A DNA stretch of 64,000 bases from Mariniphaga sp. (GCA_024636975.1 JAGXGA010000011.1:1-64000), one strand, 5' to 3'. Positions 1-64,000 are shown, counted from the first letter of the stretch. Notes: generated by a model not told the origin, from the sequence alone. Numbers and translations are program-made.

Positions 1-511
1 CATAAGCTGATCATTAACTCTATAAAATGTAAATTGGTCAACAGGGTGTTTGCAGTTATAAAAAGGCAAACACCATACGTGAGTATTTATCAACAAAATT
101 TTGGTTAATAAATTTGCATATATCTTAGAATTCACAGAGCCGGGAGCCGGATGGCATCCCTTCCTGTTTTTTGCACGAACGGAACATTGAAAAGCAGGGA
201 TGCTATCCATGTAGGAGCACAGAGCAGAGGGCATGGAGCACAGAGCAGAGAGCTTAGGGCAGAGAGCAGAGGGCAAAGAGCACAGATTGATGAACTGCAA
301 TTTGCGCATAGTTTTGGAGCCAATCGGGGGTGGCAGCATTAGTGCCGGCTAACGACCGTTGAACAGGTGAATCCCTGACTTTGGGTCAGCTGGTGAACAG
401 TGAAAATCATCTGCTGCCCGGTTTATAAAAGATATCGTTAAAACATTTGTTCTTCAGCAGTTGTTATTAACATTGAGATAACCCCTTATTAGTAACTAAA
501 AACATACAATT
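1..511. other. Intergenic region with dispersed repeats
   Basis: No convincing gene lies here. The opposed ORFs at 132-323 and 151-342 run through repeat sequence and look like no known protein. Bases 149-208 are one copy of the inverted GGATGGCATCC element. Bases 218-290 are a purine-rich tract built from variants of AGAGCAGAGGGCA. Around 343-353 is GCCGGCTAACGACC, which resembles GGCGGCTAACGACC near 49268. The stretch ends with the AT-rich leader of the first gene. Confidence 0.7.
149..208. repeat. GGATGGCATCC inverted element, copy 1
   Basis: The element opens with GGATGGCATCCC and closes with GGGATGCTATCC, which are nearly reverse complements. The centre is about 36 bases and contains a TTGC/GAA-type core. 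Eight further copies occur in this window, always between genes. Confidence 0.75.
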
Positions 512-1132
512 ATGGCAGATCTTAATATTAAAAAGAAAAATAACAAAAAACCGTTGCTTTGGACGGTGCTTGCGCTTATAGCAATTGTTGCAATTATATG
601 GGTAATTGCTGGCGACAATGATACTGATGATGAAGTTTATGTGGATAACGAAGAAGAAGTTGTTGCCGGTTCCGAAACGTGGGGAGATGATTCCGGCACC
701 CCGGAGGATGGTTATATTCTGGATACTGAAGCAGAGGCGGCGATTGAACAATTTGTAACATTTACCTCTGATTTGGGTGAGATTGAAATTGATCACGAGA
801 CTTCACATAAAGGAATAACCTTACTTGCCGATGCTCTGGCCTCGTTATCAGAAAACACTCAGACTGAAGTGGAGGAACTTCGGCAGCAAGCCAACCAGTT
901 GCTTGAAAACCCGATGTCGGATGAGCATGCAGGAATTATGCATGATGCTTTTGTAACTTCGGCAAACATCATTGAAAAACAAACTGCAAATAACGATGCC
1001 ATGGACGAAGAGGCCACCGAAGTTATGGAAGCTGCACAGGCTGTCGACACTGAAGTTTTGGTAACAAACCAAAAAGATGTCATCAAGAATTTCTTTGATA
1101 CAGCAGCCAATACGTTGAATAGTCTGGAATAA
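512..1132 (+). CDS. Acidic membrane-anchored hypothetical protein
   Basis: The protein is unrecognised, 206 residues long. A lysine/asparagine-rich start (KKKNNKK) is followed by one strongly hydrophobic segment at about residues 15-34, so it is probably a single-pass inner-membrane protein with its bulk outside the cytoplasm. Residues 35-75 form a very acidic, low-complexity linker rich in D, E and G. Residues 80-206 look alpha-helical, with many A, E, Q and T residues and no cysteines, and have no motif I recognise. The start ATG follows an A-rich stretch without a Shine-Dalgarno site, which is normal for Bacteroidota. It stands alone, 60 bases ahead of a secreted hydrolase on the same strand, so the two could be co-transcribed. 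No function is assigned. Confidence 0.75.
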   Translation: MADLNIKKKNNKKPLLWTVLALIAIVAIIWVIAGDNDTDDEVYVDNEEEVVAGSETWGDDSGTPEDGYILDTEAEAAIEQFVTFTSDLGEIEIDHETSHKGITLLADALASLSENTQTEVEELRQQANQLLENPMSDEHAGIMHDAFVTSANIIEKQTANNDAMDEEATEVMEAAQAVDTEVLVTNQKDVIKNFFDTAANTLNSLE

Positions 1133-1192
1133 AAACAAAACTTTTGTTTACAGGATGTTTGCCGGAGGAATGGTTTGGTTTGCTTTGTTATT

Positions 1193-2218
1193 ATGAGAAT
1201 GAAAAATTTAACACGAATGAGGTTAATTGCACTATTAATTGTATTTATAATCAGTGTACAACAATCGATAAATGCCCAAAGTAACCAATTGCAGTGGCTG
1301 GACACAGAGCTTTCCAATTATCAATACCCACATCCTGTTTCCATTTTAACACTTCATATCCAGGAACAGGTTTTAAAAATGGCTTATATGGATGTGAAAC
1401 CTGACAATTATAATGGAAAGAACATTGTTCTGCTGCATGGAAAGAATTTTAATGGAGCCTATTGGAAAACTACAATTGAAAATTTAACCAAAGAAGGTTT
1501 TCGTGTAATCGTGCCTGATCAGATTGGTTTTGGAAAATCATCAAAGCCCGATTATTTCCATTACACATTTCAGCAACTTGCGCAAAACACTAAAACTTTA
1601 CTTGATTCATTGCAAATAACAAAAACAGCTGTTTTAGGACATTCAATGGGCGGCATGTTGGCTACCCGTTTTGCTCTAATGTATCCTGGTACTGCTGAAA
1701 AACTAATATTGGAAAATCCTATCGGACTTGAGGACTGGAAACTTAAGGTGCCCTACAAACCTGTAGATTGGTGGTATGAAAATGAACTTAAAAAAAGCTA
1801 CGAAAGCATCAAAGAATATCAGTTAAGCAATTACTATGATGACAAATGGAAGCCGGAATATGATCAGTGGGTCAACCTGCTTGCAGGATGGACATTAAAC
1901 TCCGACTATGAAACCATAGCCTGGAACGCTGCTCTTACCTATGATATGATTTTCACACAACCTGTGGTTTATGAATTTAAAAACATAACTGCACCTACAC
2001 TCTTAATTATTGGCACCAGAGACAGGACTGCTCTTGGCAAGCCACTTGTATCTCCTGAAACAAGAAAGACTATGGGACTTTATAATGAATTGGGTAAAAA
2101 AACTCAAAAAACAATTCCTGATGCACAATTAGTTGAGCTGGAAGATGTAGGGCATTTGCCACATATTGAAAAGTTTAATGCATTTATAAATCCATTAATA
2201 GCATTTCTTAATAAATAA
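1193..2218 (+). CDS. Secreted alpha/beta hydrolase
   Basis: This is an alpha/beta-hydrolase-fold protein, probably an esterase or a related hydrolase, exported by the Sec pathway. The track opens at a TTG (1175). I prefer the in-frame ATG at 1193 because it gives a normal signal peptide (basic MRMKNLTRMR, hydrophobic LIALLIVFIISV, then SINAQ). Visible family features are the oxyanion-loop HGKNFNG, the nucleophile elbow GHSMGG, an acid-loop region around GTRDRT, and the late histidine in DVGHLPHIEKF. Length (about 340 aa) fits the family. A GGAGG precedes the TTG, so the longer start cannot be excluded. The substrate cannot be read from sequence. It converges with the DUF4249 gene on the other strand. 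Confidence 0.85.
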   Translation: MRMKNLTRMRLIALLIVFIISVQQSINAQSNQLQWLDTELSNYQYPHPVSILTLHIQEQVLKMAYMDVKPDNYNGKNIVLLHGKNFNGAYWKTTIENLTKEGFRVIVPDQIGFGKSSKPDYFHYTFQQLAQNTKTLLDSLQITKTAVLGHSMGGMLATRFALMYPGTAEKLILENPIGLEDWKLKVPYKPVDWWYENELKKSYESIKEYQLSNYYDDKWKPEYDQWVNLLAGWTLNSDYETIAWNAALTYDMIFTQPVVYEFKNITAPTLLIIGTRDRTALGKPLVSPETRKTMGLYNELGKKTQKTIPDAQLVELEDVGHLPHIEKFNAFINPLIAFLNK

Positions 2219-2233
2219 CGTTAAAAGAGTTTA

Positions 2234-3124
2234 TCACTTATTCAACTGGTTCCCGATGGCCTCATCAATAACAACCTTATTGGATGCAGAAACATCGTGG
2301 GCTGTAAACAACCCCAGTACTTTACTGCCGTCGTCAGATACAAAATTGCCTTTGATATTGGCCGGGGGAACGCTGAACAATCCTCCTGTTTGCCCCTGTT
2401 CGAATACCTGGTAATAATACAGCCACCCAAATTCGGAAACGGAAGTCTGTTTCACCTGGATGGTATCGCCAAGGTTTAATAGCCGGTTTTCAGGTTTATT
2501 CAGATCATGAAAATCGGTGAAAATTTCGAACCCGTTGATGTAATTCCCGTCGACCTGTTCATCGCTGGCAATGGCCAGGTATTCTGCATTTCCCAAATGT
2601 TTATTGTTGATATAAATATCCCATTTGTAATAATTACCAATTCCCGGAGTTTCGTTTCCGTAAATAAAAATCCCCAGAAAACGGTGGTTGCCACGCAGCG
2701 AAGAATGTACCTGGATGGAATCGACAGGTTCCACTTTCGTGAGTGTATCGCTGGCAGTGAGTACTGTTTCACCGGTGGTAACCGAAACGGTGTACTTTTT
2801 ATTGATTTCCCCCAGGTAGGATGCTCCTTCCCCGGTCACATAGAGTCCAGGTTTTGCAGGGTCTTCCACGAGCTGAATCGTTTTAGGTGGCTGGGAATCG
2901 TCGGAAATGATTACAACTGCATTGCTGATTCCCCTGTATGGCTCCGACGAATTCACCGGCTGCGATTTGTACAAAAAAACATAGGGATTGTCTTCGTTGG
3001 TTATTTTGGCAGTAACGGCATAGAGACCCGTATCTTCATCGCTCAGGCTGATATCGATGACGTCTTCGCAGGCATTCAGCAGGAGGGATAAAAAAACTAT
3101 AATGAAAAAGTATTTTGTATTCAT
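2234..3124 (-). CDS. DUF4249 lipoprotein
   Basis: Outer-membrane-associated lipoprotein of the DUF4249 family, 296 aa. The N-terminus has a lipoprotein signal with the lipobox LLNAC, followed by EDVIDI, which is typical of this family. The rest is beta-rich, consistent with an immunoglobulin-like start and a larger C-terminal domain. The gene sits 11 bases downstream of the TonB-dependent receptor on the same strand. This pairing is standard in Bacteroidota, where DUF4249 proteins are thought to be surface partners of a receptor with a CarboxypepD_reg-like domain. The transported ligand is unknown. The family call comes from the N-terminal pattern and the neighbour. Confidence 0.85.
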   Translation of the reverse strand: MNTKYFFIIVFLSLLLNACEDVIDISLSDEDTGLYAVTAKITNEDNPYVFLYKSQPVNSSEPYRGISNAVVIISDDSQPPKTIQLVEDPAKPGLYVTGEGASYLGEINKKYTVSVTTGETVLTASDTLTKVEPVDSIQVHSSLRGNHRFLGIFIYGNETPGIGNYYKWDIYINNKHLGNAEYLAIASDEQVDGNYINGFEIFTDFHDLNKPENRLLNLGDTIQVKQTSVSEFGWLYYYQVFEQGQTGGLFSVPPANIKGNFVSDDGSKVLGLFTAHDVSASNKVVIDEAIGNQLNK

Positions 3125-3135
3125 TGGAAAATAAT

Positions 3136-5481
3136 TTAAAAGTTAAAATTATAGGTAACAGATGGAATAACGGTGCCGATTATTGAAAGCCGCATGGCTT
3201 CGGTAACTGATGGATTAGCTTCATTTTGCCTGAAATAGACCGAATAGGCATTTCTGCGTGCATACACATTGTAGAGTGATACATTCAGAGAACGTTTTAT
3301 TTTTCTCGTTTCATTCTTTTTCGGGTTGTAGGTAAGCGAAAAATCGAGCCTGTGGTAATCGGGAATGCGGTTGCCGTTTCTGTCGGAATAGTAGAAGATC
3401 GTGTTGCCTTGTACATCGTATTTTGCCGCGGGATAGGTTACAGGGTTACCGGTTGAATAAACCCAGTTGGCAGACATCGACAACTGTTGGTTCAGATCGT
3501 AATTCAGAATAAACGAAACATCGTGTGTACGGTCGTATGTGGAAGGGTAGGCCTTACCCTCATTAATTCCCGGCACCTTTCGCATTGATTTTGCCAGCGT
3601 GTATCCCAGCCATCCTGTAATTTTGCCCTCCTGCTTTTTTACAAGGAATTCCAAGCCATAAGCATAACCGCTGCCGGTCAGCAGTTCGGTTTCCAGGTTC
3701 TCGTTCAGGAACAGTTGGGCTCCGTCCTTGTAATCCAGAATGTTTTTAGTGTCTTTAAAATAAACCTCTACCGAGGTTTCAAAGGCGTTGCCTGCTAAAT
3801 TCAGGAAATATCCGGCAGCTACCTGATCCGAAATCAGGGGTTTAATGTATTTGCTTGAAGGCAGCCAGATATCGAGCGGTGTGGGAGAATTGGTATTCGA
3901 AATCAGATGAAGGTTTTGCACCATGCGGTTATAGGATGCTTTTACCGAGCTTGCGCTTCCGGTGGTTAGTTTAAATGAAAGTCGGGGTTCGAGGTGCACA
4001 TAAGGCGAACCTATTTTTTCCCACTTTTCATAAACTTTTTCACTTATTATCTCACCGGCATCAGGGGCCTCCGGATTTTGATACCCCCTTACTTTTCCTT
4101 CTCCGATTTGCTGGAATACCGATAGACGCATTCCGTATTTAACTGTAAGCAGCGTTCCTATTTTCTGTTCGTTGGAGGCATAAACCGCTCCGTTGATTGC
4201 ATTGTAATTGGTAAGTTTCAGCGATTCGAAGAATGAATTCTCATTGGTGCCAATGTTTCCCGGTTCGAAATGGTGCTTTATTATGTTGATTCCGAAGTTT
4301 AATTTGTTCTCGGAATTCAGGTACCAGGTAAAATCTTCCTTAAAATTAAGGTCCTCTATTTGGGAATTCCAGTCGAACTGATCGGCAGAATTTTCCGGAA
4401 CCCCAAGGTTATAACGGTATTGGGAATAAATGAATGAGGTATTGGAAAAAAGCTGGTTTCCGAAGATGTGGTTCCAGCGGGCGGTAGTGGTCAGGTTCCC
4501 CCATTTCATATAAATTGATTCGCCCAGTTTGAAAAAGTCGTCGCCGGTGTATGCCGATATAAAAAGCCGGTCATTGTTCGAAAACCGAATGTTTGTTTTC
4601 ATGTTCAGGTCATAGAAATACAAACGGTTTTCCTTAAGTGCTTCTATGCCAACCAGCTTTCCAAGTACATCGGCGTAAGTTCTTCTTCCCGAAACGATAA
4701 AACTCCATTTATCTTTTATTACCGGTCCCTCCAGGGTCAGACGACTCGAAATATTCCCGATTCCGCCCTGTCCGTGAAATTCGTTGATGTGGCCGTCTTT
4801 CATCCGGATATCGATAACCGATGAGGCTTTTCCGCCGTACTGTGCCGGGATCCCTCCTTTATACACTTCGATGTCCTTAATGGCGTCGGAATTAAAAACG
4901 GAGAAGAAACCCATTAGATGCGATGCATTGTATACGGGTGCTTCATCGAGGATCAGCAAATTCTCGTCGGGGCCGCCACCACGGACATACAGCCCTGAGC
5001 TGCCTTCGCCGCCGTTCTGTATTCCGGGCAGAAGGGTCATGGTTCTCAGTACATCTATTTCGCCCATAAACGACGGAAGTTTTTTGACCATTTGCATAGG
5101 GATTTTTTCCCTGCTCATTTCAACACCCTCAACATTCCGGTCTTTTGGGGTACCTGAAACGATTACTTCGATCAGGTTTTGAGTGTCTTCATTCAATTTG
5201 ACATTCAGCTCCTGGTTTTTATGTAGTTCAACTTCAATGGTACGGGTTTCGTAACCCACGTAGGAAAAGGCGATTTTGTGCGAACCCCCTGGAAGTGTGA
5301 GCGAATAAAAACCATATTGGTTAGATGATCCTCCTGTTTGATTTCCGGGAACGTAACATGTGACTCCGATCAGGGTTTCTCCGCTGCCGGCATCCCTGAT
5401 GTATCCGCTAACTGTGAAGGTTTGTGGGTATCCCTTCAAAAACAGAGACAAAAGCGTCAGAATTAAAAATAAGTACTTCAT
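3136..5481 (-). CDS. TonB-dependent receptor with carboxypeptidase-regulatory-like domain
   Basis: Outer-membrane active transporter, 781 aa. A signal peptide (KYLFLILTLLSLFLKGYPQ) is followed by a CarboxypepD_reg-like beta sandwich at about residues 22-105 (VSGYIRDAGSGETLIGVTCY). The plug domain at about 115-230 contains LPSFMGEIDVLRTMTLLPG and GLYVRGGGPDENLILLD-like sequence, and a long beta-barrel runs to the C-terminus. The last residues, SVTYNFNF, end in phenylalanine as outer-membrane barrels do. It is co-directional with the DUF4249 gene downstream, so the pair probably works as one uptake or surface system. No sigma/anti-sigma pair is adjacent. The substrate is not predictable from this sequence. 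Confidence 0.9.
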   Translation of the reverse strand: MKYLFLILTLLSLFLKGYPQTFTVSGYIRDAGSGETLIGVTCYVPGNQTGGSSNQYGFYSLTLPGGSHKIAFSYVGYETRTIEVELHKNQELNVKLNEDTQNLIEVIVSGTPKDRNVEGVEMSREKIPMQMVKKLPSFMGEIDVLRTMTLLPGIQNGGEGSSGLYVRGGGPDENLLILDEAPVYNASHLMGFFSVFNSDAIKDIEVYKGGIPAQYGGKASSVIDIRMKDGHINEFHGQGGIGNISSRLTLEGPVIKDKWSFIVSGRRTYADVLGKLVGIEALKENRLYFYDLNMKTNIRFSNNDRLFISAYTGDDFFKLGESIYMKWGNLTTTARWNHIFGNQLFSNTSFIYSQYRYNLGVPENSADQFDWNSQIEDLNFKEDFTWYLNSENKLNFGINIIKHHFEPGNIGTNENSFFESLKLTNYNAINGAVYASNEQKIGTLLTVKYGMRLSVFQQIGEGKVRGYQNPEAPDAGEIISEKVYEKWEKIGSPYVHLEPRLSFKLTTGSASSVKASYNRMVQNLHLISNTNSPTPLDIWLPSSKYIKPLISDQVAAGYFLNLAGNAFETSVEVYFKDTKNILDYKDGAQLFLNENLETELLTGSGYAYGLEFLVKKQEGKITGWLGYTLAKSMRKVPGINEGKAYPSTYDRTHDVSFILNYDLNQQLSMSANWVYSTGNPVTYPAAKYDVQGNTIFYYSDRNGNRIPDYHRLDFSLTYNPKKNETRKIKRSLNVSLYNVYARRNAYSVYFRQNEANPSVTEAMRLSIIGTVIPSVTYNFNF

Positions 5482-5797
5482 AAATAAAATGTTTAATTGT
5501 TTCCTGCTTTCACTGTCAGGTGACAGAATTATTGGCCGGGATTTTTACCCTGTTTATAATCTGCCGCAAAAGTGAATATTTACCTTCCCCTGGAAAAATA
5601 AAACTTAATGAAGGGGTGTTTTTTGTCGGTGAATCCCCCTTCCTGTATTTTAAGTGCTTTTGTACTATCTGATACAGTAGAGTAGGATTAAAATAAAATA
5701 TGTCAGTTGTATAACTTCTATGGCAATAAAAAATGTAATTTCATCTGCCTAATTGTATAGGTGATATTTTGCAAATGATCATATAAAGGGAAGTTAT
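5482..5797. other. Divergent intergenic region
   Basis: This separates the TonB receptor (minus) from the CPBP protease gene (plus), so promoters for both must lie here. It is AT-rich. I see no clear TAnnTTTG box in good position on either strand, no repeat-family copy and no RNA gene. Confidence 0.6.
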
Positions 5798-6580
5798 ATG
5801 GGAATTAATTTAAATGTCAATTCGGTAAAATCATTACAACAAAAAACAAATGAAGGAATACCTAGATGGAGATTTCTGTTAATTGTTGTTTTTTCGAGGC
5901 CCTTACTATTATTTATTGCACATTTGATTTTTGCCGTTGTATTTGCTGTACTTGGAGATAAAACGCCATTTAAGACAGCCGGTCCCTATTGGTCAGTTTA
6001 TGGCACAATTGCTGATATTGGATGTTTGCTCCTTTTGAAGGTTGGGATGCAAAAGGAAGGGATGCGAATTGCCGATCTTATATCATTCGATAAAAAGAAA
6101 TTGCCTAAGGATATCTTGTGGGGGTTGGGAATATGGTTTGCAGGTGGCTTAATTGTGATTTTGGGCAGCAAACTGGCAGGTATAATTACATACGGCAGTT
6201 TCACTCCGATTTTTCCGGAGGGTGCTTATATAAGGAAGCTGCCATTATGGGCTGTTTTATATAGCAGAATAATTTGGTGGATTATCTGGTCAGTCACCGA
6301 AGAGCTTACTTACAACGGATATTTGCTACCCCGCCTGCAGATAGTTTTCGGCAGCAAATGGAAAGCTTTAATTCTTGTTTGCTTTTCATGGTCGTTAATG
6401 CATTGTTTTTTACCTTTTATTAATTTACAACATGCGCTGTATATGTTTATCATGTTCATTCCTTTAACACTGTTTTTAAGTATAATGTATTTGGTTTTCA
6501 GGAGACTGACGCCTCTCATCATAGGCCATTGGTTAATGGATTTAGGGAATGTGTTTTTAATGACTACTATTTTACCTTAA
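5798..6580 (+). CDS. CPBP-family intramembrane protease-like protein
   Basis: Polytopic membrane protein of 260 aa related to the CPBP (CAAX protease/bacteriocin-processing, Abi) family of glutamic intramembrane proteases. About six to eight hydrophobic segments are visible. The three family motifs are recognisable: EELTYNGYL at about residue 168, the SWSLMHC histidine at about 200, and HWLMDLGN near 247. In the usual first motif, EExxxR, an arginine follows the glutamates. Here that position is asparagine, so catalytic competence is uncertain. No bacteriocin or immunity genes are adjacent. The call rests on motif order and topology. Confidence 0.8.
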   Translation: MGINLNVNSVKSLQQKTNEGIPRWRFLLIVVFSRPLLLFIAHLIFAVVFAVLGDKTPFKTAGPYWSVYGTIADIGCLLLLKVGMQKEGMRIADLISFDKKKLPKDILWGLGIWFAGGLIVILGSKLAGIITYGSFTPIFPEGAYIRKLPLWAVLYSRIIWWIIWSVTEELTYNGYLLPRLQIVFGSKWKALILVCFSWSLMHCFLPFINLQHALYMFIMFIPLTLFLSIMYLVFRRLTPLIIGHWLMDLGNVFLMTTILP

Positions 6581-6647
6581 CTCAAAGTGATTAGCCAATA
6601 TAAGATTGCAGTTTTTTCCATTCCTAATAAATCACAAAATATAAATA

Positions 6648-6706
6648 AATCACAGTTCAGACAATGAGTGAGTTTGGTTTCCGGCGGCTGTCTGAAAACT
6701 GTGATT
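6648..6706. terminator. Inverted repeat between convergent genes
   Basis: AATCACAGTTCAGACA (6648-6663) pairs with TGTCTGAAAACTGTGATT (6689-6706) apart from two unpaired bases, across a 25-base loop. It lies between the end of the plus-strand CPBP gene and the end of the minus-strand FAD oxidoreductase gene, so a bidirectional terminator is the simplest reading. There is no strong flanking T-tract, which keeps this tentative. Confidence 0.4.
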
Positions 6707-6845
6707 CCTGTGATTTGAACTTGCCTTAAATCCTGTTTGAAGAAATGCGTTTAAAACCTTTTTATCATGCAAAGATTTTTATTTTTTGTCTAATGCTATT
6801 GGCAATAGCAGATTGAAGCCAACGGCACTGCAGAAAGAAAAAACT

Positions 6846-8213
6846 TCATTTAAAAATTGATTTGTAATTTATATCTTGTGGCAGAAGGTTGTTTAAAGCA
6901 GCTTTTGCTGCAACCATACCAGCTGCCTCACCCATGGCCACTGCATTTCCTGTGACCCGGTAACTGGCATGAGCAAAAAAGTCGCCGCTAATGCAGCGTC
7001 CGGCCATCATTAGTCCATTTACATCTTTTGCAATCAATGAGCGTAAAGGGATATCATAGGGTTGAGCTTTTATGCCATGGCTCCCATATCCTCCTCCAGC
7101 ATTTTTTTCAAGTGAGTGAACATCAACCGTGAATGTTGCCCTGCACACAGCATCATCAAACCGCGCACCTTTTATCAGATCATTGCCGGTGAGGGTATAT
7201 ATCCCATGAATCCGACGCCCCTCGCGGATGCCAATTTGGCCAGCTGTGGCAGCAATCCGCACTTCCGACCACATACCTCCCAACGATCTCAATCCGTCAA
7301 TAATTTTATTAACTTCAAGGCGCGCTTCGATGGTGGCTTTTGTGATTTGCGTAGCATTAACTGCTGATACACCATATTGATGGTTTGCCATCATTGCAAT
7401 CATCCCCGGACGGATCCCAAACAATGTGGGCATGGTATAACTTGCTTCAACACCCCCGCGTTTAATTTCCGCATAAAATTTTCGTTTAGAGTCTTCGGTT
7501 GTACCACCTTTACCGGCCATTAAGCCATTGGAGACCAGTTTTTTTTCATCCAATCCAACTAAAATTGCCATTAGCGACATGGGCTGGACTTTTCCTGTTT
7601 CAGGGTGGCCCAATTCAAATTTACATCCGGTATGAGTAGCCAAATCTCCGTTTCCCGTTGCATCAATAAAAACTTTGGCCTTCCATGCTTCACGACCTGA
7701 AAAACTTTCGGTTACAATGTGTTCCAGTTTATTCCGACTGTTCCTGTAAGCTGCAGTTACCCTGGTGTGCAGGTGAACATCCACTAAAGATTCCAGGCAC
7801 ATTTGATCAAGAGTAAATTTCATTAATTCAGCATCATAAACTTTTGCAGAATACTGAGCATTACTTTTTTCAAGTCTGTCGACCAGTTCTCTCATAATAC
7901 CGGATTTGTTCTCAAAATCTATGATGTTACTCAATAAACCTGAAGTCCAGACACCTCCCAGACAACCATACATTTCTATTAATGTAGTTTTTGCGCCCAT
8001 CCGTGCCGAGCTTATTGCTGCTGCAATTCCAGCTGGACCTCCTCCACAAACAATAACATCAGTTTCTCTGCACACCGGCAAGATCCGTGCAGGTTCATTA
8101 AATTCAGATGTTTTTCCGGAAAAGGAATTGATATTGGGTGCAACAGTATAAAATGGAATAAATGCCCCAGCCAGGGCACCAGTCTTTAAAAATGTCCTTC
8201 TTTTAGTTTTCAT
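6846..8213 (-). CDS. Tat-exported FAD-dependent oxidoreductase
   Basis: FAD-dependent oxidoreductase of the FAD_oxidored type, 455 aa, probably periplasmic. The N-terminus is a twin-arginine signal (KRRTFLKTG, then a hydrophobic stretch). The dinucleotide-binding loop VCGGGPAGIAAAISSARMG starts at about residue 55, and the C-terminal FAD motif RVTGNAVAMGEAAGMVAAKAA is near residue 420. Members of this family often accompany polysaccharide or uronate degradation genes in Bacteroidota, but no such cluster adjoins it here. The substrate is unknown. The gene is monocistronic, with 290 bases of AT-rich sequence upstream. Confidence 0.88.
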   Translation of the reverse strand: MKTKRRTFLKTGALAGAFIPFYTVAPNINSFSGKTSEFNEPARILPVCRETDVIVCGGGPAGIAAAISSARMGAKTTLIEMYGCLGGVWTSGLLSNIIDFENKSGIMRELVDRLEKSNAQYSAKVYDAELMKFTLDQMCLESLVDVHLHTRVTAAYRNSRNKLEHIVTESFSGREAWKAKVFIDATGNGDLATHTGCKFELGHPETGKVQPMSLMAILVGLDEKKLVSNGLMAGKGGTTEDSKRKFYAEIKRGGVEASYTMPTLFGIRPGMIAMMANHQYGVSAVNATQITKATIEARLEVNKIIDGLRSLGGMWSEVRIAATAGQIGIREGRRIHGIYTLTGNDLIKGARFDDAVCRATFTVDVHSLEKNAGGGYGSHGIKAQPYDIPLRSLIAKDVNGLMMAGRCISGDFFAHASYRVTGNAVAMGEAAGMVAAKAALNNLLPQDINYKSIFK

Positions 8214-8505
8214 ATTGTGCTGTTGAGCAATAATGATAAAAGATCAAATAAAGCATTTTTTTTTGAAAAGAATTAAGGACAGGATTATTTTATAAATTAC
8301 AAATCCAGACCCATGTGGAAGGCATATATGGGAGTTTTCGAATTATTTGGCAATAAGTATTATCATTTACGGAAGAATACCACCGATGTACCTTCGGGTG
8401 TAAAGGTATTCTGATTCTGATTAACCCTTTTGGAACCTAATAACTACTATAGGGTTGACTATTGTGTATGTCAGACTTTGCTTTGGTTTGTTATTGAATA
8501 CGCTT

Positions 8506-8985
8506 TTAAAACAAAACGCGGTTCACTTTTTTCATATATGTCTGATAAGATTCACCAAAAACCTGTGCAAGCATTTTTTCTTCTTCCCCGATAAATCTTA
8601 TTAATGCAATGTACATGGTTAGGGCTGCCAGCAGGAAAATCCAGTTGTTCAGGATACCTGCCAGTCCGGGTAGAATAAATACAATCCAGGCGGTGTAAAT
8701 GGGATTTCGTGATATTAAATACACTCCGGTAGTAATCAATATTCCTTTTGGAAACCCTTTAGCAAACTGAACTACTGCACAGATCCAGAACAGAATGCCG
8801 GTTACGAGCAGCAACCAGCCTGTAAAGATTAGTATTTCATCATATCTAAAAGGAAAGGCAGAAACGGAAGGAAGGAAAATCTGAAATGCAATTCCTGCCA
8901 AAAGGAATGGCAACATTGTACGAAAGATTTTTGGCCCGACACCAGTTGCGCTTAATTGGTAAGGTGAATGAAATTTTGGCTTCAT
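8506..8985 (-). CDS. Isoprenylcysteine carboxylmethyltransferase-like membrane protein
   Basis: Integral membrane methyltransferase-like protein (ICMT/PEMT superfamily), 159 aa, with four or five hydrophobic segments. The diagnostic C-terminal half is present: TTGVYLISRNPIYTAWIVF (the RNPxY-type SAM-binding stretch) followed by the GEEEKMLAQVFGESYQTYM helix. Bacterial members act on unknown small molecules or lipids; true prenyl-protein substrates are not expected. Its start codon overlaps the stop of the upstream minus-strand gene by four bases, so the two are translationally coupled. Confidence 0.82.
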   Translation of the reverse strand: MKPKFHSPYQLSATGVGPKIFRTMLPFLLAGIAFQIFLPSVSAFPFRYDEILIFTGWLLLVTGILFWICAVVQFAKGFPKGILITTGVYLISRNPIYTAWIVFILPGLAGILNNWIFLLAALTMYIALIRFIGEEEKMLAQVFGESYQTYMKKVNRVLF

Positions 8986-9404
8986 GATCTTCTGTTTTTT
9001 AACTTTTTAGCATTACCCTTTTTCTCGTTTTCGGCATTTGGGTTTAATTGAACCTCGCCGATATCAATTCGTGGAAGAACAGCCAGGATATTCAACCCGG
9101 CTATGTTTCTTTTTTCAAATCCCGGTTCGCTGATTTCGAGGAAGTAATTACCAGGCGTTAGCATGGAAATGACAAAACTACCATCGCTGTTTGAAATGGT
9201 GCCGGCAACCATCGATGAGTCGGTTGCCGAGAACAGGGTAACCGCAGCACATTCCAGCGGTTGATTTGAAGCGGCGTTCCGGATGCATCCGCTGATCCTT
9301 CCGGTTCCGCCCACTTCAATTTTCATAGCTCCTGAGGCATTTATCCATAAAACAGGTAATAGAAAAATCACCAGGACTTTGGATAAACTGATTCTTGTTT
9401 TCAT
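8982..9404 (-). CDS. Secreted carboxypeptidase-regulatory-like domain protein, probably truncated
   Basis: About 140 aa from the preferred ATG at 9404 (MKTRISLSKVLVIF), which starts a clean signal peptide. The track start at 9452 adds an unlikely polar leader. Residues 35-115 form one CarboxypepD_reg-like beta sandwich (GCIRNAASNQPLECAAV, then SDGSFVISMLTPGNYFLEIS). The last 20 residues are lysine/asparagine-rich (ENEKKGNAKKLKNRRS). In relatives this domain normally leads into a large outer-membrane beta-barrel of several hundred residues. Here the barrel is missing and the ICMT-like gene begins directly, so the gene looks like the N-terminal stub of a barrel protein. It may still be a functional small secreted protein. 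Confidence 0.7.
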   Translation of the reverse strand: MKTRISLSKVLVIFLLPVLWINASGAMKIEVGGTGRISGCIRNAASNQPLECAAVTLFSATDSSMVAGTISNSDGSFVISMLTPGNYFLEISEPGFEKRNIAGLNILAVLPRIDIGEVQLNPNAENEKKGNAKKLKNRRS

Positions 9405-9552
9405 AGTGTTAATTGTTTTCTGTTTTTCATTGCTGAACCAAATTTCGAACAATTAATACCGATATGAAATTTTATTAAGGTGAATGACGGATATTTACTG
9501 ATGAACGGTTTTTTAGAGGGAACAAGTTTGTTTTACACAGGTGTTTCAGATA

Positions 9553-10317
9553 CTAATCTTTCCTGCCATCAATCCATTTTTTGAACTCCACGACCTTGTC
9601 GAGACTTACAAATACGCCTTCCGGTACAGGTGGATTCAGTTCCAGTTTCAGCCTGCTTTTCGGGAAAATGTGAATGTTGGTAATTGCCGGCAGGCCCACC
9701 AGGAATTGGCGGTTTACCCTGAAAAACAGGCCCGGGTCAAGTTCCTCCACAAGTTTATCCAGGCTCTGGTCGAGTGAGTACTGGCTTTTGGAATGCATGG
9801 CCACAAATGTGATTCCGCTGTTCGAGAAAAAATAGGCTATATCATTTACATCAACACTTTTCAACTTCTGACCAACTACCATGGAAAACCGCTGGCGATA
9901 CGTCTTTTCCTTCACGTGCATGAGTTTATACAATTCCTTAATATCTACCAGTTGATTGGTCTCGCCCCATTCGCGGTATTTTATAATTGCCTTTTCGAGC
10001 TCCTCCTGAACAATGGGCTTCAGCAGGTAGTCGATGCTCTTTAGCTTAAATGCTTTAATGGCATATTCATCGAATGCCGTTGTGAAAATTATAGGTGAAT
10101 TTACCTTCACCTGGTCGAAAATCGAGAAGCTCAGGCCATCTTCGAGATGAATATCCAGAAAGATCAAATCGGGTTGCGGGTTCGACTTCAGCCACGCCAC
10201 GGATTCTTCTACCGATTCGAGCATTGCCAGAATTTCAATGGAAGGATCGATGGCTTTTACCATTGATTCCAGTCGCCGGGCTGCAAGTTGTTCGTCTTCA
10301 ATAATTAAGGTGTTCAT
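9553..10317 (-). CDS. LytTR-family response regulator
   Basis: DNA-binding response regulator, about 254 aa from the ATG at 10317 (MNTLIIEDEQLAARRL). The track start at 10350 adds an 11-residue leader that is not part of the receiver fold. The receiver domain (1-120) carries the acidic pair IIEDEQ, the phospho-acceptor in FLDIHL, and the KP switch lysine in LLKPIVQEEL. The LytTR DNA-binding domain spans about 150-254 (FRVNRQFLVGLPAI). It lies 10 bases downstream of a receiver-only gene and after a LytS-type kinase, which is its likely partner. Target promoters are unknown. Confidence 0.92.
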   Translation of the reverse strand: MNTLIIEDEQLAARRLESMVKAIDPSIEILAMLESVEESVAWLKSNPQPDLIFLDIHLEDGLSFSIFDQVKVNSPIIFTTAFDEYAIKAFKLKSIDYLLKPIVQEELEKAIIKYREWGETNQLVDIKELYKLMHVKEKTYRQRFSMVVGQKLKSVDVNDIAYFFSNSGITFVAMHSKSQYSLDQSLDKLVEELDPGLFFRVNRQFLVGLPAITNIHIFPKSRLKLELNPPVPEGVFVSLDKVVEFKKWIDGRKD

Positions 10318-10327
10318 ATTACAGGTG

Positions 10328-10741
10328 TTATTTTTTATCCAGGATATCACTAAAAAAACCTTGCCCGATTGGTTTCCGGTAATTGTTTTCCGAATTCAGG
10401 TACTTGTGAAGCATTGCTTCCAGTTCATCGCCCACAATGGGCTTGTGCAAAAAGTCGATGCCTTTTGTTGTGAAGGCCTTAATTGCCATTTCATCGGTTG
10501 CGGTGGTAAACACTATGGGACTTGAAACGCTCACTTTTTCAAAAATGGCAAAACTCAGATCATCTTCCAAATGAATGTCAAGAAAGATCAGATCGGGTTC
10601 GGCATTTTTGGTAAACCATTCCACTGATTCTTCAACTGATTCCAGCCATGCTGCAATTTCAATTTCCGGATCAAATTCTTTAATCATATTTTCCAGACGT
10701 TTTGCAGCATACATTTCATCTTCAATTATCACTACTCTCAT
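10328..10741 (-). CDS. Receiver-only response regulator, tandem relative of the LytTR regulator
   Basis: A 137-aa receiver domain with no output domain. It has the same landmarks as the following gene (VVIIEDE, FLDIHLEDDLSF, LHKPIVGDEL), and the two share long matching blocks by eye, including ESVEESVEWF versus ESVEESVAWL. This points to a tandem duplication followed by loss of LytTR from this copy. The C-terminus (FFSDILDKK) is short and unrelated to LytTR. It may act as a phosphate sink or competitor in the pathway, or as a decayed copy. It lies between the kinase and the full regulator in one operon. Confidence 0.88.
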   Translation of the reverse strand: MRVVIIEDEMYAAKRLENMIKEFDPEIEIAAWLESVEESVEWFTKNAEPDLIFLDIHLEDDLSFAIFEKVSVSSPIVFTTATDEMAIKAFTTKGIDFLHKPIVGDELEAMLHKYLNSENNYRKPIGQGFFSDILDKK

Positions 10742-10771
10742 TTTTTTTATTTTAATATTTGATCCCGTGAA

Positions 10772-13450
10772 TTAGTTTTTTAACGGAATACGGGCTATAA
10801 ATTTTGTTTCTGTTTTATAGAATTGCGGAACGGGCATTTCCAAAAGATGGTAGCGGTGTTCGATGTTTTTTAAACCAACACCGGTTGAAGCCATATGCGA
10901 TTCGCGTTCCTGCAGGTTGTTTTCAACGGTCAGTGTATTTTCGTTTTCAATGAAAATGTCGATTTTCAAAGGATTCTTTTTCGACATTGAATTGTGCTTG
11001 ATGGCATTTTCTATCAGTAATTGCAAGGCCAATGGAAGAATTTTCAGTTCCTTTTTTTCATCGCCTATGGTCACATTCACCTCAATCTTATTCATAAACC
11101 GAATGTTTAGCAGGAATATATAGGCATCCAGGAAATCGAGTTCAGTTTGGAGGTTCACCAGTTCATTGTCCTTATTTTCGAGCACATACCGGTAGACTTT
11201 TGATAGGTGTTCGGTGAATTTCTCAGCCAGATTGGGTTCGAGCTTGATTAAGGAAGTAAGCACATTCAGGCTGTTAAACAGGAAATGCGGGTTTACCTGC
11301 TGTCGCAAAACTTCAAACTGCGACTGTAAATTTTCTTTTTGTAAGCGAATAAGTTGAGTGTTCGCCTCGGTTAGTTTGTGTGTCTTTTCGCGGATGCTGA
11401 TTTCGAGGTTTTGATTCAATTCCTCGAGTTTTTCTTTTGCAATGCGTAATTCCTCTTCTATAATTAACCGCTGTGAAATATCGCGTATGATGATAAAGGC
11501 AGCTGGCTGACCATTAAATTCCGAAGTACGGGTGTTTAGCTCAATATGGAGAATTTTACCATCTTTCCGTTTTATCCTGCTTCGGTAGATAACCTGAAAA
11601 TCTTCCCCCGCCATCCTGCGATGATGATATAATTGAATCAGTTCATGGTCTTCCGGCTCAACATGTTCAAGATATGATTGGTCAATCAATTCTTCTGCCC
11701 TGTACTGCATCAACTCACAAAAGGCCTGATTTACGAACTTTAATTTACTGTTCTGAATTATTATAATACCATCGACTGCTTTTTCTATCAGCAACCGGTA
11801 TTTTTCCTCGCTTTGCTTCAATGCATTTTCCATGGCTATATGCGAGCTCATGTCCAGAATGATTCCCCTGGTACCTGTTACTTCGCCATTTTCGAGCATT
11901 GGTGATGCAAAAATCATTATAGGAAACTCAGTGCCGTCTTTTTTAATTGCCGTGTAATGTGTTCCCTGTGTATGATAGTTTTCGGTAATGCTTTTTGCCA
12001 TGTTTTTACGCATGAGGTCGTGTTGTTCAGAAGCAATAAAATCGAATGCCGATCGTCCGTAATCGACAACAGAGATTCCAAATTTTTTATGTCCGGTTTG
12101 GTTCATATAGGTAATCCTGCCGTTTTTATCAAGTTCATACACCGATTGTGGCAACATTTCAGCCAGCTCGCGGTATTTCTTTTCGCTGATAAGCAGTGCC
12201 TGCTGCATTTTTTTACTTTCCGTAACATTGTGCAAGGTCATAAAAAAGGCCGGTTCCCCTTCGAAATCCACTGTATCTGACTGCACTTCGACCTCAATGA
12301 CCTGATTGTATTTTGAAACCAACTGCATGGAATAGTTGGCCGGAATATTTCTGTCCTTCACCTGGTCACGATTGAGCTTGAGCATTTCCCGGTGCTTTTG
12401 ATTCGGAACCACATCCAGTTCATTCATGCTGTAAAATTCCTCCTGAGTATATCCGAGCATCCGGCACATTGCGTTGTTTACAAATTTGAATTTACCGTTC
12501 TGGGAAATAATAATTCCATCCTGTGAATTCTCGACCAGGGTTTTGTATTTCGCTTCACTCTCGCGGATGGCTCGTTCATAGTTCATTTTATCGGTAATAT
12601 CCTGCTGGATGACAAGAAATCCATCCATTTCACCCTGTTCATTTTTGAAAGGCGCTGCAATGGTATTTGCCCAGTATTTTGATCCGTTTTTATGGACAGA
12701 TAGTAAATGGCCCTGCCAGCTCTTGCCTTCTCTAAGTTGACGGATTATCTCTTTTCGTGATTCAGGAATTTCATTTATTCCCAGGTAAAGGGTATCGTTT
12801 ATATTTTTATGCAGCAAATCTTCCTCTGTATAACCGGAAAGCTGGGTAAAATAAGGATTGATGTATTCAAAATTGGAGTATTTATCCATAATGAAAACCG
12901 CTCCCGGTGCCTGATCCAAAACCAGCCTGAATTTACGAAGTTCCTTTTCCGATTTTACGCGTTTTGTTATATCGAGTGAAACACCCATATAACCTGTTTT
13001 GATACCATCTTCATTAAAAACAGGGGAAACACGGGAATCGTAACAAGTACCTTCCACCTCAATGATGTCACTTTGAATTTCCCCGTTCAGCACTTTCCTG
13101 AGAAATGTTTCTGCTGCTGTCCCCTTATACAACTCAAGTGCAGACTGTCCGATTCGCGGCTCCCGATTGTTTGCTTCATCATCATGATGTTTCGTATAGG
13201 TAAAGATTCCATTCAAATCAATACCCCATATTTGAATGGGGGCATTTGAGAGGATGTTATCCAGGAATTGCTTGCTCTTTAGAAGTCGCTGTTCCTTTAA
13301 TTTGTGGTTTTCGATTTCAGCGACCAACTTTTTATTCTCGGCGAGGAGTTGCTGGTTTTTGTCTTCAAGTTCATTCTTGATTTTATCAGTTAAATGATCT
13401 GATTTCATACCTTTGATTTTAGTTGGCACCAATTTAAGAGTTTTCTTCAT
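10772..13450 (-). CDS. Multi-PAS LytS-type sensor histidine kinase
   Basis: Cytoplasmic sensor kinase of 892 aa with no membrane segment. A coiled-coil start (residues 20-60) leads into about five PAS/PAC modules covering 60-665; the GYTEEDLLHKNI, GYTQEEFYSMNEL and QYRAEELIDQSYL pieces mark successive PAS starts. A second coiled coil (670-710) follows, then the His_kinase domain with the phospho-histidine in QQVNPHFLFNSLNVL. A HATPase-type domain ends the protein, with the N-box IENAIKHN and TGVGLKNIEHR. LytS kinases pair with LytTR regulators, and two receiver genes lie directly downstream. Its first bases overlap the small upstream gene by 17 nt. The ligand sensed by the PAS array is unknown. 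Confidence 0.93.
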   Translation of the reverse strand: MKKTLKLVPTKIKGMKSDHLTDKIKNELEDKNQQLLAENKKLVAEIENHKLKEQRLLKSKQFLDNILSNAPIQIWGIDLNGIFTYTKHHDDEANNREPRIGQSALELYKGTAAETFLRKVLNGEIQSDIIEVEGTCYDSRVSPVFNEDGIKTGYMGVSLDITKRVKSEKELRKFRLVLDQAPGAVFIMDKYSNFEYINPYFTQLSGYTEEDLLHKNINDTLYLGINEIPESRKEIIRQLREGKSWQGHLLSVHKNGSKYWANTIAAPFKNEQGEMDGFLVIQQDITDKMNYERAIRESEAKYKTLVENSQDGIIISQNGKFKFVNNAMCRMLGYTQEEFYSMNELDVVPNQKHREMLKLNRDQVKDRNIPANYSMQLVSKYNQVIEVEVQSDTVDFEGEPAFFMTLHNVTESKKMQQALLISEKKYRELAEMLPQSVYELDKNGRITYMNQTGHKKFGISVVDYGRSAFDFIASEQHDLMRKNMAKSITENYHTQGTHYTAIKKDGTEFPIMIFASPMLENGEVTGTRGIILDMSSHIAMENALKQSEEKYRLLIEKAVDGIIIIQNSKLKFVNQAFCELMQYRAEELIDQSYLEHVEPEDHELIQLYHHRRMAGEDFQVIYRSRIKRKDGKILHIELNTRTSEFNGQPAAFIIIRDISQRLIIEEELRIAKEKLEELNQNLEISIREKTHKLTEANTQLIRLQKENLQSQFEVLRQQVNPHFLFNSLNVLTSLIKLEPNLAEKFTEHLSKVYRYVLENKDNELVNLQTELDFLDAYIFLLNIRFMNKIEVNVTIGDEKKELKILPLALQLLIENAIKHNSMSKKNPLKIDIFIENENTLTVENNLQERESHMASTGVGLKNIEHRYHLLEMPVPQFYKTETKFIARIPLKN

Positions 13451-13673
13451 ATTCTCTGATTTTTAGGGGAGCTGATTGATTGGCCCATTTAAAAGAATAA
13501 CGGTCCCTGAAGGATACCCTCCATAATAAATTGAATGCAATCCTAAACCCTGAAACGATTGGCAGGAAAAAGAAAAAAGTCCACTTCAGCGTTCGGAGTA
13601 AATGTTGTTCCATCTCAAAGGATACTTCAGCAGCCGATAAAGGGTGATTGGTTTTTAAAATCATTGTGTTCAT
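13434..13673 (-). CDS. Small membrane protein of the kinase operon
   Basis: Short protein of about 79 aa if started at the ATG at 13673 (MNTMILKTNHPL). The track start at 13694 would overlap the preceding DUF3795 stop. One hydrophobic region (WTFFFFLPIVSGFRIAFNLL) is flanked by charged residues and could span the membrane once or as a short hairpin. It overlaps the kinase start by 17 bases, suggesting translational coupling and perhaps a membrane tether or regulatory partner for the otherwise soluble kinase. No family recognised. Confidence 0.55.
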   Translation of the reverse strand: MNTMILKTNHPLSAAEVSFEMEQHLLRTLKWTFFFFLPIVSGFRIAFNLLWRVSFRDRYSFKWANQSAPLKIREYEENS

Positions 13674-13684
13674 AGTTTGTATTT

Positions 13685-14116
13685 TTACATGCATGAATCA
13701 AGCTTCCGGGTATAAAATCCCGTAAATATTTTCTTTGAATGTTCTGTAGCCCATTTATCGACACCCATTTTTTGAATCATGCACAGATTAAAAAGCTTCA
13801 GTGCATGTGGAACACGTTCGGCACGGTCGGCTAACGGCTGCAACCTGGGACATGGAAACTCATCGCATTCGAAACAATATTCCACATTTTTTGAACGGAT
13901 GCACTGATACATTTTGCAGTGCCCATCAATACCAAGAATTTCCAGGCCGGGGCAGTAACCGTTATTGTCGCGACAGCCTTTGCACCTGTACTTATCATCG
14001 GGGATGTTGTTTCGTTGCAGGAAGGCCTTTCTGTTTTCACTGTTTTCTTCGCCAATGTAGAGCGGGCAGTTGAAGCAATCTTTTCCACAGGGTGCGGTTA
14101 AATTTCGGTAATCCAT
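13685..14116 (-). CDS. DUF3795 cysteine-rich protein
   Basis: A 143-aa protein of the DUF3795 family. It begins YRNLTAPCGKDCFNCPLYIG and has paired cysteines throughout: YRCKGCRDNNGYCPG, HCKMYQCI, and VEYCFECDEFPCPRL. This pattern suggests bound zinc or an iron-sulphur centre, but the family role is not established. It is the first gene of the minus-strand block leading into the small membrane protein and PAS kinase, so it may feed a redox or metal signal into the pathway. That link is inference from position only. Confidence 0.85.
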   Translation of the reverse strand: MDYRNLTAPCGKDCFNCPLYIGEENSENRKAFLQRNNIPDDKYRCKGCRDNNGYCPGLEILGIDGHCKMYQCIRSKNVEYCFECDEFPCPRLQPLADRAERVPHALKLFNLCMIQKMGVDKWATEHSKKIFTGFYTRKLDSCM

Positions 14117-14332
14117 AGCCTTTTATTTTGGGTTAAAAATATTTCAAAACCAGCGAATGCTAAATTTTTTCCGGATGAATGACGGAAATCCGGGGATGAA
14201 TAACGCATTTAAACCAGGGACAGTGCTCCTCTGGTTTTGTTATTGGAGGCCTTCAGCTACCTGTCAAAACAATTTGCATACGATCGCTGTATTTAATAAT
14301 AGATAATAAAGTTGAACCCATAGACATCCGCA

Positions 14333-14827
14333 ATGAAAAATCGATTGATACTGTTCGTCCTGTTTGTATTGTTTTCCATTAAAGTACAATCCCAGAACAA
14401 CGTTAGTGCTTCGCTGGGTGTGGGGCTGCCTGAACTCATAAATATTGGTGCCCGGTATGAGTTGCCACCAATAAAGTTTGGGATGAGTATTGGTACAGCG
14501 TTTACCGGTGATTACGCACTATCGGGTGATGTGTATTACCACTTTGGCGGGCGTTCTCAATTGAGTGAAGTGCCACCATGGTACATCAGGGCAAATCTGA
14601 CGTGGTGGCAATTCAATAAAATTTTATTTATTGATCTGGGGGAGGCTGTGTTGCTTGGCATTCGGGTTGGCAGAGATTTCAATGTAACCGAAAACTTTGG
14701 CGTTAGCATCGATGGAGGAATAATCCCTGTTTCTTTTTTTTCAGGAAAGAAGATTCCTTTTTCATTTATTCCAACTGTCAGCTTCAGTGTTTATAACAGG
14801 CTTTGGAAATTACACGAAAGGCGTTAA
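14333..14827 (+). CDS. Small secreted beta-rich protein
   Basis: A 164-aa protein with a Sec signal peptide (KNRLILFVLFVLFSIKVQSQ). The mature part alternates hydrophobic and polar residues with many glycines and aromatics (ASLGVGLPELINIGARYEL, LWKLHERR at the end), as in small outer-membrane beta-barrels. No lipobox and no family motif is visible. Its 5' flank (14117-14332) lies between divergent genes and must hold its promoter. It is followed by 174 bases without a gene. No function assigned. Confidence 0.7.
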   Translation: MKNRLILFVLFVLFSIKVQSQNNVSASLGVGLPELINIGARYELPPIKFGMSIGTAFTGDYALSGDVYYHFGGRSQLSEVPPWYIRANLTWWQFNKILFIDLGEAVLLGIRVGRDFNVTENFGVSIDGGIIPVSFFSGKKIPFSFIPTVSFSVYNRLWKLHERR

Positions 14828-14946
14828 GAAATTGAAACTGTAAAGGGAAATTTAAACAGTGAGACTGAAATTCTTAACGAATGCAGAGGCATCGTCCAAG
14901 GTGATGAAAAGTGTTGAAGTAATTGTTCTGATTGGATTAAAATGAG

Positions 14947-14975
14947 TTGTGTTTAAAATTGGATCGTTATATTTG
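14947..14975 (+). promoter_or_regulatory. Bacteroidota-type promoter upstream of GH43
   Basis: TATATTTG at 14968-14975 fits the TAnnTTTG -7 box of the Bacteroidota housekeeping sigma factor. A TTG at 14947-14949 lies 18 bases upstream, in range for the -33 element. Transcription would start around 14982, leaving about 20 bases of leader before the ATG at 15002. Confidence 0.5.
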
Positions 14976-15001
14976 CTGGTAATGGTAAAAATGTTTCGAC
15001 A

Positions 15002-16006
15002 ATGAAAGCAATCCGGTTTTTAACGGTAATCTTACTTACTGTTTTTTTTCCTCAGGTGTGTTTGGCACAAACGCCTGAGTTTGATAATCCAATTGCAGAA
15101 CAACGTGCCGATCCCTGGGTACATAAGGCAGATGACGGAACTTATTATCTGATTGCCACTGTTCCTGAATACGACCGGATTGTATTGAGAAAGGCAAAGA
15201 GCATTAACGGGTTAAAACATGCCACAGAAAAAGAAATATGGCATAAACATGAAAAAGGGGTAATGGGGCACCACATCTGGGCGCCGGAGTTGCATAGGAT
15301 TGAAGGGAAGTGGTATGTTTACTTTGCTGCAGGCGAAGCAGAAGATATCTGGAATATCCGGATGTGGGTATTGTTGAATCCTTCGGATGATCCAATGGAG
15401 GGCGAATGGAAAGAAGAAGGAAGGATAAAAACCAGCAGAGAGTCGTTTTCGCTTGATGCTACTACATTTGAGTATAAAGGTAAACGCTACCTTATATGGG
15501 CCCAGAATGTAAGGGGAGGGGCACATGGAACGGCATTGGTTTTGTCTGAAATGAAAGACCCTTTAACACTGACGGGGCCGGAGGTGATAATAACAGAGCC
15601 TGAATTCAGCTGGGAGCGGATGAAGTACAATGTGAATGAAGGGGCGGCAGTTATCAAACGGAATGGGAAAGTTTTTGTGACCTATTCAGCCAGCGCCACC
15701 AATCACAATTATTGTATGGGACTGTTATGGATTGATGACAAGGCTGATTTACTTCAGGCCTCGAACTGGAATAAATCGCCCGGCCCGGTTTTTTATTCCA
15801 ATGATGAATTAAGGCGGTACGGACCCGGGCATAATTCATTTACTACAGCTGAAGATGGAGAAACCGTAATAATGGTTTATCATGCACGTGACTATAAGGA
15901 AATACAGGGTCATGAGCTATCCGATCCGAATCGTGCCACACGTGCTCGGGTAGTTCAATGGACAGAAAGCGGCTTTCCCGACTTCATGCAAAACCAGGGA
16001 GATTAA
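15002..16006 (+). CDS. Secreted glycoside hydrolase family 43 protein
   Basis: Exported five-bladed beta-propeller glycosidase of the GH43 type, 334 aa with signal peptide ending VCLAQ. The three acidic residues expected in the family are placed in order: D37 in QRADPW (general base), D152 in FSLDATTF (pKa modulator) and E213 in NVNEGAAV (general acid). The HHIWAPELHRIEGKWYVYF block at about 90-109 is typical of the fold. GH43 enzymes are usually arabinofuranosidases or xylosidases; the exact substrate cannot be read here. It stands alone rather than in a polysaccharide utilization locus, since no SusC/SusD pair is adjacent. Confidence 0.88.
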   Translation: MKAIRFLTVILLTVFFPQVCLAQTPEFDNPIAEQRADPWVHKADDGTYYLIATVPEYDRIVLRKAKSINGLKHATEKEIWHKHEKGVMGHHIWAPELHRIEGKWYVYFAAGEAEDIWNIRMWVLLNPSDDPMEGEWKEEGRIKTSRESFSLDATTFEYKGKRYLIWAQNVRGGAHGTALVLSEMKDPLTLTGPEVIITEPEFSWERMKYNVNEGAAVIKRNGKVFVTYSASATNHNYCMGLLWIDDKADLLQASNWNKSPGPVFYSNDELRRYGPGHNSFTTAEDGETVIMVYHARDYKEIQGHELSDPNRATRARVVQWTESGFPDFMQNQGD

Positions 16007-16244
16007 CTCCTGTTAAGATAAAAAAAAGACCAGTAGCCTTAATATCCTATACGGTGGCAAAATCTTTCTCTGAGAGCATTTGATTACAATCGGTGCATAA
16101 GACAGATCCGATGAAGAAGGCTTCCGGATGTCGTGTTAGCATTTGTTTTGTTGTGTTGTCCATTTGTCAATATAGTGTTATCTTTAACCTAATACTTTTC
16201 AAATCAGGATCGGTCAATAAGTTGATTTCAAAGGAGGCATTGAT

Positions 16245-18365
16245 ATGAATGAAGAACTGTATTCGCAAGGGAAAGATGATGTTATAGGAGATGAACTGCA
16301 GGTATCCCGGCGCGATTTTCTTAAGCTGTCAGGCAGTGGTCTTTTTATTTGCTTTATACCTGGAACTATTGGTGCTATTGCCCAACAGCGTGACAGGACG
16401 TATCCCTCCGATTTAAATGCCTATCTGAAAATTGGTGATGACGGCAGGGTAACCTTGTTCTGCAGCAAGATTGAAATGGGGCAGGGGATTATAACTTCGA
16501 TGGCACAGTTGCTGGCCGATGAACTGGATGTAGCGCTTGATTCCATCGACATGGTTATGGGCGATACGGATCTGTGCCCTTGGGACAGTGGCACAACCGG
16601 ATCACGTAGCACGAAATACTACGGACCGCCACTTCGTAAAGCAGGTGCTGAGGCACGGGCCGTGTTGCTGCAAATGGCAACGGAGCTACTGGATGTCAAA
16701 CAAGAGTATCTTGTTGTTGAAAAAGGTGTCATCAGCGATAAAAGGAATGCCTCCAAAGAAGTGAGCTATGCTGAACTGGTGGAAGGAAAACAAATTATCA
16801 GGAATGTTTCAGAAGTTTCCATTAAACCCTTTTCGGAGCATCGGATTACCGGTAAGCCTGTCAGGCGAACCGACGCCCTTGAAAAAGTGACAGGTGAGGC
16901 CCGGTTCACCGGAGATATAATCCTCCCGAAAATGCTGTATGCAAAAGTTTTGAGACCTCCCTCCCATGATGCTACCCTGTTGTCGGTTGATGTTTCTGCC
17001 ACCCGTAAAATTTCCGGAATAACTATCATACAGGAAGAAGGCCTGATTGCTGTGCTGCATGAAAAGCCTGAGCCTGCAGAAAGGGCGCTTACCCTGATTA
17101 AAGCCAATTGGGAGGTTCGGGAAGCAAAAGTTAATAACACTTCCATATTTGACCATCTCAAAGAAGCTGCACACGAGGGGCGGATTTATGTGGAGGGCGG
17201 CAACCTTAAAGATGGGCAGACAGAAGCTCAACAAAGGGTAAAATCGGAATTTTATAACCATTATGTTGCCCATGCACCTATGGAACCCTACACCGTTGTG
17301 GCTCATGTTGAGGATGAACAGGTGAAAGTATGGGCATCGACCCAGGCTCCTTTCCGTGTAAGGGAAACTGTTGCCGATACATTGAAAGTGCCAGAGGAGA
17401 AGGTCCATGTGATGACGCCATTTGTGGGCGGTGGGTTTGGTGGAAAGAAATCGGGCCGGCAGATCAGTGAAGCTGTCAGGTTGTCGAAGCTTACCGGACG
17501 TCCTGTGCAGCTTGCCTGGTCGCGTCAGGAAGAGTTTTTCTACGATGCATTTCGTCCGGCGGCTGTGATCAAACTCAATTCAGGATTAAATGAACAGGGG
17601 AAGATTACATGGTGGGACTGTGACATTCTTTATGCGGGATCGCGGAGTTCAGAACCAATATACAGCATCCCGCATTTCCGTGTAAGAACATACAGTGGCA
17701 ATGTGCATCCTTTCGCGACAGGAGCCTGGCGGGGCCCTGGCAGCAATTCCAATGTGTTTGCCATGGAATCGCATACCGATATCCTGGCACAGGCAGCTGG
17801 TATGGACCCACTGTCGTTCAGGATGAACAACCTTATTGATAAACGTATGATCAGGGTATTGAAGGCTGCTGTGGATAAATTCGGACATGAATTTGGCAAA
17901 GGACCATCAGGTAAAGGATTTGGCATTTGCTGTACCAATTACCTGAATACCTATGTGGCAACAATTGCTTATGTATCGGTGGATAAATCTACCGGGCAGG
18001 TAAAGGTGGAGCGGGTGGTTTGTGCCCAGGACATGGGGGAGATCATAAACCCGCAGGGTGCAAAACTGCAGATTGAAAGCGGCATTACCATGGGGCTTAG
18101 CGCTGCACTTTATGAGGAGGTTGAATTCAGTGGCGGAAATGTGCTTACTAAAAATTTTGGCACCTACCGGATATCACGGTTTTCAGATGTGCCTGCAATT
18201 GAAGCTGTACTGGTCGATAATCCGGAGTTGCCACCACAGGGGTGTGGCGAACCGGCCATCACCACTGTTGGTGCTGCACTGGCCAATGCAATCTTTGATG
18301 CTGCAGGCATCCGGTTGTTTACCTTGCCTATGACACCCGAACGGATATTGGCAGCGAGGGGTTAA
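16245..18365 (+). CDS. Molybdopterin-binding subunit, xanthine dehydrogenase/aldehyde oxidase family
   Basis: Large molybdenum-cofactor subunit, 706 aa, of the IorB-like (isoquinoline 1-oxidoreductase beta) type. It has an internal twin-arginine export motif (SRRDFLKLSG at 21-30), so it is probably periplasmic. Family landmarks are KIEMGQGIITSMAQLLADEL, the domain-linking KPVRRTDALEKVTGEARFTGD, TPFVGGGFGGKKS, the molybdopterin-contact block ATGAWRGPGSNSNVFAMES and the late GCGEPAITTVGAALANAIFDA. The last block holds the catalytic glutamate expected in this superfamily. A strong AAGGAGG lies 8 bases before the ATG, unusual for the phylum. No [2Fe-2S] subunit, cytochrome or cofactor-insertion gene is adjacent, so electron transfer partners must be encoded elsewhere. 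Confidence 0.9.
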   Translation: MNEELYSQGKDDVIGDELQVSRRDFLKLSGSGLFICFIPGTIGAIAQQRDRTYPSDLNAYLKIGDDGRVTLFCSKIEMGQGIITSMAQLLADELDVALDSIDMVMGDTDLCPWDSGTTGSRSTKYYGPPLRKAGAEARAVLLQMATELLDVKQEYLVVEKGVISDKRNASKEVSYAELVEGKQIIRNVSEVSIKPFSEHRITGKPVRRTDALEKVTGEARFTGDIILPKMLYAKVLRPPSHDATLLSVDVSATRKISGITIIQEEGLIAVLHEKPEPAERALTLIKANWEVREAKVNNTSIFDHLKEAAHEGRIYVEGGNLKDGQTEAQQRVKSEFYNHYVAHAPMEPYTVVAHVEDEQVKVWASTQAPFRVRETVADTLKVPEEKVHVMTPFVGGGFGGKKSGRQISEAVRLSKLTGRPVQLAWSRQEEFFYDAFRPAAVIKLNSGLNEQGKITWWDCDILYAGSRSSEPIYSIPHFRVRTYSGNVHPFATGAWRGPGSNSNVFAMESHTDILAQAAGMDPLSFRMNNLIDKRMIRVLKAAVDKFGHEFGKGPSGKGFGICCTNYLNTYVATIAYVSVDKSTGQVKVERVVCAQDMGEIINPQGAKLQIESGITMGLSAALYEEVEFSGGNVLTKNFGTYRISRFSDVPAIEAVLVDNPELPPQGCGEPAITTVGAALANAIFDAAGIRLFTLPMTPERILAARG

Positions 18366-18614
18366 AGAGCAAAGAGCAAAGGGTAAAGAGCATAGAGCAA
18401 AGAAATAGTTTAAAGTTTAAAGTTCAAGGTTTAAAGTTTTGCTGTTATTGAGATTATCGGGGAATCAGGTGGCACGGTTTTCGAACCGCGCATTCGAGAG
18501 TTCAAAGTTTAAGATTCAAAGTATAAAGAAGGAATCCGGAGGCGTGGTTTCCGAACCGTGCATTCATTAAAGGCGAGAGAGTTTAAAGTTTATATATTAT
18601 AATCTGTACATTCT
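18366..18614. repeat. Low-complexity and hairpin repeats
   Basis: After the stop comes a purine tract of AGAGCAAAGAGCA type (18366-18405), then TTTAAAGTTTAAAGTTC-like tandem units that recur near 18500 and 18580. Two copies of a hairpin repeat follow: 18468-18495 and 18538-18565, each of the form GG.GGC.(C/T)GGTTT.CGAACCG.GCATTC. No gene is evident. Confidence 0.65.
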
Positions 18615-19583
18615 ATGAAAGCATTTATAAAAACGAAGTATGGAGGGCCGGAAGTTCTTCACCTGGAGGAGACAGCAAAGCCGGTGCCGGCAGACAATCA
18701 AATCCTGGTTAAGGTTGAAGCAAATTCAGCCAATCCTGCCGACTGGCACATCATCAGGGGAAAACCGTTTTTGGCACGAATGGCTTTTGGATTGTTCAGG
18801 CCTAAGGATAAGATCGCCGGGGCCGATTTTGCCGGTACAGTGGAAAGCACCGGAATTAAGGTAACACGCGTGAAGGCTGGCGACCGGGTGTTTGGAGAGT
18901 CGCTCAAAGGAGGCGCCTTTGCCGAATACATATGTGTCTCGGAAAATGATTGCGCTACCATGCCCGATGAGGCGGGCTTTCCGGAAATGGCCTGTGTGCC
19001 CATAGCTGGTCTAACCGCATTGCAGGCACTTACCGTGCACGGACACTTAAAGGAAGGTGAATCGGTTTTAATCAACGGAGCTTCAGGAGGCGTTGGTCAT
19101 TTTACTGTACAGATTGCAAAAACATTTGGAGCACGGGTAACGGCTGTCTGTTCCGATAAGAACAAAGATTTTGTGATGGCTCTCGGGGCAGATGAGGTCA
19201 TACCCTACGATAAGGAAGATATTCACAATCACACAGAAAAATACGACCTTGTTATTGATACCCACGGTAACCTTACGCACAGGGACTTCAGGCGAATGGG
19301 AAAACGGGGAGTTGTTGTGGGTTTCACCAATATGGGGCACATGATCACTTTGATGACTAAGGCTGCCTTCAGTAAATTCCCCCTTGCACAGTTTACCGCA
19401 AAAGTTTCAACGGAAGATCTGGAGGTTGTGGCCTCTCTGATAAAGAACATGAAAGTTAAGGTACACATCGAAAAAACATTTCCGTATACCGAAATTTCGC
19501 AAGCTATAAGCTACATCGAATCCATGCGTACAAAAGGAAAAGTGGCCATGGTGTGGGGGGAAAAAGTAAAAAGTAAACAGTGA
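18615..19583 (+). CDS. NAD(P)-dependent MDR-family oxidoreductase
   Basis: Medium-chain dehydrogenase/reductase of the zinc-independent quinone oxidoreductase type, 322 aa, cytoplasmic. The N-terminal GroES-like domain starts MKAFIKTKYGGPEVLHLEE and contains NPADWHIIRGK and ADFAGTVESTG. The Rossmann cofactor site is INGASGGVGHFTVQIAKTFGA at about 155-175. The usual zinc-ligand cysteines are absent, consistent with an NADPH-dependent quinone or enone reductase. It is monocistronic, between repeat-rich spacers. The natural substrate is unknown. Confidence 0.88.
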   Translation: MKAFIKTKYGGPEVLHLEETAKPVPADNQILVKVEANSANPADWHIIRGKPFLARMAFGLFRPKDKIAGADFAGTVESTGIKVTRVKAGDRVFGESLKGGAFAEYICVSENDCATMPDEAGFPEMACVPIAGLTALQALTVHGHLKEGESVLINGASGGVGHFTVQIAKTFGARVTAVCSDKNKDFVMALGADEVIPYDKEDIHNHTEKYDLVIDTHGNLTHRDFRRMGKRGVVVGFTNMGHMITLMTKAAFSKFPLAQFTAKVSTEDLEVVASLIKNMKVKVHIEKTFPYTEISQAISYIESMRTKGKVAMVWGEKVKSKQ

Positions 19584-19993
19584 CAGTCTCTTGACGATCG
19601 GACACTATTTTATTAAAATAACATAGGTGAAGAGTAAATGAAAACAAAAACGGCCGTATGCGACGACAACAGGCAGATTTCATAAACTTTTTACCAGCAA
19701 TAGTTAATAGGGTCAGGAATGCTGCCGGACACCTTTCCCTTTCTCCATTAAGTGAACAGTGAACAGTAAATCAATTGCTTACTTTTTCAGTGCCGGAAAC
19801 TAATTATTACCAGCCTTGTGAATTTCTGTTGTTTTATTATTAAATATTTTTTAGTTTTAGGATTTTAAGCCTGTAGCAAGGTTGACTGAAGAACCGATAG
19901 AAGAAAATACCTCCCTCCCACATTTATAAGCATTTTGTGCCATTTATTTAGGGGCATTTTAAACTAATACTCAGAAATGTGAAATAAAGAATT
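19584..19993. repeat. Intergenic region with a gene remnant and an upstream-repeat copy
   Basis: At 19638 an ATG opens a 14-codon frame (MKTKTAVCDDNRQIS, then stop) that resembles the start of zinc-type alcohol dehydrogenases, probably a remnant. Bases 19750-19768 carry a GTGAACAGTGAACAG tract. Bases 19777-19885 are a copy of the roughly 100-bp element also found before 21298, 33327 and 41907. Confidence 0.55.
19777..19885 (+). repeat. Upstream ~100-bp element, copy 1
   Basis: The shared core reads CTTGTGAATTTCTGTTG, then TTTAT, an AT-rich stretch, TTTTTAGTTTTAGG and TTTTAA-CTG-AGC. Three other copies in the window keep the same order and the same orientation relative to the next gene. It ends about 110 bases before the ketopantoate-reductase-like gene. 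Confidence 0.65.
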
Positions 19994-20926
19994 ATGGAAC
20001 GACGAATATTAATATATGGTGCAGGAGTAATTGGTTCAACATTTGGCGGATTAATGGCAGCCTCAGGGCAAGCTGCAACTTTATTGTCCCGGAATAATCG
20101 ATTAAACGAGCTGAATAACAAGGGATTGTTGCTTCAGAGAAATGATCAGAAGAAAGCTCAAAAAATCTCAGTTAAAATCATTTCCGAATTAAAGCCAGAC
20201 GATATATATGACTATGTATTTGTTACACTTAGAAAAGAACAAGTTCGGGATGCACTTCCACTTTTAAAAAAGAATAAATCGCAGAATTTCGTATTTATGG
20301 TAAATAATCCATCGGGTTATGATGACTGGACCAACGCGCTCGGACGTGAAAGAGTTATTCCCGCGTTCCCGGGTTCCGGTGGGAAAATTGAAAATGGAAT
20401 TGTTTTCTATGAAATTGTATCAGGAATAATTCAACCCACTACATTAGGTGAAATTAATGGGAGTAATAGTGCACGAATAAGGAAACTGAAAACAATATTA
20501 AAAAGTGCAGGGTTTAAAGTATCTGTTTCAAATAATATGGATGCCTGGCAAAAAACTCATGTTGCAATGGTCGGCCCGTTAGGCGATGTAATATACTATG
20601 ATGGCGGAAACAATTACTCAGTAGCTAAAAATTCATTGGCCATTAAGCAGATGAATTTAGCATTGAAAGAGAATTTTAATTTTTTAAAAGAATCCGGAAT
20701 TGGCATTGTGCCCTGGAAACTAAATATTATTCGATTAATGCCATTGTGGATTTTAAATTTAACCATGAAATATGCTTTTAATACGAAATGGGCAGAAACA
20801 GTCATTAGTAATCATGCTTTGAATGCAAGAAATGAAATGAAAGTAATTAGTAATGAATTCATAGAATTGGCTAAATCGAAGGGATATAATCTTAAAGAGT
20901 TTGAAAAATTGGTAGAAAGAATATAA
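19994..20926 (+). CDS. Ketopantoate reductase-like protein
   Basis: A 310-aa NAD(P)-binding protein of the ApbA/PanE (2-dehydropantoate 2-reductase) superfamily. The N-terminal Rossmann motif is ILIYGAGVIGSTFGGLMAASG, followed by the TLLSRNNR loop. The middle DDIYDYVFVTLRKEQV matches the family pattern after strand beta-4. The C-terminal helical half is more divergent and I do not see a convincing copy of the catalytic lysine/serine motifs, so another substrate than ketopantoate is plausible. It stands alone and is preceded by a repeat element. Coding sequence is distinctly AT-richer than the MDR gene upstream. Confidence 0.8.
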   Translation: MERRILIYGAGVIGSTFGGLMAASGQAATLLSRNNRLNELNNKGLLLQRNDQKKAQKISVKIISELKPDDIYDYVFVTLRKEQVRDALPLLKKNKSQNFVFMVNNPSGYDDWTNALGRERVIPAFPGSGGKIENGIVFYEIVSGIIQPTTLGEINGSNSARIRKLKTILKSAGFKVSVSNNMDAWQKTHVAMVGPLGDVIYYDGGNNYSVAKNSLAIKQMNLALKENFNFLKESGIGIVPWKLNIIRLMPLWILNLTMKYAFNTKWAETVISNHALNARNEMKVISNEFIELAKSKGYNLKEFEKLVERI

Positions 20927-21297
20927 GCTGCCCTTAAAATGCAAAACAGTAAAATTGTAAAACTGTCGGATGGTTAAATTGTTGACTGATTTGTTATTAA
21001 AGAAGGTTTCCACAGATTCACAGATTATATGGATGGAGGATTGCCACAGATTCACACATTAAGTGGAAGCTTCCATCCGGTATGAGCGGGCGGGAAGCCT
21101 GTTCAGCAATTCTGCAAGCACCGGGACTATCAAAATTTTATAGCTAGCTCTATCAGGATTCTGCAAGCTGAGTGCAGGGCTACTTTACCGGCAGTTTACT
21201 TCCTTTTCCGGGGTGGAAATTTATTATAACAGCTTTGTGAGTTTATGTTGTTTTAGTTTTAAACATTTTCTAGTTTTAGGATTTTAATTCTGAAGCT
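20927..21297. repeat. Intergenic repeats upstream of the ZIP gene
   Basis: Two CCACAGATTCACAGATTA-type units occur at 21010-21027 and 21042-21060. Bases 21195-21303 are another copy of the roughly 100-bp upstream element, whose last bases include the ATG of the next gene. No ORF or RNA gene is supported. Confidence 0.65.
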
Positions 21298-21303
21298 ATG
21301 TTG
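21195..21303 (+). repeat. Upstream ~100-bp element, copy 2
   Basis: The order matches copy 1: AGCTTTGTGAGTTTATGTTG, then TTTTCTAGTTTTAGGATTTT, then CTGAAGCTATG. The final ATG of the element is the start codon used by the ZIP transporter ORF, so the element overlaps the gene's translation start. Confidence 0.65.
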
Positions 21304-22113
21304 ATGGAAGATTTATTAAATTATAATCCTGTTTTGTTAGCATTGTTTGCTACATTATTCACATGGTTTGTAACCGCGGCCGGTTCATCAATGGTTTTCT
21401 TTTTCAAATCAATTAAAAGGAAATTTTTTAATTCAATGCTTGGATTTGCAGCAGGTGTTATGATTGCAGCAAGTTTTTGGTCGTTGCTAAAACCTTCCAT
21501 CGAAATGGCTGAAGCCAACGGAACATTACCCTGGATGCCTGCATTGGTTGGATTTTTATCAGGTGGTGCATTTTTATTAATAATTGATAATATTTTACCT
21601 CATTTACATTTGGGATTATCGGCTGATAAAGCAGAAGGTATAAAGACATCATGGCAAAGAAGTATCCTTTTGGTACTTGCAATTACACTTCATAATATTC
21701 CCGAAGGACTGGCTATAGGTGTTGCTTTCGGAGCATTAGCCAACAACCCTGATATTGGAATGCTTTCTGGGGCTGTTGCATTAGCGCTTGGGATTGGATT
21801 GCAAAATTTTCCCGAAGGAGCTGCAGTTTCAATACCATTGCGCAGGGAGGGTTTCTCGAGATTACGTGCATTTAATTATGGTCAGTTATCCGGAATAGTT
21901 GAGCCTGTTGCCGGAGTGATTGGTGCATATCTTGTTCTCACAATTGAGCCTCTGTTACCTTATGCGCTTTCTTTTGCCGCAGGTGCAATGATTTTTGTGG
22001 TAGTCGAAGAATTGATACCTGAATCTCAAGCCGGAAATGAAACAGATTTTTCTACAATTGGTGCAATGTTAGGTTTTGCAACAATGATGTTGTTAGATGT
22101 TTCGCTGGGCTAG
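21298..22113 (+). CDS. ZIP-family divalent metal transporter
   Basis: Inner-membrane metal importer of the ZIP family (ZupT-like), 271 aa with about eight transmembrane segments. The conserved metal-site helices are visible: ITLHNIPEGLAIGVAFG at about 125-145 (HNxPEG) and GLQNFPEGAAVSIPL at about 163-178 (xNxPEG), followed by VVVEELIPESQ near 237. The histidine-rich loop of many ZIPs is short (LPHLHLG). Likely substrates are zinc, iron or manganese. Two ATGs (21298 and 21304) are possible starts. No metalloregulator is adjacent. Confidence 0.92.
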   Translation: MLMEDLLNYNPVLLALFATLFTWFVTAAGSSMVFFFKSIKRKFFNSMLGFAAGVMIAASFWSLLKPSIEMAEANGTLPWMPALVGFLSGGAFLLIIDNILPHLHLGLSADKAEGIKTSWQRSILLVLAITLHNIPEGLAIGVAFGALANNPDIGMLSGAVALALGIGLQNFPEGAAVSIPLRREGFSRLRAFNYGQLSGIVEPVAGVIGAYLVLTIEPLLPYALSFAAGAMIFVVVEELIPESQAGNETDFSTIGAMLGFATMMLLDVSLG

Positions 22114-22535
22114 AAGAGGGAAGAGAACGGCTGGTGAAGTGAACAGTGAAAAGTGAACAGTAAACAGTGAACAGTTGACGCCCGGCTGTACCTTGTTTCA
22201 CCGGATGGAATCCCTTGCATTTATCTGCAGGAAACTGAATTAGAATAAGGATGCTATCCTTTCCTCCATAAAGGAATAAATGTTACGATGCGCCTGTCTG
22301 CCGACCAGGCAGGCTGCATCTTTTAGTTCGGGTGCCGGATTTCTTCTGCAAATTTTTTGCTGCGCTGCAGCTATAGTCAGTATGCTTCCTCAAAACTGCC
22401 TTTTAAACCGGCACGATTTCATGCTTAAACCGTTGGTGTATTATCAAAAAATATGAAACTCGATCAATTTAAAGATATAAGATATAACTTCGCAGAGAAA
22501 GTTCATGAATTGTCACTGCTTCAAAAAATGTAAAC
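22114..22535. repeat. Intergenic repeats and the duplicated flank of the GH5-like gene
   Basis: A tandem GTGAACAGTGAA-type tract lies at 22136-22180, and an inverted GGATGGAATCC element copy at 22203-22259. The CTGCGCTGCAGC repeat (core 22350-22376) follows. From about 22300 onward the sequence matches 34450-34688 upstream of the intact GH5-like gene, so this flank belongs to the duplicated block. Confidence 0.7.
22203..22259. repeat. GGATGGCATCC inverted element, copy 2
   Basis: Opens GGATGGAATCCC and closes AAGGATGCTATCC, with one mismatch in the first arm. The centre contains TTGCA and CTGCAGGAA, as in several other copies. Confidence 0.65.
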
Positions 22536-22985
22536 ATGAAATATAAACAACTAATTCTGACGGTTATTATTTTTGGAGTATTCCAAAGTCTTTTTGCAGG
22601 AAACTACATTTTCTCGGTAAAAGGCACCAAAACTTACCTCAATAATCAGGAAATCCTGGTGGCAGGTTTACGTTGCTCAAACGCGCTGTATTCTGAAAAA
22701 TCTGCAGACGATTTAATCAGGCATCTGGATGAATTAAAATCATACGGTGTAAACACAATAAGTGTTTTTGTAATGGGTTCGCGTTACGGAAATTTTAAGG
22801 GCTATTTGGAAGATGGAAGTCTTAATCCGGTTTATTCAAAACGGTTGGCTAAAATTATTAAAGCAGCCGATAAAAAAGGAATGATTGTTCTGGTGGGATG
22901 TTTGTACTGGGGCGGCTCAAGTGCCAAATGGGAATCGTGGACACAAAAGGAAGCAAATGGGGGCAGTACCCCGGCTGTATCTTAA
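22536..22985 (+). pseudogene. 5' fragment of a GH5-like secreted protein
   Basis: The first 141 residues are about 90% identical by eye to the intact protein at 34689-35645, including the signal peptide (FGVFQSLFAG) and the WGGSSAKWESWTQKEAN block. Homology stops abruptly at about base 22958. The frame then runs eight codons through unrelated sequence (GGSTPAVS) to a stop. Both predicted catalytic glutamates of the intact copy lie beyond this point, so the fragment cannot be an active glycosidase. The matching upstream flank shows that this is a truncated duplicate, not an independent small gene. It could still be transcribed. Confidence 0.85.
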
Positions 22986-23358
22986 AGAAGTTGTGAATAA
23001 TCAGCGACTTGAACTTTTGCCAAAAATATTTTCTGAAAGTTATGTCTTTCACGGAATGAATGGTAAAGATGGTTACCCTGTAAAAAATAATTATCTCAAG
23101 CCATTTTTAATATCGCTTTTCAATGCTTTTCCTGATTTACACTATACTATTGATAATATAATTGCAGAAGGCGATAAAGTAGCTGTAAGTTGCACAGCAA
23201 GTGGAACTCACAAAGGTTAATTTTTAGGAGCACCTGCGAGTGGAAATAAAGTTATGTATAAGGAAATATTTATTTACAGAATTAGTAATGGAATGTTAGC
23301 TGAAGGATGGGCTGTTGTAGATGTGGCAGGTTTAAAAGAGCAGCTCATAAAAAAATAA
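22959..23358 (+). pseudogene. Broken SnoaL-like (ester cyclase) gene
   Basis: Directly after the GH5 break, another frame encodes a SnoaL-like NTF2-fold protein: LYLKEVVNNQRLELLPKIF, YVFHGMNG, FNAFPDLHYTIDNIIAEGDKVAV and SCTASGTHKG. A TAA at 23218 interrupts it. The same frame then continues with FLGAPASGNKV and AEGWAVVDVAGLKEQL to a stop at 23356-23358. In relatives the interrupted position is usually a glutamate or similar residue, so a single GAA-to-TAA change would explain it. The normal N-terminus and start codon are lost at the junction. It is therefore a 5'-truncated gene with an internal stop. Confidence 0.8.
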
Positions 23359-23488
23359 AAATTACCAAGCACAGCATACACTTACATAATTGTAAGAAGT
23401 GAGCACCATGAACAAATTTAGCAAAACCGATGTTTTCAACTCGATATGAATAAGAAGTCACTTCATCGCGGTTCTAAATGATTAAGGG

Positions 23489-24589
23489 ATGCCAATATTT
23501 ATGGATCGCCACGATGTTTCAGAAGCTGTTACAGCCGAAGTTGTTGCCCGGATTCACCAGGAAGATCTAAAAATTCAGCACAAATACGGTTGCCGGGGAT
23601 TAACATATTGGTTTGATGAAACCCGAAAAACGGCCTTTTGTTTGGTGGAAGCACCCGACAAAAATGCAATTATTGAAATGCATGCCAATGCTCACGGGGA
23701 AGTACCTCACCAGGTCATTGAAGTGGATGCAGCTATTGTTGAATCGTTTTTAGGCAGAATTGAAGATCCTGAAAAAGCACTCAACACCAGTTTAAACATC
23801 ATAAACGATCCGGCTTTCAGAACAATAATGGTGGTGGATATTGAAAATTGTTACTTTAATAAGTTCGTTCCTCATTCCAATATTTTAAACAATCAGATTT
23901 TTAACAAACAGATGACTGCAATTCTGAAATCGTTCGATGGTAATGTGGTTCAGCAAAATGAAGATGGTTTTTTAATTTCTTTTGTAACAGTTGCAAAAGC
24001 AGTTTTATGTGCTTTAGTAATTCAGGAAAACTATCACGCACACAAAACTCAACATCAAGTTAATTTTACCAGATTAAGTATCGGTATGCATGCCGGAGTT
24101 CCGGTAACCGAAAGAAAATCGATATTTGAGGATACCATTAAATTAGCCAGAAGGATGCGTATAATTTCCGATGCTGAGATTGTTATTTCAACTGAAGTGC
24201 ATCAATTGTACAAAAGCGGGAATTTTGGCGAAGATTTGAACCTTAACCAAATTCGCATTCTAACTCCGGCAGAAGAAAAATTCATTAATAACTTTATGGA
24301 TTTCACTGAAAAAGAGTGGCAAAATGCAGAAATTAAAGTTGATGATTTCGAAAAGAATATTGGCATCAGCAAATCAAAACTTTACCGGGAAATGATTCGG
24401 TTAACCGAAAAATCACCGAATGTTTTTTTACTTCATTACAGGCTGCGAAAATCATTGCAACTGTTGCAAAAGCAAAAAGGAAACATTTCTGAAATAGCCT
24501 TTAATTCGGGTTTTAACAGTCCTTCCTATTTTGCAAAATGTTTCCGTAAAAAGTATGGAATCATGCCTTCGGAAATAGCGCTGCAATAA
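23489..24589 (+). CDS. DUF4242 / cyclase-like / AraC fusion regulator
   Basis: A 366-aa three-part protein. Residues 1-90 match DUF4242 (SCO4226-like nickel-binding) proteins: MDRHDVSEAVTAEVVARIHQ, GLTYWFDETRKTAFCLVEAP. Residues 105-255 resemble a degenerate class III nucleotide-cyclase domain (IMVVDIENCYFN, LSIGMHAGVPVTERKSIFED, DAEIVISTEV); the catalytic metal and base-contact residues are not clearly kept. Residues 265-366 are an AraC-type double helix-turn-helix (GISKSKLYREM and ISEIAFNSGFNSPSYFAKCFRKKYG). It is probably a ligand-responsive transcription factor. The cupin gene 185 bases downstream is a natural target or partner. An ATG start near 23489 is accepted because the DUF4242 fold begins right there. 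Confidence 0.82.
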   Translation: MPIFMDRHDVSEAVTAEVVARIHQEDLKIQHKYGCRGLTYWFDETRKTAFCLVEAPDKNAIIEMHANAHGEVPHQVIEVDAAIVESFLGRIEDPEKALNTSLNIINDPAFRTIMVVDIENCYFNKFVPHSNILNNQIFNKQMTAILKSFDGNVVQQNEDGFLISFVTVAKAVLCALVIQENYHAHKTQHQVNFTRLSIGMHAGVPVTERKSIFEDTIKLARRMRIISDAEIVISTEVHQLYKSGNFGEDLNLNQIRILTPAEEKFINNFMDFTEKEWQNAEIKVDDFEKNIGISKSKLYREMIRLTEKSPNVFLLHYRLRKSLQLLQKQKGNISEIAFNSGFNSPSYFAKCFRKKYGIMPSEIALQ

Positions 24590-24774
24590 TCCTGCAGTTT
24601 ATTTACTTTGATTTTATTATTTGCCTGAACCAAAATTGCTTGCATAAGAACTGATTGTGCCATTGGATTACATTTAGTTGCCGTAGCTTTGATAATAATA
24701 CCCGCCTGTTGCTTTAAATGGATGCAGCAATGGTGCTTTAAAATGTCATCCATAGTTATAAAGGAGAAATTAAT

Positions 24775-25161
24775 ATGAAAATTGCAAAAGAAAACATTGA
24801 AGTAAAAATGGAAATCCCTGGCGCTGTTGTTCGTCAAAGAACAGATTTCGGCGATGCAACTGGATTAGGTAAAATTAGCGGCGAGTATTTCAGCTTTTCA
24901 GCCGGAGTAGATACCACCCCGCTTTTCATGGGGCTCGAAGGAAACTTATGTCAGTGCCCGCACTGGGGTTACGTTTTAAGCGGCCAGATTACAACCACTG
25001 ATGTCGAAGGTGTTCAGGAAACTGTAAATGCAAACGATTTGTTTTACTGGCCGGCAGGGCATAACGTTAAGGTGAATGCTGATGCGGAAATCGTTATGTT
25101 TAGCCCTCAACATGAACACAGTCAGGTAATAAATCACATGATTGACAAGATTGGGAAATAA
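24775..25161 (+). CDS. Cupin-like small protein
   Basis: A 128-aa single-domain protein with cupin character. The segment CQCPHWGYVLSGQITTTDVEG followed by NDLFYWPAGHNVKV matches the two cupin motifs, with a metal-binding histidine candidate in PHWGYV and another in AGHNV. A good Shine-Dalgarno (AAGGAG, 24761-24766) precedes the ATG, unusual in this phylum. It follows the DUF4242-AraC regulator on the same strand and may belong to its regulon. The small-molecule ligand is unknown. Confidence 0.78.
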   Translation: MKIAKENIEVKMEIPGAVVRQRTDFGDATGLGKISGEYFSFSAGVDTTPLFMGLEGNLCQCPHWGYVLSGQITTTDVEGVQETVNANDLFYWPAGHNVKVNADAEIVMFSPQHEHSQVINHMIDKIGK

Positions 25162-25189
25162 ATTTAAAATAACAACAATTCAACTCATT

Positions 25190-25250
25190 GGATGACATCC
25201 CTCGTTATTTATTTCAGGAACCCGGAATCAAAAAGTAGGGATGCCATCCC
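25190..25250. repeat. GGATGGCATCC inverted element, copy 3
   Basis: Opens GGATGACATCCC and closes GGGATGCCATCCC. The centre includes CAGGAACCCGGAATCAAAAA, nearly the same as in copies 4 and 7. It lies between the convergent cupin and ABC transporter genes and could end transcription from either side. Confidence 0.7.
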
Positions 25251-25286
25251 TTAAGCAACAGTTTATCAATTTATCAATTTTCCCAA

Positions 25287-28200
25287 CTACTTATTTTTTG
25301 TGAGGTCATGTTTTATAAACGCCATGGGATTATAGAAAATCCGTTCTCTAAGTCTTGCCTGCCGGTTTAGCCTCCATCCTTCAATTTTATTAAGTACTTT
25401 GTGCAGTACATCAAAATACAGTGTAACCATGAGCAAAAAAGTAAATACCCAGATAACGAGTAGATTAAACAACAGCGTATCAATTTTCACATTACCAATG
25501 TATTTATAAGCACTGTAAAAATGGGCTGCTCCGTTTTTATTAACGGGACTTCGGTAAATTGGCTCGTCGCCCTGGTAAATCCGGTTGTTGGTGATGTAAA
25601 TTTTTTGTGCTGAATATTTATCCCTGGTTACTTCTTCCAGCTTATCGTTTGTGTGGCGATCTTTAAAACCTTCCAGACGTTCCGGTTCATTGTTGAAAAG
25701 GGAAAGAACCTGCATGTATTTGCTCTCCCGCGCATTGTTGGCACTGTTGTACTCTGTCTTGTATTCTTCAGCTGCGTATTCCAGGTAATCTGAAAGAACT
25801 GAAATTCCATTTTGGTTAAACGTGCCTGTACCAATCCGTTCAATAGCCCAAATCACGGAATCGTTGAAAGGGGGTATTTCGGTTGCCATGTCTTCGAATG
25901 AATTTTGCAGCAGCGGTACCACTGATGCTGCGCTCTCCTGTTGGTTATTTTCTTTGAATGACCAGTAAGAAGCCAGGTGCTTTTTCAATTCGGGTACTAA
26001 ATAAAAAGCTTTAAAACCGAACTCATTTTTCCAAACTTCTTCTTCAAAAAGATGTTTTCTGTAATCATTGTTTTTGTAAAGGTTCACCGCCAGTGCTTCA
26101 TAAGCCCACCGGGAAGTCATTGCATCTCCTATAAGTGGGGTTTTTTCGTAACTGTTCAACGTATTGTGCATTTTATTAAAGTCGATGATTACACCACTAA
26201 GCAACAATTGCGGAATCAGTAACAAAGGAATTAAAATGTAAATGGCAACAACAGAGTTCAGTCCGGCTGACAAATTCAACCCAAGTAAATTGGCAAAACA
26301 TGCTGTGGTAAAAAGAATGGCCCAGGTAGAAAAAGTAACATCTTTTATTTCGAGCATGTAATTGCTGATTAAGACAAACGAAAGCATCTGGATAGCAGAA
26401 AGTGAGAAAAGGATAATTATTTTTGACGTGAGGTAAGCTCCCCGGCTAAGGTTTAAAAATTCTTCGCGTTTTCTTATCTTCTGGTCTTTAAAGATTTCTT
26501 CTGCGCTGATGCTTAATCCAATAAAAAGGGCAACAACAATACTCATGAAAAGAAACGCAGGTATATTGTCGTTATACCTGACTAAATATTCGGCAGTGCC
26601 GCTGTATCTTGAAAAGAATCCAAGCAAAACCGCCAAAGCCGGTGCTTCCAGCAAAGCAATTGTCAGATATTGCCGATTGGCCTTTTTAGTTGCAAAATCC
26701 CGTTTTACAAATAGTTTAAGTTGTTTTAACCACTTCGGAATTTCAAAATGAACCTCGGGTAAATCCTGCCTGGTATTGGGGTTGAGTTTCATGAAATCAA
26801 TTACACGGGGCTCAACTTTTTCCTTATACCTCTGGTACCAGTCTTCGGGCGTTATTTTACGGCGGCGTATGCTTTTGCCGAACGGATCGACCATCCGCGT
26901 CTGGATAATCCGCAGTGGTTGTTCTGTATGCACATTACCGCAGGCCAGGCATTCGCTTTCATCCGGATTATTGTAATTTGTCTCGTGCTTAAAATAGGTG
27001 ATGGCTTCCATGGGGTTGCCAAAAAACACAACCCGGCCACCCTGTTCCATCACGATCATCCGGTCGAAAAGCTTGTAAATATCGCTGGAAGGCTGATGAA
27101 TATTAGCAAAAACAAGTTTTCCCTTCAGGCATTGTCGTTTTAATAGGTACATTACTTTTTCCGAATCAGCCGATGACAGGCCGGAGGTTGGTTCATCCAC
27201 AAATAAAACTGATGGTTCACGCATCAATTCAAGTGCGATGTTAAGGCGTTTTCGCTGCCCCCCGCTTAGTATTTTTTTTAACGGACTGCCAACCACCAGG
27301 TCCCTTGCTTCAATCAGGTCGAAGTCATGCAGAGTTTGTTCAATTTTCTCCCTGATTTTTTCTTCATCCATGTTTCCAAAGCAGAACCGTGCGTTGTATT
27401 TAAGGTTTTCATAAACGCTAAGTTCTTCGAGGAGTAAATCAACCTGTGGAACATAACCAATAATACCTTCCAGAACTTCTTTATTTTCGGGATTATGAAT
27501 ATCGTACCCATTGATAACGATTCGTCCATTGTGGGGTTTAAGCTTTCCGTTGAGAACATTTAGCAGTGTTGTTTTTCCAACTCCGCTTCCTCCGAGAATA
27601 CCAACCAAATCGCCCGACCGTTCCTGGAAACTCAAGGGGTGCAACCCGTAATTCTTCCGGCTGAAGCGATATTCCACATCCTCGGCATTAAATACGATTT
27701 TGGGTTTTCCCTGTTCCTGGATGAACCTCGTCATAATGCTGCTGTAGTAAATAGGAATAATCCTGGAGGTTCTCAGTATTCCTCCGGGAGGGAATACATA
27801 CAATCTGTCCTGAACCAGGCGATGCCCGTTAAGGTACATGTTCCTTGGGCCCCTGTATTTGAAAAACAGGCTGTTTATGCTGCTTATAAGAATAATCTCA
27901 AGTTCAACTTTTTGGTTTTCACGGTAAAGGTGTTTAATTTGTTTATAAGGATGCTCCTCATTCCCATTGACTACAAAAAGGTTGCTCTTTTCCTTTACGG
28001 CATGAATGGATTCAAGAAAAAACAGGGCGAGGTCGTTATACTCCCTCGATTTTATTTTCAACCCTTTTGCAACTATGTCAACGATCTGCCTGTCATGGGC
28101 ACTGGTGCCTCCATCTTTATTAATGAAATTTAAAAGTTGAACGACAATCATATACCGTGTTTCCAAATCGAATTGATCAACAATTCCTTTGCAAATTTTC

Positions 28201-28451
28201 CTGACGTACTTTTTATTGATGAATTTTTCTCCGTTTCCTTCCTTTTCGTAAAGTATTCCTTTATTCTCAATATGATAATAATGGACAAATTCATAGTATA
28301 AATCCGTGTACTTTTCAACCTGTTCACGGCTGAAGTTTTCTTCGAGGTATGAAACCACAGAAAGTGAGGCATGCTCAGAAGTTTTGTTGTCATCGTAATC
28401 GGTTACAATGGCAAAAAATTTTAACAGGCTTTCAATAATTTCTTCGTACAT
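25287..28451 (-). CDS. ABCG-like ABC transporter with fused ATPase and permease
   Basis: A 1054-aa half-transporter with the ATPase before the membrane domain, as in ABCG/White proteins. The first 180 residues are helical and resemble a TerB-like acidic domain (IVTDYDDNKTSEHAS). A short beta domain follows, then the nucleotide-binding domain at about 260-480 with Walker A GGSGVGKTT, signature LSGGQRKRLNIA, and Walker B VLFVDEPTSGLSSADS. Cysteine pair CLACGN lies near 505. The ABC2-type membrane region spans about 600-800, with one further membrane segment near 1005-1025. A lipoprotein gene lies 80 bases upstream on the same strand. The substrate is unknown. Confidence 0.9.
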   Translation of the reverse strand: MYEEIIESLLKFFAIVTDYDDNKTSEHASLSVVSYLEENFSREQVEKYTDLYYEFVHYYHIENKGILYEKEGNGEKFINKKYVRKICKGIVDQFDLETRYMIVVQLLNFINKDGGTSAHDRQIVDIVAKGLKIKSREYNDLALFFLESIHAVKEKSNLFVVNGNEEHPYKQIKHLYRENQKVELEIILISSINSLFFKYRGPRNMYLNGHRLVQDRLYVFPPGGILRTSRIIPIYYSSIMTRFIQEQGKPKIVFNAEDVEYRFSRKNYGLHPLSFQERSGDLVGILGGSGVGKTTLLNVLNGKLKPHNGRIVINGYDIHNPENKEVLEGIIGYVPQVDLLLEELSVYENLKYNARFCFGNMDEEKIREKIEQTLHDFDLIEARDLVVGSPLKKILSGGQRKRLNIALELMREPSVLFVDEPTSGLSSADSEKVMYLLKRQCLKGKLVFANIHQPSSDIYKLFDRMIVMEQGGRVVFFGNPMEAITYFKHETNYNNPDESECLACGNVHTEQPLRIIQTRMVDPFGKSIRRRKITPEDWYQRYKEKVEPRVIDFMKLNPNTRQDLPEVHFEIPKWLKQLKLFVKRDFATKKANRQYLTIALLEAPALAVLLGFFSRYSGTAEYLVRYNDNIPAFLFMSIVVALFIGLSISAEEIFKDQKIRKREEFLNLSRGAYLTSKIIILFSLSAIQMLSFVLISNYMLEIKDVTFSTWAILFTTACFANLLGLNLSAGLNSVVAIYILIPLLLIPQLLLSGVIIDFNKMHNTLNSYEKTPLIGDAMTSRWAYEALAVNLYKNNDYRKHLFEEEVWKNEFGFKAFYLVPELKKHLASYWSFKENNQQESAASVVPLLQNSFEDMATEIPPFNDSVIWAIERIGTGTFNQNGISVLSDYLEYAAEEYKTEYNSANNARESKYMQVLSLFNNEPERLEGFKDRHTNDKLEEVTRDKYSAQKIYITNNRIYQGDEPIYRSPVNKNGAAHFYSAYKYIGNVKIDTLLFNLLVIWVFTFLLMVTLYFDVLHKVLNKIEGWRLNRQARLRERIFYNPMAFIKHDLTKNK

Positions 28452-28464
28452 AAACCAGGAATTG

Positions 28465-28487
28465 TAAAAACGGGCTTTTAACGCCCT
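28465..28487 (-). terminator. Possible rho-independent terminator
   Basis: Read on the minus strand, GGGCGTTAAAAGCCC followed by GTTTTT forms a short stem with a T-run, located between the lipoprotein gene and the ABC transporter gene. The stem is only four to five pairs, so attenuation rather than full termination is possible. Confidence 0.35.
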
Positions 28488-28531
28488 TTCGGTAACGAAA
28501 AACCCGTTCGTTTATATTGGATGTATGAATA

Positions 28532-29356
28532 CTACTCGAGGTGCTTGTTCCTTATCTCATTGATGGTTTCCGTCAGTTTTGCAACCTGCTCTTTGGTCAT
28601 CGATGTCGTTCCTTCTTCAAGGGCATAAATGGCATTTATTGCTGAAATATCCTGTCGGGTTTCGCTTAGTAATTCTGAATCTCTGTATTTTTCCATCAAT
28701 TGACCCAATTCACGAATATGCTTTTTTTGAAAAAGAATGGTTTCAATCAGACGCGGGTTCTGAAATGTGTTTTCAGAAATATGAGTGGTGAGATACAGGC
28801 CTTCGAATACGGTTCCTGCCAGTACCAGATAAGAAAGCTCAGTTCTCCCTTGTTTATTCAAAAATGAATAAGCATTCTGAAAAACGTTTGTAACGATATT
28901 AATCAACTCTTCCTTATTGTTGATATTTTCTGATATTTGCTCCGGTAAATCATCAGGTAAAGCTGCAGTTAAATCCAATTCGCGGGTAAGTCGTTCAATC
29001 GCCCTGAAATAGTCCTGTACTTCAGATGATTGATTGTAGGTAGTTGCGTATGCCAGGTCAGCAATATAAATGCCGAGGTTTATTGCCCTGCTCTTTTCGG
29101 TGAAATAACTTCCTGCTTTCTCCGGATCATTGGAAATATCAAAGATGTAACTTGCTTCAATTTCATTCAGCATGTTGGTTACCTCGAAAGTTGAGGGCAG
29201 CGGGTATATGTACTCTTCTACCTCCTGCTCAATCTTCTCGTTGGAAATTTCCGGGCTCTTATTTTTGTTCTCCTGACTTCTGTTGCCGCAGGAATAAAAG
29301 CCACTTGCCAGTATCCCCGATACTATGACCCATAAAACTAATTTAAAGGTTTTCAT
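28532..29356 (-). CDS. Helical lipoprotein linked to the ABC transporter
   Basis: About 274 aa from the ATG at 29356 (MKTFKLVLWVIVSG); the track start adds three residues. The signal peptide ends in a lipobox-like FYSCG, so the mature protein is lipid-anchored. The mature part is acidic and mainly helical (EKIEQEVEEYIYPLP, FRAIERLTRELDL, TMTKEQVAKLTETINEIR). No family motif is recognised. It precedes the ABCG-like transporter by 80 bases and probably shares its transcript, with a weak terminator-like stem between. It may be an accessory protein of the exporter. Confidence 0.78.
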   Translation of the reverse strand: MKTFKLVLWVIVSGILASGFYSCGNRSQENKNKSPEISNEKIEQEVEEYIYPLPSTFEVTNMLNEIEASYIFDISNDPEKAGSYFTEKSRAINLGIYIADLAYATTYNQSSEVQDYFRAIERLTRELDLTAALPDDLPEQISENINNKEELINIVTNVFQNAYSFLNKQGRTELSYLVLAGTVFEGLYLTTHISENTFQNPRLIETILFQKKHIRELGQLMEKYRDSELLSETRQDISAINAIYALEEGTTSMTKEQVAKLTETINEIRNKHLE

Positions 29357-29365
29357 TGTTCTCAT

Positions 29366-30390
29366 TTTGTATTTTTTTTATTGTTAGAATTTCAATTTGT
29401 AAAACGCCAACCAAAACATTATTAGTCAACCGCTTATTTTAAAAGATGCCTTTGCAAAGTTAATTCAAAATAACATAAAATCATTATCATTGTATGAATA
29501 TGGGCCAGAAAAGTGTTGTATGTTACCATAGCTTAAACACTTTTAGCAAATGAATCGGCGTTTGTAAACGAAGACAGCGGGAAGGGTGGTTGGCATTCTT
29601 GCATGGGAGGCGCGATTTCTCAGCCCGGCTGAAACCGTTCGGACAGGTCCGCCCGGCTGAAATCGTTCGGACGGGCGAGTCGCGCATTTAACATTTAAAA
29701 AAAATAGAAGGTTGTCATAGATTCACAGATTATTTGGAAGAAGGTAGCCACAGATTCACAGATTAATGGGAAGGAGGGGTGGATGGCATCCTGTGTTGTT
29801 ACATGCAGACATCCGGAATCAAAAAATGGGGATGCTATCCATAATTTTTTTCGTTGGCTGAACCATAATTCAAAAGATTGCACTGATGTTCATGGTTCGG
29901 TATTACCGAACCCACGGGAGTCGGATTTTCCAAATCCGACATTAAAGGGCACATGGGCAGACGCAATTCCCTGCAAGTTCAATTTCATTGTCAATGCCCT
30001 TTGATAAAAAACCTCCGGAAATTCATTTTCCAGGTTAATCAGGAAAATCATGGTTCAGATGTTATTTAACCCGAGTGCGACTAAGAAGATTCAATTTAGC
30101 TGTAAGTATTCTGCCGACAGTGATTTTCAGCATTATTGAAGGACAAAATTCCCAATCGCTGTTTTTTGGTAATTTCCTTGTTAAATATTTGCCTCGTTAA
30201 TCCGGATGATTTACTTTCGACAAAATGATTTTGCTTAAACAGATGAATATATGGGAACTATGCTTTGTGAACGTACTTTGGTACGAAATTTGAAAATTCA
30301 ACTTCAACACCTTAAAAACAAACCGTCTCTTTATTCAAGCTTATAATGCTAATTGACAATAAATTTTAATTACTTAAAAAAGGAGCCGTT
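29366..30390. repeat. 1-kb intergenic region with composite repeats
   Basis: No gene is supported; the ORFs at 29695-29883 and 29783-30004 consist of repeat sequence. A long hairpin repeat lies at 29606-29689, containing two CGTTCGGAC(A/G)GG units. CACAGATTCACAGATTA units are at about 29717 and 29748, an inverted GGATGGCATCC element at 29781-29840, and a CAGGTTAATCAGGAAAATCATGG unit near 30032. The final 300 bases form the leader of the glycosyltransferase gene. Confidence 0.7.
29781..29840. repeat. GGATGGCATCC inverted element, copy 4
   Basis: Opens GGATGGCATCC and closes GGGGATGCTATCC, with ATGCAGACATCCGGAATCAA in the centre. CACAGATTCACAG units lie immediately upstream, as in copies 6 and 7. 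Confidence 0.7.
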
Positions 30391-31713
30391 ATGTTTTACG
30401 ATAAGTCAGAAAAATATTTACAAGAATCGCCCCCAATTGAAGCACTCAACCTGCAGAGTTACGAAGAGGTCATAGGCCACAAAAAGCTTGAAAAGCTGAA
30501 ACAACTGGCAGCGCCCCTGGAAAATAAAGTATGGGCGCACGTGAATTCAACGTACATAGGTGGCGGAGTAGCCGAAATGTTAAAGAGCCTCGTCCCGCTG
30601 GCCAAGGGCTTTGGCATCGATGCCCAATGGCATTTATTTGAGGCCCACAGCGAAGACTTTTTCTATATCACCAAAAAGTTTCATGATTTAATACAGGGGG
30701 TTGAGCAGCCTTTCAGCGTGGAAGAACTGCATGGAGTTTACATCGACAACTCCATTAAAAATTTCGAGAATTATTCAGTGACAGCCGATCTTACCGTGGT
30801 GCACGACCCGCAGCCCTGTGCCACTTCGGTTTTTGGAAATTACGAAGGACCCAAACTGTGGCGTTGCCATATCGATACCACCTCTGCCAATAAGCTCATC
30901 TGGAATTTCCTTCTGCCATTTATCAATCATTATGACGGCGCTATTTTTACCGATGAACGATTTGTAAAACAGGGGGTAAAAAAACCGGTGTACCGTGTAG
31001 CGCCCTCCATTGATCCGCTGAGCCCGAAAAACAGACAGTTGTCGGAACAGGAGGCACGACAGATTTTGGCGCCGCTGTTTAACAAGCACAATATCGATGG
31101 TGATCGCCCGATTGTGCTGGCAGTTTCGCGGTATGATATTCACAAGAACCAGGCGACAATTATCAAAGCGTTCAAGGAAATCAAGAACGACAAGGAAGTG
31201 CAGAATAAAAAGCCCATACTTATAATTGTGGGCAATACTGCTTCCGACGACCCGGATGGCCTGGCGATGTACGGACAAATAATGGAGGACCGTGAAAACG
31301 ATACCGACATCTTTTTGCTGATGAACATCGAGAACAACGATGAAAACATCGGCGCGCTGATGCGGATTGCCAACCAGTTTGTGCACATTTCCACCAAAGA
31401 AGGATTCGGACTGGTAGTTACGGAAGCGCTTTGGCAGGGAACACCGGTAATCGGCAGCAACGTGGGCGGAATACCTCAGCAGGTAATCGATAACGAAACC
31501 GGTTTTCTGGTAGAGCCGTTCGAAATTGACCAAATTAAACAAAAAATGAAATACCTTTTACTTCACCCCGATGAGAGCAAACACATTGGCAAACAAGCCA
31601 TGGAACATGTACGCGAGAATTTCCTGCTGCCGTCGCTGCTGGAAAAATACTTGTTGCTGATGCGCCACTACACAGGAGTTGACAGCAATCATCCGCATTT
31701 TAAGATAGGGTAG
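30391..31713 (+). CDS. Family 4 glycosyltransferase, trehalose synthase (TreT)-like
   Basis: GT-B-fold glycosyltransferase of 440 aa, closest in pattern to the TreT trehalose synthases/phosphorylases. The N-terminal half has VNSTYIGGGVAEMLKSLVPL (the glycine-rich donor loop) and VVHDPQPCATSVFG. The C-terminal half has the GT4 blocks LAVSRYDIHKNQATIIKAF, IIVGNTASDDPDG, FVHISTKEGFGLVVTEALWQG and PVIGSNVGGIPQQV, with the E-x7-E motif. TreT makes trehalose from a nucleotide sugar and glucose; whether this protein does so is inference. AGGAG six bases before the ATG gives a good ribosome site. It is monocistronic and GC-richer than the neighbouring regions. Confidence 0.85.
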   Translation: MFYDKSEKYLQESPPIEALNLQSYEEVIGHKKLEKLKQLAAPLENKVWAHVNSTYIGGGVAEMLKSLVPLAKGFGIDAQWHLFEAHSEDFFYITKKFHDLIQGVEQPFSVEELHGVYIDNSIKNFENYSVTADLTVVHDPQPCATSVFGNYEGPKLWRCHIDTTSANKLIWNFLLPFINHYDGAIFTDERFVKQGVKKPVYRVAPSIDPLSPKNRQLSEQEARQILAPLFNKHNIDGDRPIVLAVSRYDIHKNQATIIKAFKEIKNDKEVQNKKPILIIVGNTASDDPDGLAMYGQIMEDRENDTDIFLLMNIENNDENIGALMRIANQFVHISTKEGFGLVVTEALWQGTPVIGSNVGGIPQQVIDNETGFLVEPFEIDQIKQKMKYLLLHPDESKHIGKQAMEHVRENFLLPSLLEKYLLLMRHYTGVDSNHPHFKIG

Positions 31714-31978
31714 AGGAGGGCAGAGGGCAAAGGGCAGAGGGCATGGGGCTAAGGGCGTGGGGCACAGAGCAGAGAGTGCTGTGAAGTGAACAGTAAACAG
31801 TCCATTGAACGGCTTCAGCCGTATTTCATAAGAAATCGTAGAACCGAAAAGTGCATTGCATCGTAATATAATAAGTTGGGTTAAGACAAAAGTGAGGGGT
31901 GACCTGGCGTTTTTGCGCCTTTGCGTGGAACGAAATTTATATGAATATTAACCAAATTGCAATTATACTATCAATAGC
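31714..31978. repeat. Purine-rich tract after the glycosyltransferase
   Basis: Bases 31714-31780 are a G/A-rich tract of GGGCAGAGGGCAAAGGGCA units, with a GTGAACAGTAAACAG piece after it. No gene is seen. The tract resembles those at 218-290 and 35643-35702. Confidence 0.6.
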
Positions 31979-32257
31979 TTACCCCGAATGTCTCAGTTCA
32001 TCATTTAACCTATCCTTCAAAAAAATCTTTATGAGCGATTGATACGGCACATCTCTTTTACGTGCGAGCATTTTTATCTCATCGAGGATATGTTCCGGCA
32101 GACGCAATGAAATGGTTTTTGTGGAAGGCTTCAGGTTAGGGAATACTGCTCTTTCTGCATTTTTCCAATCAATGAATTTCGACGAATCATGGGCAGCCCA
32201 AAATTCACTTTCTTCTTCTTCATTTTTAAAAACCGGTATTTTTTTAAGCTTGTTCAT
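31979..32257 (-). CDS. brnA: BrnA-like CopG-type antitoxin
   Basis: A 92-aa antitoxin of the BrnA/CopG type. The N-terminal half (FKNEEEESEFWAAHDSSKFIDW) is the toxin-neutralising segment typical of this family. The C-terminal half holds the ribbon-helix-helix DNA-binding domain (TISLRLPEHILDEIKMLARKRDVPYQSLIKIFLKDRL). It overlaps the upstream toxin gene by 14 bases, with toxin first, as is normal for BrnT/BrnA. It should neutralise BrnT and repress the shared promoter. Confidence 0.87.
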   Translation of the reverse strand: MNKLKKIPVFKNEEEESEFWAAHDSSKFIDWKNAERAVFPNLKPSTKTISLRLPEHILDEIKMLARKRDVPYQSLIKIFLKDRLNDELRHSG

Positions 32258-32543
32258 TGTATATGCTCCTTTCTTTTTTGTTCATATCCCTTGCAGATAT
32301 TACCCTTATGCGATTTTTTCTGATCGTAAAAACAATAAATAAAAACCGGCCTGCATCTGTTTTTCCCAATAAAAACCATCTTTTTTCAATTTGTGAATGT
32401 TTAACATCAACAAAAACAATTAATGGTTCATTAAAGAAAACCTGTTCGCATTCACCTTGTGTTACATGGTGACGCATCCAATTTTTTGCGGAATTTCCTT
32501 TATCCCATTCAAAACCGGTACAATTATCAAACACTTCTTTCAT
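32244..32543 (-). CDS. brnT: BrnT-family toxin
   Basis: About 99 aa from the ATG at 32543 (MKEVFDNCTGFEWDKGNSAKNW); the track start at 32588 adds an unlikely hydrophobic leader. It matches BrnT ribonuclease toxins: FEWDKGNSAKNWMRHHVT at the start, ECEQVFFNEPLIV in the middle, and RWFLLGKTDAGRFLFIVFTIRKNRIRVISARDMNKKE at the end. BrnT has a RelE-like fold and cleaves RNA. The pair is complete with no disrupted frame, so it is probably active. Confidence 0.87.
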   Translation of the reverse strand: MKEVFDNCTGFEWDKGNSAKNWMRHHVTQGECEQVFFNEPLIVFVDVKHSQIEKRWFLLGKTDAGRFLFIVFTIRKNRIRVISARDMNKKERSIYNEQA

Positions 32544-32549
32544 GTATAT

Positions 32550-32567
32550 TACAAATATATACAAATA
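32550..32567 (-). promoter_or_regulatory. Repeated TACAAATA boxes ahead of brnT
   Basis: TACAAATA occurs at 32550-32557 and 32560-32567, ten bases apart, just upstream of the brnT ATG. On the coding strand this gives TATATTTG, a candidate -7 box. The one-turn spacing fits a ribbon-helix-helix operator where BrnA could bind and block the promoter. Confidence 0.4.
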
Positions 32568-32949
32568 ATTGTTGAGAGCAAAGAGCATGAGGCAAAGAGT
32601 TGAGACCAGAGTCCTTTAAATGGCTTCAGCCGTGTTATATAAGAAATAACTTAGAAGACCTCTTGCGTGCTGAAAGCCTGCCCAGCCGAATAAATAACAT
32701 AAGAAAATTTGCAGTTATAGTGACTGGAGAGACATTCAAGGGAGTTATCTCTCTGCACCGGCCATCTAGCTGTCAACGATTCCGGAGGAATCAAATGTCT
32801 ATAGCAATGCAGCCCCAATCAACCACCACTGCGGCGCAACTGCCGGCCTGGATTGAAACATACTCTTTCCATGCGCCGCCTTCGCCGGCCTGGTTTTAAT
32901 AGGAAGTTAAATGATAGTGAACAGTCCGCCCGGTTAAACCTTTTTTACC

Positions 32950-33008
32950 GGATGGCATCCCATGCAGTTACCTTGCAGGAACCTGAATTGGAAGAGGGGA
33001 TGCTATCC
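32950..33008. repeat. GGATGGCATCC inverted element, copy 5
   Basis: Opens GGATGGCATCCC and closes GGGGATGCTATCC. The centre has CTTGCAGGAACCTGAATTGG, close to copy 2. Confidence 0.7.
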
Positions 33009-33164
33009 TTGCCCCAATAGGTAGTAACTATTCCGGTGCGCCTGTCTTCCCACCAGTCAGGTTGCACCTTTTAGTTCCGGTGCCTGATTTCTTCCACAAA
33101 TTTTTTGCTGCGCTGCAACTATAGCTACTGATTCACAGGATAACATCCCTTGCGAATTTTTAAC

Positions 33165-33238
33165 AGCTTCGTGAACCAGGTTGTTTTATTGTAAATCATT
33201 TTCTAGTTTTAAGCTTTTAAACCTGAAGCTCTGATGAT
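33165..33238 (+). repeat. Upstream ~100-bp element, copy 3
   Basis: The shorter copy: AGCTTCGTGAA, then TTGTTTTATTG, CATTTTCTAGTTTTAAG and CTTTTAAACCTGAAGCTCTG, in the same order as the other copies. It ends about 90 bases before the next start codon. Confidence 0.6.
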
Positions 33239-33326
33239 ATGTAAAAGACCAAAAAGGATCCCACATTCGGGTGCAAAAATGCCACGTCCTTTCATTGTAA
33301 TTATTCAATACTGCTTAAAATAGAAA

Positions 33327-34352
33327 ATGAGAAAAGCTAACCAGGAGATAACCGATAAATCGATACTTGAAGAAATATTGATTCATTCCAGAATTTGTCG
33401 TATTGGAATGATGGATAACGGATTGCCCTACATATTGCCTTTTAATTACGGCTACAGGGATAACCGGATTTACATCCATAGTGCCAGTGCCGGTAAAAAG
33501 ATTGACTTGTTAAAAAACAATCCCACTGTTTGTTTTGAGGTGGAGCTGAAAGCGGATATCGTTAAAAGCGACAAAGCCTGTAAATGGGCAACAGCTTACC
33601 GTTCCATTGTAGGATACGGGAATATTGAAATCCTTGACGATCTTGCACAAAAGCAACAGGCACTTGAAATTATTATGACACATAACGGAGCGCCTGGTTT
33701 GACTGAATTTGAGCCAAAACAAGTGGATGCTGTCCTGGTACTGAAGTTAACGATTGATACTTTAACGGGAAAGCAATCAGGCAACTGGGATAAAGTGCAT
33801 AATCCGGAATTGTACAATATGGAGACAGAGCGGTTGCTGTTAATTGAAATTTCAATGGATGATCTGGAAAACATTCACCGGTTGCATTCAGTTCAGGAAG
33901 TTGATGAATACAATACGCTTGGAATACCAACGACAATCGGGGAAACTGAGAAACTGACTGAATCAATGATTATGGACAGATATAAATTACCCAGAAATAA
34001 ATACACATGGAAAATATGTCTGAAGGAATCTGGTCAGTTTATAGGCATGGCAGGATTTACCTTATCGAACGACAAATTTAAGCTTGGTGAAATATATTAC
34101 AAACTACATCCAGGTTACTGGGGAAACGGCTATGCTACTGAAACAGCAAAGCGGCTTGTAAAAGCAGGCTTTGATGATTTCGGTTTACAGAAAGTAGAGG
34201 CCGGTGTGGCATCAGAAAACATAAAATCAATAAGCGTCCTGGAAAAGATTGGCATGAAACGGGAGGGACTCAGAAGAAAAATTTTACCCATCAGGGGAGA
34301 TTGGAAAGACAGTTACCACTATGCTATTGTAAGAGGAGATGGAGGTTGGTAG
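33327..34352 (+). CDS. PNPOx-like / GNAT acetyltransferase fusion
   Basis: A 341-aa two-domain protein. Residues 1-155 are a pyridoxamine 5'-phosphate oxidase-like split-barrel flavin domain (RICRIGMMDNGLPYILPFNYGYRDNRIYIHSASAGKKIDLLKNN, then CFEVE and SIVGYGNIEIL), of the type found in NimA-like proteins. Residues 165-341 are a GNAT N-acetyltransferase domain of the RimJ/RimL kind (TERLLLIEISMDDL, GEIYYKLHPGYWGNGYATET, GVASENIKSISVLEKIGMKREG). The acetyl-CoA site is GYWGNGYATE. Such fusions may modify antibiotics or other amines, but no substrate is predictable. The frame is continuous, so this is a real fusion. Confidence 0.87.
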   Translation: MRKANQEITDKSILEEILIHSRICRIGMMDNGLPYILPFNYGYRDNRIYIHSASAGKKIDLLKNNPTVCFEVELKADIVKSDKACKWATAYRSIVGYGNIEILDDLAQKQQALEIIMTHNGAPGLTEFEPKQVDAVLVLKLTIDTLTGKQSGNWDKVHNPELYNMETERLLLIEISMDDLENIHRLHSVQEVDEYNTLGIPTTIGETEKLTESMIMDRYKLPRNKYTWKICLKESGQFIGMAGFTLSNDKFKLGEIYYKLHPGYWGNGYATETAKRLVKAGFDDFGLQKVEAGVASENIKSISVLEKIGMKREGLRRKILPIRGDWKDSYHYAIVRGDGGW

Positions 34353-34688
34353 GGATTGGTGGAGATTTCAAATTGTAAAGTTACGGAATTGTCAAACTGC
34401 TGACTATTGCCGTTGTGCTTCAATGAGCAGAGAGCAGGAGAGTGAACAGTGTGTAGCCAGCCAGACTGCAGCTTTTAGTTTAGGCACCGGATTTCTTCTG
34501 CAAATTTTTTGCTGCGCTGCAGCTATAGCCAGATTGCTTTCTCAAGACATCCTTTTAATCCGGCACGATTTCATACTTCAACAGTTGACACTCATTGTAA
34601 AAGATATAAAACAGGCTAAACTTAAAGATATATGATATAACTTCGCAGAGAAAGTTCATGAATTGTAACTGCTTCAAAAAATGTAAAC
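34353..34688. repeat. Duplicated flank of the intact GH5-like gene
   Basis: A short purine/GTGAACAG tract (34420-34452) is followed by the CTGCGCTGCAGC repeat (core 34502-34528). The stretch 34450-34688 is highly similar to 22300-22535 before the truncated paralogue, including GATATAACTTCGCAGAGAAA. No gene is seen. Confidence 0.7.
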
Positions 34689-35645
34689 ATGAGATATAAA
34701 CAACTACTTCTGACGGTTATTATTTTCGGAGTATTCCAAAGTCTTTTTGCAGGAAACTACGTCTTCTCGGTAAAAGGCACCAAAACTTACCTCAATAATC
34801 AGGAAATCCTGGTGGCAGGTTTACGTTGCTCAAACGCGCTGTATTCTGAAGAATCTGCAGCAGATTTAATCAGTCATCTGGATGAATTAATATCATACGG
34901 CGTAAACACTGTAAGTGTATTTGTAATGGGTTCGCGCTACGGAAATTTTAAAGGCTATCTGGAAGATGGAAGTCTTAATCCGGTTTATTCAAATCGGTTG
35001 GCTAACATTATTAAAGCAGCCGATAAAAAAGGAATGATTGTTCTGGTTGGATGTTTGTACTGGGGTGGCTCAACTGCCAAATGGGAATCGTGGACACAAA
35101 AGGAAGCAAATACAGCAGTTGCCAACACAGTTAAATTTCTTAAAGATAATAACTTCCGAAATGTCTTTATTGATGTCGATAATGAAGGAATGGCGATGCG
35201 TGAAGCAGGTTTTGATCCGGCAGAGTTAGTTCGTTCCGCCAAAAAAGTTGATCCTACGTTTTATATAGCAACAAATTTCAAAGGGGTTCCACCTGAAGAG
35301 GCCGATTTGGGAATTCATTTCAGCAAAAAAGATCCAAATAAACCCTACATTGAATCGGAAGGTACGCCAACAAATGCACCTGGTAATTACTGGGGAGAAT
35401 ACAGCAAAGCACCTCCGTTGGAAAACTACATTAACATTGGAATTTATTCTGAAGAAATGAAAATCAACCAAATCCAACTCACAAAAAATCATTTTGAAAG
35501 AGGTTGGGGATATATGCTTGCATCTACCTGGTTACAGTGCGTTCCGCCCCATGGGCCAAATGCCGGCCCAGGCGGAGATGGTTCAGAACAAAATCCCGGA
35601 ATTCGCTGGTGGCTGGAGGCTTTGAAGGAAATGAAAGGGGAATAG
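34689..35645 (+). CDS. Secreted GH5-like (clan GH-A) glycosidase-like protein
   Basis: A 318-aa exported protein with signal peptide MRYKQLLLTVIIFGVFQSLFAG. The pattern is that of a TIM-barrel glycosidase related to GH5 cellulases: an early FSVKGTKTYLNNQEILVAGLRCSN strand, then FIDVDNEGMAM with an Asn-Glu pair expected for the acid/base residue, and YIESEGTPTNAPGNYWGE with a candidate nucleophile glutamate. The C-terminal ASTWLQCVPPHGPNAGPG holds aromatic residues suited to a sugar site. It is the intact copy of the fragment at 22536. Family assignment is by fold pattern and is moderately sure; the substrate is unknown. Confidence 0.7.
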   Translation: MRYKQLLLTVIIFGVFQSLFAGNYVFSVKGTKTYLNNQEILVAGLRCSNALYSEESAADLISHLDELISYGVNTVSVFVMGSRYGNFKGYLEDGSLNPVYSNRLANIIKAADKKGMIVLVGCLYWGGSTAKWESWTQKEANTAVANTVKFLKDNNFRNVFIDVDNEGMAMREAGFDPAELVRSAKKVDPTFYIATNFKGVPPEEADLGIHFSKKDPNKPYIESEGTPTNAPGNYWGEYSKAPPLENYINIGIYSEEMKINQIQLTKNHFERGWGYMLASTWLQCVPPHGPNAGPGGDGSEQNPGIRWWLEALKEMKGE

Positions 35646-36166
35646 GGAAGGGAGCAAAGGGCATGGGGCACAGAGCATGGGGCAAAGTGACAGAGAGCAG
35701 AGTTGTCAGAGTGAACAGTCCTTTGAATTGCTGAAGCAATATTATATGAATAATAACATGATTTGCAGGTGTCGAACCTGCATGTCCTGAAGGCGCATCA
35801 ACAGGGCTCGTTCCTCTTTGGGCACATGCCTCCATCAGAGTATTTTCAGACACTACCAAAGGCCTGTCCGACTGCGTTCAGGCGGGGGGAATTTAAAGGG
35901 GATTTTTGCAGAAAAAAAAGAAAATGTTTTGGTGAAAAAGTAGTTATATGATAGTAAACAGTCCATTTAACGACTTCAGCCGTATTATAAAAAAAATAAC
36001 TTAGCAGATCTGTTGCGGGCTGAAAGCCTGCCCAGCTGCAAGCAGGGCCCAGCTTAATTCAGCCCAAGGCAGCCACCCTGGGTATTAGATAACCCCCAGC
36101 CCCTGCGGTGCCTGTTCTGCAAAAAAAAGAACGATTCCTTTTTCAATTTGACAATTTTACCATTTC
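35646..36166. repeat. Intergenic region with purine tract and low-copy repeats
   Basis: Bases 35643-35702 form a GGGCAAGGGGCACAGAGCA-like purine tract. TCCTTTGAATTGCTGAAGC (35717) and TCCATTTAACGACTTCAGCCG (35963), together with AGCCTGCCCAGC nearby, recur around 31802 and 32610. The ORFs on both strands consist of this repeat sequence and are rejected. No RNA gene is evident. Confidence 0.6.
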
Positions 36167-36793
36167 TCAATTTCCCATTTCCCCCACATACATACTATCG
36201 CTCATCTCAGTTTGTCCCTGGTTGCGGAAGGCAATCCACACGTCAACAGCTCCATCAGTTAAGGCAGGCTTCCATGCGTAGCGGCCATCGGAGCGGCGGG
36301 TGTCGGTAAAGCGGAAATCGCTGTATTCTGTTTCTGCCGATTTGGCCATTACCACAAGGGTGTCGTTCGGATTGCGGCGGACAGCTTCCGGGTCGTTTTC
36401 CCATTCAATGAGCAGCCCCTCAGGCTGTGCAGTTAACGATGCGCTCACCGGCACCGGCAGTGAGCCCCTGCTCAGCAGCGCCTTGCTCTTATCCACGTAA
36501 ATAGAGGGATACTCCCCTGCCAGGGCATTGCGCATGTTGTACGACTGGGCAGCCTGCATGCCCGACCGCCCCAAAGCTTCTGAAGCAAAGGTGATGCGAA
36601 GGAGCCTGCTGAACGGTTTCAGAAACTCCAGCACCATCTTCATCCGCTGCCGCTGTGCCATCTGTGCCGGCGATTTCTTGTCATTGTAACGGTCAGGCAG
36701 CGACCGGACACGTCCCTGACCGCCCACTTTATAAAACACCATTTTATCCAATTTCCCGCTACCGCTGTCGAAAAGATTATTAATTGTTGCCAT
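36167..36793 (-). CDS. DUF6266 family protein
   Basis: A 208-aa protein with the DUF6266 start pattern MATINN-(x)5-GSGKLDKMVFYKVGGQGRVRSLPDRYNDKKSPAQMAQRQRM. Members are found mostly in Bacteroidota and have no proven role; the opening resembles phage tail or structural adaptor proteins, which is only a resemblance. No signal peptide or membrane segment is visible. The coding sequence is GC-rich compared with its surroundings. An array of 11-bp tandem repeats lies 115 bases upstream. Confidence 0.82.
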   Translation of the reverse strand: MATINNLFDSGSGKLDKMVFYKVGGQGRVRSLPDRYNDKKSPAQMAQRQRMKMVLEFLKPFSRLLRITFASEALGRSGMQAAQSYNMRNALAGEYPSIYVDKSKALLSRGSLPVPVSASLTAQPEGLLIEWENDPEAVRRNPNDTLVVMAKSAETEYSDFRFTDTRRSDGRYAWKPALTDGAVDVWIAFRNQGQTEMSDSMYVGEMGN

Positions 36794-37180
36794 TAGAATA
36801 AACTTAGGTTAATATCAAATACATATCAAATTCCTACCAAAGATAGCATAAGTTTAGATTAATCACACATCAGATTCGCATTATTTTCAGATCATAATCA
36901 CAAAATCGCGAGTTTATTGCGAGTTTAATGCGAGTTTGATGTGAGTTTGATGTGAGTTTGATCAAACGATGCTACTTCTTTGGTAAAGGTATAATACTTG
37001 CCTGGATCACTCCAGGCAGGAACATGTTTTTCAGCCACCCTTTTAATTTTATGCTCACAATCACCAGGAAGCAAGAAAATGGTATGATGAAACTTTAAGG
37101 CTTGAACCTTATTTCAATGTTCCAGGTTATACCCGGGGGGTATTGAGGCTTTCTTCAAAAAGGCGATCCTGAATGTGCTT
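36794..37180. other. Leader of DUF6266 with tandem repeats
   Basis: Contains five 11-bp tandem units at 36909-36963 and scattered related words (ATCAAATTC, ATCAGATTCGCATT) nearer the DUF6266 start. The remainder, up to the stop of the next minus-strand gene, has no ORF or other recognisable element. Confidence 0.65.
36909..36963. repeat. 11-bp tandem repeat array
   Basis: Five adjacent units of CGAGTTTATTG / CGAGTTTAATG / CGAGTTTGATG / TGAGTTTGATG / TGAGTTTGATC. The period is close to one DNA turn, so a protein could bind each unit on the same face. It lies upstream of the DUF6266 gene, read on the minus strand. Confidence 0.8.
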
Positions 37181-37879
37181 TTATTCCATTGAAGCAATCG
37201 GCTGCAGATTTTTAAACCAGGCTAACAATATAAAATCAATTCCCAGAACCAGCAGATTCCATGTAATCAGTGCCGCAAAACCGGCAGGCGAGAAAAGCCA
37301 TTTCATGTCGATTGAAGTAATTAAGGCCGATGCGGCACTGCTGATCCCGTTGACTAAAAAAAGCACGCGCAGTACCCGTTCTGTTTTTTGATTCCCAAAA
37401 ATGAAGGCCATAAAAATAAAGGATATACCGATTCCGCCCCAGCCCCACATTTCGAGGGCCCAGGCAAAAGATCCCGGGTTGGCCATGGAAAATGCAGCTA
37501 AAAGATAATTCGCTTCAGGAGGATTATTGCCAGCTAAATAGGGTACATAAGTGGTCTGGATAATGTAATTCAGGAACACCACTGCGGTGAAAACAACATT
37601 GATTGCAAGTGCCGATACCGCCCATATTTTCTTTTCTTTTGCAGCTAAAAAACTGAGAGTGGCAAAAGTGAGCAACGAGCCAAGAACCAGAAAGTATCCG
37701 CAAAAAAAGGTTGCGGTTTGCAGTGGGTGAAACGATGCGATAAATAAACCGGGATTTTCCCATTGCGGCTGCGGGTAATAAATTGAGGTAATAACCGGAA
37801 AGACTAATCCTGAAAATACAATGCCGAAAACATTCAGGTAAACGGCATTTCTGCCAAATTGAAGTAGGTTATTTTTCAT
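37181..37879 (-). CDS. Seven-helix integral membrane protein
   Basis: A 232-aa polytopic membrane protein with about seven hydrophobic segments (VFGIVFSGLVFPVITSI, FFCGYFLVLGSLLTFATLSFL, ALAINVVFTAVVFLNYII, IGISFIFMAFIFG, and a C-terminal LLVLGIDFILLAWF). It looks like the small DUF998/DUF4386-type membrane proteins, but I cannot name a family. No signal peptide is needed. It lies 195 bases downstream of another small membrane protein gene and may or may not share its transcript. Confidence 0.7.
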   Translation of the reverse strand: MKNNLLQFGRNAVYLNVFGIVFSGLVFPVITSIYYPQPQWENPGLFIASFHPLQTATFFCGYFLVLGSLLTFATLSFLAAKEKKIWAVSALAINVVFTAVVFLNYIIQTTYVPYLAGNNPPEANYLLAAFSMANPGSFAWALEMWGWGGIGISFIFMAFIFGNQKTERVLRVLFLVNGISSAASALITSIDMKWLFSPAGFAALITWNLLVLGIDFILLAWFKNLQPIASME

Positions 37880-38073
37880 ATGGTTTATTTTTTGTTTTCA
37901 ATGGTAACATATGGAACTCCTATGAAAATTATATTCATGCACCTTTGTAAACGCACTTCTTTTCATTGCACCAGCATTGCCTCAAATTCAGCACGGGCAT
38001 CTGGTTTGGTACTTGTATGGCACACCATATATGCATAGCTCCTTGGAGAACGTTTTATACTGATACTGTTATT

Positions 38074-38502
38074 TTAAGCATATGAATGATTTTTTTTGTT
38101 TTGAATAAGAATGATTCCCAGGGCGGTTTGTATAAGCCCGGTTGTAAAGTACAGAGGTTGAAGGAAATTCTTATACCCTATAAAGGCCACCTGGCTTATA
38201 ATCCAGATCATCATTCCGGCCCCAAAAAACAGGGCAACGACCGGGTAATAACGATGCTTTCTTATCGATAGCACAGCAGCCACGGTATTTCCTGCTCCGT
38301 TAAAAACGAACAGAATGATACCCGGAATGAAATAGTTATTGAACGGAGTTCCCTCAAGCCAGGCTTGTTCCATTCCAAGGCTGGCTGCCGTTGGATCAGA
38401 TATTAGTCCATATCCTCCGGCCAGACCGCTCAGACCGTTAAAAAACTCAATAATGATAAGTGAAATGAAAATTGCCTTTAGTTTTTTCGATAAATTCTTC
38501 AT
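38074..38502 (-). CDS. Four-helix membrane protein in the TetR operon
   Basis: A 142-aa protein with four hydrophobic segments (AIFISLIIIEFFNGLSGLAGG, FIPGIILFVFNGAGNTVAAVLSI, VVALFFGAGMMIWIISQVAFIG, FTTGLIQTALGIILIQ), resembling small DoxX-like or DUF4345-like membrane proteins. It begins 12 bases after the DUF116 stop and is therefore in the same operon as the TetR gene. Function unknown. Confidence 0.72.
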   Translation of the reverse strand: MKNLSKKLKAIFISLIIIEFFNGLSGLAGGYGLISDPTAASLGMEQAWLEGTPFNNYFIPGIILFVFNGAGNTVAAVLSIRKHRYYPVVALFFGAGMMIWIISQVAFIGYKNFLQPLYFTTGLIQTALGIILIQNKKNHSYA

Positions 38503-38514
38503 GTCGTTTTATAT

Positions 38515-39711
38515 TTATTGATGCATACAATTTACTTTTTCCTTTATACACGCTGATTTACATACAGCAGACAGGTTTATTTCAGAAGGCTTCCCGCTCC
38601 TCCAGTGCTTTTTGCAACCAGGATGGTCGAGAAACACGCATTGCGACGGAATACCCAGCCGCTTCATTTCAAAGCCTCCCGTTAGCAGGTTTAACACACA
38701 GGCTACCCCTATAAGACCGGTAGTCTTTTGACCGGCCCATGGTTCCAGACTTTTTGAAAAGGAGGATGAATGACGGATCAGTACCGTTCTGATTCCCTTT
38801 TGTTTCATATCAAGGGTTGTCCGGGAAACAGTGCAGTCACGATTGCAATGTGCGCAGGTCAGATCATCCTTTATGACCTTTGCCCTGCATTTTGAATTGT
38901 GTGATGACATACATGTGGGCAGGAGAAGGATCTTCTCCTCTGTGTTTTCAAACTCCTTTCTCAGTGTGCGATTCATGATCTCAGCGCCGAACATGTTTAA
39001 ATGATATTCCGACTCTTTACGTCCGCAGAAAAAATAATCCTCCCTGCCTTTATATTTTTTGTGGTACTTGAGCAGGAATTCACTGACATTTTCAGTGTAT
39101 TTTTCCAGGTAATTGACGGAGCTGAACTTAAACCATCCTGTAAAGTTCACAATTTTGCTCATTGCATTTTCTGCCGTGATCCTGTCGGTTTCTTCAAGGT
39201 ATTGAATGATGCGGGATGCACGTTTCAGCTCCTCCCTGTACTCACAGGTGGCCTCCAGGAACAGTTTCAGCCTGTATAGCTCTTTAATGCTTATTTCCTT
39301 TTCCCTTTTTTCAGAACCGCTCAGCCAGTTTGTGGCAAGTTTTCCTCTCAGTGAGTCAACATGTTTTTTAAGTGAAGGATGTTTTCGCTTGTTATATAAA
39401 AAGATCAGAATTGCCTTTTTGATCTTCAGAAACGGGATGGACAGGCCTGCATACTCATGCCATAAAACTCCCAGGATCATCATATCAAGAAGCACTTTTT
39501 CCCGGGGGGCGGTATCTTTTGAAACTGATCTGTAATCATCGGTTATAGTACCCAGCTCTTTAATTCCTTTGTTTATAACGACTGAGGTGTAAGCTTCAAG
39601 GTCCTCATAAAAATTATCTGAATTGATGTTCCCGGCATTCAGATTATAAGGACTTATAAATCTTTCCCGGGATGGCTTTTTATTTTTTAAACTAACGTTC
39701 GTTCTTGTCAT
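38515..39711 (-). CDS. DUF116-domain cysteine-rich protein
   Basis: A 398-aa protein from the ATG at 39711 (MTRTNVSLKNKKPSRERF); the track start at 39765 runs back into the TetR gene. The first 210 residues are helical and lysine-rich. The C-terminal half matches DUF116: LLLPTCMSSHNSKCRAKV, LTCAHCNRDCTVSRTT, TTGLIGVACVLNLLTGG and FLDHPGCKKHW. The cysteines suggest an iron-sulphur or zinc site. The gene starts 13 bases after the TetR stop, and a partial copy of the TetR operator overlaps its first codons. Its role is unknown. Confidence 0.8.
   Translation of the reverse strand: MTRTNVSLKNKKPSRERFISPYNLNAGNINSDNFYEDLEAYTSVVINKGIKELGTITDDYRSVSKDTAPREKVLLDMMILGVLWHEYAGLSIPFLKIKKAILIFLYNKRKHPSLKKHVDSLRGKLATNWLSGSEKREKEISIKELYRLKLFLEATCEYREELKRASRIIQYLEETDRITAENAMSKIVNFTGWFKFSSVNYLEKYTENVSEFLLKYHKKYKGREDYFFCGRKESEYHLNMFGAEIMNRTLRKEFENTEEKILLLPTCMSSHNSKCRAKVIKDDLTCAHCNRDCTVSRTTLDMKQKGIRTVLIRHSSSFSKSLEPWAGQKTTGLIGVACVLNLLTGGFEMKRLGIPSQCVFLDHPGCKKHWRSGKPSEINLSAVCKSACIKEKVNCMHQ
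39691..39706. promoter_or_regulatory. Second, imperfect TetR-type operator
   Basis: ACTAACGTTCGTTCTT matches 13 of 16 positions of the perfect palindrome at 40353. It overlaps the start of the DUF116 gene, just after the TetR stop. If bound it would be an intra-operon site. Confidence 0.4.
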
Positions 39712-39724
39712 GGTTAAAAAAATT

Positions 39725-40324
39725 TTAGATACTGTAAGCTGAAGCAAAAAGTTCAGCGGTTTCATACATTTTTTTCAGGCTTTTTTCGGGGTGATCATTT
39801 AAGTAGGTCCGAAGCGAGTAATCGAGGTGGATGGCCCGTTGGGAGAAGCCATAAAGATGTGCATACAGAATGGGATCGCCTTCTTTCATTTTTTTCTTCT
39901 GCTGCATAAAAAGGAAGGCAGTGCTCAGCATATTCAGGATGCGTTCGGTTTCATCAAGGATTATACGTGCAGCCCTCGGATTCTTGTATTGTTCCATGCT
40001 TATCACAGCCCATACTTTTGAAGCGAACGGCTTGTTCCACTTTTCCATGAACCGGTCAATCCCCTTTTTCAGATAATTCTCGAGATCCAGTTCGTCAGTG
40101 AGCCGATCGATCTGTACCGCATTCATTTTATTCTTCCCCAGTTCTATATCCATAATCATAAAAATCTCCTCCAGGAGCGCTTCTTTTGATTTATAATGGT
40201 TGTAGAATGAACTCTCGCGTATCCCGACCTCCTTTGTCAGGTTACGGATGGAAACGGCGTCATAACCTCTTGAACCGAGCAATTCAAGCGCTTTATCCAT
40301 TATTTTATCTTTTGTATTTTCCAT
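39725..40324 (-). CDS. TetR/AcrR-family transcriptional regulator
   Basis: A 199-aa repressor. The N-terminal helix-turn-helix is clear: KIMDKALELLGSRGYDAVSIRNLTKEVGIRESSFYNHYKSKEALLEEIF. The C-terminal ligand domain is divergent, as usual. It is the first gene of a minus-strand operon with the DUF116 and four-helix membrane genes. A perfect 16-bp palindrome lies 28 bases upstream of the ATG, indicating autorepression. The inducing ligand is unknown. Confidence 0.92.
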   Translation of the reverse strand: MENTKDKIMDKALELLGSRGYDAVSIRNLTKEVGIRESSFYNHYKSKEALLEEIFMIMDIELGKNKMNAVQIDRLTDELDLENYLKKGIDRFMEKWNKPFASKVWAVISMEQYKNPRAARIILDETERILNMLSTAFLFMQQKKKMKEGDPILYAHLYGFSQRAIHLDYSLRTYLNDHPEKSLKKMYETAELFASAYSI

Positions 40325-40352
40325 TTAGATGTTGTTTATAGGGGCAAAGTTA

Positions 40353-40368
40353 ACTAACGTACGTTAGT
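40353..40368. promoter_or_regulatory. Perfect palindromic TetR operator
   Basis: ACTAACGTACGTTAGT is a perfect 16-bp palindrome 28 bases before the TetR start codon, a typical position and size for an autoregulated TetR-family operator. Confidence 0.75.
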
Positions 40369-40377
40369 CTGCCAAAT

Positions 40378-40603
40378 AATGAATGGATTTTTTTGATTTG
40401 TGGGAGGGAATTAACACAGATTTTATATTAAAGAGAGTTGCCACAGATTCACAGATAATTTGGAAGAAAGCCACAGATTCACAGATTAATTATAAGAAAA
40501 TAGCCACAGATTCACAGATTAGTTGGAAGTACGGTGGATGGCATCCCTTGCTGTTTTATGCAGGAGCCCGGTTCAAAAAAGGGATGCTATCCTGATAAAA
40601 AAA
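40378..40603. repeat. Composite repeat cluster
   Basis: Three CCACAGATTCACAGAT(T/A) units at about 40440, 40471 and 40504, spaced 31-33 bases and joined by TTGGAAGAA-like linkers. An inverted GGATGGCATCC element (40536-40592) follows directly. The arrangement equals that at 29717-29840 and 44190-44283. Confidence 0.75.
40536..40592. repeat. GGATGGCATCC inverted element, copy 6
   Basis: Opens GGATGGCATCCC and closes GGGATGCTATCC, with a centre containing ATGCAGGAGCCCGG. Follows CACAGATTCACAG units. Confidence 0.7.
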
Positions 40604-40891
40604 TTATTTAGGATTGATGTAGTTTTTTAAATTATTAACATAAATCTCAAATGCTTCAATTCCTCTTTTGGTAATGGATAGAGAAGTATTTGGATAGTTG
40701 TTTTTAAAAGTTTTTTTCACCTCGATGTAGCCTGCATCCTGTAGTTTTTTGATCTGTACACTTAGGTTTCCCGAGGTAGCCTGAGTTTCATCCTTTATGA
40801 AGTTGAAATTAGCTTCATCCACCGACATCAAAATGGATACAATCGATAATCGCAGTTGCGAGTGCAGTATAGGATCTAAATCTTTAAACAT
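40604..40891 (-). CDS. Winged-helix transcriptional regulator
   Basis: A 95-aa single-domain regulator of the winged-helix type used by ArsR/MarR-like proteins (HTH_34-like). The pattern LHSQLRLSIVSILMSVDEANFNFIKDETQATSGNLSVQIKKLQDAGYIEVKKTF shows the recognition helix, and NTSLSITKRGIEAFEIYV is the wing and last helix. It overlaps the upstream membrane protein gene by 8 bases, so the two form an operon. Small regulators of this kind often control their adjacent membrane gene. Ligand unknown. Confidence 0.87.
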   Translation of the reverse strand: MFKDLDPILHSQLRLSIVSILMSVDEANFNFIKDETQATSGNLSVQIKKLQDAGYIEVKKTFKNNYPNTSLSITKRGIEAFEIYVNNLKNYINPK

Positions 40892-41468
40892 TTTCTTTTC
40901 TCCGGGCTATGTTAAGTAATATACCTGGTATGATTAATCCTATCAAAGCGCCCAGCATCATACTAAATCCATGATATTCCCTGTCAAGAAAGAACGTAGC
41001 AAGCGCTAATAGATTAACCATTGCACCTCCGATGGAAAGAGGTTTGAATTTTATAGCTAATCCGCAAACAATAATAAATAAGGCAAACAGAATTAAAAAT
41101 ACCGGGGCTATGGCTTCTCCAAGTTGACCCGAAAAGAAAAACCCCATAACCATAAGGTTTATTCCAACTATCCATCCCAGGTTTCCCAGAATATTTCCAA
41201 TAATGGTTTTAGGCTTGTTTTGCTTATTTTCTTTTAGCCAGATATAGATCATATAAACGCCACCAAGTGGATAGAGATAATTCGGGTACAATGTAAATTT
41301 ATAGAGTTCCAGTAGTGAAAGAATGAATTGACTTCCAATTACGATAAGCATCAGGATGCCCCAAAATACAAAAATGTGGCCATTTTCCCTGAATCGTTCT
41401 TTGGTCTCTTCTATTGTTTTTGATATCAGCAATAGACTTTGTTCTGGTGTTAATGTTGAATTTTTCAT
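40884..41468 (-). CDS. Membrane protein paired with the winged-helix regulator
   Basis: About 194 aa from the ATG at 41468 (MKNSTLTPEQSLLLISKTIEETKERF); the track start at 41516 adds an unlikely leader. An N-terminal amphipathic helix precedes about five or six hydrophobic segments (FVFWGILMLIVIGSQFILSLL, GVYMIYIWL, VFLILFALFIIVCGLAI, MMLGALIGLIIPGILLNIA). The layout is typical of Bacteroidota membrane proteins co-encoded with a small winged-helix regulator. No known function. Confidence 0.78.
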   Translation of the reverse strand: MKNSTLTPEQSLLLISKTIEETKERFRENGHIFVFWGILMLIVIGSQFILSLLELYKFTLYPNYLYPLGGVYMIYIWLKENKQNKPKTIIGNILGNLGWIVGINLMVMGFFFSGQLGEAIAPVFLILFALFIIVCGLAIKFKPLSIGGAMVNLLALATFFLDREYHGFSMMLGALIGLIIPGILLNIARRKENV

Positions 41469-41924
41469 GTGTTGAATTTTTTTGTCGTGTAAGTTTATAT
41501 AATAATTATGCTTCAAATATAAATAAGTTTATAATATAAACATAATAAAATATTATTTAAATTTTTCGAATGACTTTTTCATTGATGCACAGGTTTAGAA
41601 GAAGATAGCCACAGATTCACAGATTTTATTTAAAATGATAGCCACAGATTCACAGATTATTAAATGAGTTGGAGGTGGGTATGCATTCTGTCAGCTGGGC
41701 AGGGGGATGGTGAAATTATTAGTGCCATTGTACTTTAGTCAAGAATAAAAGAAATCAGCTTCCTGCTTTTTAAGTTCCGGAAACGAATTATCAACAGCAT
41801 TGTGAATTTATATTGTTTTATTGTTAAGCATTTTTTAGTTTTAGGCTCTTAAATCTGGAGCTTTGCAGGCGTAGGACTGGTAATTGAAAATGTATCTTAA
41901 TTTTATATGCTTATACCAACAACT
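41469..41924. repeat. Intergenic repeats upstream of the M3 peptidase
   Basis: Two CCACAGATTCACAGATT units at about 41609 and 41642. Bases 41758-41870 are another copy of the roughly 100-bp upstream element. The AT-rich 41510-41580 stretch probably holds the promoter of the divergent membrane/regulator pair. Confidence 0.65.
41758..41870 (+). repeat. Upstream ~100-bp element, copy 4
   Basis: Contains CATTGTGAATTTATATTGTT, CATTTTTTAGTTTTAGG, CTCTTAAATCTGGAGCTTTG in the same order as the other three. It ends about 55 bases before the peptidase start. Confidence 0.65.
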
Positions 41925-43973
41925 ATGAAATCGCTGAACTATCTTATTTTGTTTGTACTTGTGTACGGGTGCACAAAAAATGACAAGGCATTGGAAAATC
42001 CCTTTTTACAAAATATCAATGTTCCTGTTGATTATGCCGGCGTAACTGCAGGTGATATCGAAGAGTATGCTGACTATACGCTTGAAAGGACAGTATCGGA
42101 TCTGAAGGAAATCAAACAAATCGAAGACTCATCCTTTGAAAACCTGTTTGGTGCCTTCGATGAAATTGAAAACAAAATGTTCAAAGCGAGCAGCAACTGC
42201 TTTATGTTGTACTGGGTATCACCCGATTCACTTTCACGGGTAAATGGCCTTGCCGGCTATCAGATGCTGGATTCGCTATCATCAACGTTTTACTCCGATA
42301 AAGAGTTGTTTGATTTGATGGTACGTTACAAATCGTCCAGCCACTATTCTCAACTGGCTGATTCTAAAAAACAACTGGTCGATGATTTGATTGCCAGGTT
42401 TGAACAATCGGGGGTTAACCTGCCAGAAGAAAAATTGCTTCAGTTTACAAAACTAAAGAACGATATCAACCAGCTCAGTTCGGAATACTCGAATAATATG
42501 AATGCATCAGCTGAAGTTTTGATTCTTGATGAGGAAGGTATTGCCGGGCTACCTGAAAACTTTAAGAACACATACAGGGTAGGGGACAACCACTATGAAG
42601 TGCCGGTAATCAATGCCACGGCAGCTCCCATATTTAACAATGCCACAGAGGAAGAAACCAGGAAAACATTTTATTACAAATACAGAAACAGGGCTTCTGA
42701 TAAAAACCTTTCAATCCTTGACAGCCTTGTGCACAAACGCTATAAGATGGCCCGGCTGTCGGGTTATGATTCCTATGCAGCATTTAACCTGTTTCATAAA
42801 ATGGCAAACAATCCCGAAAATGTATGGGTTTTTATTAATGACTTAGTTGACAAATCCAGAGCAAAAGCAAAGGCTGACATTGAAATCTTAAATGCTGTAA
42901 AAAGAAAGGAAACCGGAAACAACGCTGCTTCAATAAATCCGTGGGATATCGATTTCTACACCAACCAGGTATTAAAGACACAGTACCAGGTCGACCATGA
43001 AAAAATAAGACAGTACTTGCCAATGGATTCCTGTCTTGATGGAATATATTCTATTTATGGAGAATTGCTGGGTCTAGATTTCAGAAAGGTTGCTGAACCG
43101 TCGGTATGGCATAAAGATGTTCAGCTGATTGAAGTATTTGAAGAAAACAAATTGAAAGGCAGGATTTATCTGGACCTGTTTCCCCGGGCAAACAAGGAAT
43201 CGTGGTTTTATGGAGTGGCACTATGTAACGGGAAAGCTACTGCAAACGGCTATGAAGTTCCTGTTAATATGCTTTTGGGGAATTTTACGCCACCCACGGA
43301 AACATTGCCGTCGTTGCTAAGCTTTGATGAGCTGGGAACCCTTTTTCATGAATTCGGACATATTGTTGATGGAATTTCCTATCATGGGGAGTATACCTTA
43401 CAGGCCGATACCAAACCTGATTTTGTAGAATCCATGTCCCAGATCTTTGAAAACTGGCTATGGGATTATGAAATGCTCAGCTCATTTGCCCGGCATTATG
43501 AAACGGGAGAGGTGTTGCCCAGGGAAATTTTTGACAATATGCTGAAGGCAAAAAATGTATCTTCTGGTTTAGATGCCATTTCCTCTCTCCGGCTTTGCAT
43601 TTATGATATGACACTGTACGACAGGTACAATCCGGAAACCGGCATCGATACCGATAAGTTGTGGCAACAGATAGATGAGGACCTGGGATTATTGCCCATG
43701 TATGTTGAAGGAACTCACCCACAGGCCAGCTGGATTCACATAAATACCCACCCGGTATACTACTATGGCTATTTATGGGCGGAGGTGTATGCGCAGGACA
43801 TGTTTACGGAATTTAAAAAGAACGGGCTTTTGGACCGGGAAACAGGATTGCGGTTTCGTGAGTTAATCCTGGCAAACGGAACCCAACGGGATATAAAAGA
43901 GGCAGTTGAAGATTTCCTGGGGCGGCCTTCCAACAATGAAGCATATATTGAGAGCCTGGGGCTCAATGAATAG
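41925..43973 (+). CDS. M3-family zinc metallopeptidase lipoprotein
   Basis: Oligopeptidase of the M3 (thimet/Dcp) family, about 682 aa, anchored to the membrane as a lipoprotein. I take the ATG at 41925 (MKSLNYLILFVLVYGCTK), which gives a signal with lipobox VYGC; the track start at 41907 adds six residues. The zinc motif HEFGH is at residue 475 in ELGTLFHEFGHIVDG, with the third ligand glutamate expected in DFVESMSQIFENW about 25 residues later. The family substrate-binding region HINTHPVYYYGYLWAEVYA is present near the C-terminus. It should degrade peptides in the periplasm. No partner gene adjoins. Confidence 0.92.
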   Translation: MKSLNYLILFVLVYGCTKNDKALENPFLQNINVPVDYAGVTAGDIEEYADYTLERTVSDLKEIKQIEDSSFENLFGAFDEIENKMFKASSNCFMLYWVSPDSLSRVNGLAGYQMLDSLSSTFYSDKELFDLMVRYKSSSHYSQLADSKKQLVDDLIARFEQSGVNLPEEKLLQFTKLKNDINQLSSEYSNNMNASAEVLILDEEGIAGLPENFKNTYRVGDNHYEVPVINATAAPIFNNATEEETRKTFYYKYRNRASDKNLSILDSLVHKRYKMARLSGYDSYAAFNLFHKMANNPENVWVFINDLVDKSRAKAKADIEILNAVKRKETGNNAASINPWDIDFYTNQVLKTQYQVDHEKIRQYLPMDSCLDGIYSIYGELLGLDFRKVAEPSVWHKDVQLIEVFEENKLKGRIYLDLFPRANKESWFYGVALCNGKATANGYEVPVNMLLGNFTPPTETLPSLLSFDELGTLFHEFGHIVDGISYHGEYTLQADTKPDFVESMSQIFENWLWDYEMLSSFARHYETGEVLPREIFDNMLKAKNVSSGLDAISSLRLCIYDMTLYDRYNPETGIDTDKLWQQIDEDLGLLPMYVEGTHPQASWIHINTHPVYYYGYLWAEVYAQDMFTEFKKNGLLDRETGLRFRELILANGTQRDIKEAVEDFLGRPSNNEAYIESLGLNE

Positions 43974-44016
43974 CTGAAAAAAAATCAAGTATAAGGGAAG
44001 CTGGTAATCTGAACAA

Positions 44017-44053
44017 GGATGGCATCCACCCTAAGCGGCATGGATGCCATCCC
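44017..44053. repeat. GGATGGCATCC inverted element, copy 8
   Basis: A compact copy: GGATGGCATCCACCCT, then GCGGCATGGATGCCATCCC, with a short centre. Duplicated almost exactly at 44335-44372. Confidence 0.7.
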
Positions 44054-44114
44054 GGGCAGGGCACAAGATCGAAACCATACCTTCAATTAAAGGAATGCCT
44101 GGATCGGGAGACCG

Positions 44115-44142
44115 GGAGGCGCGATTTCCGAATCGCGCATTC
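44115..44142. repeat. Hairpin repeat, GGAGGCGCGATT type
   Basis: GCGCGATT and AATCGCGC pair across a TCCG loop, giving a stable stem. It is part of a longer 65-bp repeat beginning CCTTCAA, also present at 45501-45565 and 46972-47035. Confidence 0.65.
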
Positions 44143-44225
44143 TGTTTGGATTGATAGAGATTGATAGAGATTGATGGGGATGGGAAAAATTAGCCACAGA
44201 TTCACAGATTAGTTGCATGAAGGGT

Positions 44226-44283
44226 GGATGGCATCCCTGGTTGTTTAATGCATGAACCCGGAATCAAAATAGGGATGCCATCC
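44226..44283. repeat. GGATGGCATCC inverted element, copy 7
   Basis: Opens GGATGGCATCCC and closes AGGGATGCCATCC, with ATGAACCCGGAATCAAAA in the centre, very close to copy 3. Preceded by a CACAGATTCACAG unit. Confidence 0.7.
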
Positions 44284-44334
44284 TGTCCTGAAAAAAAAAA
44301 TCAAGTATAAGGGAAGCTGGTTATCTGATCTGAA

Positions 44335-44372
44335 GGATAGCATCCACCCTTAGCGGGCATGGATGCCATCCC
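44335..44372. repeat. GGATGGCATCC inverted element, copy 9
   Basis: GGATAGCATCCACCCT, then GCATGGATGCCATCCC, the second member of the internal duplication. An extra TGGAATCAAAATAGGGATG half follows directly. Confidence 0.65.
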
Positions 44373-44431
44373 TGGAATCAAAATAGGGATGCCATCATTA
44401 ATAATAATGGCAACATTATGATCATATAATT

Positions 44432-44827
44432 TTAAGTAATACAATTTAAAAGCTGTTTTAGTTTTTTGATCAATAAATCCTGATTAATGGGTTTTAAAAT
44501 GTAATCATTGAACCCTGCTTCCAGAATTTTGTGCTGTTCTTCTATAAGCATTAATGATGCAGTCTGCGCTATCATAGGAATATCAACATTAAATTCCCTG
44601 ATTTTGCAGGCTGTCTCTATACCGTTCATTCCGGGCATTCTGATATCCATAAGAATGAGGCTGATATCGGGATTTTCCAAAAGGGCCTGAATCGTATCTT
44701 CACCATTCCAGGTGTGTATAATTTCGGCTCCGGATTCTTTAAGAATATATTCCAGGAGGTAGAAACTATTTTCGTCATCTTCAGCAACCAGTATTTTTTG
44801 GCCTGCTAAATAGTTATCTGTTTTCAT
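44432..44827 (-). CDS. Single-domain response regulator (CheY-like receiver)
   Basis: A 131-aa receiver domain. Landmarks are ILVAEDDENSFYLLEYIL (acidic pocket), SLILMDIRMPGMNGIE (phospho-acceptor Asp), the switch threonine in MIAQTAS and the lysine in DYILKPINQDLL. The sequence resembles receivers found at the C-terminus of hybrid kinases, so it may be a stand-alone receiver that takes phosphate from a kinase elsewhere. No kinase is adjacent. No output domain. Confidence 0.9.
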   Translation of the reverse strand: MKTDNYLAGQKILVAEDDENSFYLLEYILKESGAEIIHTWNGEDTIQALLENPDISLILMDIRMPGMNGIETACKIREFNVDIPMIAQTASLMLIEEQHKILEAGFNDYILKPINQDLLIKKLKQLLNCIT

Positions 44828-45861
44828 ATGTCCGTTCCTTTATAATAATACTGTAAAGGTATATGCAAAATAAAAACCAAAAAGGTAATTTATTTATATA
44901 CAGACAATTACAGGCGTAATGAAAAGTGTTGCAGGGAGAAAGGGAGCCGGCAGTCACTTCAGACACTTTTTTATATATGTTCATTTAAATACAAGTTTCT
45001 GATTACCTTACGGTTACTCTGGTGGATCAAAAGAGGTTCTCAGGCTTTATTTTGAGTGATAAATAGAAATGCATTTTGTTTTTTACCAATAATAAAGAAC
45101 CTTTTCTGCAAAAGCATCAGCGATCTAACGAATTAATTAAAAACGATTTAAGCCTTTAACAAACTTTCAATTATTGAAAATTTCCACATAAATTGTGGTT
45201 AGTTGTAGAAAACGGTATCAATGAGAATCGTTTTTGGAAGCTGCACCCGTTTTCTAAATAGTATAGATTTTTTTTTCGCCACAGATTGCACAAATTTGCA
45301 CAGATTCTTTTCGTGAAATCCGTGTAATTAGTGGATAACTATCGGGTGGTGTGGTTTCCTGCCCGGCTGCTACCGTTCGGACAGGACTGCCCGGCTGATT
45401 CCGTTCGGACGGGTGAATCACGCATTCTGATAGCAGGGCAGAGAGATTGATTGAGATTGATAGAGATTGGTGGAGATTGAAAGAGATTGGAAAATCAAGG
45501 CCTTCAAATAAAGCAATTCCTGGATCGGGAGACCGGGTGGCACGAATTCCTTTCGCGCATTCTGTATTTCTGTTGTTTTACCATTCAGTTTTTCAATCCC
45601 GTGGGAAGGTAAAAGAGAAAGATTGTTGCAGTCCTTTCTTTTAATTGTCTGAACCTTGATTCACAGGATTACCTTGATTATCTTCTAATCATGGTCATCA
45701 GGTTAATCAAGAGAATCATGGTACAGACTTTCCTGGTCATCATGTTATTCAGGAAAATCGTGGTTCAGACATTTTCGTTTCGGGTAACTTGTTTTCCGAA
45801 TGGCATCCCGGACCAGACCAATCAACTTTTTCTATATTTGCCCTTTAGTTAAATTTAAAAT
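44828..45861. repeat. 1-kb intergenic region without a gene
   Basis: The ORF at 45447-45644 runs through repeat sequence and is rejected. Contents are GCCACAGATTGCACAAATTTGCACAGATT at 45280, a long hairpin repeat with two CGTTCGGAC(A/G)GG units (45344-45427), GAGATTGATTGAGATTGATAG units (45447-45492), a CCTGGATCGGGAGACCGGG repeat (45501-45565), and TCTGAACC / AATCATGGTCATCAGGTTAATC units (45650-45775). No RNA gene is recognised. Confidence 0.7.
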
Positions 45862-46332
45862 ATGGATAATGATGTTCTACATTTTAGTACTCTGGACGAT
45901 GGCTATGATTATTTCATAAACGACAGATGGAGAAAGAAATATCATTTCAGAATTTTTACGTTTCCTGTCCCATCGGGTATACTTTCAGAAGCTGTTGAGG
46001 TTATAGATGAATCATCAAAAAGAGTTCCCAGGAGATTTTCAGTTTTATCAGACTTTCATGCCAATACAGAACAGGCAGAATTACAGCTTAAAACTAAAAT
46101 AAAAAAAAGCATTAATCAGAGGCATTTAAAACGGGGGAAGCCGGAAATTTCAGAAGAAGATGTTATAAGGGGAACGATAGGTTATACCGGCTATGCCGAT
46201 ACAGCATTCGATTTGCAGTTTGAAATTGATGGCAGGAGAATCACGGTGGAACAATTTGTTAAAATGCTGGATGTTTACCAGGGGTTTAATTTCAAGCTAA
46301 AGATTTATGATCCGACTGATGATATGGACTAA
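45862..46332 (+). CDS. Hypothetical cytoplasmic protein
   Basis: A 156-aa soluble protein, unrecognised. It is rich in charged and aromatic residues (HFSTLDDGYDYFINDRWRKKYHFRIFTFPVPSG at the start). The middle is helical and lysine-rich (AELQLKTKIKKSINQRHLKRGK), and the end is VEQFVKMLDVYQGFNFKLKIYDPTDDMD. The TAA stop is followed in the same frame by 28 more codons that end in FEDPTEDND, much like this gene's own DPTDDMD ending. This could be an old partial duplication or a longer ancestral tail. A second small protein gene follows 105 bases later. Confidence 0.7.
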   Translation: MDNDVLHFSTLDDGYDYFINDRWRKKYHFRIFTFPVPSGILSEAVEVIDESSKRVPRRFSVLSDFHANTEQAELQLKTKIKKSINQRHLKRGKPEISEEDVIRGTIGYTGYADTAFDLQFEIDGRRITVEQFVKMLDVYQGFNFKLKIYDPTDDMD

Positions 46333-46437
46333 AACAGTGGTTTAAAAAAATTGAAGAAAAACATAACCAGTAAGCATAAATGGACTTCTTTTGAAGATCC
46401 AACAGAGGATAATGATTAAAATAATTGATTGTAATTG

Positions 46438-46860
46438 ATGCAAAAGATTTATGTAGATTTTATAGATGGCACAAAATATTTAGTTCCGGTAAATGCGGAA
46501 GAAATAGGGCCTGAAATGTATCTGATACTGGATGACGAAGAATATAAAAATAAAGATTCAAGTGAGCTGTTCGAGTTTTATCCCGGCGATATTGTAGAAG
46601 CAGAAGATACAGATGACCTGGATTTGGAATATCAGCATGTGGCTGTTTCATTAATTTCAGCTGGTGAAAATTCACTTGAAAGAAGATATTTAAGATTTAA
46701 ATTTTACAGTACCCAAAGATTAATGACTGTTAGTAAAGAAACAGCAGAAGAATATAAAGAAGTTATTGAACGTATTGTTGATGAAAAGAGAAAAGGTTTG
46801 TTCTTCTATAAAGGCATCACCGAAACTGTAGAATTCCTTTATGGCTTTGTGAAAAAATGA
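46438..46860 (+). CDS. Hypothetical acidic protein
   Basis: About 140 aa from the ATG at 46438; the track uses the TTG three bases earlier. It starts MQKIYVDFIDGTKYLVPVNAEEIG, with an acidic stretch (LDDEEYKNKDSSELFEFYPGDIVEAEDTDDLDLEY) and a helical C-terminus (TAEEYKEVIERIVDEKRKGLFFYKG). No membrane segment or known motif. It probably shares a transcript with the 156-aa gene upstream. No function assigned. Confidence 0.7.
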   Translation: MQKIYVDFIDGTKYLVPVNAEEIGPEMYLILDDEEYKNKDSSELFEFYPGDIVEAEDTDDLDLEYQHVAVSLISAGENSLERRYLRFKFYSTQRLMTVSKETAEEYKEVIERIVDEKRKGLFFYKGITETVEFLYGFVKK

Positions 46861-47362
46861 CCTTTGTAATTATGCTGATTCGGGTGTTAAAGAGGGGAGG
46901 GGTTATCTATTGATGAAAGGAATTAGCACAACTTTTTCTGACAGCGATGAAAGACAGCATCGGATGACATTCCTTCAAACAAAGAAATGCCTGGATCGGG
47001 ATACCGGGTGGTACGAATTTCTGTCACGCAAACTGATACCAGGGAAGAGGGGATATTTTCTTAATTGTCTGAACCTTGATTCATAGGACTATCTTGATTA
47101 CCCTGATTCCTTAAAATCATGGACATCATGTTAATCAAGCGAATCATGGTTCAGACTTTTATGGACATCATGTGAATCAGGAAAATCAGGGTTCAGACTT
47201 TCCTTTAATCCTGTCCATCAGGTTAATCAGGAAAATCGTGTTGTCCCGCAGGGCATCGGGATTAACAACTTCCGGTTAGTGTGTTATATTACCCATGCTC
47301 ATTTCATGCAATTAAAATTCTTTTCTTCAAATATACCGGGCATAACAAATGAGGCAGTGGGC
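46861..47362. repeat. Intergenic repeats
   Basis: A CCTGGATCGGGATACCGGG repeat lies at 46972-47035. Bases 47063-47240 hold five or so imperfect units of the TCTGAACC ... AATCATGG(A/T)CATCA(G/T)GTTAATCA family in alternating phase. No gene or RNA is evident. Confidence 0.7.
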
Positions 47363-47779
47363 TTAACTTAAATTCTCATGAAGGCATAAAATATTTCCTT
47401 CAGGATCTTTGAACCAGGCAGCTTTTTCCGATCCAATTGTGCAGATATGATTAATGGTTTTAATGTCAGGGAGATCATAATCCTCGAAGGCAATACCTTT
47501 TTCCTGAAGCTGTTCAACTACTTTGTCAATGTCTTTAATTTGGAATGTTAGCGCAGTATGCTCAGCTTTTGTCCCTTCATCTTTTTGAAGTAGGCTAATA
47601 CGGGTTCCCTGTCCTCCCTCAAAAGTTTGATTACCTTCGGCGGTGACCTTTCCTGGTTTTAATCCCAGCGTTTCTTTATAAAACCGATATGCACGTTCCC
47701 GGTCCTTAACCGGAAGGATAACTGTGATCCCTGCTTTTGCCAGTGTTTCCATTTGCTGTTCCTTCTTAAATGTTTTCAT
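47363..47779 (-). CDS. VOC-family (glyoxalase-like) protein
   Basis: A single-domain vicinal-oxygen-chelate protein, about 138 aa from the ATG at 47779; an ATG at 47752 is also possible. The long track start (47947) overlaps the next gene and adds non-family sequence. The fold is marked by ITVILPVKDRERAYRFYKETLGLKPG, ALTFQIKDIDKVVEQLQEKGI and AAWFKDPEGNILCLHENLS. The last contains the glutamate/asparagine region that usually closes the metal site. Substrate is unknown. Its 5' end faces the divergently transcribed PSD-like gene. Confidence 0.85.
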   Translation of the reverse strand: MKTFKKEQQMETLAKAGITVILPVKDRERAYRFYKETLGLKPGKVTAEGNQTFEGGQGTRISLLQKDEGTKAEHTALTFQIKDIDKVVEQLQEKGIAFEDYDLPDIKTINHICTIGSEKAAWFKDPEGNILCLHENLS

Positions 47780-47966
47780 TACTGTGTGATACGAACTGAC
47801 AAAAGGTTTGGTTTCATAAAAACATTTTAGTTTGACGAAAGCTTGATTGAACAATTGGATAATGGAGCTTGAACTGAAATGACCTTGGAAATCGCCCGCA
47901 ACCGGCAACTTTTCATATCGCAAAACGTTGACATTCATTGAAGTCATAATTGTTGATCAAATAATA

Positions 47967-49250
47967 ATGAAAAAGCTTAATCTGTACGTATTCTCACTTT
48001 TCTTTCTTTTGTTGTTTTCTTTCACAGATCAATCCAGGCAAAATGAAAGTAGTAAAAGTGACTATGGCTCTAAGACCAGAGAATTAATAAACCTTGTTGA
48101 TGCAAATCCAGAAATTAAATCATTGCTATTAGCTTCAATCGAACAGGCCAGGAAAATCAATCCGGATAAGCAAACAAACCCGGCTCAAACATTAGAGGAG
48201 TATTACGAATTTGTTGCATTGACTGAAAATGCAATGCCTTGGCAATTCTTAGAAGTTGATTATGCAAATTCCTTGTATGAAAGAATCGACCAAAGTTTGT
48301 GCTACTTCTTTTTTATAAATGACCAACCGCTTGATGCTCTGGAGGGAAAGGGATACTTTAATAATTCCTTACAATACCATGAGCCTTACAAATCGTGGTT
48401 AACCAGCTTTAATAAGTCCTATGGTGAATATATGGATTCAGAAGCCTCCTGGAACGAGGATTATTATCAAATCGCCTTGTCGGATGGGATTTTTGGTCTG
48501 CAAAATGGTTGGTACGAAGACCCTTCCAACTGGAATACCTTTAATCAATTCTTTGCGAGGCATTTAACGTCTCCTGCCGAAAGACCCATTGCAGAGCCGT
48601 GTGATAATAGCGTAGTGGTATCCCCGGCAGATGCCCAGCCTCAGGGCGTATGGGCCATTGATAGCAATTCTGTGATTATCGAGAAAGAGGGGATTGCGAT
48701 TAAATCAGCAACTTTATACGATTTAAAAAATCTTATCGGAAGGGAAAGCGAATACGTTGAATCATTTGCGAATGGTACCTTCACCCATTCATTTTTGGAT
48801 GTTGGTGATTACCATCGGTATCATTTTCCGCTAAGTGGAGTAGTAAAAGAAATGCGCATCATTCCCGGTGAAAGCGTTTCAGGCGGCTACACCACCTGGG
48901 ATCCGAAAAATAAGCGATACCAATTTGATGCTTCCTCGGTGGCCTGGCAAGCCATTGAGACGCGAGGGTGTGTGATTTTAGAAACGGAAGAATATGGCTT
49001 AGTTGCGTTGCTCCCTGTAGGTATGTGGCCAGTTTCTTCTGTAAACTTTGAAGACAATTTGCAAGTTGGTGATCAAGTTTCAAAAGGCGATATGCTGGGC
49101 TACTTTCTTTTTGGAGGGTCGGATTTCATCATGATATTTCAAGATAAGGCACAATTCACGTTAAACGCTCCCAGGAATTTAGAAAGTGACTCATATCAAC
49201 ACCTATTGATGGGTGAACGACTCGGATATTTTGGTAAAGGTAACCAATAA
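47967..49250 (+). CDS. Secreted phosphatidylserine decarboxylase-like protein
   Basis: A 427-aa protein from the ATG at 47967 (MKKLNLYVFSLFFLLLFSF), with a signal peptide; the track start adds 13 residues that overlap the VOC gene. After an N-terminal helical part (30-160) comes a PSD-type domain: FNQFFARHLTSPAERPI, VVSPADAQPQGVWAID, the catalytic histidine block FTHSFLDVGDYHRYHFPLSG, and the pro-enzyme cleavage region LFGGSDFIMIF. The Gly-Ser pair is kept, though the usual residue after Ser is different. PSDs are normally cytoplasmic-side membrane enzymes, so export is unusual; these exported relatives may decarboxylate other amino compounds. Confidence 0.82.
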   Translation: MKKLNLYVFSLFFLLLFSFTDQSRQNESSKSDYGSKTRELINLVDANPEIKSLLLASIEQARKINPDKQTNPAQTLEEYYEFVALTENAMPWQFLEVDYANSLYERIDQSLCYFFFINDQPLDALEGKGYFNNSLQYHEPYKSWLTSFNKSYGEYMDSEASWNEDYYQIALSDGIFGLQNGWYEDPSNWNTFNQFFARHLTSPAERPIAEPCDNSVVVSPADAQPQGVWAIDSNSVIIEKEGIAIKSATLYDLKNLIGRESEYVESFANGTFTHSFLDVGDYHRYHFPLSGVVKEMRIIPGESVSGGYTTWDPKNKRYQFDASSVAWQAIETRGCVILETEEYGLVALLPVGMWPVSSVNFEDNLQVGDQVSKGDMLGYFLFGGSDFIMIFQDKAQFTLNAPRNLESDSYQHLLMGERLGYFGKGNQ

Positions 49251-49253
49251 CAA

Positions 49254-49835
49254 ATGCCAAGGCGGCGGCTAACGACCCAATCTCCCCTAAATACTGAAGG
49301 TGATTTTTACAGACTCAAATTTGTTCTCCCTGACTCTTCAGTATTATCTGACACTGTGATACTTTCTGATTTTAATGGATTTGAAAATTATCTGAATTAT
49401 AACTTAAACCTTGAAAAGAAAATTGAAATAGGATTTACTGACATTAACCTACTTAATAGTATGGAACTTAAAGAGATAAAGTTTGATAATCAGCAAGTAT
49501 ACGAGCCTATACTTTATTTACAGCCTTATCAGGTAAATGAATTTCATACGATTTACTACAATTCGACCATGCCAATCGAGGATGTAAAAAAGGTTGAGAG
49601 TACTGTTAAGAGGTTAAGTTCGTATTTTCCGATAAACCAGCAGGTTGACATTGTATTTTTGGATACAGAACCAGATTATACGATTAAATTCTTTGTGGTT
49701 AAAGATTTGTGGCAAAATGCCGGAGTAACAGAAAGACTTAAAAGCACAGTTGATTATATAAAAAGTAGCGGAGTTAACAAAAAAATTAATTTAGTATTAA
49801 TAGATAATCAGACTTTTAAAGAGATACAAATATAA
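49254..49835 (+). CDS. Hypothetical protein starting in repeat-like sequence
   Basis: A 193-aa protein, unrecognised. Only the first 13 residues (MPRRRLTTQSPLN) look odd: they are encoded by GGCGGCGGCTAACGACCC, repeat-like DNA similar to that at 343-353. The rest is a regular soluble protein (YRLKFVLPDSSVLSDTV, IEIGFTDINLL, KKINLVLIDNQTF). The real start may have been lost when this DNA joined the PSD-like gene, whose stop is only 3 bases away. No membrane segments or known motifs. Confidence 0.6.
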   Translation: MPRRRLTTQSPLNTEGDFYRLKFVLPDSSVLSDTVILSDFNGFENYLNYNLNLEKKIEIGFTDINLLNSMELKEIKFDNQQVYEPILYLQPYQVNEFHTIYYNSTMPIEDVKKVESTVKRLSSYFPINQQVDIVFLDTEPDYTIKFFVVKDLWQNAGVTERLKSTVDYIKSSGVNKKINLVLIDNQTFKEIQI

Positions 49836-49995
49836 GCCACGTTCAACACAACACGCGGTATAAAAAATTGCCGGCATTCAGCAATAATGATTGCTTCCTT
49901 ATTGGCAGTGATGTTAGAATAAAAGTTCCTCAAAATAAATTCTTGCTGAAAAGTAATTTATTATTTACCTTTGAATGTGATTTAGAAGTATACAA

Positions 49996-50184
49996 ATGAA
50001 ATGTTCTGAACTATATCGACTTTTGAAGAAAGATGGCTGGTTTCCAATTTCACAAAAAGGGTCACATGTTAAATTGAAACATGATCATAAAGATGGTATA
50101 ATAATTTTTCCAAATCATGGAAGCCAGGAAGTCGGAAAAGGGCTTGAGAAAAAAATACTGAAGGATGCAGGAATAATATTGTAA
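49996..50184 (+). CDS. hicA: HicA-family toxin
   Basis: A 62-aa mRNA interferase toxin of the HicA type, with a double-stranded RNA-binding-like fold. The sequence has LYRLLKKDGWFPISQKGSHVKLKHD, with the catalytic histidine in GSHVKL, then IIIFPNHGSQEVGKGLEKKILKDAGI. It is followed ten bases later by its antitoxin gene, toxin first, as is usual for this family. The pair appears intact. Confidence 0.92.
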   Translation: MKCSELYRLLKKDGWFPISQKGSHVKLKHDHKDGIIIFPNHGSQEVGKGLEKKILKDAGIIL

Positions 50185-50194
50185 AACAGGAATT

Positions 50195-50590
50195 ATGAAA
50201 AAATATAAGAAAAAAGTAAAAATAATTGTAGAGAAAACAAAGACAGGATTTTCGGCTTATTCTGAAGAATATCCAATATTCACGACGGGAAGGACTATTC
50301 CTGAATTATTAAATAATGCACTCGAAGCTACTCAATTAAATTTTGAAAAGGATTTTGAAATTACACATGAAAATTTGAAATTTGAAATTGACTTTGCACA
50401 ATTTTTTCAATACTACAAAGTGCTGAATTCAAAATTTCTTGCAGAAAAAATTGGAATGAATCCAACTTTACTGTCTCAATATGTGCAAGGACATAAAAAA
50501 CCATCTGAAAGCCAAACTGAAAAGATATTAAGTGGAATTCATCAAATTGGACAAGAATTATCTGAAATGAATTTAATATATAGAAGTTAA
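50195..50590 (+). CDS. hicB: HicB-family antitoxin with HTH
   Basis: A 131-aa antitoxin. The N-terminal HicB fold is KVKIIVEKTKTGFSAYSEEYPIFTTGRTIPELLNNALEATQLNF, a partly degraded RNase-H-like domain that neutralises HicA. The C-terminal half is a helix-turn-helix (VLNSKFLAEKIGMNPTLLSQYVQGHKKPSESQTEKIL) for autoregulation of the operon. It completes the HicAB pair. Confidence 0.9.
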   Translation: MKKYKKKVKIIVEKTKTGFSAYSEEYPIFTTGRTIPELLNNALEATQLNFEKDFEITHENLKFEIDFAQFFQYYKVLNSKFLAEKIGMNPTLLSQYVQGHKKPSESQTEKILSGIHQIGQELSEMNLIYRS

Positions 50591-50668
50591 ACCACAGGCT
50601 ATAACATAGTGCAAATTTCAGGGCTGGGTCTGGTGGTATTCGATCGTCGGATTCACGATTGATTTCCC

Positions 50669-51121
50669 TTGTCCGTTGGATTACCGTTAGCAACAGCTTT
50701 TTTGATTGTTGGAGGAAGTTTGGAAAATAAGAAATTCTCCAGGTCTGCCGAAGGTTTATTAAATGGAAAAGCGTACATTTTTAATACAAAGGGGTTTTTT
50801 AAGAAATACACTGAAATTATTGATGTTGCTGATAAAATAGTTATTGGTAAAATCGAATACAACAGCTGGAAAACAAAAGCAAAAATAGTGGTTAACGGCA
50901 AAACGGTTCATTTCAGGTATGCCAATTTCCTGAACACCAAATGGCAACTTGTTGATTCTGATGGAATCATTATGACTTTCAAGGGGTCCTTAACAAGCGG
51001 CCAAGTCACTGCCAGTAAAGATGATGCTGCATTAATATTATCGGGACTGTTTGTTGTAAATTATTTCTGGCATGTACCGGTTGTCCTATTGATTGTCGTT
51101 CTTTTAATAATCGTCCGGTAA
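50669..51121 (+). CDS. Hypothetical protein with C-terminal membrane segment, start doubtful
   Basis: Up to 150 aa from a TTG; there is no ATG in the frame before residue 100, so the gene may be 5'-truncated. It contains LENKKFSRSAEGLLNGKAYIFNTKGFFKKYTEIIDVADKIVIGKIEYNSWKTKAKIVV, a beta-rich region, and ends in a membrane segment (FWHVPVVLLIVVLLIIVR). Similar small proteins occur in Bacteroidota without known function. The upstream GCTATAACATAGTGC and CCGTTAGCAACAGC sequences look like cassette or repeat junctions. Confidence 0.5.
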   Translation: MSVGLPLATAFLIVGGSLENKKFSRSAEGLLNGKAYIFNTKGFFKKYTEIIDVADKIVIGKIEYNSWKTKAKIVVNGKTVHFRYANFLNTKWQLVDSDGIIMTFKGSLTSGQVTASKDDAALILSGLFVVNYFWHVPVVLLIVVLLIIVR

Positions 51122-51214
51122 TGTAAACGTGTAAGTTAAAAAGGCTTTGGCTTGACTGGATCGCAACTATTTTCCTTGAAATAATTTAAATTTATGGTTT
51201 ATTAAAAATAGATT

Positions 51215-51886
51215 ATGGATGAGGATTGGCTGATTTATTTTGATTACAGTTTCAGATCGTGTCCGGATGCAGAAAGGCATTTGGATCCTGGTTATTTCAT
51301 AAAGGACATCAGCATGAATATTTTTAAGGAAGCAGATTTGGAGGATGATGCTTCAGAAGAACTGCTGATAGGAAAAGCCGGATTTAAAGTAATATATGCT
51401 GATCAGGCAATCAATGCAGGAGTTTATCTTTCTGATGTGTTTGATTGCTATGAATACAGCTTTCGCCACGGACAGGAAATCATTGATTTTTCTGCTGGAG
51501 AGATCAAAGGTGACATTCAGGAATTCTTTGATTATGGAGTAATCAGCAGCAACATTTGTATTATCCAGGAAATTGCCATACTCCCGGAATACAGGGGGCA
51601 TAAAATAGCAGTAAAAGCTGTGCGGGATATAATTTTTAATTACAGCCAGGTATGCAATTTATTTGTTATCCAGCCTTTCCCAATGCAATTTGAGAAAGGT
51701 ATTGCAGAAGGGGACGAGTGGGTGAATCGTCTCAATCTTGATAAATTTACAAGTCCTAAAGAAACGGCTTTTCAGAAGCTGAGGGATTATTATTTGAAGT
51801 ACATGGGATTTCAACAGATTCCAGGCTATAAGAATTTGTTATTTTACTGCAGTTCGTTTAAGAATGAAAGGTTAGATGGTGATTAA
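51215..51886 (+). CDS. GNAT-like acetyltransferase
   Basis: A 223-aa protein with a GNAT pattern in the middle: ICIIQEIAILPEYRGHKIAVKAVRDIIFNY, where ILPEYRGHKIAVKA fits the acetyl-CoA binding motif (Q/RxxGxG/A, here RGHKIA). The first 110 residues are acidic and poorly matched, and the last 50 hold YYLKYMGFQQIPGYKNLLFYC, a GNAT-like end. Substrate unknown; the motif is atypical at one glycine. The gene is monocistronic. Confidence 0.65.
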   Translation: MDEDWLIYFDYSFRSCPDAERHLDPGYFIKDISMNIFKEADLEDDASEELLIGKAGFKVIYADQAINAGVYLSDVFDCYEYSFRHGQEIIDFSAGEIKGDIQEFFDYGVISSNICIIQEIAILPEYRGHKIAVKAVRDIIFNYSQVCNLFVIQPFPMQFEKGIAEGDEWVNRLNLDKFTSPKETAFQKLRDYYLKYMGFQQIPGYKNLLFYCSSFKNERLDGD

Positions 51887-52428
51887 AATTTTTACGTCGG
51901 GAAACGAGTTGACACGGTTTAGTCCCTCTGCTCCTTGCCCTCTGCCCTTTGCCCTTTGCCCTTCTTCACTTTCGCTCATAAAAGTTTTCCACAAATTCCT
52001 CCCTCCTATTGTTTTGCAATGAAATGATTTATAGATTTATTCCGTCAAACTTTTAATCCTTTATTATTGCCATACATACCGAAAACCGTACATACAAAAG
52101 TTTCCCAATAACAATTTTTTACATAAAAAGGAAATCCGTACAGCCGGCAGGTGATTTTAACAGGTACAGCAGATGGAGCAACAGCTTCCCGGATGTAACA
52201 GAGTTTTTAGTGCAATGATTTGACAGGGTAAAACCGGGTGCTGGGTGTGACTGAGATGGCGGAGCTATGAAAGGGCTTAAATTTATTGCAATAAAAAAGG
52301 AGAATATATAACATGAGAGTTGTACATATCCAACGGCCATTTGTTTAGTGAGATCAATAAATACGAATTGATAAATTAGTTAGGGGCAAGGCTAAAAAAA
52401 CCGATACAACAACCAAAAACAACTTATA
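51887..52428. other. Intergenic region ahead of the defence island
   Basis: A pyrimidine-rich CCTTGCCCTCTGCCCTTTGCCC tract (51929-51973) is the reverse-complement version of the purine tracts elsewhere. The minus-strand ORF at 52119-52340 is not supported. Bases 52386-52404 are a 19-bp word that recurs after the CBASS genes. No RNA gene is seen. Confidence 0.6.
52386..52404. repeat. Direct repeat flanking the CBASS module, left copy
   Basis: GCAAGGCTAAAAAAACCGA; the right copy at 54447-54465 is GCAAGGCTAAAAAGACCGA, 18 of 19 identical. The two copies bracket exactly the two CBASS genes. Confidence 0.75.
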
Positions 52429-53487
52429 ATGGTAAAAAATTATAGACAGCTAACAGAAAGTATTCGAGGCAGAATTAATCCTGAAAATTTTGAATTAAGA
52501 AAATCCTTTTCAGATGAGCTTGCAACAATTTCCTACAGTGAGGTACTGACTTACATTCGAATTGCGATGAAAGGTGTTGAACCAGAATACACGCAAAGAA
52601 GTAAAGATGCAGGAGAAAGAGTAAAAGAGCATTTATCGAAAAGGCTATCTGACGTTGTTTTTAAATATCAAGGTTCTGTAATGACTGACACTCATATTAA
52701 GGGTTATAGCGACATTGACCTACTTACTATTTGTGATAAATTTTATACATATGATGCTCCCAAAATCAAGCAGATACTTGAATCAGTAGAGCAGAAAAAT
52801 AGATATAGACAGACTTCTATTGAAAAAATGGTTAAGGAAGTTAACACAAGCTCTTATCAAGGAAATGCACTTCAAGATTTAAGAAAAATAAGAATTGATA
52901 GTGAATCAATTTTAGAAGATGTTTATGATATATGCGACACAACAAAACCAAAATCAATTAAAATTAAAAATCAAAGCCTAAATCGTGAAGTTGACGTAGT
53001 TATTGCCAATTGGTATGATGATGTAACTTCAGTTATCAATGACAAAGGTGAATATCGTGGAATTCAAGTTTATAATAAAGAAACTCATTCTAAAGGAAAT
53101 GCAGATTTTCCTTTTCTAAGCATTAAACGAATTAACGAAAAAAGTGCAGATACTATTGGTAGATTAAAAAAAATGATTCGCTTTTTGAAAAACACAAAAG
53201 CTAACTCAAATCAAGAAATCGACCTAAGTAGTTTTGATATTAATGCTGTTTGTTATGACATTGAAGTTGTGAAATATCAAACACTTTCATTTTATGAACT
53301 CGTTCCTGTAATCTATAATCAGCTAAAAGAAATCTGCACCAATCAAACTAAGGCAGATAGCATCATATCGGTGGATGGAAGAGAGTATATTTTTAAATAC
53401 AATTCAAGGAAACTTGAAAATCTGAAATTGTTGCTAGCTGAAGTTGAAGGAATATTTGTTGACCTTAAAAATACACTTGGCTTATGA
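52429..53487 (+). CDS. CBASS CD-NTase (cyclic oligonucleotide synthase)
   Basis: A 352-aa nucleotidyltransferase of the CD-NTase (SMODS) type, which makes a cyclic nucleotide signal on phage infection. Catalytic residues are visible: G82-S83 in YQGSVMTDT, the metal-binding pair D95 and D97 in YSDIDLL, and the third aspartate D189 in REVDVVIAN. Length fits the family. The next gene overlaps by four bases (ATGA), so the two are co-translated and form a minimal type I CBASS operon. Bacteroidota enzymes paired with TIR-STING are known to make c-di-GMP, which is the likely product here (inference). The region is clearly AT-richer than neighbouring genes, suggesting acquisition. Confidence 0.88.
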   Translation: MVKNYRQLTESIRGRINPENFELRKSFSDELATISYSEVLTYIRIAMKGVEPEYTQRSKDAGERVKEHLSKRLSDVVFKYQGSVMTDTHIKGYSDIDLLTICDKFYTYDAPKIKQILESVEQKNRYRQTSIEKMVKEVNTSSYQGNALQDLRKIRIDSESILEDVYDICDTTKPKSIKIKNQSLNREVDVVIANWYDDVTSVINDKGEYRGIQVYNKETHSKGNADFPFLSIKRINEKSADTIGRLKKMIRFLKNTKANSNQEIDLSSFDINAVCYDIEVVKYQTLSFYELVPVIYNQLKEICTNQTKADSIISVDGREYIFKYNSRKLENLKLLLAEVEGIFVDLKNTLGL

Positions 53488-54422
53488 TTAAAAAGAGACT
53501 TTTTATAGGTTCATCCTCCGAAGAACTAAAATTAGCAGAGAAAGCAAAAGCAATTCTATCCGCAGACTTTGATGTAACCATATGGAATGAAAAAGTTTGG
53601 GATTCTTCGGTTTTTAAGATAAATCAAAATTTTCTGTCTGATTTACTTAAAGCAACTTTACAGTTTGATTTTGGAATTTTATTAGGCACTAATGACGACA
53701 AAGTCGAATTTAGGGGACAAGTAATGTTGCAACCAAGAGATAACGTGTTATTTGAATTAGGTTTGTTTACAGGTCGTTTAGGAACTTCAAAATGTGCGTT
53801 TCTAGTTGACAAAGAAATTAAACTTCTTTCTGATTTTGGTGGACTCTCCTTGGCAGTTTTTGATAATGGCAATGATAGCAGTTTTGAAAATGCGGTTAAG
53901 CAAGTCAAAGACCTTTTCATTTCAAGTTCAGATGATGAAATCAACTTTTTTCCTTCTGCTACATTAGCTTCAGTTTATTTGGAAAATCTTATTGTTCCAA
54001 CTTGTCGCTATTTAATTGAAAATAATGGATATGAACTTGAAGGTGTGAAATACAAAAAGTGCAAACTAAATATTATTGTTCCTGACAAAATCAATGATGA
54101 CGTTAATCTTCAATTCGAGAGATTAAAATCTTCTATTGACACTAAAAACGTTTCTTTCAAATATGCAGGCAGACCGAGAAATATTAGCATTGACACTCAA
54201 ATTAAAGAAGAAACACTAGTCTTTATAGACTTTCCGACAATAATCACAGGAATTAATTATGCTATTTCAAACCTACTACCCAACGACTTTAATAAACTGA
54301 GTCCAGATTATGACTCAATTCTTGAAAGAGAATTAAGACGATTTATTACAACATTAAAAAAGTTATTGATAAAACACGGATTTGATGAAATGGTGGTTGT
54401 AAAAAGAGAGAAAGATTTATGA
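53484..54422 (+). CDS. cap12: TIR-STING effector of CBASS
   Basis: A 312-aa two-domain effector. Residues 1-150 are a CAP12/Pycsar-type TIR domain (KKRLFIGSSSEELKLAEKAKAIL, and RDNVLFELGLFTGRLG with a candidate catalytic glutamate, E91), expected to destroy NAD+. Residues 158-312 match prokaryotic STING: YLENLIVPTCRYLIENNGYE, LNIIVPDKINDD, YAGRPRNISID and VFIDFPTIITGINYAIS. The arginines at 230/232 and D249 occupy positions like those that read the guanine bases of c-di-GMP in known bacterial STINGs. Signal binding should drive filament formation and NAD+ loss, killing the infected cell. The domain calls are by pattern and are confident for TIR, good for STING. Confidence 0.85.
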   Translation: MIKKRLFIGSSSEELKLAEKAKAILSADFDVTIWNEKVWDSSVFKINQNFLSDLLKATLQFDFGILLGTNDDKVEFRGQVMLQPRDNVLFELGLFTGRLGTSKCAFLVDKEIKLLSDFGGLSLAVFDNGNDSSFENAVKQVKDLFISSSDDEINFFPSATLASVYLENLIVPTCRYLIENNGYELEGVKYKKCKLNIIVPDKINDDVNLQFERLKSSIDTKNVSFKYAGRPRNISIDTQIKEETLVFIDFPTIITGINYAISNLLPNDFNKLSPDYDSILERELRRFITTLKKLLIKHGFDEMVVVKREKDL

Positions 54423-54446
54423 CTATTCTTATACTTAACGTTGTTT

Positions 54447-54465
54447 GCAAGGCTAAAAAGACCGA
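54447..54465. repeat. Direct repeat flanking the CBASS module, right copy
   Basis: Near-identical partner of 52386-52404 (one difference), 25 bases after the effector stop. Confidence 0.75.
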
Positions 54466-54690
54466 GGTATATTAATAAATGGACTAACAATTTGAAAAAA
54501 CAGACAAAAAAAATTGATTCTTTGATTGAAGGTTGGTGCAAGAAAAAATTAGTTTTTGCATACCCCCTTCTGCCCTTCAGGACAGTTGGGGAAGCCTATG
54601 TGCATTGCACACACAAATCGCACAAACCGACCCACAGACCAAAATTTGTAAATGAGTGCAATTTAGCCACCAAACAAAAACCGCCTCTCT

Positions 54691-57081
54691 ATGGTAAATC
54701 CTGAATATATTAGTCAACTTGTTATTCGTTCAAAAACAGAACTAAAAAAGCATTATAATCTAGAAGATATTGGATTTGACGACTTTGAAATTATCAACTT
54801 CTACCTAATTAATAAAACTCTAAACCAAGACAAATATAATTTGGCAATTAATGTTCCGCAAAGAGATGATAAAAGGGACTTCTACATCCCTGCAATATTA
54901 TCAGTTGCAGCGACCTTATTTTTTCAAAACTACATTGACGATAAAACAAAATACAAGAACGGTGATATTTTACAAAAAGACGGAAAAAGATACAGGTACG
55001 ACAAAAAGAACATTGATGGCACTCATACTTTATCTGGAAATGGATGTACATTACCAAGTGTAAAAGATAAATCATTAAAAAAGTATATTGTAACAACAGC
55101 AAACCTTACTGACAGAAAAGTCAAAACAAAATTTAATCATTATAAAAATCTTTTCAAACTCATATTTGGAGAAGATTATGTCCCCTCAAAATTCACATAT
55201 AAAACTGCAATTATTCTTGAAAAGAAAGATTTTTTAGAAACCCTTAATGACGAGAAGATACCAGAGATTGAATTGAAAAAGGCAATCCCTTTAAAATGGG
55301 TGACTAAAAAAGGGATTGAAAAAGATGAATCGGACTATATTCCAATTGAACCTATGATTTATCTTTTGCCAGATTATGAGACTTTTAAAGAGTTGGTTTT
55401 TGATGAAATAGAGAATTTAGATTCGGTAATTTTTATAGGGAAAAACAAGTACGAACCTTTTATCACTCAAATAAAGCGTGATTTACGGAAAGGCAATATC
55501 CCTAAAGCAATTTTTATCGGAAGTAATAATATTGAAAACTTTGATAATCTTAAAACTTGGAAATGGACTCAGTCAGAGACAAACTATTTTAACAACATTG
55601 AAGACAGTTCTATTGAATTGATAACCGTTAAGCCTGAAAGTTTTCTGAATAATATTGAAAAATTTGAGAAGCGGATTTTGGAAATTGATAATGAATACTG
55701 TTTCAATATTAAAAATCTTTTCAGACTTAAAAAGATACTTTATTCAACTGTTTTGCCGAGCAAATCCCTTCGCCTTGCAAGTCAGCTAGAATACATTAAT
55801 CATATTTATGAAAAAGAGATTAAAAGTATCGTTTCTGAATCCTTTTTAGAAATTAATGAGAACCCAGAAAAGATTATAAATGAACTAACAGTATTAGCGA
55901 AAGAAATAATAAACAGTATTTCAACTGAAAAATTCAATCAGTTAATTCGGTTAGAAAAGACAGATATTTTAATTGTTTCAGAAAGATTTAAGGATGCTTG
56001 GCAAGAAGACCTTAATAGTAAAGAATTCGTTAGCACTTTTGGGAAGACAAAGCTGCTTAGTTTCAAAGAATTCAAGCAGCAAATCGGTAAATTCAAATCA
56101 AGAAAAAATATATCAATACTTACAATATTTGGATTCTCAGATATTCCAACTGATATTTTGCGAATTATTTCCCAAACATCCAACAATTTTTCATTAGTCT
56201 TATATCCAGAAGAAAATCAACTTGTTGAGAAGCTTTTAAATAAATGTCAGAATGAATCAAATCAGGAATTCGGGTCAACAGAACGATATATTTTGAGCAA
56301 GATAGAATACCCAATAGTTGAAAAGGATGAGGATATCTCCGGTATCATTTTAAAATTCTACGAACAAGAAAGCTTTGAAAATAAATCATATCATTATGAG
56401 TATAGTGAAAATATAGAATATGAAATCACTTCTATTGGTGGTGAAAAAACCATTTTGGAAGGTAGCAAGACAATACTACTTTCAAAAGATAATTTAAAAA
56501 GAAAAGAGAAAGTTTCAAATCTTATTATTGGAGATAATATCAGGATTTACGAGAATACTTCAAAGGAAAGATTATTTCAAATTGCAACAGAGAATGACAA
56601 GAAAGGAAAACTTATTGAAATCATTGAAACTTCCAAAATATGGAAGCAATGTCTTAAAAATTATTTTGTAAAAAAAGAATCTACAAACTTTGGTTTTGAA
56701 GAATTGTTAGCTGAACTTGTTGTTAATGGTGCTAAAATTCAAATCATTACAGTAAAAAAATGGCTCAGCCTAGAAGATAAGGATTTATTTCCATCACAAA
56801 CACTGAACTTAATAGCAATTAAGAAGACCATTGACTGTGATGTCTTTAATAATAGTTTCGATGATATTAAACGTTGCAAAAAAGCATACAGAAGTATAAT
56901 GATAGCCTTGGGAAGAGACCTAAGCGATGAAATAATGGATTACATAATTTCTGACAAAAAAGTTATTGGTAAAATATTAGAACAATTTAGCGAAGAACAT
57001 ATTGCTAAATTTATTGATGCAAGTGCGCCATTACAAACAATTGAAAAAATTCAAATACTTGAAAATTGTGAACATGAGTAA
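54691..57081 (+). CDS. DrmE-like protein of a DISARM-type operon
   Basis: A 796-aa protein that I do not recognise by motif. I call it DrmE-like because it is the first gene of an operon with drmA and drmB, has about the size of DrmE in class 2 DISARM, and DrmE has no other recognised domain. Visible features are an N-terminal helical segment, a central region with FIGKNKYEPFITQIKRDLRKG and ILTIFGFSDIPTDILRIISQTSNNFSLVLYP (a Rossmann-like or helicase-like core is possible), and a C-terminal helical part. No membrane segment. Its stop overlaps the drmA start by eight bases (ATGAGTAA). Strongly AT-rich. Confidence 0.6.
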   Translation: MVNPEYISQLVIRSKTELKKHYNLEDIGFDDFEIINFYLINKTLNQDKYNLAINVPQRDDKRDFYIPAILSVAATLFFQNYIDDKTKYKNGDILQKDGKRYRYDKKNIDGTHTLSGNGCTLPSVKDKSLKKYIVTTANLTDRKVKTKFNHYKNLFKLIFGEDYVPSKFTYKTAIILEKKDFLETLNDEKIPEIELKKAIPLKWVTKKGIEKDESDYIPIEPMIYLLPDYETFKELVFDEIENLDSVIFIGKNKYEPFITQIKRDLRKGNIPKAIFIGSNNIENFDNLKTWKWTQSETNYFNNIEDSSIELITVKPESFLNNIEKFEKRILEIDNEYCFNIKNLFRLKKILYSTVLPSKSLRLASQLEYINHIYEKEIKSIVSESFLEINENPEKIINELTVLAKEIINSISTEKFNQLIRLEKTDILIVSERFKDAWQEDLNSKEFVSTFGKTKLLSFKEFKQQIGKFKSRKNISILTIFGFSDIPTDILRIISQTSNNFSLVLYPEENQLVEKLLNKCQNESNQEFGSTERYILSKIEYPIVEKDEDISGIILKFYEQESFENKSYHYEYSENIEYEITSIGGEKTILEGSKTILLSKDNLKRKEKVSNLIIGDNIRIYENTSKERLFQIATENDKKGKLIEIIETSKIWKQCLKNYFVKKESTNFGFEELLAELVVNGAKIQIITVKKWLSLEDKDLFPSQTLNLIAIKKTIDCDVFNNSFDDIKRCKKAYRSIMIALGRDLSDEIMDYIISDKKVIGKILEQFSEEHIAKFIDASAPLQTIEKIQILENCEHE

Positions 57082-60000
57082 TATAGATGATAATTTAGCA
57101 AGGCAAAAATTTCAGGACAGAATAACCAAAGGTATGTTAGGTCCAGGTTCTGATACTTGGGGAGTAGCCGACAATGAAGAAATCATCTCAGATTATCCCT
57201 TAATAAGATATTTTACAGGAGTTTTATTTCCAGACAAAACTAATCCTGATACACAGTTAGACAGCGATACTGCGGATGTTGAAAATGAAAGTGAAGAGAA
57301 TGAAGAACTGGAAGAATCCAATATTAAAAAAGAAGTTTTAGATATTATAGAAGAGAATAGTGTTTCAACAAAGAAGGAAAATGAAGAAGATTTGACACTT
57401 AGCCAAAATAGCTTTTTCCCAACAAATATTGGTCTTACAATTTGTCTTACCGATTCAGTTGAAAACGTAAATGTTGATTTTTCATTTGGACTTTATTATC
57501 AACCAACCTTTAAAGAAAAAAAAATCAAAATTAATAAAGCTGGGTATGATTCATTTTTTGAAGATAAAATTCCTTACCAATTACCATTTAAAGATAAATT
57601 GAAATTTGATGGTGAGTTTATGTTTCTTGAAAATGATTTGGATGGTCATTCTGGAGGACGTGATAAAATCCGTAGTGGGGATTATCAAAGTTTTGACGAA
57701 TTCAGAAACAGTAAAAACTTAGTCGATACTTCTGCTAAGTATTACATTGGTTATCTTGAAAAATTAATTAGCAGGGCATGGAAAAGAAAGCATTTTTTGC
57801 GAAAACTTACGATTAAAATTGAACCGACTTCTGAACCAATTACAATTGAACTTCCGGATAAATTACATAAAGAACTAAAGGTTGGCTACAATGTAAAAAC
57901 ATACTTTCATCAAGGTAGGAAATATGTAAAGATACAACTCGTTAATATTTCAGTTCCCCATCCTAAAAATAAGTTCTCTAATAAAAATGAGAAACTAAAT
58001 TCAAAATGTTTATTTCAAGCAGATATATCTGTTACGTCAAATAATATTTTGCCATATAAAACGCAGTATGAGCGATTTCCTTTCGACAATGAAGCCGAAA
58101 GATTAAATTTCATTTACCGTAAGATTAAATCATTCGGAATAGGACATAATTGTGCCGTGGATTGGGAAGGTGAAAAACCGACCATAATTAAGACGAGCTT
58201 TTTACCTCATGCTGATATTAAAGATGTAAAAAACGATTTTGACGATGCTAATGACACAAAACTTAATGATGCTTTAAATATTAAGAATCTATCAACTTTT
58301 GGTTTACCCAAAAACAAGGTTATTGAAAGCTTGAAATATTTCATTTCACTGTATGAACAATGGATAATAAATCAAAAATTACAAACTAAAAGTCTTGATT
58401 TTAACGATACTGAAATAAGTTTAGCTATTATTTCAAAACAAACCGAAAACCTAAACAGGTTAAAAGAAAGCATCGTATTGCTTGAAGATGATAATATCTT
58501 CAAAGCCTTTCAAATGGCAAATACAGCAATGTATATCCAAATGGTAACTTCAAATGATAAAGATTTTGGGAAAGACGAAAAGGAATTATCGGAACTTACC
58601 CATAATGTTGATTACAATAGTCTTGATTTTTTTAGGAAATACAATGCAGAGCAAAGAAAAATTGAAGGCAAAATAAAGTTTATTCTAAGATATAGACCAT
58701 TTCAATTAGCGTTTATGCTTCTCAGTATTGATGGAGTTGTAAATAATCAAAGTAAGTCGAGAAAAGAAATTGTTGATTTGATATGGTTTCCCACAGGTGG
58801 TGGAAAAACAGAAGCATATCTTGCCGTTACAGCTCTTGCAATTATTTGGAGACGTTTAAATAATGAAATTGGATATGAAGGAACTACTGTAATAATGCGT
58901 TATACTTTACGGTTGTTAACAGCTCAGCAATTTGAACGGGCATCTCGATTAATTTCCGCACTTGAATTTCTGAGGCAACAACCTGAATTTAATGCTGTTT
59001 TACGAACAGAACCAATTTCAATCGGCCTTTGGGTTGGAATGGCTTCAACTCCAAATAAACTTGAAGTTGCAAAAAAGAAAATTGATGAAATTGAAAAAGA
59101 ATGTGACCGAAAAAATGGGAATCCGAAAGAAAAAAATATATTTCAAATAAGTGCCTGCCCTTGGTGTGGAACAAAACTTATTTCGAAAAATGAAGGTAAA
59201 TGGGATTATGGTTTTGATTATACCCGAACCGATTTAAAGCTTAACTGCCTCAATAAAAATTGCGCATTTCATAAAAAGCTTCCAATACAAGTTGTTGATG
59301 AGCTTTTATACGAAAATCCACCAACTCTCCTATTTGGAACGGTCGACAAATTTGCAATGTTAGCTTGGCAAGAAAAAGCATTTATGTTTTTCAATACTCA
59401 TGACGATAGTAAACTACCACCCGATTTAATTATTCAAGATGAACTTCACCTATTGAGTGGTCCTTTAGGTTCTATAACTGGCATTTACGAAAGTGTAATA
59501 GAATTACTTTCCACAAAAAATGGGCATGCTCCTAAAATAATTGCGTCAACGGCGACAACTCGAAATACAGATTCGCAAATAAAAAAATTGTATGGGAATA
59601 GAAACGTAAATGTGTTTCCACCAACAGGGATTACGCAAGAAGACAGCTTTTTCGCGAAGGAAGATAATAGTAAAAGCAAGAGAAGATATTTGGGTTTTAT
59701 GCCTACTGGGAAAACTGCAATTGACACACAGTTACAAATACTTGCTCATTTATTGGTTGCTCGCTTAGAAGTTTATCTTGATAACAAAACCAAAGGCTCT
59801 GCAAATAATTATTGGAGCCTCGTTTCTTATTACAACAGCTTACGTGATGTTGGGCGTACAAATAATAAAGTTGGGGATGAAATAACAACTTATACTGGAT
59901 TCTTACAAAATAGACTTTCATCTATTTTTCCTGGTTCTATCGATGACTACAGGTATAATTTCTTAGGAATTTACTCAAGAACAAAAGAACTTACAAGTAG

Positions 60001-60730
60001 AATTCAAAGTGAAAGAATTAAGGAAACGCTGAGTGAAATTGAAAGAGAATTTTCAGAAAAAAGCTTTTCAACCGACGAAACAGGTAGGAAATATTTGAAT
60101 GATGTTGTCGATATAATTCTTGCAACAAATATGATTTCGGTTGGAATTGATATAAGTCGGTTGAATATCATGTTGTTGAATGGAATGCCAAAGAATATTG
60201 CAGAATACATTCAGGCATCAAGTCGTGTTGGTAGAAGCACAAAGGGACTTGCAATAACACTTTTTGACCCGAATAGGGCAAGAGAAAAATCTTATTTTGA
60301 ACATTTTAAAACCTTCCATCAAACTTTTTACAAAGCTGTAGAGCCAATAAGTGTTACTCCATTTACTGAGAATACAATCAATAAAATGCTATCAAGTATG
60401 CTTGTTGCCTTTATACGTCAAAACTACCCGGGAGAGTTAAACCGAAAGAATCAAGCTGGCTATTTTACTAAAGATAAAATTCAACCTTTATTAGCATTTA
60501 TAAAAAACCGTTTCATAAATCAAAAAGATGATTGTGAATTGTTTGAGAGAGAGATAAAAAGATTAGCAGATGAATGGGAGGAAAAGATAAGTCAAGTCAA
60601 TTTACAAAAGTATGATGAGCTTTTATTGAAACCAGGTGAACATGATGGAGATATTGAAGATTGGATTTTAATGCAATCTATGCGAGAAGTTGACACAAAT
60701 ACCTACATCCAAATTAAAGGAAACAAATAG
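57074..60730 (+). CDS. drmA: DrmA-like DISARM helicase
   Basis: About 1218 aa from the ATG at 57074 (MSNIDDNLARQKFQDRITKG); the track start at 57002 lies within the upstream gene. An SF2-type helicase: Walker A WFPTGGGKTEAYL at about 571-583, DELHLLSGP (DExH box) near 788, ASTATTRN (motif III) and, in the second lobe, MISVGIDISRLNIML and QASSRVGRS (motif VI). A zinc-binding insert (CPWCGTKL and CLNKNCAFH) lies between the first motifs. This is the architecture of DrmA. The first 560 residues are a long unassigned region. Two bases separate its stop from drmB. Confidence 0.85.
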   Translation: MSNIDDNLARQKFQDRITKGMLGPGSDTWGVADNEEIISDYPLIRYFTGVLFPDKTNPDTQLDSDTADVENESEENEELEESNIKKEVLDIIEENSVSTKKENEEDLTLSQNSFFPTNIGLTICLTDSVENVNVDFSFGLYYQPTFKEKKIKINKAGYDSFFEDKIPYQLPFKDKLKFDGEFMFLENDLDGHSGGRDKIRSGDYQSFDEFRNSKNLVDTSAKYYIGYLEKLISRAWKRKHFLRKLTIKIEPTSEPITIELPDKLHKELKVGYNVKTYFHQGRKYVKIQLVNISVPHPKNKFSNKNEKLNSKCLFQADISVTSNNILPYKTQYERFPFDNEAERLNFIYRKIKSFGIGHNCAVDWEGEKPTIIKTSFLPHADIKDVKNDFDDANDTKLNDALNIKNLSTFGLPKNKVIESLKYFISLYEQWIINQKLQTKSLDFNDTEISLAIISKQTENLNRLKESIVLLEDDNIFKAFQMANTAMYIQMVTSNDKDFGKDEKELSELTHNVDYNSLDFFRKYNAEQRKIEGKIKFILRYRPFQLAFMLLSIDGVVNNQSKSRKEIVDLIWFPTGGGKTEAYLAVTALAIIWRRLNNEIGYEGTTVIMRYTLRLLTAQQFERASRLISALEFLRQQPEFNAVLRTEPISIGLWVGMASTPNKLEVAKKKIDEIEKECDRKNGNPKEKNIFQISACPWCGTKLISKNEGKWDYGFDYTRTDLKLNCLNKNCAFHKKLPIQVVDELLYENPPTLLFGTVDKFAMLAWQEKAFMFFNTHDDSKLPPDLIIQDELHLLSGPLGSITGIYESVIELLSTKNGHAPKIIASTATTRNTDSQIKKLYGNRNVNVFPPTGITQEDSFFAKEDNSKSKRRYLGFMPTGKTAIDTQLQILAHLLVARLEVYLDNKTKGSANNYWSLVSYYNSLRDVGRTNNKVGDEITTYTGFLQNRLSSIFPGSIDDYRYNFLGIYSRTKELTSRIQSERIKETLSEIEREFSEKSFSTDETGRKYLNDVVDIILATNMISVGIDISRLNIMLLNGMPKNIAEYIQASSRVGRSTKGLAITLFDPNRAREKSYFEHFKTFHQTFYKAVEPISVTPFTENTINKMLSSMLVAFIRQNYPGELNRKNQAGYFTKDKIQPLLAFIKNRFINQKDDCELFEREIKRLADEWEEKISQVNLQKYDELLLKPGEHDGDIEDWILMQSMREVDTNTYIQIKGNK

Positions 60731-60732
60731 TT

Positions 60733-62667
60733 ATGCCACATACAGAGATACAATCACGCAAAGTTATTAGCTCCTACGGAGGTGTTGGTTCCATTATTGA
60801 AACTCCAAATGGGGCAATGATGATAGAAAATTTTGACCAATGGTCTTTCTTTAAAGCAATAATAGAAGGTAATCTTGAAAAATTAGATTATACGATTGAA
60901 GACAATCGGCTTTTAAACAGATTAAAGAACGAAAATGGATTTCCAAGATTATCTGCTTTTTTAAGAATTCCATCAAATGTTGCAAACCCAAACAATCAAA
61001 GTGCACCCTTACACCCTTATCGGTTTATTAGTTCAAAATATTTTCCAGAATGGTTTTATTGCAATAAATGTGAGCGTTTTCACAATATCTCTGATTGGTG
61101 GGAGGGCTGGAAAAGAACTCTTTCAAAATACAAAGAGCCAAATGATAAAATTAGAGATTTATTCTATAACTCGCCAAGATGTTTTTATTGCTATGACAGT
61201 GCAAAGACCAAACAAAAGAGAGATAAAAAACGTAAGAAATTTTATTATGAATTAGAGCAAGTTCGATTTATACTAACCTCTCCGAAAGGCGATATTTATG
61301 ATATTCCTTGGGATAAATGGAATATTGCAGTAAAAGTAAGTCAGGATAATGAATCAAGGCTTACAATAAGAATGGATGATGACGAACTGTGCTGTGAAAA
61401 TCAACAGCTAAAATATTACAAATCAACTAAGTTCTCAGATTTGTCTGGTATTAGAATCTCATGCAACAGTTGTGGAAAATCAAATACATTGGCTGGTTTA
61501 TTTAAATTAGAAATGATTGTAAATGAATCAACTAAACTAAACCGAAAGATAGTTATTAGAACCAGTAACAGTGTTTATTATCCAATTTTAGTAAGTAGTA
61601 TTTATCTGCCTGCGCAATTAGAAATTAGCGGAAGTGATTCTGACAAAATAGATAAGTGGTTGGAAAAAGGAAAGTCAATAGACTTCATTGTTGAAGTTTT
61701 TGAGGACGAATATTCTGAAGCATCAATTTTAAAATACATCAATGGAAATGTTGAAAATATTTTTGAACCTGAAGAAGAATATCGTTTAAAAGAATACAAT
61801 TTCATTACATTTCCTGAGCGTATTTCGTACCCAGAAAAAGATTCAGAAAAAAGAAATCTGATTTTTAAGAGACAAAAAATATCTTCTCTTGAAAAATATG
61901 GAATTTCGAATCTTACACAAATTAAAAGACTTAAATTAACGACAGTTCAAGTTGCATATACTCGTCAAGAACCACTAAGCCAAAACGAGTTTCTACAAGG
62001 TGTTGATGGAGATTCAAAAATTAAAGCAAAATATACTTCAAAATGGGCAAATCAAACCGAATATCTACCTGCTGTTGAAAGTTTTGGTGAAGGCATTTTT
62101 ATTAATCTTAATAATAATAAAATCGAAACATGGTTAGATGAATCTTTTAAAAGTAAAGGGTTTGCCCAGCGAATATTAACGATTAAAGATAATATCCAAA
62201 ATCACGATTATATTGATAAAGGTAAATTCAAAAGTGATAGGCATTTGGGTAAATTCATTTTAATTCATACACTATCTCATATTCTGATTAAAGAATTTGA
62301 ATTTCTTGTCGGTTACCCTGCAACGTCTTTAAATGAAAGACTTTTTATTGATGAAATGGAAATGTCAGGAATGTTAATTTATACAGTTGCTGGTGCAGAG
62401 GGAAGTTTCGGTGGTCTTGTTTCACAAGGGACTGAGGAAATTTTTGAAAGAATCATAAAGTCTGCTCTTTTTAGGGCCACGGATTGTGCTTCTGACCCAA
62501 TTTGTTTTCACACCATGGATGGCCAAGGAGTTGGTGGATTAAATATGGCTGCTTGTTATTCATGTTCGTTACTTCCTGAGACTTCATGCGAAGAATTTAA
62601 TAGTTTTCTTGACAGAGGATTGTTGATAGATATTGATAATGGATTTTTTAAAGATGACATCGTGTAA
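60733..62667 (+). CDS. drmB: DrmB-like DUF1998 protein
   Basis: A 644-aa protein of the DrmB (DUF1998) family. The N-terminus begins HTEIQSRKVISSYGGVGSIIET, as in other DrmB proteins. Cysteine pairs at about 110 (CNKCERFH), 152 (CFYCYDS) and 240 (CNSCGKS) suggest zinc ribbons. The DUF1998 core is at 510-644: ILIHTLSHILIKEFEFLVGYPATSLNERLFI, AGAEGSFGGLVSQG, and the cysteine-rich CASDPICF and CYSCSLLPETSCEEF. DrmA and DrmB form the core complex of DISARM, in which DrmB supports DNA binding and unloading of the trigger loop of DrmA. No methylase follows. Confidence 0.86.
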   Translation: MPHTEIQSRKVISSYGGVGSIIETPNGAMMIENFDQWSFFKAIIEGNLEKLDYTIEDNRLLNRLKNENGFPRLSAFLRIPSNVANPNNQSAPLHPYRFISSKYFPEWFYCNKCERFHNISDWWEGWKRTLSKYKEPNDKIRDLFYNSPRCFYCYDSAKTKQKRDKKRKKFYYELEQVRFILTSPKGDIYDIPWDKWNIAVKVSQDNESRLTIRMDDDELCCENQQLKYYKSTKFSDLSGIRISCNSCGKSNTLAGLFKLEMIVNESTKLNRKIVIRTSNSVYYPILVSSIYLPAQLEISGSDSDKIDKWLEKGKSIDFIVEVFEDEYSEASILKYINGNVENIFEPEEEYRLKEYNFITFPERISYPEKDSEKRNLIFKRQKISSLEKYGISNLTQIKRLKLTTVQVAYTRQEPLSQNEFLQGVDGDSKIKAKYTSKWANQTEYLPAVESFGEGIFINLNNNKIETWLDESFKSKGFAQRILTIKDNIQNHDYIDKGKFKSDRHLGKFILIHTLSHILIKEFEFLVGYPATSLNERLFIDEMEMSGMLIYTVAGAEGSFGGLVSQGTEEIFERIIKSALFRATDCASDPICFHTMDGQGVGGLNMAACYSCSLLPETSCEEFNSFLDRGLLIDIDNGFFKDDIV

Positions 62668-63117
62668 GAAGCCAACCCGCACAGCCAAGCAAAATTGCAA
62701 TTCGCACAAGCCATCGTTCAGACTCAAAATTGCAATAAAGCTTGTCTGTTTGTCAACGCTTTTTTCTCCGACCCGAAAAACAAAATAGGGATAGTACTAA
62801 ATTGAAAATTAAGGAGTTTTTTTAAAAGAAAGTAAGCATTCGGCTATCCACGTCCAATAATATCCAATAATTTTTATAGTTAATTGCAGACAAAGATTGA
62901 ATTTTCAATAAAATTTGAGATAAATGAAGGGATTTGTCCAAAGAACTCCAACTTTTTTTGGAATCAGTCGGACACGGGTTTGCACTGCTGTGCTTTCTTC
63001 CGGTTAATTGTCTGAACCATGAATCACAAGATTACCATGATTTACCTGATTTCTTCTAATCATGGACATCGGGTAAATGTCTGAACCACGATTCACAGGA
63101 TTTTCATGATTACCAGA
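62668..63117. other. Spacer between the defence operon and the IS element
   Basis: No gene: where class 2 DISARM operons continue with drmC and a methylase, this one ends. The stretch contains GCACAGCCAAGC and GCACAAGCC words similar to those at 54600-54680, and a TCTGAACCATGAATCACA / ATTACC repeat cluster at 63005-63115 where the IS begins. Confidence 0.65.
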
Positions 63118-63286
63118 TGCTTACTGATTATTCCGGACAAATTGTACCACCTATTCCGGGGTAAAGTGTACCACCTTTTTCAGGATGAACTTGTTTTACA
63201 AAAATGCATATTTTATTAATTGATATTTTATTTTGCTTAAAATATATTTTGACATGATGTCATGCTTTCGCAGTGACTTTTCTTTC

Positions 63287-63351
63287 CCCGAGGAGCAGTT
63301 GAGAACGGAAGGAGGGCGTAGCCCGACTGGAGTTCTCAACTGCTCCTCGGG
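63287..63351 (+). terminator. Large hairpin at the istB 3' end
   Basis: CCCGAGGAGCAGTTGAGAAC (63287-63306) pairs perfectly over 20 bases with 63332-63351, and the loop contains a second stem (GGGCGTAGCCC). The istB stop lies inside the right arm. On the plus strand it is followed by GCCTTTGTTTTTTC, so it looks like a terminator that stops transcripts entering the IS from the defence operon side. Confidence 0.6.
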
Positions 63352-64000
63352 CCTTTGTTTTTTCTTAATGATTCGCCTTTCAGGTCTATCCTGTGAGCAT
63401 TACCGGCAAGTCTATCCATGATGGCATCTGCCAGGGTAGGTTCTGCTATGAACTCGTACCATTTGGCAATCGGAAGTTGAGAAGTAATAATTACTGATTT
63501 TTTACCGTACCTATCTTCCAGTATCTGAAGAATGGCCAACCGGGTAATCGCATCAAAAGGATGCAACCCAAAATCATCCAGTATCAGTACATGTGTTTTT
63601 TCGATTTGGTTCAGCAGTTTAATAAAAGTACCATCCAGCTTTGTCTGGGAAACTTTTTCAAGAAAGCGGTTCATTCCGAAGTATAATACCCTATATCCCA
63701 AAGAACAAGCCTGACGTCCGAGTGCACATGCAATATAACTCTTGCCGCAGCCTGTTGCTCCGGTAATAAGAATGTTTTCCGCATTTTCAATAAACCGGCA
63801 GTCAGCCAATGACATAAGTTGGTCATTGGTGAGATTACGAGCAGCATTACAATAGATCTGTTCCAGTAGAGCATTATACCGAAGTTTACTGACCTTTAAA
63901 TACATTGTTGTTTTCTGGTTAACTCTGTACTGTCGTTCAGCTTCAGCAAGTCTGCCGATCAGTACATCTGATGTGAGTTGTTCATGAACAGGCATAGCCA
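63336..64000 (-). CDS. istB: IstB-like IS21 helper ATPase, partial
   Basis: The C-terminal 220 or so residues of the IS21 transposition helper ATPase; the gene continues past the window edge in an open frame. AAA+ features are the Walker A GATGCGKSYIACALG, Walker B HVLILDDFGLHPFD, and ITSQLPIAKWYEFIAEPTLADAIMDRLAGNAHRIDLKGESLR, with the sensor and arginine-finger region. It cooperates with the IstA transposase, expected upstream and outside the window. The frame is intact. Confidence 0.93.
   Translation of the reverse strand, partial: AMPVHEQLTSDVLIGRLAEAERQYRVNQKTTMYLKVSKLRYNALLEQIYCNAARNLTNDQLMSLADCRFIENAENILITGATGCGKSYIACALGRQACSLGYRVLYFGMNRFLEKVSQTKLDGTFIKLLNQIEKTHVLILDDFGLHPFDAITRLAILQILEDRYGKKSVIITSQLPIAKWYEFIAEPTLADAIMDRLAGNAHRIDLKGESLRKNKGPRSS

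Follow-up and report, generated by a model that had tools for sequence, protein, structure and literature searches.

The closest described relatives of the operon reported here are the DISARM systems. Class 2 DISARM is composed of DrmE-DrmA-DrmB-DrmC-DrmMII, and the PADLOC definition of type II DISARM (PMC9252829) requires five genes. Class 1 DISARM, which contains DrmD and DrmMI, uses an adenine methylase (PMC9142583). The DrmAB complex of Serratia, whose structure has been solved (PDB 7s9v/7s9w), selects 5′-overhang DNA through a trigger loop, and DrmC was dispensable in the DISARM systems tested (PMC9142583). Bell et al. also note many uncharacterised DISARM-like classes (PMC12458937, PMC11090510), and their 2024 paper (PMC11090510) describes a cassette resembling DISARM that is linked to McrBC; part of the DISARM-like diversity has therefore already been seen.

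Outside DISARM, the defence branch of YprA-family helicases is represented in ARMADA and in Druantia III (DruH-DruE), in which a YprA-type helicase is paired with a single large and rapidly evolving protein, the presumed sensor, and no methylase is present (PMC13192584). Unlike the operon studied here, Druantia III has a DruE that is itself a helicase-nuclease, and DruH is not known to be related to DrmE. The two components that set ARMADA apart are both missing from the ORFs around the window operon.

The operon occupies positions 54691-62667 on the plus strand of a 64,000-nucleotide stretch of Mariniphaga sp. DNA (GCA_024636975.1, JAGXGA010000011.1:1-64000), hereafter the window. Like class 2 DISARM, it carries homologues of DrmE, DrmA and DrmB in the same order and in one operon, with the ATPase motifs of DrmA and the cysteine set of DrmB retained. 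Unlike class 2 DISARM, it has neither DrmMII nor DrmC, so that two of the five genes required by the PADLOC type II definition are missing; moreover, the DrmE of the clade to which it belongs is too divergent for the PADLOC models, and the window copy for any profile. With respect to class 1, DrmA and DrmB can be aligned with the Serratia proteins over most of their length, and the trigger-loop position and the base-contacting Val are kept, whereas DrmD and DrmMI are missing and DrmE is present instead. The McrBC-linked cassette likewise has a YprA-type helicase and a DUF1998 gene, there near McrBC, and one relative of the window operon (G116) is comparable to it; in contrast, the window and most members of the clade lack McrBC. 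The searchable text of PMC11090510 makes no mention of DrmE or of a methylase-less clade, and in a literature search covering part of the field no account of a DrmE-DrmA-DrmB clade lacking a methylase came up. The operon is best called a variant of DISARM, built of the same parts and incomplete as a type II system by the PADLOC definition.

Operon layout and genomic setting

Three tightly packed genes, all with intact ORFs, make up the operon, and their coordinates bear out the arrangement proposed in the initial annotation. The drmE-like gene (54691-57081, plus strand), encoding a 796-aa protein, overlaps drmA by 8 bases (57074-57081), and drmA (57074-60730, plus strand) is followed after a gap of 2 bases by drmB (60733-62667, plus strand; 644 aa). 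The length of DrmA, 1218 aa, is counted from the ATG; ORF calling also gives an alternative upstream TTG start at 57002.

The operon is preceded by a CBASS pair, a CD-NTase and a Cap12 TIR-STING protein (52429-54422, plus strand), which ends 269 bases upstream of the drmE-like gene. This pair is a complete, separate known system, recognised by PADLOC (Cyclase, 1e-157), by NCBIfam NF050171 (Cap12, 518.7 bits; cut-off 450) and by the Pfam prok_STING and CAP12 TIR families, and it is not kept next to drmE-drmA-drmB in the relatives. On the 3′ side of drmB there is the spacer followed by the IS21 element noted at the outset, marked by an ORF for an IS21-type helper ATPase (63336-63998, minus strand), IstB-like by reading of its translation rather than by profile. 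The assembly holds one full copy of this element, and the contig ends inside it, at 64101, which is 101 bases past the window. A search for flanking repeats or recombination sites gave only weak similarities of 19-20 bases (52386/54447), along with some unrelated repeats dispersed at 44-47 kb and 63 kb; promoter and terminator scans did no better than shuffled sequences, and an Rfam scan of the window found no match.

DrmA and DrmB

The second gene encodes an SF2 (YprA-type) helicase that matches the PADLOC DrmA profile at 3.5e-189 and the solved Serratia DrmA (PDB 7s9v) at 8e-129, or 1e-199 when the clade profile is used. It scores 845.8 bits against NF038325 (DrmAS), below the equivalog cut-off of 950, and is counted as a divergent DrmA for this reason. 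The internal zinc insert ascribed to the helicase in the initial annotation was recovered along with intact ATPase motifs (TGGGKT and DELH): its four cysteines, C694, C697, C724 and C729, form a Cys-rich Zn-binding insert that is unchanged in each of the eight clade members in the alignment. Assignment of the helicase and the DUF1998 protein to Dpd or Druantia found no support, as DpdJ (4e-7) and DruE (1e-4) fall far behind DrmA on the window helicase and DUF1998 lies in a separate gene, not fused to it.

DrmB was likewise identified directly, as the DUF1998 protein that it had been taken for, by NF038324 (DrmB_fam, 307.9 bits; cut-off 240), by the Pfam MZB/DUF1998 domain, by PADLOC DrmB (1e-63) and, with the clade profile, by chain B of 7s9v (1.5e-48). 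Five of its cysteines (585, 591, 608, 611 and 619) are invariant in eight clade members.

Two regions of DrmA invite comparison with the Serratia enzyme. Residues 34-151 of the clade profile align to Serratia residues 155-269, which span the trigger loop (176-232); at this position the relatives that were measured carry acidic linkers of 59-67 residues, and the window DrmA has a similar acidic, low-complexity stretch at about residues 56-112 (57240-57410, plus strand, approximate limits), placed by profile alignment to chain A of 7s9v. The second is the C-terminal SMREV motif, the V of which is the equivalent of Serratia V1296 and is mostly I in the relatives. At the level of sequence, then, the positions that serve the ATPase, Zn binding and base contact in the DrmAB structure are retained in both proteins' counterparts here.

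The DrmE-like protein

None of the PADLOC, Pfam and NCBIfam profiles matched the 796-aa protein itself, and DrmE, alone of the three subunits, was therefore recognised through homologues. The other Mariniphaga locus, in strain KA03 (L004, the same locus as L006), encodes a collinear 787-aa protein in the same operon position, 35% identical to the window protein, which passes NF038316 (DrmE_fam) with 92 bits over residues 27-754 (cut-off 80). The same model is passed by the proteins of L005 (116.7 bits) and L007 (101.7 bits), and the cut-off of Pfam PF24957 (DrmE_C) by those of L004, L005, L029 and L034. The window protein is 34-38% identical, over its full length, to the profile-passing homologues, and is accordingly assigned by sequence, through these homologues only, as a divergent DrmE. 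Because collinear homologues pass the cut-offs of NF038316 and PF24957, the DrmE that distinguishes class 2 DISARM is counted as present.

In every one of the 45 pairs compared, DrmE showed the lowest conservation of the three subunits, with a mean identity of 27% versus 49% and 46% for the other two. The DrmE-like proteins examined have neither a Walker A nor an (N/D)PPY motif, and those of the clade also lack an HKD motif. The DrmE-like protein had no relative in the viral contigs scanned, and a sequence search of the PDB with the DrmE alignment found nothing. For DrmE, two AlphaFold models with mean pLDDT values of 61 and 65 gave SF2 helicases as top Foldseek matches, with E-values of about 1e-6 and probabilities up to 1.00, but with TM-scores of only 0.1-0.2. 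Comparison of the DrmE family with DrmA, Mfd, a DEAD-box helicase and a UvrD helicase by hhalign gave no match, so the resemblance comes down to these two low-confidence models and their Foldseek hits. That DrmE may have a dead SF2-helicase fold is a weak lead, given the poor quality of the models.

A recurrent cassette in Bacteroidota

The order drmE, drmA, drmB, with junctions that overlap or nearly abut, is repeated in at least 10 other Bacteroidota loci, without drmC and between unrelated flanks; the recurrence of both order and tight junctions argues that the three-gene operon is not due to chance. In several cases the cassette is bare and its flanks differ (L004, L005, L026, L034, L035 and, on a complete plasmid, L029), and G130, G584 and G705 are among the genomes with a bare cassette. 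In Bacteroidales SMBSF39 the cassette lies between response-regulator genes, and in Haliscomenobacter hydrossis on the complete plasmid pHALHY02. In G323 and G421, two overlapping ORFs take the place of a single drmE, and there the locus runs to a contig end.

In the DrmA tree, the cassette sequences, including a copy from a Hymenobacter plasmid, form one clade with 94/96 support, and in the sister group (L010-L012) a 5mC methylase is present upstream at two loci. DrmA identity between the window and the relatives that end at the same gene is 42-58%, and within the clade it falls to about 37%, which indicates that the core has been kept for a long time. The initial annotation had considered a system truncated near the IS insertion, in which case a class 2 DISARM would have lost its methylase and drmC beside the IS21 element. 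The element and the contig end do lie only 0.7-1.4 kb downstream of the operon; however, relatives with 42-58% identical DrmA stop at the same gene before unrelated, uninterrupted flanks, one of them on a complete plasmid, the three ORFs are intact and no 5mC methylase occurs anywhere in the assembly, which makes such a truncation very improbable. The best reading of these sequence comparisons is that drmE-drmA-drmB represents a stable lineage rather than a broken DISARM.

Some copies do have neighbours connected with defence. An MmeI-type R-M gene lies 84 bases downstream of the cassette in Psychroflexus planctonicus, and a type I R-M operon stops 125 bases short of the cassette on the Hymenobacter plasmid. 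Directly ahead of DrmE-DrmA-DrmB, G116 encodes an N6/N4 methylase, a 5mC methylase, a McrB-like AAA protein, a putative McrC (by reading) and a pAgo. Together with the CBASS pair adjoining the window operon and the McrBC-associated cassette reported in PMC11090510, these cases would suit a module that works with varying neighbours, in DNA processing rather than as a stand-alone defence. This seems rather unlikely, as several copies sit among housekeeping genes with no defence partner, for instance beside mfd in strain KA03, a metal ABC transporter in L034 and a radical-SAM gene in L035.

Relatives of DrmE were found in about 1% of Bacteroidota genomes, drawn evenly, and in one of three congeners searched. 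Such a sporadic spread, together with a plasmid copy, is typical of defence genes and argues against a non-defence role, in which a YprA-type helicase and an accessory protein would form a DNA repair complex. YprA helicases do include repair enzymes such as MrfA (PMC12458937), but the matches here are to the defence-branch DrmA and DrmB, with a separate DUF1998 gene and DrmE, and a repair complex is likewise given very little credence.

Methylase and nuclease content

A 5mC methylase was counted as linked when it lay within about 11 kb, and the count excludes three loci that lie on short contigs. By this measure, one of 11 clade loci has a linked 5mC methylase versus 12 of the 15 assessable other DrmA loci (Fisher p=0.001, indicative only as the loci are related), and in the single clade case McrBC and pAgo share a composite operon with the cassette. 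Genome-wide, a 5mC methylase is missing from four of eight clade genomes and from none of 15 others (p=0.008, again indicative only for related loci). A PF00145 search of the operon and of the whole host assembly, which is 95% complete, found no 5mC methylase, nor was there a PF00145 match in the genomes of G130, G323 and G421. No PLD gene occurs in the cassette and no obvious DrmC in the host assembly, where the PLD matches fall within ORFs of 460, 494 and 983 aa on contigs other than that of the operon. The initial description of the operon as DISARM-like, with neither methylase nor DrmC, is thus upheld, DrmA and DrmB by profile and DrmE via homologues. Among the 25 families listed after 71 flanking ORFs had been scanned, no methylase or nuclease came up as a recurrent partner.

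The proposal that a methylase elsewhere serves the operon fared differently for the two kinds of enzyme: it fails for 5mC methylases within the 95%-complete assembly and may hold for N6-adenine methylases, since HsdM-like and Eco57I-type genes are present on other contigs of the host, with no match to the N6_Mtase and Eco57I profiles on the contig of the operon (C30). An enzyme of this kind, from a type I or a type IIG R-M system, or some other enzyme of the host could provide the self mark in trans, as a distributed DISARM, and the adenine methylase of class 1 DISARM (PMC9142583) and the R-M genes close to the Psychroflexus and Hymenobacter cassettes are in keeping with this idea. Nevertheless, N6-adenine methylases are found in nearly every genome, and somewhere in every clade genome tested, so their presence carries little weight. 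In addition, there is no consistent partner: three clade loci adjoin R-M or methylase genes, each of a different kind (L007, MmeI type; L030, type I; L017/L036, 5mC methylase and McrBC), and most have no methylase nearby. A mark supplied in trans is accordingly judged unlikely, though less so than the other rivals.

Loss of the methylation-sensing residue in the methylase-less members was considered and rejected. The base-contacting residue proposed as the methylation sensor is V in the window and I or V in the relatives. Relatives that do have a methylase can carry I as well, so there is no visible loss of the sensor. Of the three options offered in the initial annotation (a methylation-independent variant, a methylase elsewhere or a truncated system), the first is the best supported by these sequence data.

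Proposed mechanism

The explanation that we consider probable, without regarding it as secure, is that the operon is a minimal DISARM of the DrmE (class 2) branch, lacking methylase and DrmC, that belongs to a stable lineage and distinguishes self from non-self by structure. The clade as a whole probably makes this distinction by DNA shape: because the acidic linker, the V/I position and the ATPase motifs are kept, target selection by structure and without a methyl mark is the simplest inference. DrmA and DrmB would form an autoinhibited helicase like that known from Serratia, in which the acidic, trigger-loop-like linker would block intact double-stranded host DNA. A 5′ single-stranded overhang on incoming or replicating phage DNA would displace the linker, and ATP-driven translocation would then stop the phage from replicating, whether or not a host nuclease takes part. 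DNA structure, and not a methyl mark, would thus be the basis of self-protection.

In this scheme DrmE, in which no catalytic motif was detected, may act as a sensor or loading partner, possibly with a dead SF2-helicase fold. This role is suggested by analogy, as the fast divergence of DrmE parallels that of DruH, the proposed Druantia III sensor, for which the same pattern has been reported (PMC13192584). A stronger version, put forward tentatively, is that DrmEAB is a complete mark-free restriction machine, in which a dead SF2-type DrmE senses or loads phage DNA ends and passes them to DrmAB, self-protection being purely structural.

Implications for DISARM

Standard definitions that require DrmC and a methylase would miss this clade, and since its DrmE also escapes the PADLOC models, DISARM cores are likely undercounted in Bacteroidota. 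It is not settled how DISARM avoids self; a methyl mark has been proposed, and so has DNA structure. The clade, in which the core has long been kept while a linked 5mC methylase and DrmC are usually absent, offers a ready-made natural test of self-avoidance, because its three genes can be transferred to a methylase-null laboratory strain. If DrmEAB were indeed self-sufficient, methylation would be an add-on to DISARM and not its basis.

Surroundings of the cassette in the window

Directly upstream of the DISARM cassette, the window carries a complete CBASS pair (52429-54422), which consists of a CD-NTase and a Cap12 TIR-STING NAD hydrolase. Farther upstream, at 49996-50590, reading of the sequence pointed to a possible toxin-antitoxin pair composed of a HicA toxin (62 aa) and a HicB-like antitoxin; a Pfam search with the latter candidate, which is 131 aa long, returned no match. 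Dispersed repeats of 40-90 bases (TTAATTGTCTGAACC...) occur at 44000-47250 and 63000-63120, and are common to the 45-47 kb intergenic block and the spacer adjoining the IS21 element.

Variant arrangements in related loci

In the sister group, two loci (L010, 12439-18313; L011, 12210-18239) share the gene order 5mC methylase, second gene, DrmE-position protein, DrmA, and DrmB, the second gene being a NERD-helicase in L010. The DrmE-position protein is 829-834 aa long, and that of L010 had no DrmE profile match.

Genome G116 has a composite operon (L036, 434-7974, and L017, 6437-14420), which runs on a single strand throughout and encodes, in order, an N6/N4 methylase, a 5mC methylase, a McrB-like AAA protein, a McrC-like protein, assigned by reading only, a pAgo, and DrmE-DrmA-DrmB. 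A natural DrmA-DrmB fusion is found in genome G226 (L020, 9100-14064), where both matches fall within a single ORF of 1654 aa; downstream of it lies a further ORF with an ATPase-like motif.

Finally, drmE occurs as two ORFs, overlapping by 4 bases, in L018 (11086-13058) and L027 (3203-5670). The two genomes belong to different families, and in both the break lies near residue 308 on the family profile, which hints that DrmE has two domains.
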